A DNA stretch of 64,000 nucleotides from Streptomyces sp. NBC_01210 (GTDB taxonomy: Bacteria; Actinomycetota; Actinomycetes; Streptomycetales; Streptomycetaceae), in the NCBI RefSeq assembly GCF_036010325.1, contig NZ_CP108549.1, positions 3,348,001-3,412,000 of the forward strand, given 5' to 3'. Made by a program: the position numbers and the translations under genes. How positions within the stretch are numbered: the stretch's first letter is position 1; the number at the start of each line of letters is the position of its first letter. Of this stretch, positions 1 to 64,000 are shown piece after piece. The notes under the pieces were generated by a model. The model worked only from the letters and a program-made list of their open reading frames with translations. It did no database searches and was not told the DNA's origin.

Positions 1-204
1 CACTGTGCAACCGCCGGTGAGCGGCAGCACGATCCACTCACTGTCCCCGGCGGCGAGGGAGTGTGAGGCGCCGGGCTCGAGCTCCAGTACACGCAGGCTG
101 GAGTACCCCCAGCCGGCCTGTTCGGGGTCGATGCGCAGGGCGTAGGGACCACGCGCCGCGGCACCCGCCGGTACGTACAGCTCCTGCAGCTTTTCGTCGC
201 TCAT
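1..204 (-). CDS. iolB: 5-deoxy-glucuronate isomerase IolB, N-terminal fragment
   Basis: Reads leftward and runs off the window edge, leaving about 68 N-terminal residues. The start ATG is at 202-204 (MSDEKLQELYVPAG). The visible part has the cupin-like N-terminus of IolB, including a Leu-Glu-Pro-Gly-Ala stretch and a Trp-Ile-Val-Leu-Pro strand ending in Gly-Gly-Cys. IolB isomerises 5-deoxy-glucuronate to 2-deoxy-5-keto-gluconate, the substrate of IolC, in cytoplasmic myo-inositol breakdown. It lies 16 bp downstream of the aldolase-like gene in the same direction, with iolC first in the series, so it is probably the third gene of an iol operon. The family call is inferred from a short fragment plus this context. 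Confidence 0.85.
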   Translation of the reverse strand, partial: MSDEKLQELYVPAGAAARGPYALRIDPEQAGWGYSSLRVLELEPGASHSLAAGDSEWIVLPLTGGCTV

Positions 205-220
205 GCCTTCTCCGTACCCC

Positions 221-1105
221 CTACAGCAGTCCAACGGCCGTATCGACCGCCCCGACGACGTCCCCGTCGACCGGATAGAGCAGCGAGCGTCCCACCACCA
301 GTCCCTGGACGGTGGGCAGTTGCAGCGCTCCACGCCATTTCTCGTACGCACCGTGCTGGTCGTCCCCGATCTCGCCACCGAGGAGGACCGCGGGGAGGGT
401 CGAGGTCTCCATCACGGCCGCCATGTCTTCGGGGTCGTCGGTCACGGGGACCTTCAGCCAGGTGTACGCGGAGGTGCCGGCCAGACCGGAGGCGATGGCG
501 ATGGACCGCGTGACGGCTTCGGCGCTGAGATCGTTGCGGAGGCGGCCGTCGACGCGGTGACAGATGAACGGCTCGATGAAGACGGGAAGCTGATGCTCGG
601 CCATCTCGTCGACGACGCGTGCGGTGGCGTGCAGTGTGTCGAGCGAGCCCGGGTCCTCGTAGTCGATGCGGAGCAGCAGTTTGCCCGCGTCGAAACCGAG
701 CCGGTCCAGGTCCTTGGCGCGGTGTCCGGTGAACCGGTCGTCGAGCTCGAAGGCCGCGCCCGCGAGGCCTCCGCGGTTCATCGAGCCCATCACGACCTTG
801 TCCTCGAGAGCACCGAGGAGGAGCAGGTCGTCGAGGATGTCGGCGGTGGCGAGGACGCCGTCGACGCCGGGGCGGGAGAGGGCGAGGCAGAGCCGCTCCA
901 GCAGGTCGAGGCGGTTGGCCATGGCGAGATGACGGTCGCCGACGGCGAGGGCGCCACGGGCGGGGTGGTCGGCGGCGATGATCATCAGTCGGCCGCTCTC
1001 GCCTATGAGCCGGGGCCGCCTGCGCCGCCGGGTGGCGGCTTCGGCGACGGCCTCGGGGTGGCGGGTGCGGATCCCGACGAGCTCGCCGATGTCGACGCGA
1101 CTCAC
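221..1105 (-). CDS. DeoC/LacD-like (beta/alpha)8 aldolase of the iol cluster
   Basis: A 294-residue protein resembling the actinobacterial Cgl0158-like TIM-barrel family, often annotated as deoxyribose-phosphate aldolase. Visible features are an Ala-Asp-His-Pro-Ala-Arg-Gly segment near residue 45, a Lys on a barrel strand (GKLLLRIDYEDPGS, about residue 145) and Gly-Gly-Glu followed by Gly-Leu-Val-Val-Gly-Arg at the C-terminus, like phosphate-binding loops of class I aldolases. It overlaps the end of iolC by 4 bp, so the two are translationally coupled, and iolB follows 16 bp later. By position it could cleave the IolC product, 2-deoxy-5-keto-gluconate 6-phosphate, as IolJ does in other bacteria. 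That substrate is inferred from context only. Confidence 0.75.
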   Translation of the reverse strand: MSRVDIGELVGIRTRHPEAVAEAATRRRRRPRLIGESGRLMIIAADHPARGALAVGDRHLAMANRLDLLERLCLALSRPGVDGVLATADILDDLLLLGALEDKVVMGSMNRGGLAGAAFELDDRFTGHRAKDLDRLGFDAGKLLLRIDYEDPGSLDTLHATARVVDEMAEHQLPVFIEPFICHRVDGRLRNDLSAEAVTRSIAIASGLAGTSAYTWLKVPVTDDPEDMAAVMETSTLPAVLLGGEIGDDQHGAYEKWRGALQLPTVQGLVVGRSLLYPVDGDVVGAVDTAVGLL

Positions 1106-2091
1106 GAGGCGGCTCCGGGCGGTATTGAGGGTCCGGGAGGGACGGGGGCGCCCTCGAGGACCTGGTCGACCTCGGCGGCGTACGGCATCGCGGTGGAGCA
1201 GGCGAGGCGGGCGGCGACAATGGCTCCGGCCGCGTTGGCGTACCGCATGATGCGCTCCAACTCCCAGCCCGACAGCAGCCCGTGGCAGAGCGCCCCGCCG
1301 AACGCGTCGCCCGCGCCCAGACCGTTGACCACCTCGACGGGGACCGGCGGGACCTCGGCCTGTGTCCCGTCGCGGTGAACGGCGAGGACGCCCTTGGGAC
1401 CCTGCTTGACGACGGCGAGCTCGACGCCGGCGGCAAGGAGCGCACGCGCGGCGGGGTACGGCTCGCGCTCACCGGTGGCGATCTCGCACTCCTCGAGATT
1501 GCCGACGGCGACGGTGGCCAGCGCGAGGGCCTGCGTGTAGTACGGCCGCGCCTCGTCCGGATCTCCCCAGAACATGGGCCGCCAGTCCAGGTCGAAGACG
1601 GTGGTGCCGGACTTGGCGCGGTGGGCGAGCGCGGCCAGCGTCGCGGTGCGGCTCGGTTCCGCGCACAGGCCCGTGCCGGTCATCCAGAAGACTCTCGCCT
1701 CGCGGATCGCCGCCATGTCCAGCTCGTGCTGGTGGATCTCGAGATCGGGTGCTTTCGGCTGCCGGTAGAAGTAGAGCGGGAAGTTGTCCGGAGGGAAGAT
1801 CTCGCAGAAGGTGACCGGGGTCGGGTACGCGGCCACCGGAGTCACCCAGCGGTCGTCGACCCCGAACTCCCCGAGCGCCTGGTGAAGATAGTCGCCGAAG
1901 GCGTCCTGCCCGGTGCGGGTGATCACCGCCGTCCGCCGGCCCAGCCGGGCTGCACCCACGGCGACATTCGTGGCCGAGCCGCCGAGGAACTTCCCGAACG
2001 TGTCGACCTGCGCCAACGGAACCCCGGTCCGCAGCGGATAGAGGTCTACGCCGATCCGGCCCATCGTGATCACGTCGTACGGCTGAGGCAT
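1102..2091 (-). CDS. iolC: 5-dehydro-2-deoxygluconokinase IolC
   Basis: A 329-residue PfkB-family sugar kinase. The N-terminal PfkB signature is seen as Gly-Lys-Phe-Leu-Gly-Gly-Ser-Ala-Thr-Asn-Val-Ala, and the C-terminal one as NGLGAGDAFGGALCHGLL, whose Asp is the catalytic base of the family. The start MPQPYDVITMGRIGVDLYP is typical of IolC, and length is normal. IolC phosphorylates 2-deoxy-5-keto-gluconate in the cytoplasm. It is the first gene of the leftward set iolC, aldolase-like gene, iolB; its stop overlaps the next start by 4 bp. Its promoter region carries the symmetric operator at 2149-2188, shared with the divergent isomerase gene. Confidence 0.9.
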   Translation of the reverse strand: MPQPYDVITMGRIGVDLYPLRTGVPLAQVDTFGKFLGGSATNVAVGAARLGRRTAVITRTGQDAFGDYLHQALGEFGVDDRWVTPVAAYPTPVTFCEIFPPDNFPLYFYRQPKAPDLEIHQHELDMAAIREARVFWMTGTGLCAEPSRTATLAALAHRAKSGTTVFDLDWRPMFWGDPDEARPYYTQALALATVAVGNLEECEIATGEREPYPAARALLAAGVELAVVKQGPKGVLAVHRDGTQAEVPPVPVEVVNGLGAGDAFGGALCHGLLSGWELERIMRYANAAGAIVAARLACSTAMPYAAEVDQVLEGAPVPPGPSIPPGAAS

Positions 2092-2148
2092 ACGCGTCCC
2101 TTCGGTTCGAGCCGGCTGTCCCCAGGTCTAGTGCTCCTCACTGAGCCC

Positions 2149-2188
2149 TGTCAACATTTTGTCCTTACATTCGGACGAAGCCTTGACA
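2149..2188. promoter_or_regulatory. Symmetric operator between divergent inositol-type genes
   Basis: Two nested inverted repeats share one centre (2168.5): TGTCAA at 2149-2154 with TTGACA at 2183-2188, and GTCC at 2161-2164 with GGAC at 2173-2176, each outer arm 6 bp from its inner arm. The outer arms also read as TTGACA-like -35 hexamers, one per strand, so a regulator bound here could block both promoters. A GntR- or LacI-type inositol regulator is a reasonable guess, but none is encoded in the window. Confidence 0.6.
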
Positions 2189-2219
2189 CCTTTCTTCGGC
2201 GGCCGGAAAGCTGACCCGC

Positions 2220-3131
2220 ATGACCTCCTCCGCCCCCGTCCTGAACCGCATCCGGGTCGGCTCGGCCCCCGACTCCTGGGGGGTGTGGTTCCCGGACGAT
2301 CCTCAGCAGGTCCCCTGGCGGCGCTTTCTGGATGAAGTCGCTGACGCCGGATACGAGTGGATCGAGCTCGGCCCGTACGGCTATCTCCCGAGCGATCCCG
2401 CCCACCTCACCGCGGAGACCGCCCGTCGCGGGCTGAAGGTCTCGGCCGGCACGGTCTTCACCGGGCTGCACCACGGACCGGCGGTCTGGGAGAAGACCTG
2501 GGCGCATGTCTCGGACATCGCTGCACTCACCCGGGCCATGGGCGCGGAACATCTGGTCGTCATCCCCTCCTTCTGGCGCGACGACAAGACGGGCCAGGTA
2601 CTGGAGGACCGCACCCTCACCCCGGCCCAGTGGCGCGATCTCACCACCCAGACCGAACGGTTGGGTCGCGAGGTGCGCGAGCGCTACGGACTGAAGATCG
2701 TCGTCCACCCGCACGCGGACACCCATATCGACAGCGAGGAGAACGTCAGCCGCTTCCTCGACGCCACCAACCCCGGCCTGGTCTCGCTCTGCCTGGACAC
2801 CGGGCACTACGCCTACTGCGGCGGCGACAGCGTCAAGCTGATCGAGACCTACGGGGAGCGGATCGGCTACCTCCACCTCAAGCAGGTGGACCCGGAGATC
2901 CTGGCCGAAGTGGTCGCGGACGAAGTGCCGTTCGGACCGGCCGTGGGCCGGGGCGTGATGTGCGAGCCGCCGGCCGGTGTGCCCGCGCTGGAGCCCGTAC
3001 TGGCCGCGGCCCAGGCACTCGACGTCGAGCTCTTCGCCATCGTCGAGCAGGACATGTATCCGTGCCCGCCGGACAAACCCTTCCCGATCGCCGAGCGGAC
3101 GCGCGGTTTCCTGCGCTCTTGCGGCGCCTGA
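2220..3131 (+). CDS. TIM-barrel sugar isomerase/dehydratase, IolE/IolH-like
   Basis: A 303-residue protein of the xylose isomerase-like AP endonuclease 2 superfamily. It starts with a strand and Ser-Ala-Pro-Asp-Ser-Trp-Gly, followed by WIELGPYGYLP, and carries metal-ligand candidates in VVHPHADTHI (about 160-170), CLDTGHYAYCGGD (about 190) and YLHLKQVD (about 217), ending with an Ile-Val-Glu-Gln-Asp strand. This pattern fits inosose dehydratase (IolE), the IolH subgroup or a related epimerase. It is divergent from iolC with only 128 bp between the starts, sharing the operator at 2149-2188, which supports a role in inositol or inosose metabolism. The exact reaction cannot be settled from sequence alone. 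Confidence 0.8.
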   Translation: MTSSAPVLNRIRVGSAPDSWGVWFPDDPQQVPWRRFLDEVADAGYEWIELGPYGYLPSDPAHLTAETARRGLKVSAGTVFTGLHHGPAVWEKTWAHVSDIAALTRAMGAEHLVVIPSFWRDDKTGQVLEDRTLTPAQWRDLTTQTERLGREVRERYGLKIVVHPHADTHIDSEENVSRFLDATNPGLVSLCLDTGHYAYCGGDSVKLIETYGERIGYLHLKQVDPEILAEVVADEVPFGPAVGRGVMCEPPAGVPALEPVLAAAQALDVELFAIVEQDMYPCPPDKPFPIAERTRGFLRSCGA

Positions 3132-3344
3132 GGCTCACGCACCACTTCTGTCACGGTTGTCGCCTCCTCGTCACGCATGTCTCGATTAAGCGGGGCTTCC
3201 GTCACAGGCAATCAACAGCCCCATTCCTCCTCTCGCTCGGCATCGTTGCAACGGGCACAGGCTCAGTGATCACCAGCGTCCGCGCGCAGCTCACCCGACG
3301 GCCCCCGCGCCGCCGCTGCCGCGACGCAGGGAGGTGGCACAACC

Positions 3345-3542
3345 ATGGCGGACAGAAGGCTCTGGTCCTACAAGGAGATCGCCGCGCACATCCAGGTGCA
3401 GCCGGACACGGTCCGTTCGTACCGCAAGCACGGTCTTCTCCCGCCGCCCGACCATGTGGAGGCCGGCAAGCCCTACTGGCACGCGGACACGATCCGCGTC
3501 TGGGTGGCCAATCGCCCCGGGAACAGGGGCCGCAGGGACTGA
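3345..3542 (+). CDS. Small helix-turn-helix DNA-binding protein
   Basis: A 65-residue protein that is almost entirely one winged-helix/MerR-like or excisionase-like domain: LWSYKEIAAHIQVQPDTVRSY forms the helix-turn-helix, followed by a wing-like LLPPPDHVEAGKPYWHADTI and a basic tail (Arg-Gly-Arg-Arg-Asp). The start ATG follows a GGGAGG Shine-Dalgarno site at 3328-3333. Such single-domain proteins are common in actinomycetes, sometimes as phage or plasmid remnants and sometimes as core regulators. No integrase or attachment site is nearby, so a mobile origin is not supported. The target is unknown. Confidence 0.75.
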   Translation: MADRRLWSYKEIAAHIQVQPDTVRSYRKHGLLPPPDHVEAGKPYWHADTIRVWVANRPGNRGRRD

Positions 3543-3690
3543 GAGCCAAAGGGGCTGAGAACCGCAGATCTGGAGCCGCCGGACCCACGCCGCCTGCGTG
3601 CGTGCGTGCATGGATGCGGGGACGTCTTCCTTCCTCGCGGTCAACCTTAATCAGTTGCTCACTTCAGAGGCCTGGCCCGACAATCCCCCG

Positions 3691-4275
3691 GTGACTCAGC
3701 AGCCGACTGCGGACTTCTCCGTCAAGCCCACCCTCATTGGCGAGAAGGTGATTCTGCGTCCTTTCACCGGAGCGGATGCGACCGCCATGGCCGCGATTCT
3801 GGGCGATCCGGAGGTGAGCGTCTTCACCGGGTCCGCCCACGAGGGCGAAATGGACCTGGAGCAGCTGCGCGCCTGGTACGGAACGCGCAACGACCGGACC
3901 GACCGGCTCGACCTCGCCGTGGTGGACCGGGCCGGCGGCGAGGTCGTCGGTGAAGTCGTCCTCCATGAGTGGGACGCACACAACCGCAGCTGCCGCTTCC
4001 GCACCCTGATCGGCCCGAAGGGACGCAACCGGGGCCTGGGCACCGAGGCCACCCGGCTGGTTGTCGGGCACGGCTTCGAGCAACTGGGCCTGAACCGGAT
4101 CGCGTTGGGTGTCTTCAACTTCAACCCGCGCGCAATCCGGGTCTATGAGAAGGCCGGCTTTGTGGCGGAGGGGACCGAGCGCGAGGCGCTGCTCCACGAG
4201 GGCCAGTGGATCGACGCCACCTCTATGTCGATCCTGGCCCGGGAGTGGGCGGTCCACCGCGGCGTCAGGCCTTGA
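3691..4275 (+). CDS. GNAT-family N-acetyltransferase (RimJ/RimL-like)
   Basis: A 194-residue GNAT acetyltransferase: VILRPFTGADATAM opens the fold, the acetyl-CoA loop is GPKGRNRGLGTEA (about residues 108-120), and NPRAIRVYEKAGFVAEG is the typical C-terminal motif. It probably transfers acetyl from acetyl-CoA to a protein N-terminus or small amine. The frame is open upstream to an ATG at 3598, but homology begins just after the GTG at 3691, which I chose. No Shine-Dalgarno site stands close to that GTG; a GACAAT hexamer at 3679-3684 would place transcription start at or near it, so leaderless expression is possible. The 3' end overlaps the convergent mmpL gene by 11 bp. Confidence 0.85.
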   Translation: MTQQPTADFSVKPTLIGEKVILRPFTGADATAMAAILGDPEVSVFTGSAHEGEMDLEQLRAWYGTRNDRTDRLDLAVVDRAGGEVVGEVVLHEWDAHNRSCRFRTLIGPKGRNRGLGTEATRLVVGHGFEQLGLNRIALGVFNFNPRAIRVYEKAGFVAEGTEREALLHEGQWIDATSMSILAREWAVHRGVRP

Positions 4276-6616
4276 CCCTGTCCCGTGCCGCGTCGGGATC
4301 CGATTCCGGTTCCGATGCCGGATCCGGTTCCGATGCCGGATCCGGCTCCGAATCCGGCCGCGGTACGGGCTGCGGCACGGGCCGCGATATCTCTCCCTCG
4401 GTCAGCCCGAACCGTTCATGGAAGCGGCGCAGCGGCCCGGGGGCCCACCAGGTCGAGGCGCCCATCAGTTTCATGACCGAGGGAACCAGCAGACTGCGCA
4501 CCACCATGGCGTCCATCAGCACGGCCAGCGCGATTCCGAGGCCGAGCATCTTGGTGTTGGTCACCCGTGAGGTGCCGATGCCCACCATCACCACCGCGAG
4601 GATCACGGCCGCCGCGGTGATCAGCCCGCCGGTGCGCTGAAGTCCGAATCTCACCGCGTGCTCATGGTCACCCGTGTGGTCGTACTCCTCCTTGATCCGG
4701 GAGAGCAGAAAGACGCCGTAGTCCATGGACAGCCCGAAGGCGATGCAGAACATCAGCACGGGGAGCGTCGTCTCGATGTCTCCGGTGGAGGTGAAGGAGA
4801 GCAGCCCGGAGAGGTGCCCGTCCTGGAAGACCCAGACCACGGCGCCGAACATCGCCGTCAGACTGAGGGCGTTGAGCACGACCGCCTGGATGGGGATGAG
4901 CACACTGCCGGTGAGCAGGAAGACCAGCAGCAGCGTCACTATGGCGATGATCGCCAGCGCCAGCGGCAGCCGGTCGGCGATAGCGGCCTTGGAGTCCTCC
5001 AGCACCGCGGCCCGGCCGGTCACCGAGGTCGCGAACGGGGCCGATACATCCCGCAGTTCATGCACGAGCCGCTGGGCCTCCTCGCCCACCGCCTCCCCCT
5101 TGGGCTGCACTGTGAGGTAGGCGGACCCGCCCGAGGTGACGGGCCCGTCCACCCGCAGCACACCCGGGAGGGCGGCGATCTTGTCGCGGTACTCGGCGTA
5201 TTCGGCGGGGGTCGTCGCGGACACGGAACCGCTGTCCTCGGCGAAGACCTCGAGACCGCCGGCGGGGCTGCCGGGGAAGCCGTCCCGTATCTGTTGCTGA
5301 ACGACATGGACCTCGGCGGTCGACGGCAGCTGGCGGTCGTCGGGGGTACCGAACTTCACACCCAGGAAGGGCAGTCCGAGCAGCACAAGACCGGCCACGG
5401 TGGCGAACGCGAACAGAGGGGCCCGGCGCATCACCAGCCCGGCGACCCATGCCCATCCGGCTCCGGCCGCCTCCTGGTCCGCGGGCGCTTTCTGGTCCGC
5501 GGCCGACGCCTTGTCAGCCCCAGCCTCATCGGACGATGCGCCGTCACGCCGGCCACGCTTGAGAAGGCGGCGCAGATCCAGCGCATTGACCCGGTGCCCA
5601 AGCAGCATCAGGGCGGCTGGGAGCAGCACCAGCGCGGCCCCTGCCGCCAGAAGGACCACGGCGATCCCGGCGTAGGCGAAGGACCGCAGGAAGTACTGCG
5701 GGAAGACCAGCATCGCGGCCAGCGACACGGCCACGGTGAGGGCGGAGAACAGAACGGTGCGGCCCGCGGTGCGCAGAGTGATGCCGATCGCCTCCCGCAC
5801 CTCGGCCCCATCGGCCAACTCCTCGCGGAATCGGCGCACGATGAACAGGGCGTAGTCGATGGCGAGTCCGAGCCCCAGGGCCGTGGTGAGGTTCTGCGCG
5901 AAGACCGAGACATCGGCGAACTCGGTGATGCCGCGCAGGACGGCGTTCGTCCCCAGGATGGCGACGATGCCGACGCCCAGCGGGAGCAGTGCCGCGATCG
6001 CGCTGCCGAAGACCATGACCAGCAGCACCAGCGTCACCGGCAGAGCGATCAGCTCTGCCCGCAGCAGGTCCTCCTGGATGGTCGTGGTCATCTCGTGCTG
6101 CAGGGCGACGGGGCCGCCGATCGAGACCTGCACCGGGCCGTGCGCCCCCCGGAAGTCCGGCGCTATCCGCTCCAGCACCTCGGAGGTGGCTTTCTCGTCG
6201 CCCTCGATCCGGGCCGCGATCAGCGCCTGATGCCCGTCGCCGGCACGCAGCGCGGGTGAGCGGGTCCCCCAGTACGATCCGACACCTGTGACGTCCTTCT
6301 CGGCGGCGAGCCGCTCCCCGAGCCGCCGTCCCTCGGCGGCGACCGCCGGGTCGTCCACACTCGCCCGTCCGCTGTCCACGAGCAGCAGCAGATTCGGCTG
6401 GGAGGCCGGGAACTCCCGCTCCAGCGCCTCTGTCGCATACGTCGACTCGGCAGCCGGGTCCTGCCAGCCGCCGCTCCCCATCCGCTCGGCGACCCCGCTT
6501 CCGGCGAACACCGCGAGTGCAGTGAGCACCAGCGCGGCCAGCAGCGAGAGCCGTGGCCGCGCGGTCACGAACCGGGTCCATCCCCCGACCGGCGGTGGGC
6601 TGTTGACTTCGGACAT
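4265..6616 (-). CDS. MmpL-family RND exporter
   Basis: A 783-residue inner-membrane transporter with the duplicated MmpL layout: one N-terminal membrane helix, a soluble domain, five helices, then the same again. Each half carries the signature Asp-Tyr pair of the proton-relay helix, D254-Y255 (GLAIDYALFIVRR) and D632-Y633 (GLSMDYGVFLLSRIKEEYD). A charged linker lies near residue 370, and the cytoplasmic C-terminus has a Pro-Asp-Ser-Glu-Pro-Asp-Ala-rich repeat. MmpL proteins export lipids, pigments or hydrophobic drugs using the proton gradient; the substrate here is unknown. The gene is divergent from a TetR gene with a long palindrome between, so substrate-induced derepression by that regulator is likely. 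Confidence 0.92.
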   Translation of the reverse strand: MSEVNSPPPVGGWTRFVTARPRLSLLAALVLTALAVFAGSGVAERMGSGGWQDPAAESTYATEALEREFPASQPNLLLLVDSGRASVDDPAVAAEGRRLGERLAAEKDVTGVGSYWGTRSPALRAGDGHQALIAARIEGDEKATSEVLERIAPDFRGAHGPVQVSIGGPVALQHEMTTTIQEDLLRAELIALPVTLVLLVMVFGSAIAALLPLGVGIVAILGTNAVLRGITEFADVSVFAQNLTTALGLGLAIDYALFIVRRFREELADGAEVREAIGITLRTAGRTVLFSALTVAVSLAAMLVFPQYFLRSFAYAGIAVVLLAAGAALVLLPAALMLLGHRVNALDLRRLLKRGRRDGASSDEAGADKASAADQKAPADQEAAGAGWAWVAGLVMRRAPLFAFATVAGLVLLGLPFLGVKFGTPDDRQLPSTAEVHVVQQQIRDGFPGSPAGGLEVFAEDSGSVSATTPAEYAEYRDKIAALPGVLRVDGPVTSGGSAYLTVQPKGEAVGEEAQRLVHELRDVSAPFATSVTGRAAVLEDSKAAIADRLPLALAIIAIVTLLLVFLLTGSVLIPIQAVVLNALSLTAMFGAVVWVFQDGHLSGLLSFTSTGDIETTLPVLMFCIAFGLSMDYGVFLLSRIKEEYDHTGDHEHAVRFGLQRTGGLITAAAVILAVVMVGIGTSRVTNTKMLGLGIALAVLMDAMVVRSLLVPSVMKLMGASTWWAPGPLRRFHERFGLTEGEISRPVPQPVPRPDSEPDPASEPDPASEPESDPDAARDRVKA

Positions 6617-6692
6617 GGTGCGGTGTCCCCTTCACCGTGGCCCATGCGCAGGCCCCCCGGGCAGGCAGCATGGGTCGACCATTGCCATAGAC

Positions 6693-6753
6693 TGGCAAAC
6701 ACGAGCTATCGCTCGCATTAACCAAGAATGCGAGCGACCACTCGTGTTTGTCA
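6693..6753. promoter_or_regulatory. Coaxial double palindrome, probable TetR operator
   Basis: Two inverted repeats share the centre at 6723. The outer arms are TGGCAAACACGAG (6693-6705) and CTCGTGTTTGTCA (6741-6753), matching at 12 of 13 positions. The inner arms CGCTCGCATT (6710-6719) and AATGCGAGCG (6727-6736) match perfectly, with a 7-bp spacer. A smaller palindrome TTGCCA-N5-TGGCAA (6682-6698) overlaps the left arm. It sits between divergent mmpL and tetR, where a TetR protein would repress both. The length suggests two dimers or two operators. Confidence 0.75.
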
Positions 6754-6781
6754 ACCACCGTCAGGAAGCTGGGGATTTCAC

Positions 6782-7534
6782 GTGCCGGAGCCCACGACCC
6801 CGGAGCCCGCCGCGACCACGGAGCCTGCCGCGACCACAGGGGCCGCCAAGCCGCGCCGCCGCCAGGCCCGCGGGGAGCGCCGTATCGCCCAGCTCCTCGA
6901 CGCCGCCTCGAACGTCTTCTGCACCACGGGCTACACCGCGGCCAGCACCAACGCCATCGCCCGCGAGGCCGGCGTCTCCCCCGGCACGCTCTACCAGTTC
7001 TTCCCGAACAAGGAGGCCATCGCCGTCGAACTCGGCGGCCGACTCCTCCAGCAGTGGCGCGAGTCCCACGGCGCGGCCCTGACCGCCGCCAACCTCGACC
7101 TCCCGCTCGACCAGCTGCTGGACGCGGTCCTCGATCCGCTCTTCGCCTTCAATCACGAGAACCCGGCCTTCGCTGCCCTGGTGCACGGTCCCGATGTCCC
7201 GGGCCAGATCACGCAGGAGTTCGACGCCCTGCACGCAGTGCTGCTCACCCGGATCGAGCAGATCGTCGCGAGCTTCCTCCCCGACGCACCGCCCGCCGAG
7301 CTCTCCCGCGTCGCGACCATGATTTTCGCCATCTTCAAAGCGGGGCTCGACCTGGTCCTCGCCCACGAGGGCGAGGAGCGGCAGACGTACATCGATGAGA
7401 TCAAGAAGGTCATGTTCCGATACCTGGCCCCCATCGTCGGTGTCTGCCCGGCCGAGGAGCAGGCCGGGCAGCAGGCCGGGCAGCAGGCCGAGGAGCAGCA
7501 GCGGAACGCGCGGCCCGGCCCGCATACACGCTAA
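6782..7534 (+). CDS. TetR-family repressor of the mmpL gene (predicted)
   Basis: A 250-residue TetR regulator. After a low-complexity Pro/Glu/Ala/Thr leader, the HTH reads FCTTGYTAASTNAIAREAG followed by VSPGTLYQFFPNKEAIAVEL, about residues 45-85. The ligand-binding part is alpha-helical and the tail is a Gln-Ala-Gly-Gln repeat. The GTG at 6782 is chosen because it follows GGAAG/GGGGA purine runs at 6763-6773; an upstream in-frame ATG at 6728 lies inside the palindrome. It is divergent from mmpL across that palindrome, so autoregulation and control of the exporter are expected. Its stop codon shares its last base with the copper operator at 7534-7550. Confidence 0.88.
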   Translation: MPEPTTPEPAATTEPAATTGAAKPRRRQARGERRIAQLLDAASNVFCTTGYTAASTNAIAREAGVSPGTLYQFFPNKEAIAVELGGRLLQQWRESHGAALTAANLDLPLDQLLDAVLDPLFAFNHENPAFAALVHGPDVPGQITQEFDALHAVLLTRIEQIVASFLPDAPPAELSRVATMIFAIFKAGLDLVLAHEGEERQTYIDEIKKVMFRYLAPIVGVCPAEEQAGQQAGQQAEEQQRNARPGPHTR

Positions 7535-7550
7535 TACCCCCTAGGGGTAT
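7534..7550. promoter_or_regulatory. CsoR-type copper operator
   Basis: ATACCCC-CTA-GGGGTAT is the G-tract inverted repeat bound by the Cu(I) sensor CsoR in actinobacteria. It begins at the last base of the tetR stop codon and overlaps a TATAGT hexamer (7548-7553) usable as the -10 of copZ, about 90 bp before its start. Cu(I) binding to CsoR should release repression. No csoR gene is in the window. Confidence 0.85.
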
Positions 7551-7643
7551 AGTCTGAAGTGCATCAGGAAGGCTCGGCACTCCCGCGGCCCTCCGGCACA
7601 CCATGACCTCGTACGTGTTGCACCCCCGAAGAGGAGAAACGCC

Positions 7644-7961
7644 ATGACCGCCGAGACGAAGACCGAGACCGAGACCGCCCAGGCGCCCGGCTCCGGCTGC
7701 TGCGGCGGCGGCGCCTGTGGCACCGGCACGGCCGACGTACAGATCGGCGGCGTCACCACCGTCTACCAGGTCACGGGCATGACCTGCGGTCACTGCGAAG
7801 GCGCCGTCTCCAGCGAGATCTCCGAGCTGCCGGGCGTCACCTCGGTGGAGGCGGTCGCCTCCACCGGTCGGGTGACCGTGATCTCCGAGGCCCCGCTCGA
7901 CGACGCCGCGGTCCGCGAAGCCGTCGACGAGGCCGGGTACGAGCTCGTCGGGCAGGCCTGA
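7644..7961 (+). CDS. copZ: Copper chaperone CopZ with Cys-rich N-terminus
   Basis: A 105-residue protein with one heavy-metal-associated domain (about residues 38-105), whose Cu(I) motif is Gly-Met-Thr-Cys-Gly-His-Cys, fold beta-alpha-beta-beta-alpha-beta. The N-terminal 35 residues add a cysteine-rich segment, GSGCCGGGACGTG, not found in the minimal chaperone; it could bind extra Cu(I). A strong Shine-Dalgarno GAGGAGAAA precedes the ATG. It carries cytoplasmic Cu(I) to the CopA exporter, whose gene lies 99 bp downstream, and both are expected to respond to the operator at 7534-7550. Confidence 0.93.
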   Translation: MTAETKTETETAQAPGSGCCGGGACGTGTADVQIGGVTTVYQVTGMTCGHCEGAVSSEISELPGVTSVEAVASTGRVTVISEAPLDDAAVREAVDEAGYELVGQA

Positions 7962-8060
7962 GCACTCACCTCCGCACCCGCAAGGCCCTCCGCCGGGTCG
8001 TACCCGACCAGTCCGATACTGGGTCCCGTACGGCCCGGCCCCGTTTTCTGGAGTCCTGAA

Positions 8061-10352
8061 GTGGATACATCCCAGGTCGAGCTCACCATCGGCGGGATGA
8101 CCTGCGCCTCCTGCGCGGCTCGCGTCGAGAAGAAGCTGAACCGCATGGGTGGCGTCAGCGCCACCGTCAACTACGCGACCGAGAAGGCGAAGGTCTCCTA
8201 TCCGCACGAGATGGAAGTCGCCGATCTCATCGCCACCGTGGTGAAAACCGGCTACTCGGCCGCGCAGCCCCCGTCGCCCGCGCCCGCCCCGGGCCTCGCC
8301 GTGGACTCCGACCCGGACCTCGCCGTGGACTCCGACCCGGATCTCGTCGTGGACTCCGGCCCGGACCCCGCCGTGGCCTCCGAGGCGCGGCCCGACCCGG
8401 AGTCGGCCGCCCTCCGGCAGCGCCTGATCGTCTCCGCCGTGCTCGCGGCGCCGGTCGTCCTCATGGCGATGATCCCCGCCCTCCAGTTCGACAACTGGCA
8501 GTGGCTCTCGCTCACCCTCGCCGCCCCCGTCGTCATCTGGGGCGCACTGCCCTTCCACCGGGCCACCTGGACCAACCTCCGGCACGGCGCGGCCACCATG
8601 GACACCCTCGTCTCGGTCGGCACGCTCGCCGCCTTCGGCTGGTCGCTGTGGGCGCTCTTCCTCGGGGACGCGGGCATGCCCGCCATGCGCCACGGTTTCG
8701 ACCCCACGGTCACGCGTGCCGACGCCGCCTCGACGATCTATCTCGAGGTCGCCGCGGGCGTGGTGACCTTCATCCTGCTCGGCCGCTATCTGGAGGCGCG
8801 CTCCAAGCGGAAGGCGGGCGCTGCCCTGCGTGCCCTGCTGGAGCTGGGCGCCAAGGATGTCGCCGTACTGCGCGGCGGCACGGAGGTACGCGTTCCGATC
8901 GGCCGGCTCGCCGTCGGCGACCGCTTCGTCGTACGCCCCGGAGAGAAGATCGCCACCGACGGCAGCGTCGTCGAGGGCACCTCCGCCGTCGACGCCTCCA
9001 TGCTCACGGGCGAGTCCGTGCCGGTGGATGTGACCGCGGGGGACCCGGTCACCGGCGGCTGCGTCAACACCGCCGGCCGGCTCGTCGTCGAGGCCACCCG
9101 GATCGGCGCCGACACCCAGCTCGCCCGGATGGCCCGGCTGGTGGAGGACGCCCAGAACGGCAAGGCCGACGTGCAGCGCATCGCCGACCGGATCTCGGCC
9201 GTCTTCGTCCCTGTCGTACTGCTGATCGCGCTCGGCACGCTGGTGGCCTGGCTGCTCGCCACGGACGATGCGACCGCGGCCTTCACGGCCGCCGTCGCCG
9301 TACTGATCATCGCCTGCCCGTGCGCCCTGGGGCTTGCCACGCCGACCGCCCTCATGGTCGGTACGGGGCGCGGCGCCCAGCTCGGCATCCTGATCAAGGG
9401 CCCGGAGGTCCTGGAGTCCACCCGCAAGGTCGACACGGTCGTCCTGGACAAGACAGGGACGGTCACCACCGGCCGGATGCGCCTTCAGCGGGTGTACGTC
9501 GCCGAAACCGCCGAGGAGCATGACCTGCTGCGCTTCGCGGGCGCACTGGAGCACGCCTCGGAGCACCCCATCGCCCGCGCCGTCGCGGCGGGCGCCGAGG
9601 AGCGGGTCGGCACACTTCCCGCCGCCGAAAGCTTCGAGAACGTCCCAGGCCTCGGCGTACGCGGCGTCGTCGAAGGACACGAGGTGCTGGTCGGGCGAGC
9701 GCGGCTGCTCACGGAGGCGGGCGTTGAGCTGCCCGACGAGCTCGCCTCCGCCGCGACCGAAGGTCGTACGGAGATCTTCGCGGCCGTGGACGGCAAGGCG
9801 CTCGGCATGCTCACCGTCGCCGACGCGGTCAAGGACACCAGCGCCGAGGCGGTCGCACGGCTGCGGGCCCTCGGCCTCACCCCGGTGCTGCTGACCGGCG
9901 ACAACAAGGCGGTCGCCGAATCGGTCGCGGCCGAGATCGGCATCGACGAGGTGTACGCCGAGGTCATGCCCGAGGACAAGGTGGCCGTGGTCAAGCGTCT
10001 CCAGGCCGAGGGCCGCAGCGTCGCCATGGTCGGCGACGGCGTGAACGACGCCGCCGCGCTGGCCACCGCGGACCTGGGCCTGGCGATGGGCACGGGCACG
10101 GACGCGGCGATCGAGGCCGGCGATCTGACCCTCGTACGCGGAGACCTGAGGGTTGCAGCCGACGCGATCCGTCTCGCACGCCGGACACTGACCACCATCA
10201 AGGGCAATCTTTTCTGGGCCTTCGGTTACAACGTGGCCGCGCTGCCGCTGGCGGCATCAGGCCTGCTCAACCCCATGATCGCGGGATTTGCGATGGCCTT
10301 TTCATCCGTATTTGTGGTGACCAACAGCCTGCGGCTGCGCTCCTTCATGTGA
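8061..10352 (+). CDS. copA: Cu(I)-exporting P1B-type ATPase CopA
   Basis: A 763-residue copper pump starting at GTG. One metal-binding domain comes first (C15 and C18 in GMTCASCAAR). A Pro/Asp/Ala linker follows at about 75-115, with an eight-residue unit (LAVDSDPD) in three to four near copies. The membrane metal site is C419-P-C421, the phosphorylated aspartate is D463 in DKTGT, and the TGDN and GDGVNDAAALA nucleotide-domain motifs are present. It exports Cu(I) at the expense of ATP and follows copZ. Length is normal for a one-HMA CopA. The linker repeat is a recent in-frame 24-bp expansion and is probably neutral. Confidence 0.96.
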   Translation: MDTSQVELTIGGMTCASCAARVEKKLNRMGGVSATVNYATEKAKVSYPHEMEVADLIATVVKTGYSAAQPPSPAPAPGLAVDSDPDLAVDSDPDLVVDSGPDPAVASEARPDPESAALRQRLIVSAVLAAPVVLMAMIPALQFDNWQWLSLTLAAPVVIWGALPFHRATWTNLRHGAATMDTLVSVGTLAAFGWSLWALFLGDAGMPAMRHGFDPTVTRADAASTIYLEVAAGVVTFILLGRYLEARSKRKAGAALRALLELGAKDVAVLRGGTEVRVPIGRLAVGDRFVVRPGEKIATDGSVVEGTSAVDASMLTGESVPVDVTAGDPVTGGCVNTAGRLVVEATRIGADTQLARMARLVEDAQNGKADVQRIADRISAVFVPVVLLIALGTLVAWLLATDDATAAFTAAVAVLIIACPCALGLATPTALMVGTGRGAQLGILIKGPEVLESTRKVDTVVLDKTGTVTTGRMRLQRVYVAETAEEHDLLRFAGALEHASEHPIARAVAAGAEERVGTLPAAESFENVPGLGVRGVVEGHEVLVGRARLLTEAGVELPDELASAATEGRTEIFAAVDGKALGMLTVADAVKDTSAEAVARLRALGLTPVLLTGDNKAVAESVAAEIGIDEVYAEVMPEDKVAVVKRLQAEGRSVAMVGDGVNDAAALATADLGLAMGTGTDAAIEAGDLTLVRGDLRVAADAIRLARRTLTTIKGNLFWAFGYNVAALPLAASGLLNPMIAGFAMAFSSVFVVTNSLRLRSFM

Positions 10353-10752
10353 CTACAAGTAGGTCACAAGACCTTCACAAGGAGACCTAGATCACAGATA
10401 TTTAGGGGTAACCATTGCGACTCCTCGCGAGTCTAAGTGGGCGATGCCGAGAACGTCTTGGGGGACGTTCATGGGATGTCTTGGGGGACGTCCCAGGCAA
10501 GCGTTGGCCGGGGCACGTGCCCGGGGAGCTTTGAGCGGCCCTCCCGTGCGTACGTACCCCGGCAGACCGCGTGAGGAGCTTCTGCAACCAGCAGACGCCC
10601 GGCCGGATCCCGTGGGGGGAATCCGCTCCGGGGAAATGGGAAGCGCCCCGCCCGCCGACCCGTGGGGGGATCGGCAGCGGGGCGCTTTCCGCTTTCTGCG
10701 CCGGTTACGAGGCGCGGACGCGCACACGTACGGGTGTCAGCGAATACCGGTG
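10353..10752. other. Gene-free interval between copA and citA, candidate RNA region
   Basis: This 400-bp interval lacks a convincing coding gene. From 10370 to 10440 it is unusually AT-rich for this genome and promoter-like, with a GACTC-N5-GAGTC inverted repeat. A 14-bp direct repeat, GTCTTGGGGGACGT, occurs at 10455-10468 and 10478-10491. The interval ends in the strong hairpin at 10638-10690. A rightward transcript from about 10400 would end there, giving a candidate small RNA or leader of roughly 250 nt. An ATG at 10444 opens a long frame, but it runs on antisense through citA, so a small peptide is not supported. Confidence 0.4.
10638..10690. terminator. Bidirectional intrinsic terminator
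   Basis: AAGCGCCCCGC (10641-10651) pairs perfectly with GCGGGGCGCTT (10677-10687), extended outward by three weaker pairs. The loop contains a second small stem (GCCGA/TCGGC). Rightward it is followed by TTTCCGCTTTCTG; leftward by CCCATTTCCCC. It lies about 65 bp past the citA stop and can serve both citA and any rightward transcript from the copA side. Confidence 0.75.
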
Positions 10753-12042
10753 TCAGCGAGCCTCGACCGGGACGAAGTCACGCAGGACCTCGCCGGTGTA
10801 GATCTGGCGCGGGCGGCCGATACGGGACCCCGGCTCCTTGATCATCTCGTGCCACTGGGCGATCCAGCCGGGCAGCCGGCCGAGCGCGAAGAGCACGGTG
10901 AACATCTCGGTCGGGAAGCCCATGGCCCGGTAGATCAGGCCGGTGTAGAAGTCCACGTTCGGGTAGAGGTTGCGCGAGACGAAGTAGTCGTCGGAGAGCG
11001 CGTGCTCCTCCAGCTTGAGCGCGATGTCGAGCAGCTCGTCGGACTTGCCGAGCGCCGAGAGGACATCGTGCGCCGCCGCCTTGATGATCTTCGCCCGCGG
11101 GTCGAAGCTCTTGTAGACGCGGTGGCCGAAGCCCATCAGGCGGACGCCGTCCTCCTTGTTCTTCACCTTGCGGATGAAGGAGTCGACGTCGCCGCCGTTG
11201 GTCTGGATGCCCTCGAGCATCTCCAGAACCGACTGGTTGGCGCCACCGTGCAGCGGGCCCCACAGGGCGCTGATGCCGGCGGAGATCGAGGCGAACATGT
11301 TCGCCTGCGAGGAGCCGACCAGACGCACGGTGGAGGTCGAACAGTTCTGCTCGTGGTCCGCGTGCAGGATCAGCAGCTTGTCGAGCGCCGAAACCACGAC
11401 CGGGTCCAGGTCGTACTCCTGCGCGGGGACCGAGAAGGTCATCCGCAGGAAGTTCTCCACGTACCCGAGGTCGTTGCGCGGGTAGACAAAGGGGTGGCCG
11501 ATCGACTTCTTGTACGCGTACGCCGCGATCGTCGGCAGCTTGGCGAGCAGCCGGACCGTGGAGAGATGACGCTGCTTCTCGTCGAACGGGTTGTGGCTGT
11601 CCTGGTAGAACGTCGACAGCGCGCTGACCACGGAGGACAGCATCGCCATCGGGTGGGCGTCGCGCGGGAAGCCGCCGTAGAACCGCTTGACGTCCTCGTG
11701 CAGCAGCGTGTGCTGGGTGATCTCGCTCTTGAAGGTCGACAGCTCGTCGACCGTCGGAAGCTCGCCATTGATCAGCAGGTACGCCACCTCGAGGAAGGTG
11801 GAACGCTCGGCCAGCTGCTCGATCGGGTAGCCGCGGTAGCGCAGGATGCCCTGCTCGCCGTCGAGGTAGGTGATCGCGGATTTATAGGCGGCTGTATTCC
11901 CGTATCCGCTGTCCAGGGTCACCAGACCGGTCTGGGCTCGGAGCTTCCCGATGTCGAAGCCCTTGTCGCCGACGGTGCTCTCGACCACCGGGTAGGTGTG
12001 TTCACCGTCCGCGTACCGCAGTACTACAGAGTTGTCGCTCAC
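10753..12042 (-). CDS. citA: Citrate synthase
   Basis: A 429-residue type II citrate synthase, condensing oxaloacetate and acetyl-CoA at the entry of the TCA cycle. Diagnostic motifs are LHADHEQNCSTSTVRLVGSS with the catalytic His, GPLHGGANQSVLEML, and GFGHRVYKSFDPRAK. The GTG at 12042 (giving VSDNSVVLRYADGEHTYP) is preferred over an in-frame ATG 57 bp upstream because family homology starts there and a GAGG site precedes it. It is monocistronic, ending at the hairpin at 10638-10690. As the main citrate synthase of Streptomyces it affects development through acid accumulation when lost, which is known from S. coelicolor and not visible here. Confidence 0.96.
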   Translation of the reverse strand: MSDNSVVLRYADGEHTYPVVESTVGDKGFDIGKLRAQTGLVTLDSGYGNTAAYKSAITYLDGEQGILRYRGYPIEQLAERSTFLEVAYLLINGELPTVDELSTFKSEITQHTLLHEDVKRFYGGFPRDAHPMAMLSSVVSALSTFYQDSHNPFDEKQRHLSTVRLLAKLPTIAAYAYKKSIGHPFVYPRNDLGYVENFLRMTFSVPAQEYDLDPVVVSALDKLLILHADHEQNCSTSTVRLVGSSQANMFASISAGISALWGPLHGGANQSVLEMLEGIQTNGGDVDSFIRKVKNKEDGVRLMGFGHRVYKSFDPRAKIIKAAAHDVLSALGKSDELLDIALKLEEHALSDDYFVSRNLYPNVDFYTGLIYRAMGFPTEMFTVLFALGRLPGWIAQWHEMIKEPGSRIGRPRQIYTGEVLRDFVPVEAR

Positions 12043-12274
12043 GTCATCCCTCACCGACGTAGTGCCTCTTCTTCGAGGTGCCCTGACTGTCTCTACCATC
12101 CCCCATTTGGCTCAGGAGAGTGCACTCGGGGTCGACCATTGGGCCTATTGGCGGCACTCAGTGCCGCCAACCTGCTCATCTTGCCCCCTTCGCCCTGCTT
12201 CTGGAAGCCAGGGGTGGCGTTTGCCACCCCACGGGCCCCAGGTGTCACACCCGGCCGGCGCAGGCGCATCCCGC

Positions 12275-14479
12275 TCAGCCGCCGGTCAGCCGGTGGTCGA
12301 GCGCGGTGAAGCGTCTGCCTGCGGAAACAGTGCGTACTGCCTGTCCTATCGCCTTACGGGAGCCGACCAGCACGACGAGCTTCTTGGCCCGGGTGACCGC
12401 CGTGTAGAGGAGGTTCCGCTGGAGCATCATCCAGGCTCCGGTCGTGACCGGGATCACCACGGCCGGGTATTCGCTGCCCTGTGAGCGGTGGATGGTCACG
12501 GCGTAGGCATGTGCCAGCTCGTCCAGTTCGTCGAAGTCGTACGGAACCTCCTCGTCCTCGTCCGTCAGCACCGTCAGCCGCTGGTCGTCCAGCTGGAGCG
12601 AGGTGACCACGCCGACCGTGCCGTTGAAGACGCCGTTCTTTCCCTTCTCGTAGTTGTTGCGAATCTGGGTGACCTTGTCGCCGACGCGGAAGACACGGCC
12701 GCCGAAGCGCTTCTCGGGAAGGTCGGGCCTGGCGGGCGTGATCGCCTGCTGGAGCAGGCCGTTGAGCGTGCCGGCGCCGGCCGGGCCGCGGTGCATGGGT
12801 GCGAGCACCTGCACATCGCGCCGCGGATCCAGGCCGAATCTGGCCGGGATGCGGCGGGCCGCCACGTCCACCGTGAGCTTTCCCGCGTCCTCCGTCTCCT
12901 CCTCCACGAAGAGAAAGAAGTCGGAGAGACCCGAAGTGATGGGCTGAACACCGGAGTTGATGCGGTGGGCGTTGGTGACGACGCCGGACTGCTGGGCCTG
13001 CCGGAAGATCCGGGTCAGCCGGACGTTCGGCACGGGCCCGCCGTCGGCGAGCAGGTCGCGCAGCACCTCGCCGGCACCGACGCTCGGCAGCTGGTCCACA
13101 TCCCCCACCAGCAGCAGATGCGCGCCGGGGGCAACGGCCTTGACCAGCTTGTTGGCGAGCAGCAGATCGAGCATGGACGCCTCGTCGACCACCACCAGAT
13201 CCGCGTCGAGCGGCCGATCCCTGTCGTACGCCGCGTCGCCGCCGGGCCTGAGCTCGAGCAGCCGGTGCACGGTGGACGCCTCGGCGCCGGTGAGTTCGGC
13301 GAGCCGTTTGGCCGCGCGCCCGGTCGGTGCGGCCAGCACCACCTTCGCCTTCCTGGCGCGGGCCAGCTCCACGATGGACCGGACCGTGAACGACTTGCCG
13401 CAGCCGGGACCGCCGGTCAGAACGGCGACCTTCTTGGTGAGCGCAAGCCTGACCGCCGCCTCCTGCTCGGGCGCGAGCTCCGCGCCCGTACGCTCCGCGA
13501 GCCAGGCCAACGCCTTGTCCCAGACGACGTCCTGGAAGCCCGGCATCCGGTCCTCCGCGGCTCCCAGCAGCCGACGCAGCTGGGCGGCGAGGGAGATCTC
13601 GGCCCGGTGGAAGGGCACCAGATACACCGCAGTGACCGGCTCGCCGCCGTCCGGGGCCGGCACCTTCTCCCGTACGACCCCTTCCTCCTCGCCCGCGAGC
13701 TCGGCGAGGCACTCGATGACAAGGCCCGTGTCCACCTGGAGCAGCTTCACCGCGTCGCTGATCAGCTGCTCCTCGGGCAGGAAGCAGTGCCCTTGGTCGG
13801 TGGACTGCGACAGGGCGTACTGCAGCCCCGCCTTGACCCGCTCCGGGCTGTCGTGCGGTATGCCGACCGCCTGCGCGATCTTGTCGGCGGTGAGGAAACC
13901 GATGCCCCAGACGTCGGCGGCGAGGCGGTACGGCTGGTTCTTCACGACCGAGATCGAGGCGTCCTCGTACTTCTTGTAGATGCGCACCGCGATGGACGTG
14001 GAGACGCCGACCCCTTGGAGGAAGACCATGACCTCCTTGATGGCCTTCTGCTCCTCCCAGGCGACGCCGATCAACTTCGTCCGCTTCGGGCCGAGTCCGG
14101 GGACCTCGATGAGCTTCTTCGGCTGCTGCTCGATGATGTCGAGCGTGTCGATGCCGAAGTGCTCGACGATGCGCTCGGCGATCCGGGGGCCGATTCCCTT
14201 GATCAGGCCCGAGCCGAGGTAACGGCGTATGCCCTGGATCGTGGCCGGCAGGACGGTCGTGTAGTTGTCCACGGTGAACTGCTTGCCGTACTGGGGGTGG
14301 GAGCCCCAACGGCCCTCCATACGCAACGACTCGCCCGGCTGCGCGCCGAGCAGCGAGCCGACCACCGTGAGGAGATCACTGCCGCGTCCCGTGTCGACCC
14401 GGGCGACCGTGTAGCCGTTCTCCTCGTTGGCATACGTGATCCGCTCGAGGACCCCTTCGACCACTGCTGGATTGGACAT
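12275..14479 (-). CDS. recD2: RecD2-like ATP-dependent DNA helicase
   Basis: A 734-residue SF1B helicase not associated with recBC. The N-terminal third has helix-hairpin-helix repeats (LIKGIGPRIAERIVEHFG and VPGLGPKRTKLIGVAW). Walker A is GGPGCGKSFT with K362; Walker B is VVVDEASMLD; a late helicase motif is VTIHRSQGSEYPAVV, followed by LLYTAVTRAKKLVVLVGS. It is a 5'-to-3' helicase thought to act in recombination, replication-fork repair and stress tolerance. The gene is alone, reads toward citA and ends 232 bp before the citA start. Length and motifs are complete. Confidence 0.93.
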   Translation of the reverse strand: MSNPAVVEGVLERITYANEENGYTVARVDTGRGSDLLTVVGSLLGAQPGESLRMEGRWGSHPQYGKQFTVDNYTTVLPATIQGIRRYLGSGLIKGIGPRIAERIVEHFGIDTLDIIEQQPKKLIEVPGLGPKRTKLIGVAWEEQKAIKEVMVFLQGVGVSTSIAVRIYKKYEDASISVVKNQPYRLAADVWGIGFLTADKIAQAVGIPHDSPERVKAGLQYALSQSTDQGHCFLPEEQLISDAVKLLQVDTGLVIECLAELAGEEEGVVREKVPAPDGGEPVTAVYLVPFHRAEISLAAQLRRLLGAAEDRMPGFQDVVWDKALAWLAERTGAELAPEQEAAVRLALTKKVAVLTGGPGCGKSFTVRSIVELARARKAKVVLAAPTGRAAKRLAELTGAEASTVHRLLELRPGGDAAYDRDRPLDADLVVVDEASMLDLLLANKLVKAVAPGAHLLLVGDVDQLPSVGAGEVLRDLLADGGPVPNVRLTRIFRQAQQSGVVTNAHRINSGVQPITSGLSDFFLFVEEETEDAGKLTVDVAARRIPARFGLDPRRDVQVLAPMHRGPAGAGTLNGLLQQAITPARPDLPEKRFGGRVFRVGDKVTQIRNNYEKGKNGVFNGTVGVVTSLQLDDQRLTVLTDEDEEVPYDFDELDELAHAYAVTIHRSQGSEYPAVVIPVTTGAWMMLQRNLLYTAVTRAKKLVVLVGSRKAIGQAVRTVSAGRRFTALDHRLTGG

Positions 14480-14559
14480 GATCCGACGCTACCGCCGGGG
14501 TCCGACAATGCGGAGGGCCTGTGGACAACTCGGGCCCGTCGCCGGTCCGGCCAGTCAAG

Positions 14560-14585
14560 GGGGCCCGGTCTGACGACCGGGCCCC
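14560..14585. terminator. Hairpin upstream of the helicase gene
   Basis: GGGGCCCGGTC (14560-14570) and GACCGGGCCCC (14575-14585) form a perfect 11-bp stem with a TGAC loop. There is no T-run on either side. It could stop leftward transcripts that read out of the 15.6-18.8 kb operon before they enter the helicase gene, or act as an mRNA-stabilising structure. Confidence 0.5.
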
Positions 14586-14800
14586 TCGCACTCCCCCTCC
14601 GTCAAGAGCTCCCTGATCCCCCCAGATCCCTCCCCGGGAGCCTTGATGACAGGTAGACCCGCGTCACGCGGAAAGGGTTGTACGACTTCGGGCAGTTAAT
14701 TTTCCGGAATCCCGAAATTCCGACAAAGTGGGTTAGTCATGGGCGTTCTGGCCGACCGTGAGGGGCTCGGCCCGCCGGTCGGATGTTCGGGGCCGGCGTG

Positions 14801-14880
14801 GGTGCGGGTGCACGGGGTGCGGGTGCACGGGGTGCGGGTGCACGGGGTGCGGGTGCACGGGGTGCGGGTGCACGGGGTGC
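14801..14880. repeat. 15-bp tandem array, five units
   Basis: GGTGCGGGTGCACGG is repeated identically at 14801, 14816, 14831, 14846 and 14861, followed by five bases of a sixth unit. Each unit contains GTGCAC, a self-complementary hexamer. Identity between units points to recent slippage. It keeps a reading frame, but no gene start or domain is attached. Confidence 0.9.
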
Positions 14881-14896
14881 GGGGCGTGGAGTTCCC

Positions 14897-15120
14897 CCCA
14901 ACCCCGCCCCTTCCCGAAACTGGGGGCGGTGCCCCCAGGCCCCCTGGCGGGGAGGGGTACGTGGGGGCTGACGCCCCCACACCCCGGAGCGGCAGCTTCG
15001 CGCCGCAGACCACAAGCGCGGGGCCGTGCCCTCTGGACCGCGAGCCCAGGGGCAAAGCCCCAACGCCGATGGGCGCCCGAAGGCCCCGGGCCTGTCCCTG
15101 GCAGGGGGACGCGCAGGGTC
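14897..15120. repeat. Dispersed GC-rich intergenic element, copy A
   Basis: This stretch shares blocks, in the same order, with the element at 23920-24080: GCCCCTTCCCGAAACTGGGG, then CCCCGGAGCGGCAGCTTCGC followed by GCCGCAGA, then ACGCCGA-GGGCGC and GTCCCTGGCAGGGG. Short inverted repeats (CTGGGGGC/GCCCCCAG) make it hairpin-rich. Such elements are scattered between genes in many Streptomyces genomes. No coding function is evident. Confidence 0.75.
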
Positions 15121-15258
15121 GTGTCCGGGACGTAAAGCGTCGCAACTCGCGCGAAACGCGGTGACCACGCGGCGGAGCCGCATATCGGATGCAGCGCAGT
15201 CCCGCATACGAGCCCCGGAGCGGCCCCGGACGGCCACCGACACAAGACCGGCCACCCC

Positions 15259-15545
15259 CAAGCCCCCAGGGCACGCACCCCGCAGAGGCCGGGCACCCTC
15301 AAGCACCCAAGGCCCGCACCCCACGGAGGCCGGGCACCCTCAAGCACCCAAACCCCCCACCCCGCAAAGACCGGCCACCCCCAAGCACCCAAACCCCCCA
15401 CCCCGCAAAGACCGGCCACCCCCAAGCACCCAAACCCCCCACCCCGCAAAGACCGGCCACCCCCAAGCACCCAAACCCCCCACCCCACAGAGACCAGGCA
15501 CACCCATACATCCCAGCCCCCCACCCCGCCAGGGACCCGCACCTC
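15259..15545. repeat. 41-bp tandem array, about seven units
   Basis: Units start at 15259, 15300, 15341, 15382, 15423, 15464 and 15505, each opening with a CAAGCACCCA-like block and containing an ACCCCGC-GACCGGCCACC core. The middle units are nearly identical; the first two and the last have diverged. The G-poor, C-rich strand is the plus strand. A 41-bp period shifts frame at every unit, which argues against a repeat protein. The array ends 18 bp before the stop codon of the 15563-16408 gene. Confidence 0.9.
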
Positions 15546-15562
15546 GCAGGACACCCCGCCCC

Positions 15563-16408
15563 CTAGACCACGTGCTCCCCGTACCGGCGCACCGTTTCTC
15601 CCAAGACCTCCACCCCGTTCCGCGACCACAGCCCCCCGTTGAACAGCTCCACCTCGATCGCACCCCCGTACCCCGCCCCCTCCACCCGTTCCCGCCACTC
15701 CCGCATGTCGATCGCCCCGTCCCCGATCTGACCCCGCCCGTTCAGCACCCCGGCCGGCAACGGCGTCGTCCAGTCCGCCAGTTGGAATGCGTGGATCCGG
15801 GCCGACGAGCCCGCTCGCGCCACCGCCGCCGGGGCCGTGTCGTCCCACCAGATGTGGTACGTGTCCACCACCACGCCCACCTGCGACGCCGGGAAACGCT
15901 CCGCGAGGTCCAGCGCCTGCGTCAGCGTGGACACCACGCACCGGTCCGCCGCGTACATCGGGTGCAGCGGCTCGATCGCCAGCCGTACGCCCCGCTCCCC
16001 CGCGTACGGAGCCAGCACGGCGAGCGCGTCCGCGATGCGTGATCGCGCCGCCACCAAGTCCCGGCTGCCCGGCGGAAGTCCGCCCGCGACCAGGACCAGC
16101 GTGTCCGTGCCGAGCGTCGCCGCCTCGTCGATCGCCGCGCGGTTGTCGTCCAGCGCACGCGCTCGCTCAGCCGCCTCGATCGCGGTGAGGAAGCCGCCCC
16201 GGCACAGACTCGTGACCGCCAGCCCCGCGTCCCGTACGAGCTTCGCCGCCGCCTCGACCCCGTACGCCTGCACCGGTTCGCGCCACAGCCCCACCCCCGG
16301 AATACCGAACTCCGTACACGCATCGACGAGTTCGGGAAGGCTGAGCTGTTTCACCGTCATCTGGTTGATGCTGAAGCGGGTCAGGTCGACGGCATCCGGA
16401 ACGGTCAC
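15563..16408 (-). CDS. TIM-barrel sugar phosphate isomerase/epimerase
   Basis: A 281-residue xylose isomerase-like TIM-barrel protein, starting RFSINQMTVKQLSLPELVDA after a short leader. Metal-site candidates are the Glu in LAIEPLHPMYAADRC, the Asp and His in VVVDTYHIWWDD, the His in IHAFQLADW and the terminal Glu in AIEVELFNGG. It is the third gene of a coupled operon: its GTG start overlaps the stop of the preceding gene (GTGA, 16405-16408). With a Gfo/Idh/MocA dehydrogenase and a DUF993 aldolase-like protein it probably degrades an unusual sugar, ketose acid or polyol. The substrate is unknown. Confidence 0.85.
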   Translation of the reverse strand: MTVPDAVDLTRFSINQMTVKQLSLPELVDACTEFGIPGVGLWREPVQAYGVEAAAKLVRDAGLAVTSLCRGGFLTAIEAAERARALDDNRAAIDEAATLGTDTLVLVAGGLPPGSRDLVAARSRIADALAVLAPYAGERGVRLAIEPLHPMYAADRCVVSTLTQALDLAERFPASQVGVVVDTYHIWWDDTAPAAVARAGSSARIHAFQLADWTTPLPAGVLNGRGQIGDGAIDMREWRERVEGAGYGGAIEVELFNGGLWSRNGVEVLGETVRRYGEHVV

Positions 16409-17649
16409 TGGGCGACTCCGTACATGCTCAGCAGGGATTTCATACGGGACTCCGCCAGCACCGGGTCCGGGAACAGGCCGAGCCCGTCCGCCAGTTCGTA
16501 CGCCCGGCAGAAGTGCGGCAGCGAGCGCGCCGACTGCAGACCGCCCACCATCGTGAAGTGCGACTGGTGTCCGGCCAGCCACGCCAGCAGCACCACACCC
16601 GTCTTGTAGAAGCGCGTTGGCGGCTGGAAGAGATGGCGGGACAACGCGACCGTCGGATCGAGGCGTTTACGGAACCCGGAGACATCACCCGTGTCCAGCA
16701 CCCGTACCGCCTCGGCCGCCGACGGGCCCAGCGGGTCGAAGATCCCGAGCAGCGCATGGCTGAAGCCGTGCTCGTCACCCGCGATCAGTTCGGGGTAGTT
16801 GAAGTCGTCGCCGGTGTAGCACCGCACGCCTTCCGGGAGGCGACGGCGCAGGTCGATCTCGCGCTGGGCGTCCAGCAGCGAGATCTTGATGCCGTCGACC
16901 TTGTCCGGGTGGGCGGAGATGACGTCCAGGAGGACCGAGGTGGCCGCGTCCAGGTCGGCGGAGCCCCAGTAACCCTCCAGCGCCGGGTCGAACATCGGCC
17001 CCAGCCAATGCAGGATCACCGGTTCCGAAGCCTGCCGCAGCAGGTGGGAGTAGACGGCGAGATAGTCGTCGGACGTCCGCGCCGCAGACGCCAGCGCCCG
17101 CGACGCCATCACGATTGCCTGCGCCCCGCTCTCCTCCACCAGCGCCAGCTGCTCCTCGTACGCGTCGCGCACCTCCGCCAACGAGGGAGCCCCCGACGCC
17201 GACGAACCGGTGTCCGCCGAGGACCCAGCGCCCGACGCCAACGGACCGGCGCCCGCCGACGAACCAGCCCCCGACGCCAACGGACCGGCGCCCGCCGTCA
17301 GTTGGTCGGTACCGACACCGCACGCGATCCGGCCCCCCACCGCCTTCGCCTCCGCCGCCGAGCGCCGGATCAGCTCCGCCGCGCCCGCCCAGTCCAGGCC
17401 CATCCCGCGCTGCGCCGTGTCCATCGCCTCCGCCACGCCGAGCCCGTGCGACCACAGATGGCGACGGAAGGCAAGCGTCGCGTCCCAGTCCACGGCGGCG
17501 GGCGAGCCCCACGACGTATCGGCGTACGGGTCGGCGACGACATGCGCTGCCGAGAAGACCGTACGGGAGATGAGCGGCGCGCCTCCCGCGGCGAACACGG
17601 CCGGTTCGGTGCGGGGTTCGTACACCCCGTGCAGGAGCCGGATCGTCAC
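16405..17649 (-). CDS. DUF993 / dihydrodipicolinate synthase-like protein
   Basis: A 414-residue protein of the DUF993 family, distantly related to the DHDPS/NAL TIM-barrel lyases. A conserved Lys is seen in KVDGIKISLLDAQRE and barrel motifs in RCYTGDDFNYPELIAGD and HALLGIFDPLGPSA. The GTG at 17649 overlaps the stop of the upstream oxidoreductase gene (GTGA). At about residues 120-155 there is a Gly/Ala/Ser insertion with a 13-residue unit (GAGPLASGAGSSA) repeated twice and partly a third time; it probably forms a loop and seems recently expanded. A retro-aldol cleavage of the oxidoreductase product is a plausible role, not shown. Confidence 0.82.
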   Translation of the reverse strand: MTIRLLHGVYEPRTEPAVFAAGGAPLISRTVFSAAHVVADPYADTSWGSPAAVDWDATLAFRRHLWSHGLGVAEAMDTAQRGMGLDWAGAAELIRRSAAEAKAVGGRIACGVGTDQLTAGAGPLASGAGSSAGAGPLASGAGSSADTGSSASGAPSLAEVRDAYEEQLALVEESGAQAIVMASRALASAARTSDDYLAVYSHLLRQASEPVILHWLGPMFDPALEGYWGSADLDAATSVLLDVISAHPDKVDGIKISLLDAQREIDLRRRLPEGVRCYTGDDFNYPELIAGDEHGFSHALLGIFDPLGPSAAEAVRVLDTGDVSGFRKRLDPTVALSRHLFQPPTRFYKTGVVLLAWLAGHQSHFTMVGGLQSARSLPHFCRAYELADGLGLFPDPVLAESRMKSLLSMYGVAQ

Positions 17650-18797
17650 AGCGACAGCTCCGGTACGTCGAACCGGCGGCCCTCGGCGGAGGACTTCAGG
17701 CCCAGCTCGGCGAGCTGCACACCGCGCGCGCCCGCCGGCAGGTCCCAGTGGTACGGCTCGCCGAGCGCGACATGGCGCAGGAACAGTTCCCACTGCGCCT
17801 TGAAGCCGTTCTCGAACTTCGTGTTGTCCGGGACCTCCTGCCACTGGTCACGGAAGGACTCCGTCGCGGGCAGGTCCGGGTTCCATACCGGCTTCGGGGT
17901 GGCGGAGCGGTGCTGGACGCGGCAGCGGCGCAGGCCCGCGACCGCCGAGCCGTGGGTGCCGTCGACCTGGAACTCGACCAGTTCGTCGCGGTTCACGCGC
18001 ACCGCCCAGGAGGAGTTGATCTGGGCGACGACCCCGCCCTCCAGCTGGAAGATGCCGTACGCGGAGTCGTCCGCGGTCGCCGCGTACGGCTTGCCGCGCT
18101 CGTCCCAGCGCTGCGGAACGTGCGTGGCTACCTGCGCCGTCACACTCGTCACCCGGCCGAACAGCTCGTGCAGTACGTACTCCCAGTGCGGGAACATGTC
18201 GACGACGATGCCGCCGCCGTCCTCACCGCGGTAGTTCCAGCTCGGACGCTGCGCCTCCTGCCAGTCGCCCTCGAAGACCCAGTAGCCGAACTCTCCTCGC
18301 ACGGACAGGATGTCGCCGAAGAAGCCGCCGTCGACGAGCCGCTTCAGCTTCAGCAGCCCCGGCAGAAAGATCTTGTCCTGGACGACGCCGTGCCTGATCC
18401 CGGCGGCCTCGGCCAGGCGCGCCAGCTCCAGTGCGCCGACCAGGTCGGTCGCGGTCGGCTTCTCGGTGTAGATGTGCTTGCCCGCCGCGATCGCCTGCTT
18501 GATCGCGGTGACGCGGGCGGAGGTGACCTGCGCGTCGAAGTAGATGTCGACGCTGTTGTCGGCGAGTACGGCGTCGAGGTCGGTCGACCAGTGCGTGAGG
18601 CCGTGCCGTTCGGCGATCTCGCGCAGCGCGTGCTCGCGGCGGCCGACGAGGACCGGCTCGGGCCAGAGAACCTCGCCGCCCCCGAGGTCCAGGCCGCCCT
18701 GTTCGCGGATCGCAAGGAGGGAGCGCACCAGATGCTGGCGGTACCCCATCCGGCCCGTGACGCCGTTCATGGCGATGCGCACAGTCCTGCGTGTCAC
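17646..18797 (-). CDS. Gfo/Idh/MocA-family oxidoreductase
   Basis: A 383-residue NAD(P)-dependent oxidoreductase. The N-terminal Rossmann fold is VRIAMNGVTGRMGYRQHL, followed by the family motif YTEKPTA (residue Lys of the E-K-P triad) at about 122-128 and a C-terminal domain with GGGIVVDMFPHWEYVLHEL. The GTG at 18797 is chosen because GGAGG lies 7 bp upstream. It is the first gene of the three-gene operon and is divergent from lacI-type gene 18936-20000, with the operator at 18849-18864 in between. Probable substrates are inositols, sugars or their acids. Confidence 0.88.
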   Translation of the reverse strand: MTRRTVRIAMNGVTGRMGYRQHLVRSLLAIREQGGLDLGGGEVLWPEPVLVGRREHALREIAERHGLTHWSTDLDAVLADNSVDIYFDAQVTSARVTAIKQAIAAGKHIYTEKPTATDLVGALELARLAEAAGIRHGVVQDKIFLPGLLKLKRLVDGGFFGDILSVRGEFGYWVFEGDWQEAQRPSWNYRGEDGGGIVVDMFPHWEYVLHELFGRVTSVTAQVATHVPQRWDERGKPYAATADDSAYGIFQLEGGVVAQINSSWAVRVNRDELVEFQVDGTHGSAVAGLRRCRVQHRSATPKPVWNPDLPATESFRDQWQEVPDNTKFENGFKAQWELFLRHVALGEPYHWDLPAGARGVQLAELGLKSSAEGRRFDVPELSL

Positions 18798-18848
18798 GAA
18801 GTTGCCTCCATGTCCCCTCGATGGTTCCGAGTTCCCTCGATATGACCG

Positions 18849-18864
18849 TAGCAAGCGCTTTCTA
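18849..18864. promoter_or_regulatory. LacI-family operator
   Basis: TAGCAAGCGCTTTCTA is a 16-bp near-perfect palindrome with one mismatched pair around the central CpG, the form bound by LacI/GalR proteins. It lies 51 bp upstream of the oxidoreductase start and 71 bp upstream of the divergent lacI-type gene, so one site can control both promoters. Confidence 0.8.
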
Positions 18865-18935
18865 CACGGTATGAAGCTAGCCTGCCGACAGCAGCCCGGA
18901 CAAGGGCTCGGTTCCATCTCCCGCGGAGGAAAGCG

Positions 18936-20000
18936 ATGACAGTCACCCTGGCGGATGTGGCGGCGCGCGCCCGGGTGTCCCCGGCCACCGTCTCCCGTGT
19001 GCTCAACGGCAACTACCCGGTCGCCGCGTCGACGCGGGAACGGGTGCTGCGCGCGGTCGACGAGCTCGACTACGTACTGAACGGCCCGGCGAGTTCGCTC
19101 GCCGCGGCCACCTCCGACCTGGTCGGCATCCTCGTCAACGACATTGCCGACCCGTTCTTCGGGATCATGGCCGGGGCCGCCCAGACCGAGATCAGCGGGC
19201 AGGAGGGGTCCGGACGGGCGGGCGGCGAGAAGCTGGCCGTCGTCTGCAACACCGGGGGCTCACCGGAGCGCGAGCTGACCTATCTCACCCTGCTCCAGCG
19301 GCAGCGGGCCGCGGCCGTCGTGCTGACTGGCGGCGCACTGGAGGACCCGGACCACATCGCGGCGATGACCTCGAAACTGGCGAAGCTCGCGGACGCGGGC
19401 ACCCGTGTGGTGCTCTGCGGCCGGCCGCCGCTCCCGGGCAGCGACGCCATCGTCGCCGCCCTCGCCTTCGACAACCGGGGCGGCGGACGGCGACTCACCG
19501 AGCATCTGCTCGCGCTCGGCCACCGAACGATCGGATACGTCGCGGGGCCCGCGGAGCGCACCACGACGCGCCACCGCCTGGAGGGCCACCGGGCCGCGCT
19601 GGCCGCCGCGGGGCTCGACGAGAACCAGGACCGGCTCACCGTGCACGGTCCGTACGCCCGCCGCTCCGGCTATGACGCCACGCTCGAACTGCTGCGCCGC
19701 GAACCGGAGTTGACGGCGATCGTGGCCGCGAACGACACGGTCGCACTGGGCGCCTGCGCGGCCCTGCGAGACCAGGGCCTGCGCATCCCGGAGGACATCT
19801 CGGTGGCCGGCTTCGACGACCTCCCGTTCTCGGTGGACGCGGTGCCGGCGCTGACGACCGTACGACTGCCGCTGTACGAGGCGGGGGCGCGGGCGGGCCG
19901 GCTGGCGATGGGCAAGGAGGCGCCGCCGCCGGGGGGCATCGCGACGATCGGCGCGGAGCTGATGGCACGGGCGTCGACGGCGCCTCCCGGGAAGAGGTGA
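18936..20000 (+). CDS. LacI-family transcriptional regulator
   Basis: A 354-residue LacI/GalR regulator: HTH and hinge helix at residues 1-50 (VTLADVAARARVSPATVSRV, then LNGNYPVAASTRERV), then a periplasmic-binding-like sensor domain with GYVAGPAERTTTRHRLEGHR and EDISVAGFDDLPFS. A GGAGGAAA Shine-Dalgarno site precedes the ATG. It faces the oxidoreductase operon across the palindrome at 18849-18864, so it is very probably the local repressor, with a sugar or sugar-phosphate effector. The sensor domain contains a short Gly/Glu-rich insertion (SGQEGSGRAGGEK) near residue 90. Confidence 0.93.
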   Translation: MTVTLADVAARARVSPATVSRVLNGNYPVAASTRERVLRAVDELDYVLNGPASSLAAATSDLVGILVNDIADPFFGIMAGAAQTEISGQEGSGRAGGEKLAVVCNTGGSPERELTYLTLLQRQRAAAVVLTGGALEDPDHIAAMTSKLAKLADAGTRVVLCGRPPLPGSDAIVAALAFDNRGGGRRLTEHLLALGHRTIGYVAGPAERTTTRHRLEGHRAALAAAGLDENQDRLTVHGPYARRSGYDATLELLRREPELTAIVAANDTVALGACAALRDQGLRIPEDISVAGFDDLPFSVDAVPALTTVRLPLYEAGARAGRLAMGKEAPPPGGIATIGAELMARASTAPPGKR

Positions 20001-20324
20001 GCCTGTTGGCGCGCGCACTCTGAAGGGCACTCGGGCGTACGCGCCAGGGGTGGCGGATGGCGCGGAGCCGTCGCCGCCGTCGGCCGCTGACCACCAGCAA
20101 GTGGAAACGTGCTCCTTCGATTTCCCGTCGTACGGTCCGTGGACAGCAGCGTGGCATTCCGACGGCGGTGGTCCGGTCGCTGCCCGCGACCGGGAGCGAC
20201 CACCCGCTCGTCGCCGCTCACATCAGGCTCTGACAGGGAGCACCGTCCCGCCGGCACAGGGCTTGCCGGTGCCCGGGTTGCGCCATACCGTTGACTCAGT
20301 CAAGGGACAAGCTCGGAGCAGCTC
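20001..20324. other. Intergenic region upstream of the MarR-GNAT gene
   Basis: This 324-bp stretch has no credible gene on either strand. Its only clear signal is the palindrome at 20291-20303, placed where the promoter of the following gene should be. A weak inverted repeat (GGCGCGCGC with GCGTACGCGCC) just after the lacI-type stop might terminate that transcript. Confidence 0.6.
20291..20303. promoter_or_regulatory. Palindrome TTGACT-C-AGTCAA, probable MarR operator
   Basis: A perfect 13-bp palindrome 22 bp before the ATG of the MarR-GNAT gene. TTGACT also resembles a -35 hexamer, but at this distance from the start the site more likely overlaps the core promoter or transcript start. MarR proteins bind short palindromes of this kind and commonly autoregulate. 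Confidence 0.6.
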
Positions 20325-21260
20325 ATGCCGATCCATGAAATCCGCGCCTTCAACCGCTTCTACACCAACCTCATCGGCGCGCTCGACTACAGCAAGCACC
20401 TCTACACCCCGTACACGCTGACCGAATCGCGCGTGCTGTACGAACTCGCCCACAGCCCCCGTACCGACGCCGCCGACCTGCGCGCCGAGCTCTCGCTCGA
20501 CGCCGGGTACTTGAGCAGGCTGCTCGCCAAGTTCGAGCGGGACGGGCTGGTCGGGCGGGCGCCCTCCGATCTCGACCCGCGGCGGCAGCGGATAACCCTC
20601 ACCGCCCGTGGGCGCGAGGCCGCGGCCCTCCTCGACGAGCGCTCGCGGGAGGCCGTCGGGGCGATGCTCGCCAAGGTGCCGTCGGAGGAGCGGCCGCGGC
20701 TGGCCACGGCGATGCGGACCGTACGCGAGATCCTCGGCCGCGGCCGGCCCGCGCACCGCGAGGGCCCGGTGCTGCGCGATCCGGGTCCCGGCGACCTCGG
20801 CTGGATCGTGCAGCGGCACGGTGCGCTGTACGCCGCCGAGTACGGCTGGAACGCCGACTTCGAGGGCCTCGTCGCCCGGATCGTCGCGGACTTCGCGCAG
20901 GACCACGACCCTCATCTGGAGCGGGTGTGGATCGCCGAGCTGGACGGGCGTCCGGTGGGCTCGGTCATGTGCGTACGGGACGACGCCCCGGCGACCGCAC
21001 GCCTGCGGCTGCTGCTCGTCGAACCGGACGCGCGCGGGCACGGGCTCGGCGACCTGCTGGTGCGCACCGTCGTGGATTTCGCGCGCGAGGTGGGGTATCG
21101 AGAACTGGTGCTGTGGACCAATGAGGTACTGGCCGGGGCCCGCCGGATCTATCAGCGGGCCGGGTTCACCCTCGTCGCCGAGAAGCCGCACCGCTCGTAC
21201 GGAGCCGACCTGGTCGGCCAGGACTGGCGGCTGCCCCTGCTGGAAGGAACGGTCAAGTGA
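20325..21260 (+). CDS. MarR regulator fused to GNAT acetyltransferase
   Basis: A 311-residue two-domain protein. Residues 1-150 form a MarR winged helix (TLTESRVLYELAH, LSLDAGYLSRLLAKFERDG, then a wing with SDLDPRRQRITLT). Residues 160-311 form a GNAT fold with the acetyl-CoA loop LLLVEPDARGHGLGDLLV and RRIYQRAGFTLVAE. MarR-GNAT fusions are a known architecture in which the enzyme domain may sense or modify the effector or acetylate small molecules. A palindrome lies at its promoter. Its stop overlaps the GTG start of the next isomerase gene (GTGA), so both are made together. Confidence 0.9.
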   Translation: MPIHEIRAFNRFYTNLIGALDYSKHLYTPYTLTESRVLYELAHSPRTDAADLRAELSLDAGYLSRLLAKFERDGLVGRAPSDLDPRRQRITLTARGREAAALLDERSREAVGAMLAKVPSEERPRLATAMRTVREILGRGRPAHREGPVLRDPGPGDLGWIVQRHGALYAAEYGWNADFEGLVARIVADFAQDHDPHLERVWIAELDGRPVGSVMCVRDDAPATARLRLLLVEPDARGHGLGDLLVRTVVDFAREVGYRELVLWTNEVLAGARRIYQRAGFTLVAEKPHRSYGADLVGQDWRLPLLEGTVK

Positions 21261-22045
21261 AGTTCGCCTTCTCCACCCTCGGTGTGCCGGGCATGCCGGT
21301 CGCCGATGTGGTCGCGCTCGCTGTGGAGGCCGGCTACCAGGGAGTCGAGCTGCGCGCCCACCCCGAGGAGCCGGTGCATCCGGGGATCGGCGCGCAGGAA
21401 CGGGCCTCCGTGGTGGCGGAGTTCGAGCGCGCGGGCGTGGAGATTCTCACCGTGTGCGGATACACTGGCGTCGCGGCCGCCGGTGACGACGCTCCGGTGT
21501 ACGAGGAGCTCGACGAACTGATGTGGCTGGCCCACGACTTGGGCGCGCCGTATGTACGTGTCTTTCCCGGCGGCGGCGACCAGGACCCGGCCGTCGCCGA
21601 GGCCACCGCGGCCCGCCGGCTCGGGGCCGCCGCCGAGACCGCGGCCGGGCTCGGCGTGCGGATCCTGCTGGAGACGCACGACTCGCACCGCACCGGCGCC
21701 GATGTTTCGCGCATCCTTGGCCCGGTCGGCCACAAGAGCGCGGGCGCGATCTGGGATGTGGTGCACCCCTGGCTCGACGGCGAGACCCCGGCGGCGGCGC
21801 ATGCCGCGCTCGCTCCCTTCCTCGGCTATGTCCAGGTCAAGGACGTCGCATCGGCCGACGACCTCGCGCCCCTGCCGCTGGGAGCGGGCGTACTGCCGCT
21901 CGCCGAGTGCCTGGCGACGCTCACCGAGGAGACGTGGCTGTGCTGGGAGTACGAGAAACGCTGGCATCCGGAGGCAGCTGACCTGCCGAGGCTGCTGGTG
22001 CCGGGACGGGAGCACCTGGAGCGCCTGCTCTCGACAGTGAGGTGA
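21257..22045 (+). CDS. TIM-barrel sugar isomerase/epimerase
   Basis: A 262-residue xylose isomerase-like TIM-barrel protein: KFAFSTLGVPGMPVADVVAL opens it, the metal ligands are probably the Glu of GVRILLETHDSHRTG, the Asp and His of IWDVVHPWLDGE, the Lys/Asp strand YVQVKDVAS and the final Trp-Glu-Tyr-Glu strand. It is the second gene after the MarR-GNAT protein, coupled by a 4-bp overlap. The last 125 bp overlap the convergent EamA gene. Substrate is not predictable; coupling to an acetyltransferase may point to an amino sugar. Confidence 0.85.
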   Translation: MKFAFSTLGVPGMPVADVVALAVEAGYQGVELRAHPEEPVHPGIGAQERASVVAEFERAGVEILTVCGYTGVAAAGDDAPVYEELDELMWLAHDLGAPYVRVFPGGGDQDPAVAEATAARRLGAAAETAAGLGVRILLETHDSHRTGADVSRILGPVGHKSAGAIWDVVHPWLDGETPAAAHAALAPFLGYVQVKDVASADDLAPLPLGAGVLPLAECLATLTEETWLCWEYEKRWHPEAADLPRLLVPGREHLERLLSTVR

Positions 22046-22877
22046 GCGCCACCCCGCCCACCAGCAGGACCGCCGCGCCCCAGCGCAGCGGGCTCACCGA
22101 CTCGTCCAGCAGCAGCGCCGCGGAGGACATGCCGAAGACCGGCACCAGCAGCGAGAACGGCGCGACGGACGAGGCGGGGTAGCGGCGCAACAGGAAGCCC
22201 CAGGCGCCGAAGCCGAAGACCGTGGCGCCCCAGGCGACGTAGACGATGGTCCCCGCCCCGCTCCAGTCCAGGGAACGCAGCGCGTCCAGATCGGCCGCCG
22301 GGCCTTCGAAGAGCAGGGAGAGCGCGAGGAGCGGCAGCACGGGCACGGTGGACACCCAGATCATGAAGTTCAGCGCGTCCGGCGGGGACGCCTTGCGGGT
22401 CAGCACATTGGACACACCCCAGCAGGCGGCGGCCGCGATGACGAGCAGGAAGGCGAGGACGGGGCCCGAAGCGCCTTCGTCGACGGCCGCGACGGCGATA
22501 CCGGCCAGGGCGACGCTCATGCCCAGCACCCTCACCCTGCCGGGGCGTTCGCCGAGGGCGACGGCGGCGAATACCGCCGTGAAGACGGCCTGGATCTGCA
22601 CGACGAGCGAGGACAGACCGGCCGGCATACCGCGGTCCATTCCGATGAAGAGCAGCCCGAACTTGGCGACGCCCAGGGCCAGTCCGACGCCGATCACCCA
22701 TTTCCAGGCGACCTTCGGGCGGCCCACGAAGAAAACGGCGGGCAGCGCGGCCACCAGGAAGCGCAGGGCGGAGAAGAGCAGGGGCGGGAAGTGGCCGAGT
22801 CCGAGCTCGATGACGACGAAGTTCACTCCCCAGACGGCGGTGACGAGGACGGCGAGTGCCACATGTACGGGACGCAT
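21921..22877 (-). CDS. EamA-family (DMT) metabolite exporter
   Basis: A 318-residue drug/metabolite transporter with ten predicted membrane helices in two EamA repeats; WGVNFVVIELGLGHFPP is the typical first-repeat motif and AYVAWGATVFGFGAWGFLLR part of the second. Such proteins export amino acids, nucleosides or other metabolites. I chose the ATG at 22877 (MRPVHVALAVL) since family homology begins there; an ATG at 22904 is possible. The C-terminal 40 or so residues (Pro/Ala/Ser-rich) follow the last helix and are encoded entirely in DNA that overlaps the convergent isomerase gene by 125 bp, so the tail was probably gained by stop-codon loss. Confidence 0.87.
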   Translation of the reverse strand: MRPVHVALAVLVTAVWGVNFVVIELGLGHFPPLLFSALRFLVAALPAVFFVGRPKVAWKWVIGVGLALGVAKFGLLFIGMDRGMPAGLSSLVVQIQAVFTAVFAAVALGERPGRVRVLGMSVALAGIAVAAVDEGASGPVLAFLLVIAAAACWGVSNVLTRKASPPDALNFMIWVSTVPVLPLLALSLLFEGPAADLDALRSLDWSGAGTIVYVAWGATVFGFGAWGFLLRRYPASSVAPFSLLVPVFGMSSAALLLDESVSPLRWGAAVLLVGGVALTSLSRAGAPGAPVPAPAASAGQLPPDASVSRTPSTATSPR

Positions 22878-22989
22878 GGATCGAGGATCACCGGACTCAA
22901 CCATGTAGCACCAGCGCGGGTTTCTTCATGGTGGAATTGAGCGTTGCTTACGAATGCCTGCTGAGGCTCTGACGAAAGGGAGGGCGGTC

Positions 22990-23904
22990 ATGCTCGATCT
23001 GGGACGACTGCGCGCGTTGCACGCCGTCTCCGTCCATGGTTCCGTAGCCGCCGCGGCGATCGCCCTCGGGTACACCCCGTCCGCCGTGTCGCAGCAGATC
23101 ACCAAGCTGGAGCGGGAGACCCGCACGACGCTGCTGGAACGGCAGGGGCGGGGCGTGGCGCTCACCGACGAGGCGCGTCATCTGGCCGCCACCGCACAGG
23201 AGTTGCTCGCGATCGTCGAGCGCGCGGAGACCACGCTGGAGGAGCGCAGGGGGCGGCCGACGGGGCGGCTCACCATCGGCGCCTTCGCCTCCGCCGCACG
23301 CGGTCTGCTGCCGGGAGTGCTCGCCGAGCTGGGCCGCGAGCACCCCGGGCTCGACGCCCGGATGACCGAGGTCGACCCTCATCTGTCCATCGATCTGGTG
23401 GCCCGGGGCATGATCGACGTCGCTGTCGCGCACGACTGGGACATCGCACCGCTGCCCGCACCGGAGGGGGTGGAGCAGGCGGTGATCGGCGATGACCTGT
23501 GCGATCTGCTGGTGCCGGGGGAGCATGCGCTGGCGGGGCGCGCTTCCGTACGCCGCGAGGAGCTGGCGGGCGAGCGCTGGATCTGCCAGCCGCCGGGTAC
23601 GGTCTGCCACGACTGGCTGGTCCGTACGCTGCGGGCGGCGGGCTGCGAGCCGGATCTGGCCCACCGGGCCGAGGAGTACCACACCCAGATCGCGCTGGTC
23701 GCTGAGGGTCTGGGCATCGCGATGATCCCGCGCCTCGGCCGCGGAGCGCTGCCGGCGGGGGTGCGGGCGGTCAGCCTGGATCCGGTGCCGAAGCGCCGCC
23801 TGTACGCCCTGTGGCGCACGGGCGCGGCGCGGCGCCCGGCGATCACGGCGACGGTGGAGGCGCTCCAGCGCCACTGGATGGACACGGCGCGGGCGGGCGC
23901 GTGA
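22990..23904 (+). CDS. LysR-family transcriptional regulator
   Basis: A 304-residue LysR regulator: the winged HTH covers residues 1-60 (LHAVSVHGSVAAAAIALGYT, PSAVSQQITKLERETRTTLL), followed by a linker helix and a substrate-binding domain. The ATG at 22990 follows AGGGAGGG at 22978-22985. It is divergent from the EamA exporter with 112 bp between starts, the usual arrangement in which LysR controls the neighbouring exporter in response to its substrate. No clear T-N11-A site was pinned down. Confidence 0.92.
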   Translation: MLDLGRLRALHAVSVHGSVAAAAIALGYTPSAVSQQITKLERETRTTLLERQGRGVALTDEARHLAATAQELLAIVERAETTLEERRGRPTGRLTIGAFASAARGLLPGVLAELGREHPGLDARMTEVDPHLSIDLVARGMIDVAVAHDWDIAPLPAPEGVEQAVIGDDLCDLLVPGEHALAGRASVRREELAGERWICQPPGTVCHDWLVRTLRAAGCEPDLAHRAEEYHTQIALVAEGLGIAMIPRLGRGALPAGVRAVSLDPVPKRRLYALWRTGAARRPAITATVEALQRHWMDTARAGA

Positions 23905-23919
23905 CGGGGGCCTGTTTGT

Positions 23920-24080
23920 TCCCCTACCCGCCCCTTCCCGAAACTGGGGCAGGCCCCAGACCCCGGAGCGGCAGCTTCGCGCCGCAGATGACAGGCTCGG
24001 TGCTCACCCCCGGCTTCGCGCCGCAAACCCGGGGCACCGAACGCCGACGGGCGCGCCAGGGGCCCCGCCCCCGTCCCTGG
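23920..24080. repeat. Dispersed GC-rich intergenic element, copy B
   Basis: Shares ordered blocks with the copy at 14897-15120: GCCCCTTCCCGAAACTGGGG, CCCCGGAGCGGCAGCTTCGC and the following GCCGCAGA, and GTCCCTGGCAGGGG at the end. Copy B has an internal duplication of the GGCTTCGCGCCGCAAAC block. Both copies are followed by C-rich tandem units with a CCCCGCCAGGGACCCGCACC core. Confidence 0.75.
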
Positions 24081-24082
24081 CA

Positions 24083-24202
24083 GGGGCAACCCACCGCGCA
24101 CCCCGCCAGGGACCCGCACCCCGGGGCAACCCACCGCGCACCCCACAAGGGACCCGCACCCCGGGGCAACCCACCGCGCGCCCCGCCAGGGACCCGCACC
24201 CC
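24083..24202. repeat. 40-bp tandem array, three units
   Basis: Units at 24083, 24123 and 24163 begin GGGGCAACCCACCGCGC and end in CAGGGACCCGCACCCC, with only a few substitutions. The CCCCGCCAGGGACCCGCACC part also occurs in the last unit of the 41-bp array at 15505-15545, so the arrays are related. The 40-bp period is incompatible with a constant reading frame. Confidence 0.9.
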
Positions 24203-24585
24203 ACCGGCCCGCGCGCAGCGCGAAACGCCCCCGTGGTACCTCCCGCACCATTTCCGCTGAATCGCCGATTTACAGGAACCCGCACCCGCGCCCCTCCGTC
24301 TAACGGGCCGTACTGCTGGTGAGTCTCCGCAGAGCGGTGTCGGCCCTCGCTGCTGGCTGCGATCGCCGACCACCCCTCTCCAGCCGCCTGCGGCCGGCAG
24401 CACACCGCCACCGGTGCGCCCCCCTCCGACAGCGCCGGTGGCGGACCCCCGTCCCGGTGACCTTTCGCGCGCCGCGCGTCCTTTCTGTTGCCACACCCTT
24501 AACCTGGCAGTAACTTTCCGGCTGTCCGTGAATCCTTGGAAGTTTCCTTCAACTCCCTTGTCGAGCAAGGCCGGAAGGAGCACCC

Positions 24586-26406
24586 ATGCACGACCGGAGC
24601 CTCTCCAGACGCACCCTCCTCACCGCGACCGCCGCGAGCGCCACGACCGCCCTCGCGGCGGGTGCCGTCGTCACCGCCTCCCCCGCCGTCGCCCGTCCCT
24701 CCCACCACCTCAAGCGGCTCATCGCCCGGATGAGCCTCGAGGAGAAGGTCGGCCAGCTCTTCGTGATGCGGGTGTACGGGCACTCCGCCACCGCCCCCGA
24801 TCAGGCCGACATCGAGCTGAACATCAAGGAGATGGGCGTCCGCACCGCCGCCGAGCTGGTCGCCAAGTACCACGTCGGCGGCATCATCTACTTCGCCTGG
24901 GCGCACAACACCCGCGACCCGCACCAGATCGCCGACCTGTCCAACGGCATCCAGCGGGCCGGGCTCGCGCAGCCCACGCCCGTACCGCTGCTGATCTCCA
25001 CCGACCAGGAGCACGGCATTGTGGCCCGTGTCGGCAGGCCCGCCACCCTGATGCCGGGTGCGATGGCGCTGGGCGCGGGCGGACCACGGTCCGGCGCCCG
25101 TACCGCCGCGCGGATCGCCGGGGCCGAGCTGGCCGCGGTGGGCATCGTCCAGAACTACGCTCCGGTCGCCGACGTCAATATCAACCCCGCCAATCCGGTT
25201 ATCGGCGTACGGTCCTTCGGCGCCGACCCCCGGGCCGTCGCCGGTCTGGTCGCCGCCCAGGTCCGCGGCTACCAGAGCGCGGGCATCGCCGCGACCTCCA
25301 AGCACTTCCCGGGACACGGCGACACCACCGTCGACAGTCATACGGGCATCCCTGTCATCACGCACACCCGCGCGCAGTGGGAGGAGACCGACGCTCCGCC
25401 GTTCCGGGCGGCGATCGCCGCCGGCATCGACTCGATCATGACGGCGCACATCCAGTTCCCGGCGCTGGACCCGAGCAACGACCCGGCCACGCTCTCCCGC
25501 CCCATCCTCACCGGCATCCTGCGCGAAGAGCTCGGCTACGACGGCGTGGTCGTCACCGACGCGCTCAATATGCAGGGCGTGCGGGACAAGTACGGCGACC
25601 ACCGGGTGCCGGTGCTCGCGCTCGCGGCCGGCGTGGACCAGCTGCTCAACCCGCCTGATCTGGCCGTCGCCCGGAACGGTGTCCTCAGCGCCGTCAAGAG
25701 CGGCGAGATCAGCGTGGCCCGCATCGAGGAGTCAATCCTCCGCATCCTCCTGCTCAAGGACAGACTGGGGCTGTTCCGCCATCCGTTCGTCTCCCACCGG
25801 GGCGTGGACCGCACCGTCGGCACCCGCGCGCACCTCGCCGCCGCCGACCGGATCGCCGAGCGGACGACCACGCTCCTCGTCAACGAGGACCGGCTGCTGC
25901 CACTGAGCCGGCGCGAGCACGGCAACCTCCTGGTCGTCGGCGCCGACCCCGCCTCGCCCACCGGCACGACCGGACCACCGACCACCGTCCTGGCGACGGC
26001 CTTCACCGAACTGGGCTTCACCGCCACCGCACTGTCCACCGGTATCACCCCGACCACCGCGAAGATCGACGAGGCAGTGGCGGCGGCCGGCGGCAAGGAC
26101 GCCGTGATCGTCGGTACGTACAACGTCTCGGCGACCAGCAGCCAGCGCACCCTGGTGTCCAGGCTCGTTGCGACCGGCGTCCCGGTCGTCGTCCTCGCCA
26201 TCCGTAATCCGTACGACATCGCCCAGCTCGGCGGCGCCCGGGCCGCGCTCGCCGCGTACTCCTGGACCGATGTCGAACTACGGGCCGCGGCACGGGTGAT
26301 CTCGGGTCGCGCCGATCCCGAGGGGCGGCTCCCCGTACCCGTACAGCGGGCGGACGATCCGTCCCGCGTGCTCTACCCCATCGGCCACGGACTGTCGTAC
26401 GACTGA
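24586..26406 (+). CDS. Secreted GH3 beta-N-acetylglucosaminidase (NagZ-like)
   Basis: A 606-residue glycoside hydrolase family 3 enzyme. The N-terminus is a Tat signal (SLSRRTLLTATAASATTALA, Ala-rich, ending near Ala-Val-Ala-Arg). The NagZ-type signature KHFPGHGDTTVDSH starts at K239 and provides the acid/base His-Asp pair; D325 in VVVTDALNM is the nucleophile. A C-terminal alpha/beta domain follows. It should release GlcNAc from chitin or cell-wall fragments outside the cell. A GGAAGGAG Shine-Dalgarno site precedes the ATG. It stands alone after a repeat-rich intergenic region; the GH20 enzyme at 60.4 kb has a complementary role. Confidence 0.93.
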   Translation: MHDRSLSRRTLLTATAASATTALAAGAVVTASPAVARPSHHLKRLIARMSLEEKVGQLFVMRVYGHSATAPDQADIELNIKEMGVRTAAELVAKYHVGGIIYFAWAHNTRDPHQIADLSNGIQRAGLAQPTPVPLLISTDQEHGIVARVGRPATLMPGAMALGAGGPRSGARTAARIAGAELAAVGIVQNYAPVADVNINPANPVIGVRSFGADPRAVAGLVAAQVRGYQSAGIAATSKHFPGHGDTTVDSHTGIPVITHTRAQWEETDAPPFRAAIAAGIDSIMTAHIQFPALDPSNDPATLSRPILTGILREELGYDGVVVTDALNMQGVRDKYGDHRVPVLALAAGVDQLLNPPDLAVARNGVLSAVKSGEISVARIEESILRILLLKDRLGLFRHPFVSHRGVDRTVGTRAHLAAADRIAERTTTLLVNEDRLLPLSRREHGNLLVVGADPASPTGTTGPPTTVLATAFTELGFTATALSTGITPTTAKIDEAVAAAGGKDAVIVGTYNVSATSSQRTLVSRLVATGVPVVVLAIRNPYDIAQLGGARAALAAYSWTDVELRAAARVISGRADPEGRLPVPVQRADDPSRVLYPIGHGLSYD

Positions 26407-26574
26407 CATTCGGCCGACGTACAGCTGACGTACACGGACCGGCCGCGCACCCCCCTCACGCTCCCCCCAATTGTCCCGAAGCACCCCGTGCGTCTGGCGT
26501 GCGCCCGCCTCGGCGGGTCACGCTGGGCGGGGACCGGCCCGGAGCACGGAGGGCCGGTGGGGGTGGGGGTACAG

Positions 26575-27219
26575 ATGCGTATGAAGCGGCGGTCCGCAGG
26601 GGCGGTGAGCACCCTGGCACCGGTAGTGGTACTGGTACTGGCGGTGGCGCTCACTGCCGCCTGCCGGCAGGCGACGGAAGGCACGGGTCCGGTCGCCGGC
26701 ACCGGTATCGGCAGCCTCACCGCCACACCGTACGGATACGGTCTGGTCTTCCTGGGCCCCGGCGACTGCGGCTCGCGCGGCCGCGACTTCCGTGAAGTGC
26801 CGTGCACCAGCGAGAAGGCGGTGGCCCGGGTGATCGCCCGGTACGGCGGGAGGCCTTCGGCCGGCCCCACGTGCCCGGCCGCCACCGACTTCGTGCTGCA
26901 TATCTCCGAGAGCCGCCCGGCGACCGACGAGGACGGCGATGGGGAGGTGGGACGGGGCTACGCCTGTATGCGCAATCTGGAGCCGCCGCATCCCGGTGAC
27001 CCGGGCGGGGGCGGCGGTCCGCACACCGTTGTCGGCGACTGCGTCCACAACGCGAGCAAGGGCCAGGTGAAGGAGACCGCCTGCGACGGATCCGGCCCGC
27101 GGGCACCGGAGTTCAAGGTGGCGTCCGCGGTGACCGACAGGTCGCAGTGCCCGCCGTCCACCGCGCTCTATGTGCAGCTGGGCGGAGAAAAGCCGGTGGG
27201 CTGCGCCCGCCGCGTGTGA
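26575..27219 (+). CDS. Putative lipoprotein of unknown function
   Basis: A 214-residue protein with a lipoprotein signal (KRRSAGAVSTLAPVVVLVLA then lipobox Leu-Thr-Ala-Ala-Cys). The mature part has a Gly-rich stretch and about eight cysteines (e.g. GPGDCGSRGRDFREVPCTS, GRGYACM, VGDCVHNASKGQVKETACD), likely paired as disulfides. The two halves look alike (Gly-Asp-Cys...Val/Thr-Pro/Ala-Cys), suggesting a duplicated domain, resembling the DUF/septum-formation-like Cys repeats of actinobacterial lipoproteins. The ATG at 26575 is chosen for the signal peptide; the frame is open further upstream. Convergent with the peptidase gene. No function can be assigned. Confidence 0.75.
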   Translation: MRMKRRSAGAVSTLAPVVVLVLAVALTAACRQATEGTGPVAGTGIGSLTATPYGYGLVFLGPGDCGSRGRDFREVPCTSEKAVARVIARYGGRPSAGPTCPAATDFVLHISESRPATDEDGDGEVGRGYACMRNLEPPHPGDPGGGGGPHTVVGDCVHNASKGQVKETACDGSGPRAPEFKVASAVTDRSQCPPSTALYVQLGGEKPVGCARRV

Positions 27220-27260
27220 GGATCACGCGCGGCGCGCACAGCCCGCTGTCGCATACGCGG

Positions 27261-28694
27261 TTACGGCCTCAGTGCCGGCTCCCGCTGGATGTCCCGCTTG
27301 TCGAGCTTCGCGTCGTACTTCGTCAGTGGCTTCGCCTTCGCCGCGTCCTCCTGGACCGCGGCCGGAGCGACGCCCGCCCACTTCAGGATCGCTGCGGTGG
27401 CGGCCGCCTTCTGGTCCGGCACGAGGCCTGCGACGTTGGCGCCGTGGTTGGCGCCGGGCGCGGTGTACACATAACTGTCGCGGGCGCCCTTGCCGAGCCG
27501 GAAGCGCTCGCCGCCCCACGGGTCGTTCTCGCCGTAGATGAACATCATGTGGCGGGCGTTGTGCCGGACCCAGGTGTCGACATCGTTCATCACCCACGGC
27601 TTGAAGCGCATCGGGATGTCACGCGGCACAAAGTTCCGCGGCGGCTGGTACCCGTACCGGCTCAGCCCCTTGAGGTGCGGCTGCTTGATGTCGGGCGAGC
27701 CCAGCTCGGTGCCTGCCTGGTAGTAGTACGGCGTGTACGTCTCCAGGCCCTGGTCCGTGTAGAAGGAGAAGCCGGAGATCGCGTCGACGGAGTCGTAGAT
27801 CTCCTGGTCGGTGGCGGTGGCAGCGACCGGGATCGACTCGCAGTCGGCGAGCAGGCTGTACTGCCAGAAGCCCCAGACGTAGTCGAGGACGACGGCCTCG
27901 TACGCCCTGTCGAGGCTGCCGATGGTCTTGAACGTGTAGCCCTCGGTGGCCGCGGCCTGCTGGTACTTGGCCTCAAGCGGCGCACGGCGCACGAGCGCCT
28001 CGCGCTGCACCGCGTTCAGCTTGTCGCGGCACTCCTTGGTGCCGACCTGCTCGAAGAACCGGTCGTAGGCCGAGTCCTCCTTGTTTCGCACGTCGTTGGG
28101 CGCGACATAGGCGACGACGCCGTCCATGTCGGCAGGGTAGAAGCGCTCGAAGTAGGTGGCGGTCATACCGCCCTTGGAGCCGCCGGTGGTGAGCCAGTTC
28201 TTGGCGTAGATCTTCTTCAGCGCCTTGAAGACGCGGTGCTGGTCGCTGGCGGCCTGCCAGATGTCCAGCTTGGACCAGTTGGCCGGGTCGGGCCTGGACG
28301 GGGTGAAGAACCGGTACTCCAGGGAGACCTGGTTGCCGTCGATGATCGCCGTCGGCTCGCTGCGGCGCGGCGTGGTGCTCACGTTGTAGCCGGAGGTGAA
28401 GAAGACGGTGGGACGGTTGGTGTCCTTGTGCAGCAGGGTGAGCCGCTGCTTGAAGGTGCCCTTGTCCGGGTGCCGGTGGTCGACCGGCTGTGTGTAGTTG
28501 AGGACGAAGTACCGGTAACCCGGGTACGGCTTCTCCTCGATGAGACTCATGCCCGGTATCGCCAGGATCCGGTCCTTGATGTCCGTGCCGGCCGCCGGCT
28601 CTGCGGCGGTAGCCGCCCCGGCCGTCGCACCGGCCGCACTCATGGTGCCTATGAGCACCACGAGCGACAGCAGCCATCTGAGCGCCTTGCGCAT
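27261..28694 (-). CDS. Secreted S37-family (PS-10) tripeptidyl aminopeptidase-like protease
   Basis: A 477-residue secreted serine peptidase. A Sec signal covers residues 1-30 (MRKALRWLLSLVVLIGTMSA, Ala-rich). The alpha/beta-hydrolase nucleophile is S173 in TTGGSKGGMTATYFERFYP; the acid and His are expected near YGENDPWGG (Asp) and GANHGANVAGL (His) toward the C-terminus. The RYFVLNYTQPVDHRHPDKG strand is typical of the S37/S28-like fold. It probably removes N-terminal peptides from extracellular substrates, like the Streptomyces PS-10 enzyme. Transcribed alone, with a convergent lipoprotein gene 41 bp away. Confidence 0.9.
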   Translation of the reverse strand: MRKALRWLLSLVVLIGTMSAAGATAGAATAAEPAAGTDIKDRILAIPGMSLIEEKPYPGYRYFVLNYTQPVDHRHPDKGTFKQRLTLLHKDTNRPTVFFTSGYNVSTTPRRSEPTAIIDGNQVSLEYRFFTPSRPDPANWSKLDIWQAASDQHRVFKALKKIYAKNWLTTGGSKGGMTATYFERFYPADMDGVVAYVAPNDVRNKEDSAYDRFFEQVGTKECRDKLNAVQREALVRRAPLEAKYQQAAATEGYTFKTIGSLDRAYEAVVLDYVWGFWQYSLLADCESIPVAATATDQEIYDSVDAISGFSFYTDQGLETYTPYYYQAGTELGSPDIKQPHLKGLSRYGYQPPRNFVPRDIPMRFKPWVMNDVDTWVRHNARHMMFIYGENDPWGGERFRLGKGARDSYVYTAPGANHGANVAGLVPDQKAAATAAILKWAGVAPAAVQEDAAKAKPLTKYDAKLDKRDIQREPALRP

Positions 28695-28872
28695 TCACCC
28701 TCCCCTTGATTCACCTGTGGTCGCGGTGAACCTAGCGGGGGCAATGCCCGGCCCGCCAGCCCCAGTTGGGTGCGCGGTCGGTCAGCGGGTGATGTGAGGG
28801 TCCGTCAGCGCTTGGCGCGAAGGTCCGTCAGCCCTTGGCGCGGGAGACCCTGGGCACTTGACGCGAGGGCCG

Positions 28873-29280
28873 TCAGCAGAGGATCCAGCTGGTCGAGCCG
28901 GAGCTGCCGGCGACGGCGCCGGTGGCCCGTACACAGCGGTTGAGTGCGTGGACGGTGACGGGCCCCGCCTGGCGCTTGAAGACGCCCTTGTCCACGGCGG
29001 CGCGGCCGCCGCGCGCCTGGAGGGAGACCGACATGGCCCGCCTCGTGCCGGGCCTGGCGCTGACGGTGATGGCGCAGGCGTAGTGCCGGTTCTTGTAGAT
29101 GCGCAGCTCGCCGGTGGCGAACTTGACGGTCTTCTGCGGCCGTCCGGCACACGCGGAGACGGCGGCGTCGGCGCGCTGCGCGCCTGGGCCGGCCAGGGTG
29201 AGAGCCACAGCCGTCATGAGCACAGCGAGGCACTGCGCGAGCAGCCGCCCGAGCCTACTGTTCCCCGCCCCAGTCACCAC
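28873..29280 (-). CDS. Small secreted protein of unknown function
   Basis: About 135 residues with a Sec signal (LLAQCLAVLMTAVALTLAGP, cleavage near Ala-Asp-Ala). The mature domain of about 95 residues is basic with four cysteines (SACAGRP, HYACAITV, NRCVRA, SWILC), likely two disulfides. Two adjacent GTG codons follow GGGAG; I took the first (29280). An upstream ATG frame exists without a ribosome site. It lies 78 bp downstream of the fused ABC exporter gene, in the same direction, and could be co-transcribed or separate. Family not recognised. Confidence 0.75.
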   Translation of the reverse strand: MVTGAGNSRLGRLLAQCLAVLMTAVALTLAGPGAQRADAAVSACAGRPQKTVKFATGELRIYKNRHYACAITVSARPGTRRAMSVSLQARGGRAAVDKGVFKRQAGPVTVHALNRCVRATGAVAGSSGSTSWILC

Positions 29281-29358
29281 TTTGTTCTCCCTCGCCACGG
29301 TCCCGTACATGCGTACGACGCACATGGGCTCGGAATGGTTGCGACGCCCGGGAGTCCG

Positions 29359-32300
29359 CTACACCGCCGCGGGCTCGTCCTCCCCTATGAAGGTCCGCCA
29401 CAGCGTGGCGTAGGTGCCGCCCAGCGCCAGGAGTTCGTCATGCGTGCCGTCCTCGACCGCCCGGCCGCCGTCCATCACTATCACCCGGTCCGCGCGGGCG
29501 GCGGTGGTCAGCCGGTGGGCGACGACCAGGGTGGTGCGGCGTCCGGTGAGACGGTCCGTGGCCTGGTTGACCTGAGCCTCGGTGGCCAGATCCAGGGCCG
29601 CGGTCGCCTCGTCGAGCAGCAGGATGTCCGGGTCGACGAGCTCGGCGCGGGCCAGGGCGATCAGCTGGCGCTGGCCCGCCGAGAGGTTGCGGCCACGCTC
29701 GGAGACCTCGTGCAGGTAGCCGCCGTCGAGGGTGGCGATCATGTCGTGGGCGCCGACGGCCCGGGCCGCGGCCTCCACCTCGGCATCGCTCGCGCCGGGG
29801 CGGCCGTACGCGATGGCGTCCCGGACCGTGCCCGCGAAGAGGTATGCCTCCTGCGGGACGACGCCGAGCCGGTGCCGGTACGCGGTGAGGTCCAGGTCGC
29901 GCAGGTCCGTGCCGTCCGCCGTGACCTTGCCGCTCGTCGGGTCGTAGAACCGCGCTACCAGCTTGACCAGCGTCGACTTGCCCGCGCCGGTCTCGCCGAC
30001 GAAGGCGACGGTCTGACCGGCCGGGATACGCAGGTCGATGGAGTTCAGGGCAGCTTCGGGTTCGTCGGCGGACCCGTACGCGAAGTCGACGTTCTCGAAG
30101 GCGATCTCGCCGCGCAGCGACCGCACCTCGACGGGGGCCTTCGCCGCAGCGGTCGAGGTCGGCTCCTGGAGCAGTTCCTGGATGCGGCCGAGCGAGACCG
30201 TGGCCTGCTGGTAGCCGTCGAAGACCTGGGACAGCTGCTGCACCGGCGCAAAGAACAGATCGATGTAGAGGAGGTACGCCACCAGCGCGCCGGTGGTGAG
30301 GGTGCCCGCCTCGACCCGGCCCGCGCCCACGATCAGCACGGCGGCCGCGGCCACCGACGACAGCAGCTGCACAAAGGGGAAGTAGACGGAGATCAGCCAC
30401 TGGCCGCGCACCCGGGCCTGGCGGTAACTGTCGCTGCGGGCGGCGAACCGGGCCCCGCCGTCGCGCTCGCGCCGGAACGCCTGGACGATCCGCAGCCCGG
30501 ACACGGACTCCTGCAGATCGCCGTTGACGACACTGATGCGCTCGCGGGCCAGCTCGTACGCCTGCACGCTCTTGCGGCGGAAGAAGAACGTGCCGACGAT
30601 CAGGAACGGCAGAGTCGCGAAGACCACCAGCGCCAGCTGCAGGTCGATGAAGAGAAGCGCGGCCATGATGCCGAAGAAGGTGACGACCGAGACGAACGCG
30701 GTCACCAGGCCGGTCTGCAGAAACGTGGACAGGGCGTCCACGTCCGTCGTCATCCGGGTCATGATCCGGCCGGTCAACTCGCGCTCGTAGTAGTCGAGTC
30801 CGAGCCGCTGGAGCTGCGCGAAGATCTTCAGGCGCAGGGAGTAGAGGACGCGCTCGCCGGTGCGGCCCGTCATCCGGGTCTCGCCGATCTGCGCGGCCCA
30901 CTGCACGACGACCGTCACCAGCGCGAGCGCGGAGGCCGCCCACACCGCACCGAGCGCCATCTGTTCGACACCCTTGTCGATGCCGTGCCGGATGAGGATG
31001 GGAAGCGCCAGGCTCATGCCCGCGTCGACCGCGACCAGCGCCAGGCTGACCAGCAGCGGCAGGCCGAAGCCGCTCAGCAGCCGGCGCAGCCCGTACGCCT
31101 GCTCGGGGCGGACGGCGTGTGCCTCGTCGATGTCGGGGGTGTCGGTGGCCGGCGGCAGCGCCTCGACCTGGGCGAGGAGTTCGGGCGTGGCGCCGGGGGC
31201 CGCGGATTCCTCGGCGTTCTCCTCCCGTACCCAGAGCCGGGGCGTGAGGCCGCGCTCGACGTCGAACTCGGCGTCGAGCTCGTCCCGTACGGTGTGGTCC
31301 TCCACCGGTTCCGCGGCCGGCAGCGGCCGGTGTCCCGGCGATACGCCGCCGAGCTCGTCCGGGTCGGTCAGCAGCCGCCGGTACAGGGCCGAGCGCCGCG
31401 TCAGCTCCTCGTGCGTGCCGATGTCGGCGAGCCGGCCGCCGTCCAGCACGGCGATACGGTCCGCGAGTCCGAGGGTCGAGCGGCGGTGGGCGATCAGCAA
31501 GGTCGTACGGCCCGCCATGACCTGCTTGAGCGCCTCGTGGATCTCGTGCTCGACGCGGGCGTCGACGGCGGAGGTGGCGTCGTCGAGGAGGAGCAGCCGC
31601 GGGTCGGTGAGGATCGCACGGGCGAGCGCGATGCGCTGGCGCTGGCCGCCGGAGAGGGTGAGCCCGTGCTCGCCGACCTTGGTGTCGTAGCCGGCCGGTA
31701 GCTCGGCGATGAAACGGTCGGCCTGTGCGGCGCGCGCCGCGGTCTCGATCTCCTCGTCGGTAGCGCCGGGCTTTCCGTACGCGATGTTCGTGCGCACGGT
31801 CTCGGAGAAGAGGAAGCTGTCCTCCGGTACGAGTCCGATGGCGGCCCGCAGCGAGTCGAGGGTCAGTTCGCGCACATCGTGGCCGCCGACGAGGACCGCG
31901 CCGTGCGTCACGTCGTAGAAGCGGGGCAGCAGCAGCGAGACGGTGGACTTGCCGCTGCCGGAGGAGCCGACGACGGCGACGGTCTCGCCCGGCTGGATCT
32001 CCAGCGAGAAGCCGTCGAGGACCGGACGCTCCTTGTCGTAGCCGAAGGTGACGTCGTCGAACTCGACGGTCGCGGGCGCGTCCGCCGGAAGCTCCTTCGT
32101 ACCGTCCTGCATCGTCGGCTCGGTGTCGATCAGCTCCAGTACGCGCTCCACACCGGCCCGCGCCTGCTGTCCGACGGTCAGCACCACGGCGAGCATCCGG
32201 ACCGGGCCGACGAGCTGTGCGAGATAGGCGGAGAAGGCGACGAAGGTACCGAGGGTGATCTGGCCACGGGTGGCCAGCCAGCCGCCGAGCGCCAGCATCG

Positions 32301-33072
32301 CGACCTGCCCGAGCGCGGGGACCGCCTGGAGAGCCGGGGTGTACTTCGCGTTCAGCCGGATGGTGCGCAGCCGGCCCGCGAAGAGCTTGCGGCCGACCTC
32401 GCGCAGTTTGCCGGTCTCCTGGTCCTCCTGGCCGAAGCCCTTGACCACGCGTACGCCGGAGACGGCGCCGTCGACGACGCCCGCGACGGCGGCCGCCTGA
32501 CTCTGCGCGTACCAGGTGGCGGGGTGCAGCCGGCTGCGGCTGCGCTTGGCTATGAACCAGAGGGCGGGGGCGACGGCGATCGCGATCAGGGTGAGCGGCA
32601 GCGACAGCCACGCCATGATCACCAGCGAGATGAGGAAGAGCAGGATGTTCCCGATGGTCATCGGAAGCATGAAGAGCAGGCCCTGGATGAGCTGAAGGTC
32701 GCTGGTGGCACGGCCGACGACCTGTCCGGTGGACAGTTCGTCCTGGCGCCGGCCGTCGAGGCGGGTGATCGTCCCGTACATCTCGGTCCGCAGATCGTGC
32801 TGGACGTCGAGGGCGAGGCGGCCGCCGTAGTAGCGGCGTATATAGGTGAGGGCGTAGACGACGAGCGCGGCGGCCATCAGCAGCCCGGTCCAGACGCCGA
32901 TGAATTTCGAACGGTCGCCGATGACATCGTCGATGACGACCTTGGTGATCAGCGGGACGAGGGCCATGACGGCCATACCGGCCAGCGAGGACCCGAGCGC
33001 GAGCACCACATTGCGCCGGTACCGCCAGGCGTAACCGGACAGCCGCCGCGCCCACCCCTGCTCCGCCGCCAC
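29359..33072 (-). CDS. Fused (full-length) ABC multidrug/peptide exporter
   Basis: A 1237-residue exporter with two TMD-NBD halves in one chain, first half about 1-590 and second about 630-1237, joined by an acidic linker. NBD1: Walker A GSSGSGKST (K375), signature LSGGQ, Walker B with D497 and Asp (D498) in place of the catalytic Glu. NBD2: Walker A GETGAGKST, signature LSAGQ, Walker B Asp with canonical catalytic Glu (E1155). Both H-loop His are present (AHRRST, AHRLTT). The site made by NBD1 Walker motifs and the NBD2 signature is therefore degenerate, as in heterodimeric exporters. Substrate unknown; drug or lipid export likely. A perfect 8-bp-arm inverted repeat lies 96 bp upstream. Confidence 0.93.
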   Translation of the reverse strand: MAAEQGWARRLSGYAWRYRRNVVLALGSSLAGMAVMALVPLITKVVIDDVIGDRSKFIGVWTGLLMAAALVVYALTYIRRYYGGRLALDVQHDLRTEMYGTITRLDGRRQDELSTGQVVGRATSDLQLIQGLLFMLPMTIGNILLFLISLVIMAWLSLPLTLIAIAVAPALWFIAKRSRSRLHPATWYAQSQAAAVAGVVDGAVSGVRVVKGFGQEDQETGKLREVGRKLFAGRLRTIRLNAKYTPALQAVPALGQVAMLALGGWLATRGQITLGTFVAFSAYLAQLVGPVRMLAVVLTVGQQARAGVERVLELIDTEPTMQDGTKELPADAPATVEFDDVTFGYDKERPVLDGFSLEIQPGETVAVVGSSGSGKSTVSLLLPRFYDVTHGAVLVGGHDVRELTLDSLRAAIGLVPEDSFLFSETVRTNIAYGKPGATDEEIETAARAAQADRFIAELPAGYDTKVGEHGLTLSGGQRQRIALARAILTDPRLLLLDDATSAVDARVEHEIHEALKQVMAGRTTLLIAHRRSTLGLADRIAVLDGGRLADIGTHEELTRRSALYRRLLTDPDELGGVSPGHRPLPAAEPVEDHTVRDELDAEFDVERGLTPRLWVREENAEESAAPGATPELLAQVEALPPATDTPDIDEAHAVRPEQAYGLRRLLSGFGLPLLVSLALVAVDAGMSLALPILIRHGIDKGVEQMALGAVWAASALALVTVVVQWAAQIGETRMTGRTGERVLYSLRLKIFAQLQRLGLDYYERELTGRIMTRMTTDVDALSTFLQTGLVTAFVSVVTFFGIMAALLFIDLQLALVVFATLPFLIVGTFFFRRKSVQAYELARERISVVNGDLQESVSGLRIVQAFRRERDGGARFAARSDSYRQARVRGQWLISVYFPFVQLLSSVAAAAVLIVGAGRVEAGTLTTGALVAYLLYIDLFFAPVQQLSQVFDGYQQATVSLGRIQELLQEPTSTAAAKAPVEVRSLRGEIAFENVDFAYGSADEPEAALNSIDLRIPAGQTVAFVGETGAGKSTLVKLVARFYDPTSGKVTADGTDLRDLDLTAYRHRLGVVPQEAYLFAGTVRDAIAYGRPGASDAEVEAAARAVGAHDMIATLDGGYLHEVSERGRNLSAGQRQLIALARAELVDPDILLLDEATAALDLATEAQVNQATDRLTGRRTTLVVAHRLTTAARADRVIVMDGGRAVEDGTHDELLALGGTYATLWRTFIGEDEPAAV

Positions 33073-33167
33073 GTGGTGCCTCCCGTGAGATCCAGTTCTG
33101 GTCTACCGGAAGGCACCAACGCGGCGAGCAGCGGATTTCATCCCGCTGCAACAAAGTACGGTCTTTC

Positions 33168-33188
33168 GACCTAGGCCTCTCCTAGGTC
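33168..33188. promoter_or_regulatory. Inverted repeat GACCTAGG-N5-CCTAGGTC
   Basis: Perfect 8-bp arms with a 5-bp centre, between the serine hydrolase stop (33268) and the ABC exporter start (33072), both leftward. It could be an operator for the exporter or a short terminator stem for the hydrolase. No T-run follows on the minus strand, which slightly favours an operator. The flanking 33185-33262 is made of imperfect CCTGTCC-type repeats. Confidence 0.45.
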
Positions 33189-33267
33189 CTGTCCAGGACT
33201 GTCCGAGCCTGCCTCGGCCTGTCCTGGGCCTGTCCCGGGCAGATCGTTGGCCGTTTCCGGCCAGGCA

Positions 33268-34203
33268 CTAGGACGCGGGGCCCCTCTCGGGCACGGCCGG
33301 GAACGCCTCGCGCGGGACGGCGGGCGGCGTGACTGCCGTGCGCGCGTTCGCGGTCGGGTTGAGGTCCAGGTGGATCGCGCGGGCGACGGCCTGGATGGTG
33401 TTCACTCCGTCGTTCATGGTCGCGTTGTCCTGCGTCAGGACGGTGATCGTGTAGTCGTGGCCGTTGCCGGTGAAGGCGCCGATGCTGTGTACGCGCCAGC
33501 CATGGGTGGCCCGCGACAGCCAGCCGTTCTTGAGCTGGACGGTGACCGTGGACGGGGCTCCGGCAGGAGTGCCCCAGCGCTGCGAGGCGATCACATTGCG
33601 CATCAGCTTGAGCTCGTACGACCGCGAGGCATCGGTGAGCACGGTGTTCGGCACGGTCAGCGTGGCCAGCAGCTTCTGCTCGTCACGGGCGGTGATCTGG
33701 GTGAGCCCCCAGTAGCCGTCGGCGCCGGGAACGGTCTGCGTCATACCGGCCGCCGTGAGAAACCTCTTGATCTTCGTCAGGCCCAGCTGCTTCCACAAGG
33801 CGGTGGTGGCTGCGTTGTCCGACTTGGTGATCATGTCGTTGGCCAGCGTGAACTCACGTTGGGTGAATCCGCGCTTCTGTATCTGCACGTCCTGGAGCAG
33901 TGCCGCGAGCACGGTCGCCTTCACGACACTGGCCGAGTCGAACTTCTGGTCCGGCCGCAGTACGCAGCTGGTCTTGCTGACCCGGTCGTTGACGAGCACG
34001 GCGGTCGTCGACTTCCGGCCCTTGAGCGCCGCGGTGATGTCCTGACTGAGCTTGTCGGCGAGGCCGGCCTTCTTGGAGGTACAGGCGACCGTCGGCGTGG
34101 CGGCGGCCGCGGGCGTCGTGGCCGCGGCCAGCGGCACGAGCGTTCCCGCGGCCAGGACCGCCGCAGCGGCCCGCGCGCGGCGGGATATTCGGTGGTGAGT
34201 CAT
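33268..34203 (-). CDS. Class A beta-lactamase-like secreted serine hydrolase
   Basis: A 311-residue protein with a Tat-like or Sec signal (SRRARAAAAVLAAGTLVPLA). The beta-lactamase/transpeptidase fold is supported by S92-V-V-K95 (SxxK), S128-D129-N130 (SDN) and a KNG triad in VQLKNGWLSR at about residue 225, replacing the usual KTG/KSG. No Omega-loop ExxLN motif is obvious, so efficient penicillin hydrolysis is doubtful; many such Streptomyces proteins are orphan hydrolases or D,D-peptidase relatives. The ATG at 34203 follows GGGAAG. It lies 163 bp after the MurE-like gene in the same orientation, so a cell-wall role is plausible. Confidence 0.85.
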   Translation of the reverse strand: MTHHRISRRARAAAAVLAAGTLVPLAAATTPAAAATPTVACTSKKAGLADKLSQDITAALKGRKSTTAVLVNDRVSKTSCVLRPDQKFDSASVVKATVLAALLQDVQIQKRGFTQREFTLANDMITKSDNAATTALWKQLGLTKIKRFLTAAGMTQTVPGADGYWGLTQITARDEQKLLATLTVPNTVLTDASRSYELKLMRNVIASQRWGTPAGAPSTVTVQLKNGWLSRATHGWRVHSIGAFTGNGHDYTITVLTQDNATMNDGVNTIQAVARAIHLDLNPTANARTAVTPPAVPREAFPAVPERGPAS

Positions 34204-34366
34204 GGAGGCTTCCCGTCCCCTTGTGCTGTGGCGGGCGCGCGCTCTCCGGCGCACCCGCCACACATGACTCACGAGCGTCTGAAAAGTTGTACGACGTTGT
34301 ACGTCTCACAGGCAGGCAGGAGGCGCAGCGAGCCACCGGGCGCGGTGACCGGTATTGCGCCGCCTA

Positions 34367-35857
34367 CTACACCTGCGCGGCGGCGAGTTCGCGCACCGTC
34401 GCCATGTCACTGAAGGGGAGCAGCTGTTCGCCGACGATCTGGTACGGCTCGCTGCCCTTCCCCGCGACCAGGACAATGTCGTCCCGCTCCGCGGCGGACA
34501 GCGCGAGGGCGATCGCCCGGCGGCGGTCGGCGACCCGCTCGAACCGGGCGCCGGTCGCCGTGAGACCCGGCGTGATCTGGTCCAGGATCGTCTCGGGGTC
34601 TTCGTTCCGGGGGTTGTCCGAGGTGAGGACGCACAGGTCGGAGAGGGTCCCGGCGATCTCCCCCATCCGCGCGCGCTTGGTGTCGTCCCGGTCGCCGCCG
34701 CAGCCGAAGACGGTGATGACCCGGCCGGTGGCAAAGTCCCGGATGGCGGTGAGCACCTTGTCCAGGGAGTCGGGAGAGTGCGCGTAGTCCACGATCACGG
34801 ACGTACCGCGGGGAGTCTCGAAGCGTTCGAACCGCCCCGGGACCGGGGGCATCCGGTCGAGTGCGGTGACCAGTCCTGTCAGGTCGTGCCCCAGGAGATG
34901 GCAGGCCGCCACGGCGGCCAGCGCGTTGGCCACCGAGAACCGCCCGGGGACGGGGATCGCCGCGGGGTACTTGCGTCCGTCGTGGTGGAGGGTGAAGCGC
35001 GTACCGAGGGCGTCCATGCTGAGGTCGGTCGCCCGGTAGTCGGCCTCGGCGTCCAGGGCGTACGTGGTGACCGCACCGGGCATCAGCGACCGGATTCCGT
35101 CTCCCACGGGGTCGTCCGCGTTGACCACCGCGCGCCGGCACAGCCCCTGGAACAGGCGGAGTTTGGCGTCCCGGTAGTTCTCCATGGTGCCGTGGTCGTC
35201 CAGGTGGTCCTGCGTGAGGTTGGTGAAGATCCCCACGTCGAGGAACGCGCGGTCCACCCGGTGGGTCAACAGGCCCATCGACGTGGCCTCCAGGACCACG
35301 GTGCCCACCCCGCGGTCGCGCATGCACCCCAGCAGGTACTGGAAGTCCGGCGACTCCGGTGTGGTCAGCACCGATCTCGGCATCGGGATCAGCTCGTCGC
35401 CGATCCGGCTGCCGGCCGTCCCGATGACCCCCACCCGTGCGCCCTCGGCGATCCGCAGCACGGACTCGACCATGTACGACACCGACGTCTTCCCGTTGGT
35501 GCCGGTGACGGCCACCATGTCCATCTCCCGCCCCGGCTCGCCGTAGTAGCGGGAGGTGACCACCGCAGCCGCCTTCCGCGTGTCCGGCACCCGTACGACA
35601 CACACTCCGGCGGCCGACGCCCACACCGCCGCCGGTAGATCGGGCGCCGCGTCGTCGACGAGCACCGCGACCGCGCCGCGTGCCAGAGCGGGGCCGACCA
35701 GCTCGGGGCCGCCCTCGCAGTGACCGGGCACCGCGATGAACAGCGAACCCGGCGAGACGCGGTGGGCGTCGAAGCACGTTCCCGCGGTGATCCTCGTCTC
35801 CGGATCGCCCAGAACAACCTCATGGTCGTGCCCGGCCAGCAACTCGCTCAACTTCAC
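34367..35857 (-). CDS. MurE-like Mur ligase, probably a paralogue of housekeeping MurE
   Basis: A 496-residue ATP-dependent amide ligase with the three Mur domains: UDP-substrate-binding N-terminus, central P-loop domain with GTNGKTS at 119-125, and C-terminal domain with D414-N-P-R417, the loop MurE uses to read diaminopimelate. The housekeeping murE sits in the division and cell-wall cluster, absent here, so this is likely a second copy. It could make variant muropeptides, recycle peptides or charge a secondary metabolite. The neighbouring serine hydrolase gene supports a cell-wall role. All catalytic motifs are intact. Confidence 0.88.
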   Translation of the reverse strand: MKLSELLAGHDHEVVLGDPETRITAGTCFDAHRVSPGSLFIAVPGHCEGGPELVGPALARGAVAVLVDDAAPDLPAAVWASAAGVCVVRVPDTRKAAAVVTSRYYGEPGREMDMVAVTGTNGKTSVSYMVESVLRIAEGARVGVIGTAGSRIGDELIPMPRSVLTTPESPDFQYLLGCMRDRGVGTVVLEATSMGLLTHRVDRAFLDVGIFTNLTQDHLDDHGTMENYRDAKLRLFQGLCRRAVVNADDPVGDGIRSLMPGAVTTYALDAEADYRATDLSMDALGTRFTLHHDGRKYPAAIPVPGRFSVANALAAVAACHLLGHDLTGLVTALDRMPPVPGRFERFETPRGTSVIVDYAHSPDSLDKVLTAIRDFATGRVITVFGCGGDRDDTKRARMGEIAGTLSDLCVLTSDNPRNEDPETILDQITPGLTATGARFERVADRRRAIALALSAAERDDIVLVAGKGSEPYQIVGEQLLPFSDMATVRELAAAQV

Positions 35858-36454
35858 AGGGGTCCTCTCGAGGGTGCGACGGGGCCGGTGGTCCGGCCGT
35901 CGCCGATGGCGATGCGGACGGCACGCCGAGGAGTCGCGGGGGGTGGTGCTCAGCAGTCAGGGGGTGGTGCTCAGCAGACAGAGCAGTGGAGCGGTGTTCC
36001 GGAAACCGGAAAGAGGCCCCTGCTGCGCGGAGAAAGCTCCACGGGCGGGGCGGAAGGGGGGAGAGGGTTCGTCGAGCCGGTCAGCCGTGGCCGTGCAAAG
36101 CGCGGCAGCGGGCCCCGGGGCCGGTGGTGCACAGCGCGCGAGGTGCCTGTCGCAGGCCCTCCGTCACCGCATGTGTGCAACCCATGAGTGGAGTGTACGT
36201 CCCACAGAGCGTCCCGGACCCCGCCCCGCTTCGTGGCTCTTGGTCGCGGGTGCGACTGAGCGGGATTCGCCGGTGGAAGGATGGCTGACGGCAACTTCGG
36301 CACCCGGACAGCGCGACCCGCCCGGTGCCCGCCAACTGGCGGGTTGCGGCCGCTCTTCCGTGATGGCTACGTCTCACACCCGCGTACTGAGCACGGCCAC
36401 AGCCACTTCGGTGCCCGGCGAGCGGCCTGGCCCAAGCACGCCGCGGGGCAGACC
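35858..36454. other. 597-bp interval without a supported gene
   Basis: Located upstream of the MurE-like gene. It holds a 21-bp-period direct repeat, GGGGTGGTGCTCAGCAG at 35940-35956 and 35961-35977, and otherwise no clear structure. Frames are open on both strands but have no ribosome sites or domains. The MurE-like promoter is presumably close to 35870-35940. Confidence 0.55.
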
Positions 36455-36967
36455 CTAGGGTTCGGCAGTCCAGCTCTGCTCCGGACTGACCCCGCCGTCA
36501 TCGGCCGACGAGTCGATGACGGCCAGACCGAAGCCCATCGCGGCGAAGAAGAGTCCCACACATGTGAAGACCACCATCATCCCGCCGACCAGATACGACA
36601 TGACCCCGAGCACGGGCGGCGCAGCGGCCGGCACCGCCCGCTCGGGGCGCTGCGGCAGATACCGCACGGGCACGATGTCCCCGACCACATAGAGCTGCTC
36701 CGAGGCGACCTGGGCGCGCACATCCCGTCCGTCGGACGTCCGGAACCCGAGGATCTGACGGCGCTGGCTGTGCCCGTGCCCGTCCGAGGAACGGTGCACC
36801 ACGAACGTCTCCAAACAGCGGGCCTCCGCGACCAGCCCCTCCCGCAAAGTTCGCTTGTACTCCGAGGCCCTCCGCACCATCCAGATGAGCATCCCGATCC
36901 CGAAGGCCGCAAACAGCAGCCCGAACACCCCGAATACAAACCCGAACATCCCGCCCAAAGCCGACAT
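36455..36967 (-). CDS. DUF3592-type membrane protein
   Basis: A 170-residue protein with an N-terminal membrane helix (MFGFVFGVFGLLFAAFGIGM), a beta-rich domain of about 80 residues (QILGFRTSDGRDVRAQV, GDIVPVRYLPQRPERAVP), and a second helix pair near the C-terminus (LVGGMMVVFTCVGLFFAAMG). This is the layout of DUF3592 proteins, common in actinobacteria and of unknown function. The ATG at 36967 follows GGGGGATG; an upstream ATG at 37006 is less likely. It is transcribed alone. Confidence 0.8.
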   Translation of the reverse strand: MSALGGMFGFVFGVFGLLFAAFGIGMLIWMVRRASEYKRTLREGLVAEARCLETFVVHRSSDGHGHSQRRQILGFRTSDGRDVRAQVASEQLYVVGDIVPVRYLPQRPERAVPAAAPPVLGVMSYLVGGMMVVFTCVGLFFAAMGFGLAVIDSSADDGGVSPEQSWTAEP

Positions 36968-37107
36968 TCCGCATCCCCCTGATGGTCCGGCCCCTGACTT
37001 CTGCACGCCGGGCCGACGACGCCCGTGAAGATACCCAGCAGGGACCGGCGGTTCCCATCCCCGGGCGCTCAGTCACAGCGGGCCTCGATGCCGCGGGCCG
37101 ATGCCCT

Positions 37108-37853
37108 TCAGGCGTCCCGGCGGCGGAGCGACTGCCAGCCGGCCCACAGGGCCGCGGCGACCCAGAGCCCGAGGACGCCGAGCCCACTCCACGGGCCGAG
37201 CGTGCCGGTGGACTCCTGCAGCAGCACCTGCTGGCCCGCCCGGTCGGGCAGGAACTCGACGATGCCGCCGTCCTCCGAGATGTCCCCGAGCACGAACGAC
37301 AACATGAGCAGGAACGGGATGAGGATGCCCATGACCGCGGGCCCGCTGCGCAGCACTGCCGCGAGTCCGGCCGAGAACAGGGTGATCAACGCCAGATGGA
37401 TCCCGCAGCCGACAACGACACGCAGGGCGCCCGGGGCCCCGAGGCCCACGCCCCGGTCACCGAGGAACTCCTGGCCGGCCAGGAAGCAGGTCAGACTCGT
37501 CGCCAGTCCCACCAGGAGCGCCAGACCACCGATCACGGCGAGCTTGGCCGCGTAGAAGACACCTCTGCGCGGGACGGCCGCCAGCGAGATGCGGACGGCA
37601 CCGTTCTTGTACTCCCCCGAGACGGCCAGCGCTCCGAAGCAGATGGCCGCGACCTGGCCGAAGTTGAGGCCGAAGAACGAGGAGCGGAGCGGGTCGAAGT
37701 CGGGCTTGCCGGTCTCCTCGGTGCCGAGCGTCGCGCACATCAGCAGAGAGAAGGCAACGGTGGCGAGGAAGACGGACCCGAGCGTTGCGCCGAGGGAGCG
37801 TACGGAGCGGATCTTGAGCCACTCGGAGTGGACTACGGGCGTGATGGACACGG

Positions 37854-37857
<4 letters not shown>
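37108..37857 (-). CDS. ABC-2 type transporter permease
   Basis: A 249-residue membrane protein with six predicted helices and the N-terminal VHSEWLKIRSVRS motif typical of ABC-2 permeases of antibiotic, bacteriocin or lipid exporters. It follows the ATPase gene with a 4-bp overlap and ends alone. The partner ATPase at 37854-38712 has lost its N-terminus, so this permease may no longer work with it. The nearby response regulator suggests the set was once a two-component-controlled efflux module of the kind that answers cell-envelope stress or peptide antibiotics. Confidence 0.85.
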
Positions 37858-38703
<846 letters not shown>

Positions 38704-38712
<9 letters not shown>

Positions 38713-39303
38713 CGGATCGCCCGGGAGCTGCACGACTCGATCGGGCACGCACTGACGGTGGCGGTGGTGCAGGCGGGTGCGGCGAGGGCGGCGGGCAGCG
38801 CGGAGTTCACCGACCGGGCCCTGAACGCCATCGAGGAGACCGGCCGGGCGGCGCTGGAGGACCTGGAGCGCGTACTGCTCGTGCTGCGGGAGTCCGGACG
38901 GCCCGTGAGCCGGCGTCCGACGCTCACCGACGCGGACCGGTTGCTGGAGTCGGCGCGCTCCTCCGGCGCCACGGTCGACGCCGCGGTGACGGGCCCGGTG
39001 GAGCATGTGCCGGGTCCTGTTTCCCGGGAGGGCTACCGCATCGTGCAGGAGGCGCTGACCAATGTGCTGCGGCACGCGGGTGCGGTGACGACGCGCGTAC
39101 GGATCGCCGTCACCGACGGCCGGCTTGAGCTGGAGGTGACCAACCCCCTTTCGGGACAGGCCACTTCGACCGGCCGCGGCAGCGGCAGTGGGCTGCGGGG
39201 CATCCGGGAGCGGGCGGCGCTGCTCGGCGGGAAGGCCGACACCGGCCCGTACGACGGCGAATGGAGGGTGCACGTGGGGCTTCCGCTGGACGGCCTACGC
39301 TGA
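38704..39303 (+). pseudogene. NarL-type sensor histidine kinase, C-terminal half only
   Basis: The kinase frame begins at RNRIARELHDSIGHALTVAV, the H-box of HisKA_3 kinases (His codon 38731-38733), and carries a normal HATPase end: EALTNVLRHAG (N box) and GSGLRGIRERAALLGG (G box). The sensor and membrane half, about 180-200 residues in such kinases, is absent; the DNA before is antisense to the ABC ATPase. No start codon with a ribosome site is present at the junction. The stop lies 4 bp before the intact response regulator start. The result would be an unregulated, soluble catalytic core at best. Confidence 0.75.
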
Positions 39304-39307
39304 CCGG

Positions 39308-39958
39308 GTGCCGATCACTGTGCTGCTTGTCGACGACGAACCTCTCGTACGGGCGGGGCTGCGAGCCGTGCTCGAGGCCCAGCCGGACATCGAGGTGGTC
39401 GGCGAGGCGGCGGACGGCGCCGCGGTGATCCCCCTGGTTCGGCAACTGCGGCCCGATGTGGTGGCGATGGACGTCCGTATGCCGCTCCTTGACGGCATCG
39501 AGGCCACCCGCGCCGTACTGCGGACCGTCGACGACCCGCCCAAGATCCTGGTCATCACGACCTTCGAGAACGACGAGTACGTGTACGAGGCGCTGCGCGC
39601 GGGCGCGGACGGCTTTCTGCTCAAGCGGGCGCGCCCCGCGGAGATCGTGCACGCGGTGCGACTGGTCGCGGAGGGCGAGTCACTCCTCTTTCCCGCGGCG
39701 GTGCGCTCGCTGGCAGCGGAGTACGGCAGCCGGGCCGCCCGCGCGGCGATGGAGCGTGCGGCGCTGACCGAACGGGAGACGGCGGTACTGCGGCTGATGG
39801 CGCGGGGACTGTCGAATGCGGAGATCGCCACGCAGCTGGTCGTCGGCACGGAGACGGTCAAGTCGCATGTGAGCGCGGTGCTGTCGAAGCTGGGCGCGCG
39901 GGACCGCACGCAGGCGGTGATCGCGGCGTACGAGTCGGGGTTCGTGGCTCCCGCTTGA
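39308..39958 (+). CDS. NarL/FixJ-family response regulator
   Basis: A 216-residue two-domain regulator: receiver domain residues 1-120 (VLLVDDEPLVRAGLRAVLEA, phosphorylation Asp in DVVAMDVRMPLLDGIEA, Lys in DGFLLKRA) and a LuxR HTH (LTERETAVLRLMARGLSNAE, TETVKSHVSAVLSKLGARDR). It starts at GTG 39308, 4 bp after the kinase stop. The gene looks intact although its cognate kinase has lost the sensor half. Such kinase-regulator pairs usually control the neighbouring ABC-2 exporter, which in this strain is also damaged. Confidence 0.93.
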   Translation: MPITVLLVDDEPLVRAGLRAVLEAQPDIEVVGEAADGAAVIPLVRQLRPDVVAMDVRMPLLDGIEATRAVLRTVDDPPKILVITTFENDEYVYEALRAGADGFLLKRARPAEIVHAVRLVAEGESLLFPAAVRSLAAEYGSRAARAAMERAALTERETAVLRLMARGLSNAEIATQLVVGTETVKSHVSAVLSKLGARDRTQAVIAAYESGFVAPA

Positions 39959-40319
39959 GAGCGACTGTGACAGGCCCCGTTCCTCGCGGGAGGGCGGCGC
40001 CTCGAATGAAGGTGAGGCGCATCGCGCCCGCATCACAAGCTCCTGGGCGAAAACGGCTTCGAAGACTGATCGAGACTGTTCACGGTTCAACTGATCCTGG
40101 CCAAGTTGTGCCACAGGGCTCGACGCATCGCAGCAGACGGGGAGTCCGAAGTCTCGGATCCCCGTTCCTTGGTCACCCCATTCTTCACATCATCTCCTCG
40201 TGCACCGGCTGTGAGCGCTACGGTTCTTTGCGTAGCACCGAGTGCGAGCTACGTCACAGATCGACATGTTGCGGCTGCTGCGGCCTGCCCGGACGCGGCT
40301 GCACGTCTGGGGGAACGGC
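39959..40319. other. Upstream region of the TerD-nuclease gene
   Basis: This 361-bp stretch has lower GC than its surroundings (for example GATCGAGACTGTTCACGGTT) and no supported gene. It should hold the promoter of the TerD-nuclease gene; no convincing -10/-35 pair was identified. The frame of that gene stays open to ATGs at 40242 and 40266, but homology starts at 40320. Confidence 0.5.
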
Positions 40320-42368
40320 ATGCGCGAAATGGCCAAGGGTTCCAATGTCGGCCTGGCAGCCCTGAGCGATGACACCGGTTCGGTGATCGTGAGTCTGCGC
40401 TGGAGCAGCGCGGCGGGGGACGGCGACGCGGATGTGTCCGTGCTGCTGCTGGACGGCAACGGCAAGGTGCGCACCGACGCCGACTTCTTCTTCTACAACA
40501 ACCCCGCCGCAGCCGACGGCAGTGTGCAGTTGTTGGGCAAGACACCGACCGACAGTGGCAGCGAAGACCGCATCAGCCTCGATCTGACCGCAGTTCCCCG
40601 GGATGTTGAACGCATCGTTGTGGCAGCCAGTCGGTACGGCGGTTCCTGCTTCGGTGAACTGGACGACCTTCGGGTGACGCTCGCCGATCGTAGTGGCGAG
40701 GCTCTGCTCGGATTCTCCATCACCGACGCCGGCGTCGAGAGTGCGTTCATCTTCAGTGAGCTGTACCGGCGGGGCGAGGAGTGGAAGTTCCGGGCAGTCG
40801 GCCAGGGCTACGAGACCGGTCTGGCCGGTCTGGCAACGGACTTCGGCATCGATATCGATGCCGAGGGCGAGGACGAGGGCGACGCCGTAGAGGTACCTGC
40901 GGTGGAGCAGGTACCGAAGGCCGATGAGCCTCGGCCACCGGCCGTCGAGTCACCGGCGGCGTTCCCCACGGAGGCAGCAAGCGGAGCGCAGCCGGTCGGA
41001 GTTGAGCCGACGCCAAAGCGCGTCCCCGGCCCTCGCACCGCCAAGAAGAAGGTCACGCTGCCCAAGGTGGCCAAGAAATCCCTCGCCGAGAACGACTCGT
41101 GGAGGCCTGCCAGGCTCTTCCCCGCGCCGTCGCTCAAAAGCGACAAGGAGCGCGAGCTGCGGGCCACTTCCGTTCTGCTGTCAGTGATGGCCGAAGTGCC
41201 TGAGTTGGGGCGTCGGCTCACCGCTGCTTTCGGCGCACCGGCCGGCCGTATGCAGTCCTTCACCGAGGTCACGCTGCCGCACGGAGATACCCCCAAGCGA
41301 CCGGACGGTGTGATCCGCGTAGAGCGCGCAGGCAAGTTGTGGACCGCTCTGGTCGAGACGAAGACCAATGGGAATCCGCTCAAGTCCGATCAGGTCCAGA
41401 ACTACATGGACATTGCCGCCCGCCGCGGATACGAGGCCGTCATCACGCTCTCCAACGACGTGGCCCTGGAAGGCAGTCCACTGGTGGACGTCAGAACCGA
41501 TGGGCGGCGCAAGCACAAGGTCGCCCTCTGGCATCTGTCCTGGGCCGAAGTGGCCCACCAGGCACAGATGCTGATCCGCCATGAGGGCGTCGGCAATGCC
41601 GCCCATGCGTGGCTCCTGCAGGAGTTGCTGCACTACCTTCAGCACGAGAATTCCGGCTGCCACGGCTTCCAGAACATGGGACCGGCCTGGGTGCCCGTAC
41701 GAAACGGCATCGATGCGGAGACCCTTTGCCAGGGCGACCATCGTGCCGTTGAGGTCGTCGAGAGCTGGGAACGGCTCATCCGCCAGGTCTGCCTCCGCCT
41801 CGGCGGCGAACTCGGCCAGAAGGCATTGCCGGTACAGCGCGCCAAGCGCGGCACCGATCCGCACTCCCGGCGCGCCGTACTCGCCGACCGGCTGTGCGAC
41901 GAAGGCCGCCTGACCGCTGAGCTGCGCATCGACGGTACGCCAGGCGTTCTCGCGATCACGGCCGATCTGCGGACCGCCAGACTGCGCACATCCATCGAAA
42001 TCCAGGCCCCGGACGGGAGTTACCCCCTCACCTCGGCCAAGCGCCTGATCCGGCTGCTGGCCGAGGCGCCCGCGGACCTCCATGTCGAGACTCTTGTCGA
42101 GGGCGGCAACGGTCCACGCGGCACCCTGGAACGGCTACGGCCCGAGCCGGCCGACATGCTGCCCAAGGACGGCGCACGGATGACCGGTTTCCGGCTGTCG
42201 TTGTTCAAGGGCATGGGTGCCACTCGTGGCAGCGCCGAATCCGGATTCATCCGCAGCGTCGACGAGTCTGTGGACCGGTTCTACGCGAGCGTCGTGGCAC
42301 AGCTGATCTCCTTCGAACGGCGTCAGGTAAGCCGCTCACAGCCCGTGGAACCGGCTGCCGTCGGCTGA
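40320..42368 (+). CDS. TerD domain fused to predicted PD-(D/E)XK nuclease
   Basis: A 682-residue protein. Residues 1-170 are a TerD/TerZ domain (MAKGSNVGLAALSD, then VSVLLLDGNGKVRTDADFFF followed by YNNP, LDLTAVPRDVERIVVAAS), a Ca2+-binding stress domain. Residues 175-270 are a charged Pro/Ala linker ending in a Lys-rich stretch. Residues 280-440 match a PD-(D/E)XK nuclease: P328-D329-G, then W341-TALV-E346-T-K348, then a helix QVQNYMDIAARRGYEAVITL. The C-terminal 240 residues are unrecognised. ATG 40320 follows GGGGGA by a few bases. It stands alone, with flanking genes unrelated. Role in DNA damage, stress or phage defence is inferred, not shown. Confidence 0.82.
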   Translation: MREMAKGSNVGLAALSDDTGSVIVSLRWSSAAGDGDADVSVLLLDGNGKVRTDADFFFYNNPAAADGSVQLLGKTPTDSGSEDRISLDLTAVPRDVERIVVAASRYGGSCFGELDDLRVTLADRSGEALLGFSITDAGVESAFIFSELYRRGEEWKFRAVGQGYETGLAGLATDFGIDIDAEGEDEGDAVEVPAVEQVPKADEPRPPAVESPAAFPTEAASGAQPVGVEPTPKRVPGPRTAKKKVTLPKVAKKSLAENDSWRPARLFPAPSLKSDKERELRATSVLLSVMAEVPELGRRLTAAFGAPAGRMQSFTEVTLPHGDTPKRPDGVIRVERAGKLWTALVETKTNGNPLKSDQVQNYMDIAARRGYEAVITLSNDVALEGSPLVDVRTDGRRKHKVALWHLSWAEVAHQAQMLIRHEGVGNAAHAWLLQELLHYLQHENSGCHGFQNMGPAWVPVRNGIDAETLCQGDHRAVEVVESWERLIRQVCLRLGGELGQKALPVQRAKRGTDPHSRRAVLADRLCDEGRLTAELRIDGTPGVLAITADLRTARLRTSIEIQAPDGSYPLTSAKRLIRLLAEAPADLHVETLVEGGNGPRGTLERLRPEPADMLPKDGARMTGFRLSLFKGMGATRGSAESGFIRSVDESVDRFYASVVAQLISFERRQVSRSQPVEPAAVG

Positions 42369-42424
42369 TCCCGGCTTTCGACGCGGACGACGAGAACAAC
42401 GGCGATCCGTCCTGCTCGATCAGC

Positions 42425-42450
42425 TCCGTCCGTAAGCCGGTGCGGACGGA
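42425..42450. terminator. Hairpin between convergent genes
   Basis: TCCGTCCG (42425-42432) and CGGACGGA (42443-42450) form an 8-bp perfect stem with a 10-nt loop, 57 bp past the TerD-nuclease stop and before the convergent TPP-enzyme stop. No T-run follows. It probably limits read-through from both sides. Confidence 0.5.
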
Positions 42451-42520
42451 CCTGCGCCCCGCCGCTCCACGGGGGGTAGAAGCAGCAGGGCGCAGGAGCC
42501 AGGAGGGTCCGGCAGGGAGC

Positions 42521-44203
42521 TCAGAGGTGCGTCGGGGCGAACATGCGGAGGAGCGCCGGGAGTACGACCACCGAAGGGCCGGGCTCCGCGAAGGACTTGG
42601 CCAGGTCCTCGCTCAGCGACTCCGGAGTCGTACGGACCGCCGGGACCCCGAAGGACTCCGCCAGTGCCACGAAGTCCGGGCGGGACAGCTCCGTCGCCGT
42701 CGCCTCGCCGAACGCGTCCTCCATGTACTCGCGCAGGATGCCGTAACCGCCGTCGTCCACGATCAGCCAGGTGACCGGGAGGTCGTACTGGCGAGCCGTC
42801 GCCAGCTCCGCGATCGAGTACATCGCGCCGCCGTCGCCGGAGACCGCGAGGACCGGACGAGTACGGTCCGCCGCCGCCGCGCCCAGCGCCGCCGGGAAGC
42901 CGTAGCCGAGGCCGCCCGCGCCCTGGGCCGAGTGCATGGTGTTCGGGTGGCGGGCGTCGAAGGCCGACCAGGCCCAGTAGGCCAGGATCGTCATGTCCCA
43001 GAAGCTCGGGGACATGTCCGGCAGGGCCTCGCGGACGGAAGCCAGCACCTGCTGTTCCAGGGTGAGGTCCTGGGCCGCTATGCGGGCCCGGACCTGGGTC
43101 AGGACCGTGCGTACGGACTCGGCCGCGGCCGGGTCCTCGCGCTCCTCCACCGTCTCCAGCAGCGCCGACAGCGCGAGGCGCGCGTCCGCGTGGATGCCGA
43201 GGCCCGCGTGGTTGGACTCCAGCTTGCCGGCGTCCGCCTCGATCTGGACGACCCGGCCGCGCGGCGCGAACGTGTGGTAGTTCGAGGACAGTTCGCCAAG
43301 GCCGGAGCCGACCACGAGCAGGACGTCCGCGGATTCGAGGAAGTCCGTGGTGTGGCGGTCCTCCAGCCAGGACTGGAGCGAGAGCGGGTGCTCCCAGGGG
43401 AAGGCGCCCTTGCCGCCGAAGGTGGTGACGACCGGCGCGTCGATCTTCTCCGCGAGGGCGAGCAGCTTGCCGCACGCGTCGGAGCGGACGACTCCGCCGC
43501 CCGCGATGATCGCGGGACGGGATGCGGTGGACAGCAAGTGCGCCGCCACAGCCGTCAGTTCGGGGCGCGGCACGACCTCCTGCGGCGTGGCGTCCATGGC
43601 CGTGACGACCGGCAGCGTCGTCTCGGCCAGCAGCACATCCTGCGGGATTTCGACCCAGACCGGGCCGTGCGGGGCGGTCAGCGCCGACTGCCAGGCCGCG
43701 GCGATCGCGGACGGTATCTGCGAGGCCGTACGAACGGTGTGCACGGACTTCACGATGTCGCGGAACGACGCCTGCTGGTCGCGCAGTTCGTGCAGATAGC
43801 CGTGGCGGCCGCCGCCGAGACCGGGCGTCGGGACCTGGCTGCCGATGGCGAGCACCGGCGCCGAGGCCGCGGCCGCCTCCTGGAGCGCGGCCAGGGACAT
43901 CAGCGCGCCGGGGCCGGTCGAGAGCAGCAGCGGGGCCACCTCGCCGGTGACCCGGCCGTACGCGTCGGCGGCGAAGCCCGCGTTGTTCTCGACGCGCAGC
44001 CCGACGTACTCCAGCTGCGAGCGGCGCAGCGCGTCGAACATGCCGAGCGCGTGCTGTCCCGGCAGGCCGAAGACCGTGGTCGCGCCCAGGCCCTGCAGGG
44101 ATTCGACAACGAGGTCGCCGCCGTTGCGGCCGGGCGGCGGGTTCAGCGCGGCCGCGGTCTGAGCCTCGGTGGGGCGCAGTACCAGGTCGTGATCGTGCGT
44201 CAC
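42521..44203 (-). CDS. Thiamine pyrophosphate-dependent decarboxylase (AHAS/AruI-like)
   Basis: A 560-residue TPP enzyme with the three-domain acetolactate-synthase fold. The cofactor-activating Glu is in [18 protein letters not shown]; the Mg-TPP motif runs from [20 protein letters not shown] to [14 protein letters not shown], with Asp-Asp in place of the usual Asn-Asn. It overlaps the end of the agmatinase-family gene by 4 bp, so it is made with a guanidino hydrolase and lies beside a symporter. A 2-ketoarginine decarboxylase role, as for AruI of the arginine transaminase pathway, fits this context better than branched-chain amino acid synthesis. No small subunit gene follows. Substrate inferred. 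Confidence 0.85.
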
Positions 44204-45168
44204 TTGGAGCGCCCCTCGGCGATCTGGCGGGACATGATCGTGGTCAGCTCGTACGCCGTGTGGGACGCGGCGACGGAGGTGATCTCGGCGTGATCATACG
44301 CGGGCGCGACCTCGACGACGTCGGCCGAGACAAGGTTGCAGGAGGCCAGACCGCGCAGGATCTCCAGCAGTTCGCGTGAGGTCATGCCGCCGGCCTCGGG
44401 CGTGCCGGTGCCGGGCGCGTGCGCCGGGTCGAGGCAGTCGATGTCGATGGAGATGTACAGCGGCCGGTCGCCGATGCGCTGGCGCAGCTGGTCGGCGACC
44501 TCGTCGGCGCCCCGCCGGTAGACATCGGCCGACGTCACGATGCCGAAGCCCATCTTGGCGTCGTCGTCCAGGTCCTGCTTGCCGTACAGCGGACCGCGCG
44601 TGCCGACGTGCGAGAGCGCCTCGGTGTCGAGGATGCCCTCCTCGACGGCCCGGCGGAACGGCGTGCCGTGCGTGTACTCGGCGCCGAAGTACGTGTCCCA
44701 GGTGTCCAGGTGCGCGTCGAAGTGCAGCAGCGCGACCGGGCCGTGCTTCTTGGCCACCGAGCGCAGCAGCGGCAGCGCGATGGTGTGGTCGCCGCCGAGC
44801 GTCATCATCCGCGCGCCGGTGCCCAGCAGGTCATCGGCCGCGGCCTCGATCGTCTCGACGGCCTCGTTGATGTTGAACGGGTTGGCGGCGATGTCACCCG
44901 CGTCCGCGACCTGCGCGAGTGCGAAGGGCGAGGCGTCCTGCGCCGGGTTGTACGGGCGCAGGAGCCTCGACGCCTCGCGGATGGCGTTGCCGCCGAAGCG
45001 TGCTCCGGGACGGTAGGAGACCCCGGAGTCGAAGGGAACGCCGACCACGGCGACATCGGCGCGGCCGACCTCGTCGAGCCGGGGCAGCCGGGCGAACGTC
45101 GCGGGTCCGGCGTACCGCGGGATACGGGACGAGTCGATCGGGCCGCGCGGCTGCTCGTTGCTGCTCAT
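44200..45168 (-). CDS. speB: Agmatinase/guanidinobutyrase-family ureohydrolase
   Basis: A 322-residue arginase-superfamily enzyme with a binuclear manganese site: [13 protein letters not shown] (His), [12 protein letters not shown] (Asp-His-Asp) and [20 protein letters not shown] (Asp, Asp). It hydrolyses a guanidino compound to urea and an amine; agmatine (to putrescine) and 4-guanidinobutyrate (to GABA) are the usual substrates, and sequence alone does not separate them. A start ATG follows AGGAAAT. It is the first gene of a coupled pair with the TPP enzyme; the symporter gene lies 42 bp upstream in the same direction, so the three probably form one operon. Confidence 0.9.
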
Positions 45169-45210
45169 GAGAATTTCCTACTTTCCTACGCTTCGTTGCG
45201 GTTTACGACT

Positions 45211-46677
45211 TTAGCTGGCTACGGTCACGGGCTCGGCCGGGGCGTCTTCCTCGGCGCCGCGGCCCGCCAGGCGTTCGCGCCAGTTCGCCAGGGTGGCCGC
45301 GTCCGTCGGCCTGGTCGCCAGGGAGACGATCACGTATGCCGCAAGCGACAGCAGCAGGCCGTAGTAGACGGGCTGGTTGGCGAGGATTCCGTACGTGGCC
45401 ATCAGGCCGATGACCGAGAGGCCGCCGACGGTGACCGAGGCCAGCGCGCCGTACACGGTGCCGCGCTTCCACAGCAGGCCGCCCAGGATCGGCACCAGCA
45501 GACCGCCGACGAGCAGGTTGTACGCGACCGTCAGCGCCTCGATGACGTTGTTGAGCGCGATGGCGATACAGATGACCGCGATGCCCATGATCAGGATGAA
45601 GGCGCGGTTGCCCTTCACCTCGTCGTGGTCGTCGCCGTTGCGGGACGTCAGGCCCCGCACTCGCGACCAGATGTCGTTGTTGGCGACGGTGGCGCAGGCG
45701 ATGAGCGCTCCGGAGGACGTCGACATGACGGCGGCGAGGGCCGCGGCCAGCACCAGTCCGCGTACGCCCATGGGCAGTTCGTCCTTGACGATGGTCGCGA
45801 AGGCGTCGTCGGCGTTGGGCAGCTTCGGGTAGAGGACCTTGGCGGCGGTGCCGATGACGGCGCCCGCCAGGGCGTAGACGAGGCAGTACGTACCGGCGAC
45901 CGTGCCGCCGTACCGCGCGACCTTGTCACTGCGCGCCGTGAACACCCGCTGCCAGATGTCCTGGCCGATCAGCATGCCGAAGGTGTAGATCAGGACGTAG
46001 GTGAAGATCGTCTCGCCGCCGATGCCCAGCGGGTCGAAGTACTCGGTGGGGAGCTTCGCCTTCATCTCGCTGAAGCCGCCGGCCTTGACGACCGCGATGG
46101 GCAGCAGGAGCAGGAGCACACCGACCGTCTTCACGACGAACTGCACCATGTCGGTGAGGGTGATCGACCACATGCCGCCGAGCGTCGAGTACGCGACGAC
46201 GATCGCGCCGCCGAGGATGATCGAGGCGGTGCGGTTGAGGTCGAAGAGGACGTCGAAGATGGTGGCGTACGCGATCGTGGAGGTGACCGCGAGCATCAGG
46301 GTGTACGCCCACATCACCACGCCGGAGATGAGGCCGGCCTTGCCGCCGTAGCGCAGGTCGAGCATCTCGGAGACGGTGTAGACCTTCAGCCGGGCGATGC
46401 GCGCGGAGAAGAACACCGAGAGGGCGAGGAGGCCGAGGCCGATGGTGAAGACCATCCAGGCGCCGGAGAGGCCGAACTTGTAGCCGAGGCCGACGCCGCC
46501 GATGGTGGAGGCGCCGCCGAGGACGACGGCCGCCATGGTGCCGGAGTACATCGAGGGGCCGAGCCGACGGCCCGCGACCAGGAACTCGCTCTTGGACTTG
46601 GCGCGGCGCATGCCCCACCAGCCCATGCCGAGCATGCCGGCCAGATAGACAACGATTACCGCGTAGTCGACAGCCAT
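45211..46677 (-). CDS. Sodium:solute symporter (SSS family)
   Basis: A 488-residue membrane protein with about 13 helices of the SSS/LeuT fold; the AGRRLGPSMYSGTMAAVVLG start region and SSGALIACATVANNDIW are typical. It imports a solute with Na+; family members take up proline, pantothenate, urea, acetate or polyamine-like compounds. It is the first gene of the leftward set symporter, ureohydrolase, TPP enzyme, so it probably imports the guanidino substrate. Divergent from the PucR regulator with 126 bp between starts. Confidence 0.92.
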   Translation of the reverse strand: MAVDYAVIVVYLAGMLGMGWWGMRRAKSKSEFLVAGRRLGPSMYSGTMAAVVLGGASTIGGVGLGYKFGLSGAWMVFTIGLGLLALSVFFSARIARLKVYTVSEMLDLRYGGKAGLISGVVMWAYTLMLAVTSTIAYATIFDVLFDLNRTASIILGGAIVVAYSTLGGMWSITLTDMVQFVVKTVGVLLLLLPIAVVKAGGFSEMKAKLPTEYFDPLGIGGETIFTYVLIYTFGMLIGQDIWQRVFTARSDKVARYGGTVAGTYCLVYALAGAVIGTAAKVLYPKLPNADDAFATIVKDELPMGVRGLVLAAALAAVMSTSSGALIACATVANNDIWSRVRGLTSRNGDDHDEVKGNRAFILIMGIAVICIAIALNNVIEALTVAYNLLVGGLLVPILGGLLWKRGTVYGALASVTVGGLSVIGLMATYGILANQPVYYGLLLSLAAYVIVSLATRPTDAATLANWRERLAGRGAEEDAPAEPVTVAS

Positions 46678-46803
46678 CGGCTTTCCTTCCGTCTCGTCCC
46701 CCGGGGTCCTCAGGTCTTGTGCGAAACGACGCTAGGTGGCTGGAAAGCAACGCTGAAGTGTACGTTTTATCCATTCTCAAGACCGCTGATGGATGGACCG
46801 TCC

Positions 46804-48453
46804 ATGCCGGAATCTGCAGCAGCCCCACCAACCCCAGGTATCCCTCTCGCCGCGCTGCTCGCCCGCGAGGATCTCGGCCTGCGCCAGATCGCCGGGCCGA
46901 TGGAGGCGGGCACGGTGCTGCACTGGGTGCACACCTCGGAGATGGAGGACCCCTATCCGTATCTGCTCGGCGGCGAGCTGCTGATGAGCGCCGGGGTGCT
47001 GCTGAAGGACCCCGACAGGTATGTGTCGCGCATTGTGCAGGCGGGCGCGGCAGCACTCGGCTTCGGCGTCGCGCCGGTGTACGACACGGTGCCGGACACG
47101 CTGATCGAGGCGTGCGACCGGCACGGCCTGCCGCTGCTGGAGGTCCCACCGAAGACGCCGTTCACGGCGGTGGCCCGCGCGGTGTGGCGGCTGATGGCCG
47201 AGGCCCGCCACCGGGAGCTGCGCCGGGTGACCCAGGCCCAGCAGGGCCTCGCCACGGCGGCGGCCCGCCCGGACCCGGTCCCGGCGGTCCTCCACCAGCT
47301 GGCGGCCCGCCTGGGCGGCCAGGCGGTGCTGCTCGACGCCTCGGGCACGGAACTGTCAGCCGCGGGGGGCACCCCGGGCCCAGAGGCGCGGGCGGCGCTG
47401 AAGCGGCTGGCGCAGGTGGTGAACCCGCAGGGGGCGAACCCGCAGGCGGTGAATCCGCAGGTGAACCCGTCGTCGGCGGGCACGGAGGAAGTCCCCCACC
47501 CCGCCCCTGCCCGAACCGAGGGGGCGCCCCCCGACCCCGCGGCGCTCACCGCACCCACCGCGCCCCCCGCACCCACCGCGCCCACCGCACCCGCTTCGCG
47601 GCGAGGCCCGGCGGACGGCGGGCCGCCCGGCGGGGAAACCAGCCGGCCCGCGCCCGCGTCCGCCAGTGACGCCGTCGGCGGGACCCATCTCGCCGCCTAC
47701 GCCCTCGGCGGCAGCCAAGGGCTCGTCCTCGGCCTCGCCACTCCCCACCGTGAACCCGGTGACCACACCGTCGCCGGTGTCGCAGTCGTGCTGCTCTCGC
47801 TGCTGACCGCGCCCCACCAGGGCGCCGACAGCACCGGGCGAAGTGCCGCGCTCGTACGGCTGCTGCTCGGCGCGCGGCCCGCCGAGGCCGCGCCGTTGCT
47901 GGGGGCCGAGCGGTGGATCGTCGTACACGCGCGCGGTGAGCGCGGCACACCCTTCGCCGCGTCGGCGCTCGGCGCCGGGCTCGGCAGCGCGCTCGTCGAC
48001 CCGGCCGAGGACGGCACCGTACGGATCCTGCTCCCGGCCGACCGCGAGGTGACCCCGCAGCCGGGCTGGGTCCTCGGCGTGAGCGCCCCCGTCCGCCCCG
48101 AGGAGCTCGGCGCCGCCGACACCCAGGCGGCCAGGGCCGTCCACCGCGCCGCTGCCACCCGCACCGATGTGGTCAGGCACCGCGGCACCTCCCTGGCCGC
48201 ACTGCTCTCGCCCGACGAGGCGGCCGCCCACGCCCGGATGCGTCTCGCCCCGCTCGTCGACTCCCCCGCCCTGGTCGAGACCCTGCGCAGCTGGCTCTCC
48301 CTGCACGGCAGTTGGGACCGTACGGCCGCGGCGTTGGAGGTCCACCGCAACACCGTCCGCCAGCGCATCGCCCGCTGCGCGACGCTGCTGGACGAGGACC
48401 TCGACGACGCCGACGTACGGATGGAGCTCTGGTTCGCCCTGCGCTCCCTGTGA
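46804..48453 (+). CDS. PucR-family transcriptional regulator
   Basis: A 549-residue regulator: N-terminal PucR sensor domain (about 1-130, with IPLAALLAREDLGLRQIAGP and VLHWVHTSEMEDPYPYLLGG), central GGDEF-like region, and C-terminal HTH_30 (SWLSLHGSWDRTAAALEVHR, NTVRQRIARCATLLDEDLDD). A low-complexity insert at about residues 202-292 is rich in Pro/Ala/Thr and contains repeats (ANPQAVNPQVNPS, APTAPPAPTAPTAP); its DNA resembles the dispersed intergenic element. ATG 46804 follows GGATGGA; ATG 46789 is an alternative. It is divergent from the symporter operon and is its likely activator. PucR proteins control purine, allantoin or amino-acid nitrogen use. Confidence 0.9.
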   Translation: MPESAAAPPTPGIPLAALLAREDLGLRQIAGPMEAGTVLHWVHTSEMEDPYPYLLGGELLMSAGVLLKDPDRYVSRIVQAGAAALGFGVAPVYDTVPDTLIEACDRHGLPLLEVPPKTPFTAVARAVWRLMAEARHRELRRVTQAQQGLATAAARPDPVPAVLHQLAARLGGQAVLLDASGTELSAAGGTPGPEARAALKRLAQVVNPQGANPQAVNPQVNPSSAGTEEVPHPAPARTEGAPPDPAALTAPTAPPAPTAPTAPASRRGPADGGPPGGETSRPAPASASDAVGGTHLAAYALGGSQGLVLGLATPHREPGDHTVAGVAVVLLSLLTAPHQGADSTGRSAALVRLLLGARPAEAAPLLGAERWIVVHARGERGTPFAASALGAGLGSALVDPAEDGTVRILLPADREVTPQPGWVLGVSAPVRPEELGAADTQAARAVHRAAATRTDVVRHRGTSLAALLSPDEAAAHARMRLAPLVDSPALVETLRSWLSLHGSWDRTAAALEVHRNTVRQRIARCATLLDEDLDDADVRMELWFALRSL

Positions 48454-48546
48454 GCCGACACCGAGCCGGCACCGAGCCGACACTGTGACGCGTACGACCG
48501 ATCCCCACCCTGGACAGCTCCGGTGACCGACCGGTAACTTCAGTCT

Positions 48547-48562
48547 GAGCAAGCGCTTAGTC
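48547..48562. promoter_or_regulatory. Palindromic site upstream of acyl-CoA dehydrogenase
   Basis: GAGCAAGCGCTTAGTC has a perfect AAGCGCTT core and partly matched flanks (12 of 16 positions symmetric). It lies about 82 bp before the acyl-CoA dehydrogenase start, in its promoter region. AGCAAGCGCTT-type sites are typical of TetR regulators of fatty-acid catabolism in actinobacteria; LacI-type proteins bind a similar core. Confidence 0.5.
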
Positions 48563-48643
48563 CATCATTTGATCAATCACGATGGCGGTGAACCACCTCC
48601 GCGAGAGCGGCGGCGGTCAGCCGCAAAGGGAAGGGGGCGTCCC

Positions 48644-49801
48644 GTGCGCCGTACCGTTTTCAACGAGGACCACGAGGCGTTCCGCGAGACCATCCGCGCC
48701 TTCATCGAGGCCGAGGTCGTGCCCGTCTACGACGAGTGGTTCGCCGCCGGCCAGGCGCCCCGCGACTTCTACTACAAGCTCGGTGAGCTGGGCGTCTTCG
48801 GCATCCGGGTCGATGAGGAGTTCGGCGGCGCCGGCATCGAGTCGCACAAGTACGAGGCCGTGATGTACGAGGAGACGGCCCGCGCGGGCGTCAACTTCGG
48901 CGGCTCCGGCGTGCATGTGCTGCTCGCCCTGCCGTACATCCAGATGCTGGCCACCGACGAGCAGAAGAAGCGCTACCTGGAGAAGTTCGTCACCGGCGAG
49001 GAGATGTGGGCGCTGGCGATGACCGAGCCGGGCACCGGTTCCGACGTCGCGGGCATGAAGACCACCGCCAAGCTCTCGGAGGACGGCACGCACTACGTCC
49101 TCAACGGCGCCAAGACCTTCATCACCGGTGGTGTGCACGCCGACCGCGTGATCGTGTGTGCCCGCACCTCCGCCCCGCGCGAGGACGACCGCCGCTTCGG
49201 CATCTCCCTGTTCGCGGTGGACACCAAGTCGGCGGGCTACTCCGTCGGCCGCAAGCTGGACAAGCTCGGCCTGAAGACCTCCGACACCGCCGAGCTTGCC
49301 TTCGTCGACGTCAAGGTCCCGGCCGAGGACCTGCTCGGCGAGGAGAACAAGGGCTTCTACTACCTCGGCGCGAACCTTCCCTCCGAGCGCTGGGGGATCG
49401 CGTTCGGCGCGTACGCGCAGGCCAAGGCCGCCGTCCGGTTCGCCCAGCAGTACGTGCAGGACCGTACGGTCTTCGGCAAGCCGGTCGCGCACTTCCAGAA
49501 CACCAAGTTCGAGCTGGCCGCCTGCCAGGCCGAGGTGGACGCCGCCGAGGCCGTGGCCGACCGCGCGCTGGAGGCTCTGGACACGGGCGAACTCACGCCC
49601 GCCGAGGCCGCGTCCGCGAAGCTGTTCTGCACCGAGGTCGCGCACCGCGTCATCGACAAGTGCCTCCAGCTGCACGGCGGCTACGGCTACATGAACGAGT
49701 ACCCGATCGCTCGTCTCTACGCCGACAACCGCGTCAACCGCATCTACGGCGGCACCAGCGAGGTCATGAAGTCGATCATCGCCAAGTCCATGGGCCTGTA
49801 A
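48644..49801 (+). CDS. Acyl-CoA dehydrogenase
   Basis: A 385-residue FAD flavoprotein of the acyl-CoA dehydrogenase family. FAD/substrate motifs: LAMTEPGTGSDVAGMKTTAK (signature 1), QLHGGYGYMNEYPIARLYAD (signature 2) and RIYGGTSEVMKSIIAKSMGL at the C-terminus. It introduces a 2,3-double bond in acyl-CoA and passes electrons to ETF. The GTG at 48644 (VRRTVFNEDHEAF) follows AAGGGGG and fits the family start; the open frame extends to 48569. The thioesterase gene follows 19 bp later, suggesting co-transcription. Chain length unknown. Confidence 0.92.
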   Translation: MRRTVFNEDHEAFRETIRAFIEAEVVPVYDEWFAAGQAPRDFYYKLGELGVFGIRVDEEFGGAGIESHKYEAVMYEETARAGVNFGGSGVHVLLALPYIQMLATDEQKKRYLEKFVTGEEMWALAMTEPGTGSDVAGMKTTAKLSEDGTHYVLNGAKTFITGGVHADRVIVCARTSAPREDDRRFGISLFAVDTKSAGYSVGRKLDKLGLKTSDTAELAFVDVKVPAEDLLGEENKGFYYLGANLPSERWGIAFGAYAQAKAAVRFAQQYVQDRTVFGKPVAHFQNTKFELAACQAEVDAAEAVADRALEALDTGELTPAEAASAKLFCTEVAHRVIDKCLQLHGGYGYMNEYPIARLYADNRVNRIYGGTSEVMKSIIAKSMGL

Positions 49802-49820
49802 GGACAGTTACCTTCCTCCC

Positions 49821-50693
49821 ATGAGCTCAGCACTCGACGACCTGCTCGATCTGCTCGACCTGGAGCAGATCGAGCAGGACATCTTCCGGGGCCGGTCCCG
49901 CTCCGCCCTCGTACCGCGTGTCTTCGGCGGACAGGTCGCGGCCCAGGCGCTCGTCGCCGCGGGCCGCACCGTCCCCGAGGACCGCACAGCCCACTCCCTG
50001 CACGCGTACTTCCTGCGCATGGGCGACCCGGGCGCGCCGATCGTCTACACGGTCGACCGCATCCGCGACGGCCGCTCCTTCACCACGCGCCGGGTCGTCG
50101 CCGTCCAGCACGGGCAGCCGATCTTCCACCTCTCCGCGTCCTTCCAGACGTACGAGGAGGGACTCGAGCACCAGGCGGCGATGCCGTCCGCGCCCGAACC
50201 GGAGACCCTGCCGACGGCGGCCGAGATCCTGCCGCGGTACGCGGGCGACTTCGTCGACCCCGGCACGGTGGAGCGGCTGCTCGAGGCACGGGCCGCGGTC
50301 GATCTGCGCTATGTCGACGCTCCGCCGTACGGCAGCGTGGGCGAACCGCGCGAGCCGCGCTCGCAGGTGTGGTTCCGGGCGAACGGCAAGCTCGCGGACG
50401 ACCCGCTGCTGCATGTCTGCCTCGCCACCTATGTCTCCGACATGACGCTGCTCGACTCGGTGCTCCTGGCGCACGGCCGCGGCGGCTGGGCGGTCGGCGA
50501 CGTGGTCGGCGCCTCGCTGGACCACGCGATGTGGTTCCACCGGCCCTTCAGGGCCGACGAGTGGCTGCTGTACGACCAGGAGTCACCGTCGGCGTCCGGC
50601 GGCCGGGGTCTCGGCCAGGCGCGGATCTACACCCAGGACGGGCGGCTTGCCATCTCCGTCATCCAGGAAGGCGTCGTTCGCGTACCCCACTGA
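49821..50693 (+). CDS. tesB: Acyl-CoA thioesterase II (TesB-like)
   Basis: A 290-residue double-hotdog thioesterase. The first half has VFGGQVAAQALVAAGRTVPE and SLHAYFLRMGDPGAPIVYTV; the second has YVSDMTLLDSVL with the catalytic Asp, then SLDHAMWFHRPFRADEWLLY and the end GRLAISVIQEGVVR. It hydrolyses acyl-CoA to free acid and CoA. It lies 19 bp after the acyl-CoA dehydrogenase gene and 20 bp before the CDF gene, so a short operon is likely; the thioesterase probably relieves CoA sequestration during acyl-CoA breakdown. Confidence 0.92.
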   Translation: MSSALDDLLDLLDLEQIEQDIFRGRSRSALVPRVFGGQVAAQALVAAGRTVPEDRTAHSLHAYFLRMGDPGAPIVYTVDRIRDGRSFTTRRVVAVQHGQPIFHLSASFQTYEEGLEHQAAMPSAPEPETLPTAAEILPRYAGDFVDPGTVERLLEARAAVDLRYVDAPPYGSVGEPREPRSQVWFRANGKLADDPLLHVCLATYVSDMTLLDSVLLAHGRGGWAVGDVVGASLDHAMWFHRPFRADEWLLYDQESPSASGGRGLGQARIYTQDGRLAISVIQEGVVRVPH

Positions 50694-50713
50694 TCGGACA
50701 TACGGTCCGGTAC

Positions 50714-51736
50714 ATGAGCGAACAGCCTGCGAGCACCGGCGAACAGCCTGCGAGCGCGAGCGATGAGCCTGCGGGCACGAGCGATGAGCCTGCGGGCACA
50801 GAAGAGAGCACCTTCACGCTGATCGTCGCGGCGGTGGCGAATCTCGGTATCGCCGTGGCGAAGGCCGTCGCCGGCACGATCAGCGGCTCCAGCGCCATGC
50901 TCTCCGAGGCCGCGCACTCGGTGGCCGACACGGTCACCGAGCTGCCGCTGCCCACCGCCCTCAAGCGGAGTGCGAAGCCGGCCGACGAGGACCATCCGCT
51001 CGGCTACGGCCCCGAGCGCTACGTCTGGGCGCTGCTCGCCTCCGTCGCGACGTTCGTCGGCGCCGCGGTCTTCTCCGTCTACGACGGCATCCACACGCTC
51101 ACCCACAGCGCGGAACCCGGCGATCCGCTCGTCTCGTACATCGTGCTCGGCGTCGCCTTCCTGCTGAAGGGCTACTCGCTGCGTACGGGCGTCCGGCAGG
51201 TCCGCGCCGAGGCCGCCCGGCCGACGGCGCCGGTCGGCCGCCGTCTGCGGCCGACCCCCGACACCGCGGTCAAGGCCGTCGCCGTGGAGGACACCGCGGC
51301 GCTCGCCGGTCTGCTGCTCGCAGCCGGCGGCCTGCTCGGCGGGCAGCTGACCGGCTCCCGCGTCTGGGACGGTGTGGCGTCGGTCCTGATCGGCGTGCTG
51401 CTGGTCTACGTGGCCTGGGTGCTGGGACGCGGCAACGCCCGGCTGCTGATCGGCCGCCCGCTCCCCGAGCCGATGCGCGAAGCCGTACGGGAGGAGATCC
51501 TCACCGTTCCGCACATCGTGGACGTACTGGAGCTGACCACGCTCGTCCAGGGCCCGGCCGAGATCCTGATCGCCGCGAAGGTCGACTTCCGGGACGCCTC
51601 GAGCGCCCGGCAGATCGAGTGGGCGTGCGAGGAGGCGGAGGAGCAGCTGCGGGAGCGCTTCCCCGCGATCCGGCGCGTGTATCTGGATCCGACACCGGGC
51701 CTCGGTCAGGAGAGGCCGGCCGCGTCCAGCAGGTAG
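50714..51736 (+). CDS. Cation diffusion facilitator (CDF) metal exporter
   Basis: A 340-residue CDF transporter with six helices; the first metal-site motif is SEAAHSVADTVTE (His-Asp pair), the second His/Asp set lies around AVAVEDTAALAGLLLA, and a cytoplasmic ferredoxin-like domain ends the chain. It exports Zn2+, Fe2+ or similar against protons. The first 30 residues are a seven-residue repeat in four copies (EQPASTG, EQPASAS, DEPAGTS, DEPAGTE), encoded by a 21-bp tandem repeat. It follows tesB by 20 bp. The last 31 bp overlap the convergent phosphatase-like gene. Confidence 0.9.
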   Translation: MSEQPASTGEQPASASDEPAGTSDEPAGTEESTFTLIVAAVANLGIAVAKAVAGTISGSSAMLSEAAHSVADTVTELPLPTALKRSAKPADEDHPLGYGPERYVWALLASVATFVGAAVFSVYDGIHTLTHSAEPGDPLVSYIVLGVAFLLKGYSLRTGVRQVRAEAARPTAPVGRRLRPTPDTAVKAVAVEDTAALAGLLLAAGGLLGGQLTGSRVWDGVASVLIGVLLVYVAWVLGRGNARLLIGRPLPEPMREAVREEILTVPHIVDVLELTTLVQGPAEILIAAKVDFRDASSARQIEWACEEAEEQLRERFPAIRRVYLDPTPGLGQERPAASSR

Positions 51737-52485
51737 GCGGTCATCGGGTCGTAGAAGCGCGGATCGGTGACATGGTCGTCGAGCGGGACGGTCACCTGGA
51801 GGGTGCCTTCCGCCTCGCCGATGAACAGCGCCGGGTCGTTGCTGTCCGCGTATCCGACGGAGTCGAGACCGCGCTGCCCCGCGCACCCGGCCCAGCCGTG
51901 GTCGGCCACCACCAGATCGGGCAGCTCGCGGCCCTCCCGCTCGAGCCCGTCGAGGATCGCGGCCATGGGCGCCGGTGAGTGCGTGTGCCACAGGGTCGCG
52001 CCACGCTCCAGCATCGCGACGTCCGCGAACTGGAAGACCATGCCCTCGTCGGCCGTCAGCCCGCCCGGAATCCGTACGATCTCGCAGCCGGCGGCCCGCA
52101 GCGCGTCGGCCGTCTGCCGGTGCACATCCAGGAGCCCACCCGGGTGACCGGTCGCGAAGAGCACCCGCTGCCGGCCGGCGACGGCCTTGCGCAGCCGGGC
52201 AGCCATCCGCTCCAGGGCGTCGACGGTGAGCTCCGGGTCGATGGTGTCCTGGCCCTGCCGGTGCCCGGGATCGTCGCTGACGCCGCACCGCTCGGCCATC
52301 ACGGCCAGCACGTCCTGCTCGTCGGTCCAGCGGTCGCCGAGCTCAAGGCCGAGCCAGTAGTGCCGGTCGCCGTTGGCGAGCTTGCGGTAGTGGGAGAGGT
52401 TGTTGTCTCGGGGGGTGGCGACGTCTCCGGCGATGTGTGAGCGGACGAGGTGGTCGACAAGGGCGGCGCGGCTGGGTATCGGCAT
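51706..52485 (-). CDS. Conserved actinobacterial protein, phosphatase-like annotation
   Basis: A 259-residue protein with strongly conserved segments seen across Streptomyces (ATPRDNNLSHYRKLANGDRH, VLFATGHPGGLLDVHRQTAD, LPDLVVADHGWAGCAGQ, DPMTAYLL). Similar proteins are annotated as phosphatases, apparently from weak similarity; no HAD, PHP or calcineurin motif is clear to me. The His/Asp-rich strands could bind metal. ATG 52485 is chosen; ATG 52494 (MVLMPIP) is possible. Its 3' end overlaps the CDF gene by 31 bp. Function unknown. Confidence 0.75.
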   Translation of the reverse strand: MPIPSRAALVDHLVRSHIAGDVATPRDNNLSHYRKLANGDRHYWLGLELGDRWTDEQDVLAVMAERCGVSDDPGHRQGQDTIDPELTVDALERMAARLRKAVAGRQRVLFATGHPGGLLDVHRQTADALRAAGCEIVRIPGGLTADEGMVFQFADVAMLERGATLWHTHSPAPMAAILDGLEREGRELPDLVVADHGWAGCAGQRGLDSVGYADSNDPALFIGEAEGTLQVTVPLDDHVTDPRFYDPMTAYLLDAAGLS

Positions 52486-52585
52486 GAGCACCATTGTGCC
52501 GTCAGGTACGTGCAGCGTGCCGGGCATCCCGAACGCTGGACGCACCCGGCCGATGATCTGCGGCGGCCGCGCGCGGCGCGGGCCT

Positions 52586-53179
52586 TCAGCCCGTCAGCGA
52601 CGCGAACGCCCCGTGCGCCAGGCGCCGCAGCAGTGTCTCCGTCGCCGCCCGGCCGGGCAGGCCGCTGCCGTACGAGCCGAGGTGCGGCGTCGAGTTGAGC
52701 AGGCCGAACACCGCGTGGACCGCCGCCCGCGCCTCCGCCTCGGGGACTTCCGGATGCAGTTCCCGTACCGCGGCGACCCACAACTCGACGTACTGCCGCT
52801 GCAGCTGCCGCACCAGCTTGCGGTCGCTGTCGCGCAGCCGGTCCAGCTCACGGTCGTGCAGGGTGATCAGCGGTCGGTCGTCGAGAGCGAAGTCGATGTG
52901 CCCGTCGATGAGGGAGGCGAGCAGCACCTCGGGGTCGGCCTCGGCCTCCTCCACCCGCAGCCGGCCGCCGCTCAGCAGCCGTTCGCTGATGCCCACCAGC
53001 AGTTCGGCGAGCATGGCGTCCTTGCCCGCGAAGTGGCGGTACAGCCCGGGTCCGCTGATGCCGACAGCCGCCCCTATCTCGTCAACGCCGACGCCGTGGA
53101 AGCCGCGCTCGGCGAAGAGGCGGGCGGCCTCCTTGAGGATCTGCTCGCGGCGCTTCGGCGCATCCGTCCTGGTGGTCAT
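52586..53179 (-). CDS. TetR-family repressor of the leucine-catabolic operon (predicted)
   Basis: A 197-residue TetR regulator: HTH residues 15-55 (LKEAARLFAERGFHGVGVDE, IGAAVGISGPGLYRHFAGKD), helical ligand domain after. ATG 53179 (MTTRTDAPKR) is chosen; an ATG at 53197 is also in frame. It is divergent from the carboxylase operon, and two near-identical 16-bp palindromes (53202-53217, 53231-53246) lie between the two genes. It is therefore the likely local repressor, with an acyl-CoA such as isovaleryl-, methylcrotonyl- or HMG-CoA as effector. Confidence 0.9.
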   Translation of the reverse strand: MTTRTDAPKRREQILKEAARLFAERGFHGVGVDEIGAAVGISGPGLYRHFAGKDAMLAELLVGISERLLSGGRLRVEEAEADPEVLLASLIDGHIDFALDDRPLITLHDRELDRLRDSDRKLVRQLQRQYVELWVAAVRELHPEVPEAEARAAVHAVFGLLNSTPHLGSYGSGLPGRAATETLLRRLAHGAFASLTG

Positions 53180-53201
53180 GGCATTGATTCTAGACAAGCC
53201 T

Positions 53202-53246
53202 GTTAGCGCTCGTTAACCTGGAGGAAACGCGTTAACGCTCATTAAC
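53202..53246. promoter_or_regulatory. Tandem TetR operators upstream of the carboxylase operon
   Basis: GTTAGCGCTCGTTAAC (53202-53217) and GTTAACGCTCATTAAC (53231-53246) are two copies of a GTTA(A/G)CG-CT-C(A/G)TTAAC palindrome, start to start 29 bp (nearly three helical turns, so on the same face of DNA). They sit between the divergent tetR gene and the carboxyltransferase gene. The first site is 22 bp from the tetR start and the second 54 bp from the operon start. Confidence 0.8.
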
Positions 53247-53300
53247 TGATCCTCGTACGGAAGCGACAACGGAGTCGTACGGGCAAGGGGGCTCAAGACG

Positions 53301-54917
53301 ATGCAGCAGGCACCCGTGCTGGCGAGCGCGGCAGATCCCGCCTCGGCGGCCTGGCAGGCCAACGAGGCGGCGCACCAGGAGCTCGCCGACGGCCTGCGCG
53401 GCCGACTGGCGGCGGCCCGCCTCGGCGGCGGCGAGAAGGCCCGCGCCCGGCACACGGCGCGCGGGAAGCTGCTGCCGCGCGACCGCGTGGACACCCTCCT
53501 CGACCCGGGCTCGCCCTTCCTGGAGCTCGCCCCGCTCGCGGCGGAGGGGATGTACGACGGCCAGGCCCCGGCCGCCGGAGTGATCGCCGGGATCGGGCGG
53601 GTCAGCGGCCGCGAGGTGGTCGTCGTCGCCAATGACGCCACGGTCAAGGGCGGCACGTACTACCCGATGACGGTGAAGAAGCACCTCCGCGCCCAGGAAG
53701 TGGCTCTGGAGAACCGTCTGCCCTGTGTGTATCTGGTGGACTCGGGCGGCGCCTTCCTGCCCATGCAGGACGAGGTCTTCCCCGACCGCGAGCACTTCGG
53801 GCGGATCTTCTACAACCAGGCGCGGATGTCCGGCGCCGGCATCCCGCAGATCGCGGCGGTCCTCGGCTCCTGCACGGCCGGCGGGGCGTACGTCCCGGCG
53901 ATGAGCGACGAAGCGGTCATCGTGCGGGGCCAGGGCACGATCTTCCTCGGCGGCCCGCCGCTGGTGAAGGCCGCGACCGGCGAGGTGGTCACGGCGGAGG
54001 AGCTGGGCGGCGGCGAGGTCCACTCCCGGATCTCCGGCGTCACCGACCATCTCGCGGAGGACGACGCGCACGCGCTGCGGATCGTACGGAACATCGTGGC
54101 GACGCTCCCCGAGCGCGGCCCGCTCCCCTGGTCGGTCGAGCCGGCCGAGGAGCCCAAGGTGGACCCCGCCGGGCTGTACGGCGCGGTGCCGGTCGACTCC
54201 CGCACCCCCTATGACGCACGCGAAGTGATCGCCCGGATCGTGGACGGCTCCCGGTTCGCGGAGTTCAAGTCGGAGTTCGGCACGACGCTGATCACCGGCT
54301 TCGCCCGGATCCACGGCCATCCGGTCGGCATCGTCGCCAACAACGGCATCCTGTTCTCCGAATCCGCCCAGAAGGGCGCGCACTTCATCGAGCTGTGCGA
54401 CCAGCGCGGTATCCCGCTGCTCTTCCTGCAGAACATCTCGGGCTTCATGGTCGGCCGGGACTACGAGGCGGGCGGTATCGCCAAGCACGGCGCCAAGATG
54501 GTCACGGCCGTGGCCTGCACCCGGGTGCCGAAGCTGACGGTCGTCGTCGGCGGCTCGTACGGCGCGGGGAACTACTCGATGTGCGGCCGGGCGTATTCGC
54601 CGCGCTTTCTGTGGATGTGGCCGAACGCCAAGATCTCGGTGATGGGCGGCGAGCAGGCCGCTTCGGTGCTGGCGACGGTCAAGCGCGACCAGCTCGAAGG
54701 GCGGGGCGACGTGTGGCCCGCCGCCGAGGAGGAGGCCTTCAAGGAGCCGATCCGCGCGCAGTACGAGCAGCAGGGCAACGCCTACTACGCCACGGCACGG
54801 CTGTGGGACGACGGCGTGATCGACCCGCTGGAGACCCGGCAGGTGCTGGGTCTGGCCCTGACCGCGTGTGCCAACGCCCCGCTGGGTGAGCCCGGCTTCG
54901 GCGTCTTCCGGATGTGA
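53301..54917 (+). CDS. Acyl-CoA carboxylase carboxyltransferase (beta) subunit, methylcrotonyl-CoA type
   Basis: A 538-residue carboxyltransferase with both crotonase-like halves. Motifs: [20 protein letters not shown] near the start, [60 protein letters not shown] and the C-terminal [19 protein letters not shown]. These are shared by propionyl- and methylcrotonyl-CoA carboxylases; the operon with HMG-CoA lyase and an acyl-CoA dehydrogenase favours methylcrotonyl-CoA, so leucine degradation. The start ATG follows AAGGGGG. Its stop overlaps the GTGA before the biotin carboxylase start. Partner is the 54926-56956 product. Confidence 0.93.
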
Positions 54918-54925
54918 GGACCTCC

Positions 54926-56956
54926 ATGTTCAGCACTGTCCTGGTCGCCAACCGAGGCGAGATCGCGGTACGGGTCATCCGCACCCTGCGCGCGATGGGC
55001 ATCCGATCGGTCGCCGTCTTCAGCGACGCGGACGCGGACGCACGGCATGTACGGGAGGCGGACACGGCGGTCCGTATCGGCCCGGCGCCCGCGGCCGAGA
55101 GCTATCTCTGTGTGGAGCGCCTGCTGGAGGCCGCGGCCCGGACCGGCGCCGAGGCGGTCCACCCGGGCTACGGCTTCCTCGCCGAGAACGCGGGCTTCGC
55201 GCAGGCCTGCGCCGACGCCGGCCTGGTCTTCATCGGCCCGCCCGCCTCGGCGATCTCGCTGATGGGCGACAAGATCCGCGCCAAGGAGACGGTGCAGGCG
55301 GCGGGCGTCCCGGTGGTGCCGGGCTCGTCCGGTTCGGGACTGACGGACGATCAACTGGCGGCTGCCGCCCGTGAGATCGGAATGCCGGTGCTGCTGAAGC
55401 CATCGGCGGGCGGCGGCGGCAAGGGCATGCGGCTCACCCGGGTGGAATCGGCGCTGCTCGAGGAGATCGCGTCGGCCCGCCGTGAGGCCCGTGCCTCCTT
55501 CGGCGACGACACCCTCCTTGTGGAGCGGTGGATCGACCGGCCCCGGCATATCGAGATCCAGGTCCTGGCGGACGGCCACGGCCATGTGGTCCACCTCGGC
55601 GAGCGCGAGTGCTCGTTGCAGCGCCGCCACCAGAAGATCATCGAGGAGGCGCCGAGCGTCCTGCTGGACGAGAAGACCCGCGCCGCGATGGGCGAGGCCG
55701 CGGTCCAGGCGGCCCGCTCGTGCGGCTACCGGGGCGCGGGCACGGTGGAGTTCATCGTCCCTGGCCATGACCCGTCCGCGTACTACTTCATGGAGATGAA
55801 CACCCGCCTCCAGGTCGAGCACCCGGTGACGGAGCTCATCACCGGCCTGGACCTGGTCGAGTGGCAACTGCGGGTCGCGGCGGGCGAGCAACTGCCCTTC
55901 GCGCAGGAGGACATCAGCCTCACGGGCCATGCGGTCGAGGCCCGTGTCTGCGCGGAGGACCCCGCACGCGGCTTCCTGCCCTCGGGCGGCACGGTCCTCG
56001 CGCTGCACGAGCCGCAGGGCGACGGGGTGCGCACCGACTCGGGCCTGGCCGAGGGCACGGAGGTCGGCAGCCTGTACGACCCGATGCTGTCGAAGGTCAT
56101 CGCGTACGGCCCGGACCGCCCGACCGCCCTGCGCAGACTGCGCGCGGCTCTCGCGGACACGGTCACCCTCGGCGTCCCGACGAACGCGGGCTTCCTGCGC
56201 CGTCTGCTGGCCCACGGGTCGGTGGTCTCCGGCGACCTGGACACGGGCCTGGTGGAGCGCGAGGCGGACGACCTGGTCCCGGAAGGTGTCCCGGACGAGG
56301 TGTACGCGGCGGCCGCGGCGGTACGACTGGCCGGGCTGAGTCCGCGGCGGGGTGCGGGCTGGGTGGACCCCTTCTCGGTGTCGAACGCCTGGCGCCTGGG
56401 CGGCACCCCCGCCTGGACGGTCCATGACTTCCGTATCCCTGGCCGCGACCCGGTGCATGTGCGCACGCGCGCGGTGGCCGGAACCACGGAGATCGCGCTC
56501 GGCGAAGCCGCGGCGGCGGCCGGTGCGGAGCTGCCCGGCCGGGGGGCCGGCATCCGCCTTGTCGCGCTCGAGCCCGGCCGGGTGACGATCGAACTCGACG
56601 GCGTCACCCACACCTTCACCCACGCCCCCTCCCCGGAGGGGACCTGGCTCGGCCAGGACGGCGACAGCTGGCACGTCCTGGACCACGACCCGGTCGAGGC
56701 CTCCCTGAGCGGCGCCGCGCACGCCGGCGCCGACACCCTGGCCGCACCGATGCCGGGCACCGTCACCGTGGTGAAGGTCGCCGTCGGGGACGAGGTCGAC
56801 GCGGGCCAGAGTCTGCTGGTCGTCGAGGCGATGAAGATGGAACACGTCATCTCCGCCCCGCACGCCGGCACCGTCACCGAGCTGGACGTCACACCCGGCT
56901 CGACCGTCGCCATGGACCAGATCCTGGCGGTCGTCACCCCGAGGGAGGACGCATGA
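54926..56956 (+). CDS. Biotin carboxylase/BCCP (alpha) subunit of acyl-CoA carboxylase
   Basis: A 676-residue biotin-dependent subunit. The biotin carboxylase domain starts at VLVANRGEIAVRVIRTLRAM; the ATP-grasp region has LLKPSAGGGGKGMRLTRV, and FMEMNTRLQVEHPVTELITG is the carboxylase signature. The C-terminal BCCP domain carries the biotinyl lysine K637 in VVEAMKMEHVISAP. An in-between Gly-rich stretch is ordinary. ATG 54926 (MFSTVLVANRG) is chosen; a GTG at 54914 overlaps the previous stop. It supplies carboxybiotin to the beta subunit. The next gene overlaps it by 4 bp. Confidence 0.94.
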   Translation: MFSTVLVANRGEIAVRVIRTLRAMGIRSVAVFSDADADARHVREADTAVRIGPAPAAESYLCVERLLEAAARTGAEAVHPGYGFLAENAGFAQACADAGLVFIGPPASAISLMGDKIRAKETVQAAGVPVVPGSSGSGLTDDQLAAAAREIGMPVLLKPSAGGGGKGMRLTRVESALLEEIASARREARASFGDDTLLVERWIDRPRHIEIQVLADGHGHVVHLGERECSLQRRHQKIIEEAPSVLLDEKTRAAMGEAAVQAARSCGYRGAGTVEFIVPGHDPSAYYFMEMNTRLQVEHPVTELITGLDLVEWQLRVAAGEQLPFAQEDISLTGHAVEARVCAEDPARGFLPSGGTVLALHEPQGDGVRTDSGLAEGTEVGSLYDPMLSKVIAYGPDRPTALRRLRAALADTVTLGVPTNAGFLRRLLAHGSVVSGDLDTGLVEREADDLVPEGVPDEVYAAAAAVRLAGLSPRRGAGWVDPFSVSNAWRLGGTPAWTVHDFRIPGRDPVHVRTRAVAGTTEIALGEAAAAAGAELPGRGAGIRLVALEPGRVTIELDGVTHTFTHAPSPEGTWLGQDGDSWHVLDHDPVEASLSGAAHAGADTLAAPMPGTVTVVKVAVGDEVDAGQSLLVVEAMKMEHVISAPHAGTVTELDVTPGSTVAMDQILAVVTPREDA

Positions 56957-57894
56957 CCGACGGGCTGCCCATGGCCGTTCCCGTGCAGGATCTGCCGCCC
57001 CGCGTCCGTATCCACGAGGTCGGCGCCCGCGACGGGCTGCAGAACGAGAAAACGGTCGTTCCGACCGAGGTCAAGGCCGAGTTCATCCACCGGCTCGCCG
57101 ACGCCGGTCTGACGACGATCGAGGCGACCAGCTTCGTCCACCCCAAGTGGGTGCCCCAACTCGCCGACGCCGAGCAGCTGTTCCCGCTGCTCGGCGACAT
57201 CGAAGGCGTCGCGCTGCCCGTCCTCGTACCGAACGAACGCGGGCTCGAGCGGGCAACGGCCCTCGGTGCGCGCCGGATCGCCGTGTTCGGATCGGCGACC
57301 GAGACCTTCGCGCAGCGCAATCTCAACCGCACCGTCGGCGAGTCGCTCGCCATGTTCGAGCCGGTCGTCGCCAAGGCCCGCGCCGACAAGATCCATGTCC
57401 GCGGCTATCTCTCCATGTGCTTCGGCGACCCGTGGGAGGGCCCGGTCCCGGTCCACCAGGTCGTCCGGGTCGCCAAGCAGCTGATGGACCTCGGCTGCGA
57501 CGAACTGAGTCTCGGCGACACCATCGGCGTGGCCACGCCCGGCCATGTGCAGAGCCTGCTCGCCGAGCTCAACGAGGAGGGCGTGCCCACCTCGGCGATC
57601 GGCGTGCACTTCCACGACACCTACGGGCAGGCCCTCTCCAACACCTTCGCCGCGCTCCAGCACGGTGTGACCACCGTGGACGCCTCCGCGGGCGGCCTCG
57701 GCGGCTGCCCGTACGCGAAGAGCGCGACCGGAAACCTCGCCACCGAAGACCTCGTGTGGATGCTCGACGGCCTCGGCATCGAATCCGGGGTCGACCTCGG
57801 CCGGCTCACCGCCACCAGCGCGTGGATGGCCGAACAGCTGGGCCGTCCAAGCCCCTCCCGCACCGTGCGTGCCCTCTCCCACAAGGAGTCGTAG
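56953..57894 (+). CDS. Hydroxymethylglutaryl-CoA lyase
   Basis: A 313-residue TIM-barrel lyase of the HMGL family. Catalytic and metal motifs: VGARDGLQNEKTVVPTEVKA (Arg-Asp), IEATSFVHPKWVPQLADAEQ, RGYLSMCFGDPWEG, LGDTIGVATPGHVQ, GVHFHDTYGQALSNT (metal His) and GGLGGCPYAKSATGNLATED with the signature cysteine. It splits HMG-CoA to acetyl-CoA and acetoacetate, the last step of leucine breakdown. Coupled to the biotin carboxylase by a 4-bp overlap; the next gene starts 3 bp after its stop. The presence of this gene fixes the pathway as leucine rather than odd-chain fatty acids. Confidence 0.95.
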   Translation: MTDGLPMAVPVQDLPPRVRIHEVGARDGLQNEKTVVPTEVKAEFIHRLADAGLTTIEATSFVHPKWVPQLADAEQLFPLLGDIEGVALPVLVPNERGLERATALGARRIAVFGSATETFAQRNLNRTVGESLAMFEPVVAKARADKIHVRGYLSMCFGDPWEGPVPVHQVVRVAKQLMDLGCDELSLGDTIGVATPGHVQSLLAELNEEGVPTSAIGVHFHDTYGQALSNTFAALQHGVTTVDASAGGLGGCPYAKSATGNLATEDLVWMLDGLGIESGVDLGRLTATSAWMAEQLGRPSPSRTVRALSHKES

Positions 57895-57896
57895 CA

Positions 57897-59057
57897 ATGT
57901 CGCTCGACCATCGCCTCACCCCTGAACACGAGGAACTGCGCCGCACCGTCGAGGCGTTCGCGCACGACGTCGTCGCACCGAAGATCGGCGACTTCTACGA
58001 GCGCCATGAGTTCCCGTACGAGATCGTCCGCGAGATGGGCCGGATGGGCCTGTTCGGACTGCCCTTCCCCGAGGAGTACGGCGGCATGGGCGGCGACTAT
58101 CTCGCCCTCGGCATCGCCCTCGAGGAGCTGGCGCGCGTCGACTCGTCCGTCGCGATCACGCTCGAGGCGGGCGTCTCGCTGGGCGCGATGCCGGTCTACC
58201 GCTTCGGCACGGAGGAGCAGAAGCAGGAGTGGCTGCCGCGGCTCTGCTCGGGCGAGCTGCTCGGCGCGTTCGGGCTGACCGAGCCCGGCGCCGGCTCGGA
58301 CGCGGGGGGCACAAGGACGACGGCCGTCCGGGACGGCGACGAGTGGGTCATCAACGGCTCCAAGTGCTTCATCACCAACTCCGGTACGGACATCACGGGC
58401 CTGGTGACCGTCACGGCGGTCACCGGCCGCACGCCCGACGGCAAGCCGCTGATCTCCTCGATCATCGTCCCGTCCGGCACTCCCGGCTTCACCGTCGCCG
58501 CGCCCTACTCCAAGGTCGGGTGGAACGCCTCGGACACCCGCGAACTGTCCTTCGACGACGTCCGGGTGCCGCTCGCCAACCTGCTCGGCGAGGAGGGCCG
58601 CGGATACGCCCAGTTCCTGCGGATCCTCGACGAGGGCCGGATCGCCATCTCGGCGCTGGCGACCGGGCTCGCGCAGGGCTGTGTGGACGAGTCCGTGAAG
58701 TACGCCAAGGAGCGACACGCCTTCGGAAGGCCAATCGGCGCCAACCAGGCGATCCAGTTCAAGATCGCCGACATGGAGATGCGGGCGCATATGGCCCGGG
58801 TCGGCTGGCGGGACGCGGCCTCGCGTCTCGTCCAGGGTGAGCCGTTCAAGAAGGAGGCGGCGCTGGCGAAGCTGTACTCGTCGACCGTCGCCGTCGACAA
58901 CGCCCGCGAGGCCACCCAGATCCATGGCGGCTACGGCTTCATGAACGAGTACCCGGTGGCCAGGATGTGGCGGGACTCCAAGATCCTGGAGATCGGCGAG
59001 GGCACGAGCGAGGTCCAGCGGATGCTGATCGCACGGGAGTTGGGCCTGTCCGGCTGA
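57897..59057 (+). CDS. Acyl-CoA dehydrogenase, probable isovaleryl-CoA dehydrogenase
   Basis: A 386-residue acyl-CoA dehydrogenase: LFGLPFPEEYGGMGGDYLAL, AFGLTEPGAGSDAGGTRTTA (FAD signature 1), IHGGYGFMNEYPVARMWRDS (signature 2) and ILEIGEGTSEVQRMLIAREL. In this operon it should oxidise isovaleryl-CoA to 3-methylcrotonyl-CoA. AAGGAG precedes the ATG, and the gene starts 3 bp after the lyase stop. A strong hairpin (59067-59103) ends the operon 10 bp after its stop. Substrate is inferred from operon membership. Confidence 0.93.
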   Translation: MSLDHRLTPEHEELRRTVEAFAHDVVAPKIGDFYERHEFPYEIVREMGRMGLFGLPFPEEYGGMGGDYLALGIALEELARVDSSVAITLEAGVSLGAMPVYRFGTEEQKQEWLPRLCSGELLGAFGLTEPGAGSDAGGTRTTAVRDGDEWVINGSKCFITNSGTDITGLVTVTAVTGRTPDGKPLISSIIVPSGTPGFTVAAPYSKVGWNASDTRELSFDDVRVPLANLLGEEGRGYAQFLRILDEGRIAISALATGLAQGCVDESVKYAKERHAFGRPIGANQAIQFKIADMEMRAHMARVGWRDAASRLVQGEPFKKEAALAKLYSSTVAVDNAREATQIHGGYGFMNEYPVARMWRDSKILEIGEGTSEVQRMLIARELGLSG

Positions 59058-59066
59058 CGCGCGCGT

Positions 59067-59103
59067 GAACGGGGGGCAGCCCGGAAAGGGTCGCCCCCCG
59101 TTC
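59067..59103 (+). terminator. Intrinsic terminator of the leucine-catabolic operon
   Basis: GAACGGGGGGC (59067-59077) pairs perfectly with GCCCCCCGTTC (59093-59103), an 11-bp stem with a 15-nt loop, followed by TCGTTCG. It lies 10 bp after the acyl-CoA dehydrogenase stop, in the rightward sense. Confidence 0.8.
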
Positions 59104-59207
59104 TCGTTCGGGCCGCCTTCGGACCGGCTGCGGGCCGCCTTTCGGGGTCCGGTCTGCGCATCGGGCCTCGATGTGCGCATCGCGGCAGACGCCCGCTGGA
59201 CAGAAGA

Positions 59208-59226
59208 TAAGGTTAGGCTAACCTAC
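59208..59226. promoter_or_regulatory. Iron box (DmdR1/IdeR operator)
   Basis: TAAGGTTAGGCTAACCTAC contains the perfect 15-bp palindrome AGGTTAG-G-CTAACCT (59210-59224) and matches 17 of 19 positions of the known iron box TTAGGTTAGGCTAACCTAA. It is 51 bp before the desE start, so Fe2+-bound DmdR1 should repress desE under iron sufficiency. Confidence 0.9.
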
Positions 59227-59276
59227 CTTTCGAACTGCCAGTGGCCGAACCGGCACGCACGAAAACGGACATCATC

Positions 59277-60302
59277 ATGCCCAACGCCCGTCCTTCCCGT
59301 CTCACCCGTCGCGGCGTGCTCGCCGCGGGCAGCGCCCTCGGGCTCGGCATCGCGCTCGCCGCCTGCGGCAAGAGCGACGACAAGGGCGGCTCGGGCAAGG
59401 CCGCCGAGAAGTCCGGCCCCTGGTCCTTCAAGGACGACCGCGGCACGAACGTCCAGTTGAAGACGACCCCGAGGAACATCGTCGCGTTCATCGGCACCGC
59501 CGCGGCCCTGTACGACTACGGCGTCGAGGTCAAGGGCGTCTTCGGCCCGACCAAGGGCAAGGACGACAAGCCCGACGTCCAGGCCGGCGACCTCGACATC
59601 AACAAGGTCGAGATCATCGGCAATGTCTACGGCGAGTTCAAGATCGAGCAGTACGCGGCCCTGAGCCCCGAGCTGCTGATCACCAACATGTGGGCCAAGG
59701 ACGACCCGTGGTACGTCCCGCCGCAGTCCAAGGACAAGATCATGAAGCTGGCTCCCAGCGTTCTGCTGTGGGCGGCCGGAACCACCATGCAGAAGGCGCT
59801 GCAGCGCCACGCCGAGCTCGCCGAGTCCCTCGGCGGTGACGTCAAGGGCAAGCAGGCCGCTGCCGCCAAGGCCCGCTTCGAGAAGGCCGCGGCCCGGCTG
59901 CGCGCGGCCGCCAAGGCCAAGCCGGACATCAAGGTGCTCATCGGCTCCGCCAGCCAGGACCTCTTCTACGTCTCCGTGCCGAAGATGTCCGCCGACACCC
60001 TGTACTTCCAGGAGCTGGGCGTGAGGTTCGTCGAGCCGAAGGCGAACGCCCAGGGCTTCTTCGAGGAGCTCAGCTGGGAGAACGTCGGCAAGTACGGCGC
60101 CGACATCATCATCATGGACAACCGCTCCTCGGCCCTGCAGCCCGCCGCACTCACCTCCAAGCCGACCTGGGCCGAGCTGCCCGCGGTCAAGGCCGAACAG
60201 GTCTTCCCGCGCGTCACCGAGCCCATCTACTCGTACGACAAGTGCGCGCCGATCCTCGAGGACCTGGCCAAGGCCATCGAGACGGCGAAGAAGGTCGCCT
60301 GA
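59277..60302 (+). CDS. desE: Ferrioxamine-siderophore binding lipoprotein DesE
   Basis: A 341-residue periplasmic-binding-fold lipoprotein of an iron-siderophore ABC importer. The signal is Tat-like (RLTRRGVLAAGSALGLGIAL) with lipobox Leu-Ala-Ala-Cys. The two-lobe fold shows NVQLKTTPRNIVAFIGTAAA, KVEIIGNVYGEFKIEQYAAL and SPELLITNMWAKDDPW. In S. coelicolor DesE binds ferrioxamines. The ATG at 59277 is chosen for the signal peptide; a GTG at 59241 is in frame. Controlled by the iron box at 59208-59226. No permease or ATPase follows: the next gene is the GH20 enzyme, convergent, and the expected desFABCD genes are missing. Confidence 0.92.
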   Translation: MPNARPSRLTRRGVLAAGSALGLGIALAACGKSDDKGGSGKAAEKSGPWSFKDDRGTNVQLKTTPRNIVAFIGTAAALYDYGVEVKGVFGPTKGKDDKPDVQAGDLDINKVEIIGNVYGEFKIEQYAALSPELLITNMWAKDDPWYVPPQSKDKIMKLAPSVLLWAAGTTMQKALQRHAELAESLGGDVKGKQAAAAKARFEKAAARLRAAAKAKPDIKVLIGSASQDLFYVSVPKMSADTLYFQELGVRFVEPKANAQGFFEELSWENVGKYGADIIIMDNRSSALQPAALTSKPTWAELPAVKAEQVFPRVTEPIYSYDKCAPILEDLAKAIETAKKVA

Positions 60303-60372
60303 CCATGACGACCACCCAGCCCCGCCGGCGATTGAGGCGCAGGGCCCCGGGGCGGAGTCCCGGGGGTCGGGC
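60303..60372. repeat. Repeat-bearing 70-bp junction where desFABCD would lie
   Basis: CAGCCCCGCCGGCGATTGAG (60317-60336) and the following GGCGC-AGGGCCCCGGGGCGGAG-CGGGGGTC blocks match a family of short dispersed repeats common between Streptomyces genes. An ATG at 60305, three bases after the desE stop, opens a 34-codon frame that ends inside the hexosaminidase region; it might be the leftover start of a lost gene. Nothing else is encoded here. Confidence 0.7.
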
Positions 60373-61980
60373 TCAGGCCGAAGGCCAGGGCACCTGCGGC
60401 GAGCGGTAGAAGTCGATCCCGAGCGCCGCCATCCTCGGCCCCTGCGCCGCCAACCGCACCTTGTACGCCTCCCAGTCATGCGTGGACGCCGGCGACCACC
60501 CCAGCTCCGCAACCCCCGGCAGCCTCGGGAAGGCCATGAACTCGATGTGGTCGCTGGTGGAGATCGTCTCCGACCAGAGCGGCGCCTCGACACCCGCGAC
60601 CGCGGATCCGGGCGCGCCCGGCAGATACGTCGCCGGGTCCCAGTCGTAGGAGCGCCGCACCTCCACAAAGCCGGCCCAGTCCAGGCCGAGCGGCGTGTCC
60701 TTGTTGTACTTCATATCGAGGTAGACCCGGTCGGCGGGCGACAGGATCAGCCCGGTGCCGTTCCGCGCCGCCCGCGCGACCTGCGCCTTCTCGGCGTCGC
60801 TCGTGCCGTCCAGGCCCCAGTACTGGGCGAGCGCTCCCTTCGCCGGTGTGGCGCCGGTCAGCTGATGCCAGCCGACCACGGTCTTCCCGTACTTGGCGAC
60901 GATCGGCTGCACCTTGTCCATGAACGCCACATAGTCGGCGTGGCTGGTGGAGTGGGCCTCGTCGCCGCCGATGTGGAGGTATCTGCCGGGGGTGAGCGCC
61001 GCCAGCTCACGTACCACGTCGTCCACGAAGTTGTACGTCACGGGCTTGGGCACGCACAGCGAGCTGAAGCCGACGTCGGTGCCGGTGTAGAGGGGCGGCG
61101 CGATGCCGGAGCAGTTCAGCTCGGCGTACGAGGCGAGCGCCGCGTTGGTGTGTCCCGGCATGTCGATCTCGGGGACGACCTCCAGATAGCGCGAGGCGGC
61201 GTGGCCGAGGATCTCCTGGTAGTCCTTCTTGGTGTAGTGGCCGCCGTGTCCGCCGCCGACCTGGGTGGAGCCGCCGTACGTGGCGAGACGCGGCCAGGAG
61301 TCGATGGCGATCCGCCAGCCCTGGTCGTCGGAGAGATGCAGATGCAGTTTGTTGATCTTGTAGAGCGCCAGCTGGTCGATATAGCGCTTGACCTGGTCGA
61401 CGGTGAAGAAGTGCCGTGAGACATCGAGCATCGCGCCTCGGTAGGCGTACCTCGGGGTGTCGGTGATGGTGCCGCCCGCGACCTTCCACGGCACCTGCTG
61501 TCTGCTGTCCTTCTCCACCGAGGCCGGCAGCAGCTGCCGCAGCGTCTGGACGGCGTGGAAGAGCCCGGCGGGCTTGTGGGCGGTGAGGGTGAGCGAGCCG
61601 CGCGTGGACTCCAGCCGGTAGCCCTCCTCACCCAGGCCCTGGTCCCGGGGGCTCAACCGCAGCTGGATGCCGCCGGGGAGGTGGTCGTCGGTGACGGGCA
61701 GGGCGTAGCCGGTGGAGGGCCGCAGGATCCGGGCGAGGTACGTGCCGATCTGCCGTGCCTCGCGGGAGTGGTCGTCGACGCGGATACGGGTCCACGGGGT
61801 GAGGGTGTACGGCGCTCCGCCCGGCTGCACGGAGGCGGGCGCGGGGACGATCCGGCCGAGCGGGCGGACGGCGGGAGCCGGTTCCGCACCCGCGGGCACG
61901 GCCCCGACGGTGGAGATCCCTGCCGCCACGACGAGCAGCAGCGAACCGAACAGACGGGGGAACGTTCTGGGCTGTCTCAC
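60373..61980 (-). CDS. Secreted GH20 beta-N-acetylhexosaminidase
   Basis: A 535-residue glycoside hydrolase family 20 enzyme with a Sec signal (PRLFGSLLLVVAAGISTVGA). The N-terminal GH20b domain is followed by the catalytic barrel; the D340-E341 pair in YLHIGGDEAHSTSHADYVAF provides substrate-assisted catalysis, with RGAMLDVSRHFFTVDQVKRY and LHLHLSDDQGWRIAID upstream and DYGWHQLTGA-like and aromatic residues downstream. It frees GlcNAc/GalNAc from chitooligosaccharides and glycans outside the cell. GTG 61980 follows AAGGGA; longer ATG starts are less likely. From memory it corresponds to S. coelicolor SCO2786. Confidence 0.93.
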   Translation of the reverse strand: MRQPRTFPRLFGSLLLVVAAGISTVGAVPAGAEPAPAVRPLGRIVPAPASVQPGGAPYTLTPWTRIRVDDHSREARQIGTYLARILRPSTGYALPVTDDHLPGGIQLRLSPRDQGLGEEGYRLESTRGSLTLTAHKPAGLFHAVQTLRQLLPASVEKDSRQQVPWKVAGGTITDTPRYAYRGAMLDVSRHFFTVDQVKRYIDQLALYKINKLHLHLSDDQGWRIAIDSWPRLATYGGSTQVGGGHGGHYTKKDYQEILGHAASRYLEVVPEIDMPGHTNAALASYAELNCSGIAPPLYTGTDVGFSSLCVPKPVTYNFVDDVVRELAALTPGRYLHIGGDEAHSTSHADYVAFMDKVQPIVAKYGKTVVGWHQLTGATPAKGALAQYWGLDGTSDAEKAQVARAARNGTGLILSPADRVYLDMKYNKDTPLGLDWAGFVEVRRSYDWDPATYLPGAPGSAVAGVEAPLWSETISTSDHIEFMAFPRLPGVAELGWSPASTHDWEAYKVRLAAQGPRMAALGIDFYRSPQVPWPSA

Positions 61981-62186
61981 AGGCTGGGTCCCTTCGACGG
62001 GCGTCGCAACTGTGGTGCTGAGCAACCGAACGGCAGTCATCATGCGTACCGCGAGCCCCAACTCCGGTCAAGGTGTGGACCACACTGCGCATCCCCCGGA
62101 CCCGGCAGGAATCACCTGGGCCGGGGTCCTCGCCAACTCGCCCTGGGCGAACCCACGTACGCCCACGCCGGTGCGAGAATCCCCGC

Positions 62187-63074
62187 ATGGCGGAAATCAT
62201 CCAGAAGGACGGCACGTGGACCTTCGACGGGGACACGGTGCGCATCGTGCCCGGCAGCGACAAAGGCGTGAGCCTGCTGCGGAAGACCCTCGGTGAAGTC
62301 GCCGTACCCCTGGCGGCGCTCGCCGGGATCTCCTTCGAGCCGGGCAAGAAGTCGGGACGGCTGCGGCTGCGGCTGCGCAACGGCGCCGACCCGCTCCTTC
62401 AGATCACCGGCGGCAAGCTGGAGGACGGCTCCGACCCCTACCGGCTGACGGTGGAGAACGACCGGACCGGCGTCGCCGAGTACTTCGTCGACGCCGTGCG
62501 CAACGCCCTGCTGCTCGACCAGGTGGAGACCAGCCCTGTCACCGGCTATCTGCTGCCCGGGCCCGCTCTCCCGATCACCGTCGGCGCGGGCGACGGCACC
62601 GCCACCTTCGACGGGGAGCGGATCCGGCTGGACTGGAACTGGAAGACCGAGGAGTCCAAGTCCTCGGTCGGCCCGCGCACGCTCGCGCTCGAGGATGTGG
62701 AATCGGTGGAGTGGCTGCCCTCCGTCGGCCTGGAGAACGGCTATCTGCGCTTCGCCGTGACCAAGGCCCCGACGAAGGCCCCGCCCAAGTACGACCCGCA
62801 CGCCGTGGAGCTGTGGGGCTTCCGCAAGGACCCGCTGATGGCGCTGGTCGCGGCGGCCGTGGTGGCCCGTATGCCGCATCCGTACGCCCCGGCGCCCGTC
62901 GACACTCCCCCGCGGCTCGCGCCGGGCGCACCCGCACCCGCCGCCACGCCGTCCGGCGACGATCATGACGCGCTGCTGCGCCGACTGCGTGAACTGGGTG
63001 AGCTGCATCAGGCTGGGATACTGACGGACGACGAGTTCGCGACCGCCAAACAGGCCGTTCTGAAGCGCCTCTGA
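62187..63074 (+). CDS. DUF4429 and SHOCT domain protein
   Basis: A 295-residue protein with two DUF4429-like beta domains, about 1-110 and 130-230 (GTWTFDGDTVRIVPG, then GTATFDGERIRLDWNWKTEE), a Pro/Ala-rich spacer, and a C-terminal SHOCT helix pair (LLRRLRELGELHQAGILTDD, then EFATAKQAVLKRL). The two DUF4429 halves look like an internal duplication. SHOCT regions are short interaction modules often found on membrane or stress proteins. Function unknown. It is divergent from the hexosaminidase gene and is followed by a terminator at 63082-63099. Confidence 0.85.
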   Translation: MAEIIQKDGTWTFDGDTVRIVPGSDKGVSLLRKTLGEVAVPLAALAGISFEPGKKSGRLRLRLRNGADPLLQITGGKLEDGSDPYRLTVENDRTGVAEYFVDAVRNALLLDQVETSPVTGYLLPGPALPITVGAGDGTATFDGERIRLDWNWKTEESKSSVGPRTLALEDVESVEWLPSVGLENGYLRFAVTKAPTKAPPKYDPHAVELWGFRKDPLMALVAAAVVARMPHPYAPAPVDTPPRLAPGAPAPAATPSGDDHDALLRRLRELGELHQAGILTDDEFATAKQAVLKRL

Positions 63075-63081
63075 GTGACAT

Positions 63082-63099
63082 CTGCCCGGAATCGGGCAG
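63082..63099 (+). terminator. Small intrinsic terminator
   Basis: CTGCCCG (63082-63088) and CGGGCAG (63093-63099) form a 7-bp stem with a GAAT loop, followed by GATTCTTGC. It lies 8 bp after the DUF4429-SHOCT gene stop. Confidence 0.7.
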
Positions 63100-63140
63100 G
63101 ATTCTTGCAAACACCGTAGGTCACCCAGCAATATCTACGG

Positions 63141-63419
63141 GTGCTCGAACGCCGCCCATCGTCACACGACGAACTCATCGACCACCTGGTGCGCAGCACC
63201 GCGCTCCAGCGCGGTGAGGCAGCCCGGGTGGTACTCGACGTGCTGGCGTACTTCGACGAGAAGACCGAAGAATTCGTCCGCCGCCGCCACCGCGAGCTGC
63301 AGTCCGGTGGTCTGGCGAACACGGAGATCTTCGAGCGGATCGCGGCCGAACTGCCGCACCGCGCCGTGGCGCCGCCGGAGCTCTCGCTCCGCCAGCTGCG
63401 CCGCATCGTCTACGGCTGA
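63141..63419 (+). CDS. Small conserved hypothetical protein
   Basis: A 92-residue basic, mostly helical protein (MLERRPSSHDELIDHLVRST, EEFVRRRHRELQSGGLANTE, LSLRQLRRIVYG). It begins at GTG 63141; no strong Shine-Dalgarno site is visible, and a TATCTA hexamer at 63132-63137 lies too close to the start to be a normal -10. It precedes glmS by 45 bp, so co-transcription is possible. No domain recognised. It resembles small proteins that sit upstream of glmS in Streptomyces, from memory. Confidence 0.7.
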   Translation: MLERRPSSHDELIDHLVRSTALQRGEAARVVLDVLAYFDEKTEEFVRRRHRELQSGGLANTEIFERIAAELPHRAVAPPELSLRQLRRIVYG

Positions 63420-63464
63420 CCGGTCGGCCGGGCACACCACTGACCCATGGAGGGGAAAGACTTT

Positions 63465-64000
63465 ATGTGCGGAATTGTCGGTTACATCGGCAAGCGTGAT
63501 GTGGCACCGCTGCTGCTGGAAGGCCTGCAGCGGCTGGAGTACCGGGGTTACGACTCCGCGGGCATCGTGATCACCAGCCCCAAGACCGCCGGGCTGAAGA
63601 TGGTCAAGGCCAAGGGCCGGGTCCGTGACCTGGAGGCCCGTGTCCCCAAGCGCTTCGCCGGCACCACCGGCATCGCCCACACCCGTTGGGCCACCCACGG
63701 CGCCCCGAGCGACGAGAACGCACACCCCCACCTCGACCCCGAGAACAAGGTCGCGATCGTCCACAACGGCATCATCGACAACGCCTCCGAGCTGCGCGCC
63801 AAGCTCGTCGCCGACGGCGTCGTCTTCCTCTCCGAGACGGACACCGAGGTCCTGACCCACCTCATCGCCCGCTCCCAGGCGGAGACCCTGGAGGAGAAGG
63901 TCCGCCAGTCGCTGAAGCTGGTCGAGGGCACCTACGGCGTCGCCGTGATGCACGCCGACTTCAACGACCGCATCGTCGTCGCCCGCAACGGCTCCCCGGT
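63465..64000 (+). CDS. glmS: Glutamine:fructose-6-phosphate aminotransferase GlmS, N-terminal part
   Basis: The first 178 residues of GlmS, cut by the window end. The glutaminase domain begins Met-Cys-Gly-Ile-Val-Gly-Tyr-Ile-Gly; Cys2 is the N-terminal nucleophile. YRGYDSAGIV, HTRWATHGAPSDENAHPH (Arg/Trp and His for glutamine binding) and VHNGIIDNASELRAKL are family motifs. It makes glucosamine 6-phosphate for peptidoglycan. GGAGGGGAAAG precedes the ATG. From memory this is the second GlmS paralogue of Streptomyces, near SCO2789; that cannot be told from this fragment. Confidence 0.95.
   Translation, partial: MCGIVGYIGKRDVAPLLLEGLQRLEYRGYDSAGIVITSPKTAGLKMVKAKGRVRDLEARVPKRFAGTTGIAHTRWATHGAPSDENAHPHLDPENKVAIVHNGIIDNASELRAKLVADGVVFLSETDTEVLTHLIARSQAETLEEKVRQSLKLVEGTYGVAVMHADFNDRIVVARNGSP

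Follow-up and report, generated by a model that had tools for sequence, protein, structure and literature searches.

A single gene in the window (the whole 64,000-nucleotide stretch of DNA analysed here) encodes a 682-residue chain with a TerD domain at its N terminus, then a variable linker and a predicted PD-(D/E)XK nuclease, followed by a domain whose modelled fold tentatively resembles YbjN and type III chaperones. The reading that we favour, with a probability of roughly 0.5, is that this fusion is a DNA-cutting effector, switched on when TerD senses a signal of the Ter system; a Ter-gated nuclease fits because, among the genomes checked for both, the TerD-nuclease fusion was seen solely where the Ter lyase exists. 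It has long been asked what Ter systems sense, which metabolite they make and what their signal brings about. Because TerD and a predicted nuclease, found together only in Ter-lyase genomes, are here parts of one chain, the search for the Ter signal could use this protein, with DNA cleavage as the output to be measured, and the stand-alone module of Ter-less relatives as its natural control.

Sequence and predicted structure of the fusion

The reading frame is free of internal stops by the ORF list and its translation, and translation from an alternative GTG at 40242 would lengthen the chain to 708 residues, but a TGGGGG stands just ahead of ATG 40320. Of 63 sequences compared, 53, with the window among them, have this hexamer at some place within the 250 bases that precede the gene. 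We considered the element TTCAC(A/C)...CTACGGT, of a constant length of 41 bases, as a promoter motif shared by the gene family and rejected it, as just six of the 63 upstream regions have it, the window among them and one with TTCACC.

Table 1. Features of the fusion gene and its upstream region, in window coordinates
Feature	Position	Strand	Basis
TerD-nuclease fusion gene, 682 aa, ATG start	40320..42368	+	ORF call; orthologues
TTCACA ... CTACGGT, promoter-like element, few close relatives	40184..40224	+	6/63 upstream regions
TGGGGG, likely ribosome-binding site	40308..40313	+	directly 5' of ATG 40320
TerD domain, residues 3-175	40326..40844	+	PF02342, E 1e-46
Variable linker, residues 181-252	40860..41075	+	38% median identity, dN/dS 0.51, pLDDT <50
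Predicted PD-(D/E)XK nuclease domain, residues 266-439	41115..41636	+	model mc5f20b8558c4, structural matches
D329, predicted catalytic Asp	41304..41306	+	invariant 124/124
E346-T-K348, predicted catalytic Glu and Lys	41355..41363	+	E and K invariant 124/124
Q358-x3-Y362, helix after ExK strand	41391..41405	+	invariant 124/124; helix in model
C-terminal YbjN/type-III-chaperone-like domain, residues 479-669	41754..42326	+	tentative fold

The N-terminal part belongs to the TerD family by its PF02342 match (159.2 bits, the cut-off being 25.3, over positions 4-187 of a profile of 187), and it aligns over almost its full length with the solved TerD structures 3ibz (E 3.4e-37) and 2kxt (E 8.8e-34). 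Residues D36, D38, E82 and D83 are invariant in 32 orthologues and align with acidic residues of both structures; they are putative Ca2+ ligands, and Ca2+ could equally be the signal. This part of the protein is under purifying selection (dN/dS 0.19 in 63 sequences). The initial annotation had proposed that a Ca2+-binding-type TerD domain and a segment with D329 and E346-x-K348 are joined in one chain, and this architecture was borne out, Ca2+ binding being predicted.

Behind TerD, residues ~257-669 form one conserved unit, hereafter the module, that is covered by no Pfam, NCBIfam or PADLOC model. The three residues of the nuclease motif are where that annotation had placed them and are conserved in homologues even outside the class: together with Q358 and Y362 they are unchanged across 124 aligned modules with 33-86% identity to the window. 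They are also invariant in the 32 Streptomyces orthologues, in 63 of 63 sequences of the dN/dS set and in 25 of 25 modules (window included) of 37-81% identity, so that the motif is not a matter of chance. Residues 257-440 have a dN/dS of 0.07, the lowest within the protein in the 63 sequences. A full-length AlphaFold2 model built from 32 close orthologues was unusable (mean pLDDT 60, with much of the nuclease region below 50), and a deep alignment of the module alone was used in its place. The resulting module model, with a pLDDT of 92.5, has a PD-(D/E)XK-like core of the order alpha-beta3-alpha-beta, in which D lies on strand 2 and ExK on strand 3, and its structural neighbours agree. The restriction-endonuclease fold suggested earlier for this region is thus recovered as a predicted fold; with the conservation of D, E and K, neither of the outcomes that the initial annotation had set as its refutation was obtained, and we infer that the module cuts DNA in a metal-dependent manner.

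Profile searches added little beyond TerD. Neither Pfam, NCBIfam nor PADLOC models gave another match to the protein at E <= 1, and PADLOC-DB, whose library includes Shedu models, returned 0 families at that threshold. PDB sequence searches with module profiles gave spurious matches or none, and BFVD gave nothing at E <= 1e-3. The predicted core topology, the D...ExK motif and the Q and Y of the following helix are common to members of the PD-(D/E)XK superfamily such as EcoT38I, AspBHI, FokI, 1y88/AF1548, VRR_NUC and Tox-REase-7. The fusion differs from them in its own flanking helical region and its YbjN-like C-terminal domain, and no PD-(D/E)XK family model reached its own cut-off, the weak Pfam matches including two unrelated ones (0.26 and 0.31). 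For the 240-residue tail, which the initial annotation had not recognised, the model tentatively suggests a fold like that of YbjN/AmyR and class I type III chaperones. By sequence profile Pfam, which includes a model for YbjN, reported TerD alone in the protein.

Distribution and association with Ter genes

The module was detected in 42 of 296 genomes of the class sample and 20 of 396 of the phylum sample, in 26 of 120 genomes of family f26 and in 29 of 151 of family f4. Among 150 Streptomyces genomes 52 carry it (43 in one piece, nine split or partial), counted by the module irrespective of TerD. Orthologues of the fusion, with up to 94% identity, come from Streptomyces, and fusion proteins are mostly deposited as 'TerD family protein'. 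Outside the fused lineage the module is a free-standing gene of ~450-520 aa. Among the best 120 each of 3904 and 939 matches, this stand-alone form is listed with no Pfam domain, is annotated as 'hypothetical protein' or 'stress response protein', and is found in Jiangella, Cellulomonas, Nocardioides, Beutenbergia, Micromonospora, Euzebya and others.

The two forms differ sharply in their genomic company. The 42 fused carriers (26 from f4, five from f18, two from f26 and nine Streptomyces, the latter being the part of the larger Streptomyces carrier set covered by the Ter search) have 6-20 TerD matches each, the fusion counted, whereas 47 of 48 stand-alone carriers have none and one (G136) has a single match; two of the 48 (G244 and G226) are without a locus and were classed as stand-alone for their absence of TerD. 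As the fused gene counts itself as one TerD, we used the Ter C-C bond lyase, PF15617, as an independent Ter marker. It matched in all 42 fused carriers with 337-420 bits (E 1.3e-125 to 9.5e-101), while no stand-alone carrier exceeded 61 bits (E 9.9e-17). Weak matches above the Pfam cut-off of 28.4 bits occur in 28 of the 48 stand-alone carriers; we read them as probably related aldolases, because control genomes also give them (six of 14, four of these above the cut-off). Module-free controls contained TerD in eight of 15 f4 genomes and none of 11 f26 genomes.

Twelve carriers with broken or partial modules were excluded from both groups. Five of them, from Ter-rich families (G132, G982, G1022, G261 and G277), have 6-15 TerD matches, and a strong lyase match was found in G132, G982 and G1022, the only three of the five searched for PF15617. 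In the other seven (G799, G805, G812, G878, G311, G374 and G611) neither TerD nor a strong lyase match was found.

The source genome of 9.2 Mb has 14 TerD matches, the fusion counted among them, and a PF15617 match of E 1.3e-121, so that a Ter gene set is present. The nearest other TerD lies ~490 kb from the window gene, which is therefore not in a Ter operon. Two further long TerD open frames, of 679 and 648 aa, were seen in the same genome (G000:C1:6176688 and 1943946; L010 and L011).

A Ter operon that does include the fusion was found in G1000 (L236, 2007-16012), in the order TerD, StiP-PELOTA, PRTase_2-TRSP, C-C lyase, TerD, DUF475 and the fusion, which directly follows terD and DUF475/TerC on the same strand. 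Elsewhere the gene is usually away from the Ter locus: DUF475 lies within the 1.5-kb flanks in one of 26 f4 loci, and a second TerD within ~10 kb in two of 85 Streptomycetaceae-type loci. By eye, at least ten further f4 genomes have TerD genes within ~20 kb on the same contig, nine of them from three related genera. Compared with known Ter systems (TerD, TerC/DUF475, PRTase_2, C-C bond lyase and StiP), the fusion thus shares the TerD domain and, among the genomes sampled, is always accompanied by Ter genes, mostly at a separate place. The initial annotation had regarded the protein as a self-contained effector, a claim that is not supported by the finding of the fused form exclusively in genomes with the Ter gene set in the set examined; this restriction points to dependence on the Ter system.

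To follow the history of the fusion we read its architecture from the loci, dropping partial rows, which gave 102 full-length rows (53 fused and 49 alone), or 99 after identical rows were removed; G531, with a damaged module, and G976, fused with a frame broken near its end, were counted in the groups above and are absent from the tree. In this tree, built by a quick method, the fused rows form one clade (SH-aLRT 98) with L106 as the sole exception within it. At L106 (8500-10400, Actinacidiphila epipremni) the TerD half is gone and the three frames read before the linker are unrelated, interrupted sequence; we rejected it as a stand-alone Streptomycetaceae copy and took it as a damaged fusion. 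G078 and G146 were likewise rejected as stand-alone, as their loci show fusions. The fusion of TerD and module thus seems, from the sequences, to have arisen once.

Genomic location and mobility

Upstream, the nearest ORF, for a response regulator, stops at 39958; downstream, a convergent ORF reaches its end at 42521. Both agree with the monocistronic gene of the initial annotation. The lower GC content reported upstream was also found, at 0.61 over 40000-40299 against 0.70-0.75 over 38500-39999 and 0.71-0.74 past 42400; the fusion gene itself has 0.63-0.70. The adjoining two-component locus looks damaged, as described before, when ORF translations are read by eye. In 37108-39958 an ABC transporter ATPase (- strand) and a histidine kinase (+ strand) apparently stand head to head near 38.7 kb, both without a start; there the ORF in the kinase frame opens with antisense of the ATPase, and vice versa. 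This is probably a deletion junction, and the response regulator that follows appears intact.

No operon partner could be assigned in Streptomycetaceae-type loci, where the commonest neighbour cluster, by a crude ORF caller, occurs in 11 of 86. The module is also carried by 11 of 72,556 plasmid records, six from Streptomyces and five from Rhodococcus, of which ten regions were opened and one, without annotation, was left aside. In three of the ten regions, all on Rhodococcus plasmids and two of them near-identical, CBASS genes adjoin the fusion, comprising a CD-NTase, an E1-E2 gene and a NucC-like gene, with JAB between where annotated. Among the window ORFs at 36-47 kb no CD-NTase was noticed by eye. 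A RES-domain gene is annotated close to the fusion on three plasmids. By its behaviour the fusion is a candidate accessory defence or conflict gene, the sole hints of the phage response suggested in the initial annotation being this mobility and the CBASS or RES-domain neighbours on few plasmids; in IMG/VR we found one partial relative.

The CBASS operons (CD-NTase, E1-E2, JAB and a DUF6602 gene matching NucC models) lie at 810-4664 of L174 and at ~10300-14160 of L168 and L173. Two hypothetical genes directly precede the fusion, in its orientation, at L174 4718-7053 and L169 4668-7006; they are 86-87% alike between the plasmids, and in PADLOC they weakly match the models of LeoA and BnzB.

Possible function

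In the mechanism that we propose, the module would cleave DNA with metal ions, and TerD, the C-terminal domain or both would hold the nuclease off in resting cells. Binding of a Ter product to TerD would then release the nuclease; this product could be Ca2+ or the nucleoside-like metabolite that the C-C lyase/PRTase operon is proposed to make. The cut would harm the DNA of phages or plasmids entering the cell, or host DNA that is damaged. A more far-reaching version, which we put forward as speculation, is that a nucleoside-like second messenger is the product of the Ter operon, with TerD domains as its receptors and the fusion as a dedicated DNA-cutting effector. Such a nuclease branch of immunity or stress suicide would parallel CBASS-NucC and type III CRISPR Card1/Can2, and could spread as an orphan gene as its signal comes from the conserved Ter operon elsewhere in the genome.

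A difficulty for a Ter-gated effector is ancestry. With a single origin of the fusion, function and descent are hard to separate and few independent contrasts bear on the Ter association. One lineage may have captured TerD in a Ter-bearing ancestor, the two being co-inherited or moved together without functional coupling; the fused rows do form one clade with one secondary exception, and families f1, f4 and f18, which hold nearly all fused genes seen, are Ter-rich, if not uniformly so, as the module-free f4 genomes show. Yet the gene is mobile, present on plasmids and without synteny, and still was seen only in Ter genomes. The contrast is seen within f26, where the two fused genomes have nine and seven TerD matches and the 20 stand-alone carriers examined none, save one with a single match, and also within f4, where one stand-alone, Ter-negative carrier stands against 26 fused ones. 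As the TerD part is moreover kept under purifying selection, we find mere co-inheritance improbable. The confinement to Ter genomes also speaks against a nuclease that resembles Shedu, in which the module alone would recognise foreign or linear DNA, TerD would serve in docking or oligomerisation and Ter would not be needed. According to passages of PMC12904381, a regulated single-chain PD-(D/E)XK nuclease of the Shedu type can defend a cell. The fusion has TerD in place of the Shedu (SduA) clamp at its N terminus, no PADLOC model matches it, no consistent neighbour accompanies it in Streptomyces, and it had 0 matches in 50,697 phage records, which leaves this explanation doubtful.

A role in repair or stress processing would use the same TerD domain differently: TerD would sense Ca2+, the nuclease would trim damaged ends under oxidative or metal stress, and the YbjN-like domain would dock on a repair or single-strand-binding protein. 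The near full-length alignment with solved TerD, the four invariant acidic residues and the tentative fold of the tail agree with this, as does PMC3575483, where DR1245, a YbjN-like protein of Deinococcus radiodurans, is reported to partner DdrB, which is SSB-like. The distribution is not that of a core repair gene, however, with the gene in only a third of the sampled Streptomyces and at times decayed; nor does it have a conserved neighbour, and we regard this role as unlikely. A module that lacks catalytic activity or has RNA as its target, serving as a nucleic-acid-binding scaffold, seems very unlikely: its activity is predicted from a model, and PMC11090510 mentions an inactivated, potentially nucleic-acid-binding PD-(D/E)xK fold in another system, but the complete D...ExK set with Q and Y is invariant here and no other part of the protein has a dN/dS as low as that of the nuclease domain.

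The Ter-gated effector that we favour has relatives in kind among the signal-gated nucleases of type III CRISPR and CBASS (Card1, Can2, Cdn1 and NucC). The sensor domain of Card1/Can2/Cdn1 is CARF, in place of which the fusion has TerD, with a ligand that is only proposed and no cyclase noticed by eye at the window locus. The 2012 Ter analysis by Anantharaman, Iyer and Aravind reportedly has DNA-processing in its title and may describe such fusions. In passages of the Ter literature, Ter systems are described as making a nucleoside or nucleotide derivative that signals threat and that TerB and TerD may sense (PMC7824862), and TerD as a domain that might recognise nucleotide derivatives (PMC7159879); a TerD-dependent system against phage, neighbouring a restriction system of the McrBC-like kind, is also reported (PMC3710099). 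None of these passages names TerD and a nuclease in a single chain, nor did the titles and abstract openings searched, mostly outside subscription papers. The fusion would thus be a variant on the TerD theme, in which the family is annotated and a link of TerD to phage resistance is in print, the fusion itself not having been found in the literature searched.

The stand-alone module of actinobacteria that have no Ter system would be under another kind of control. It was also seen in two records labelled Lentisphaerae and soil metagenome 'DEI2' (P0316 and P0337), which may reflect spread past Actinomycetota or misbinned contigs.
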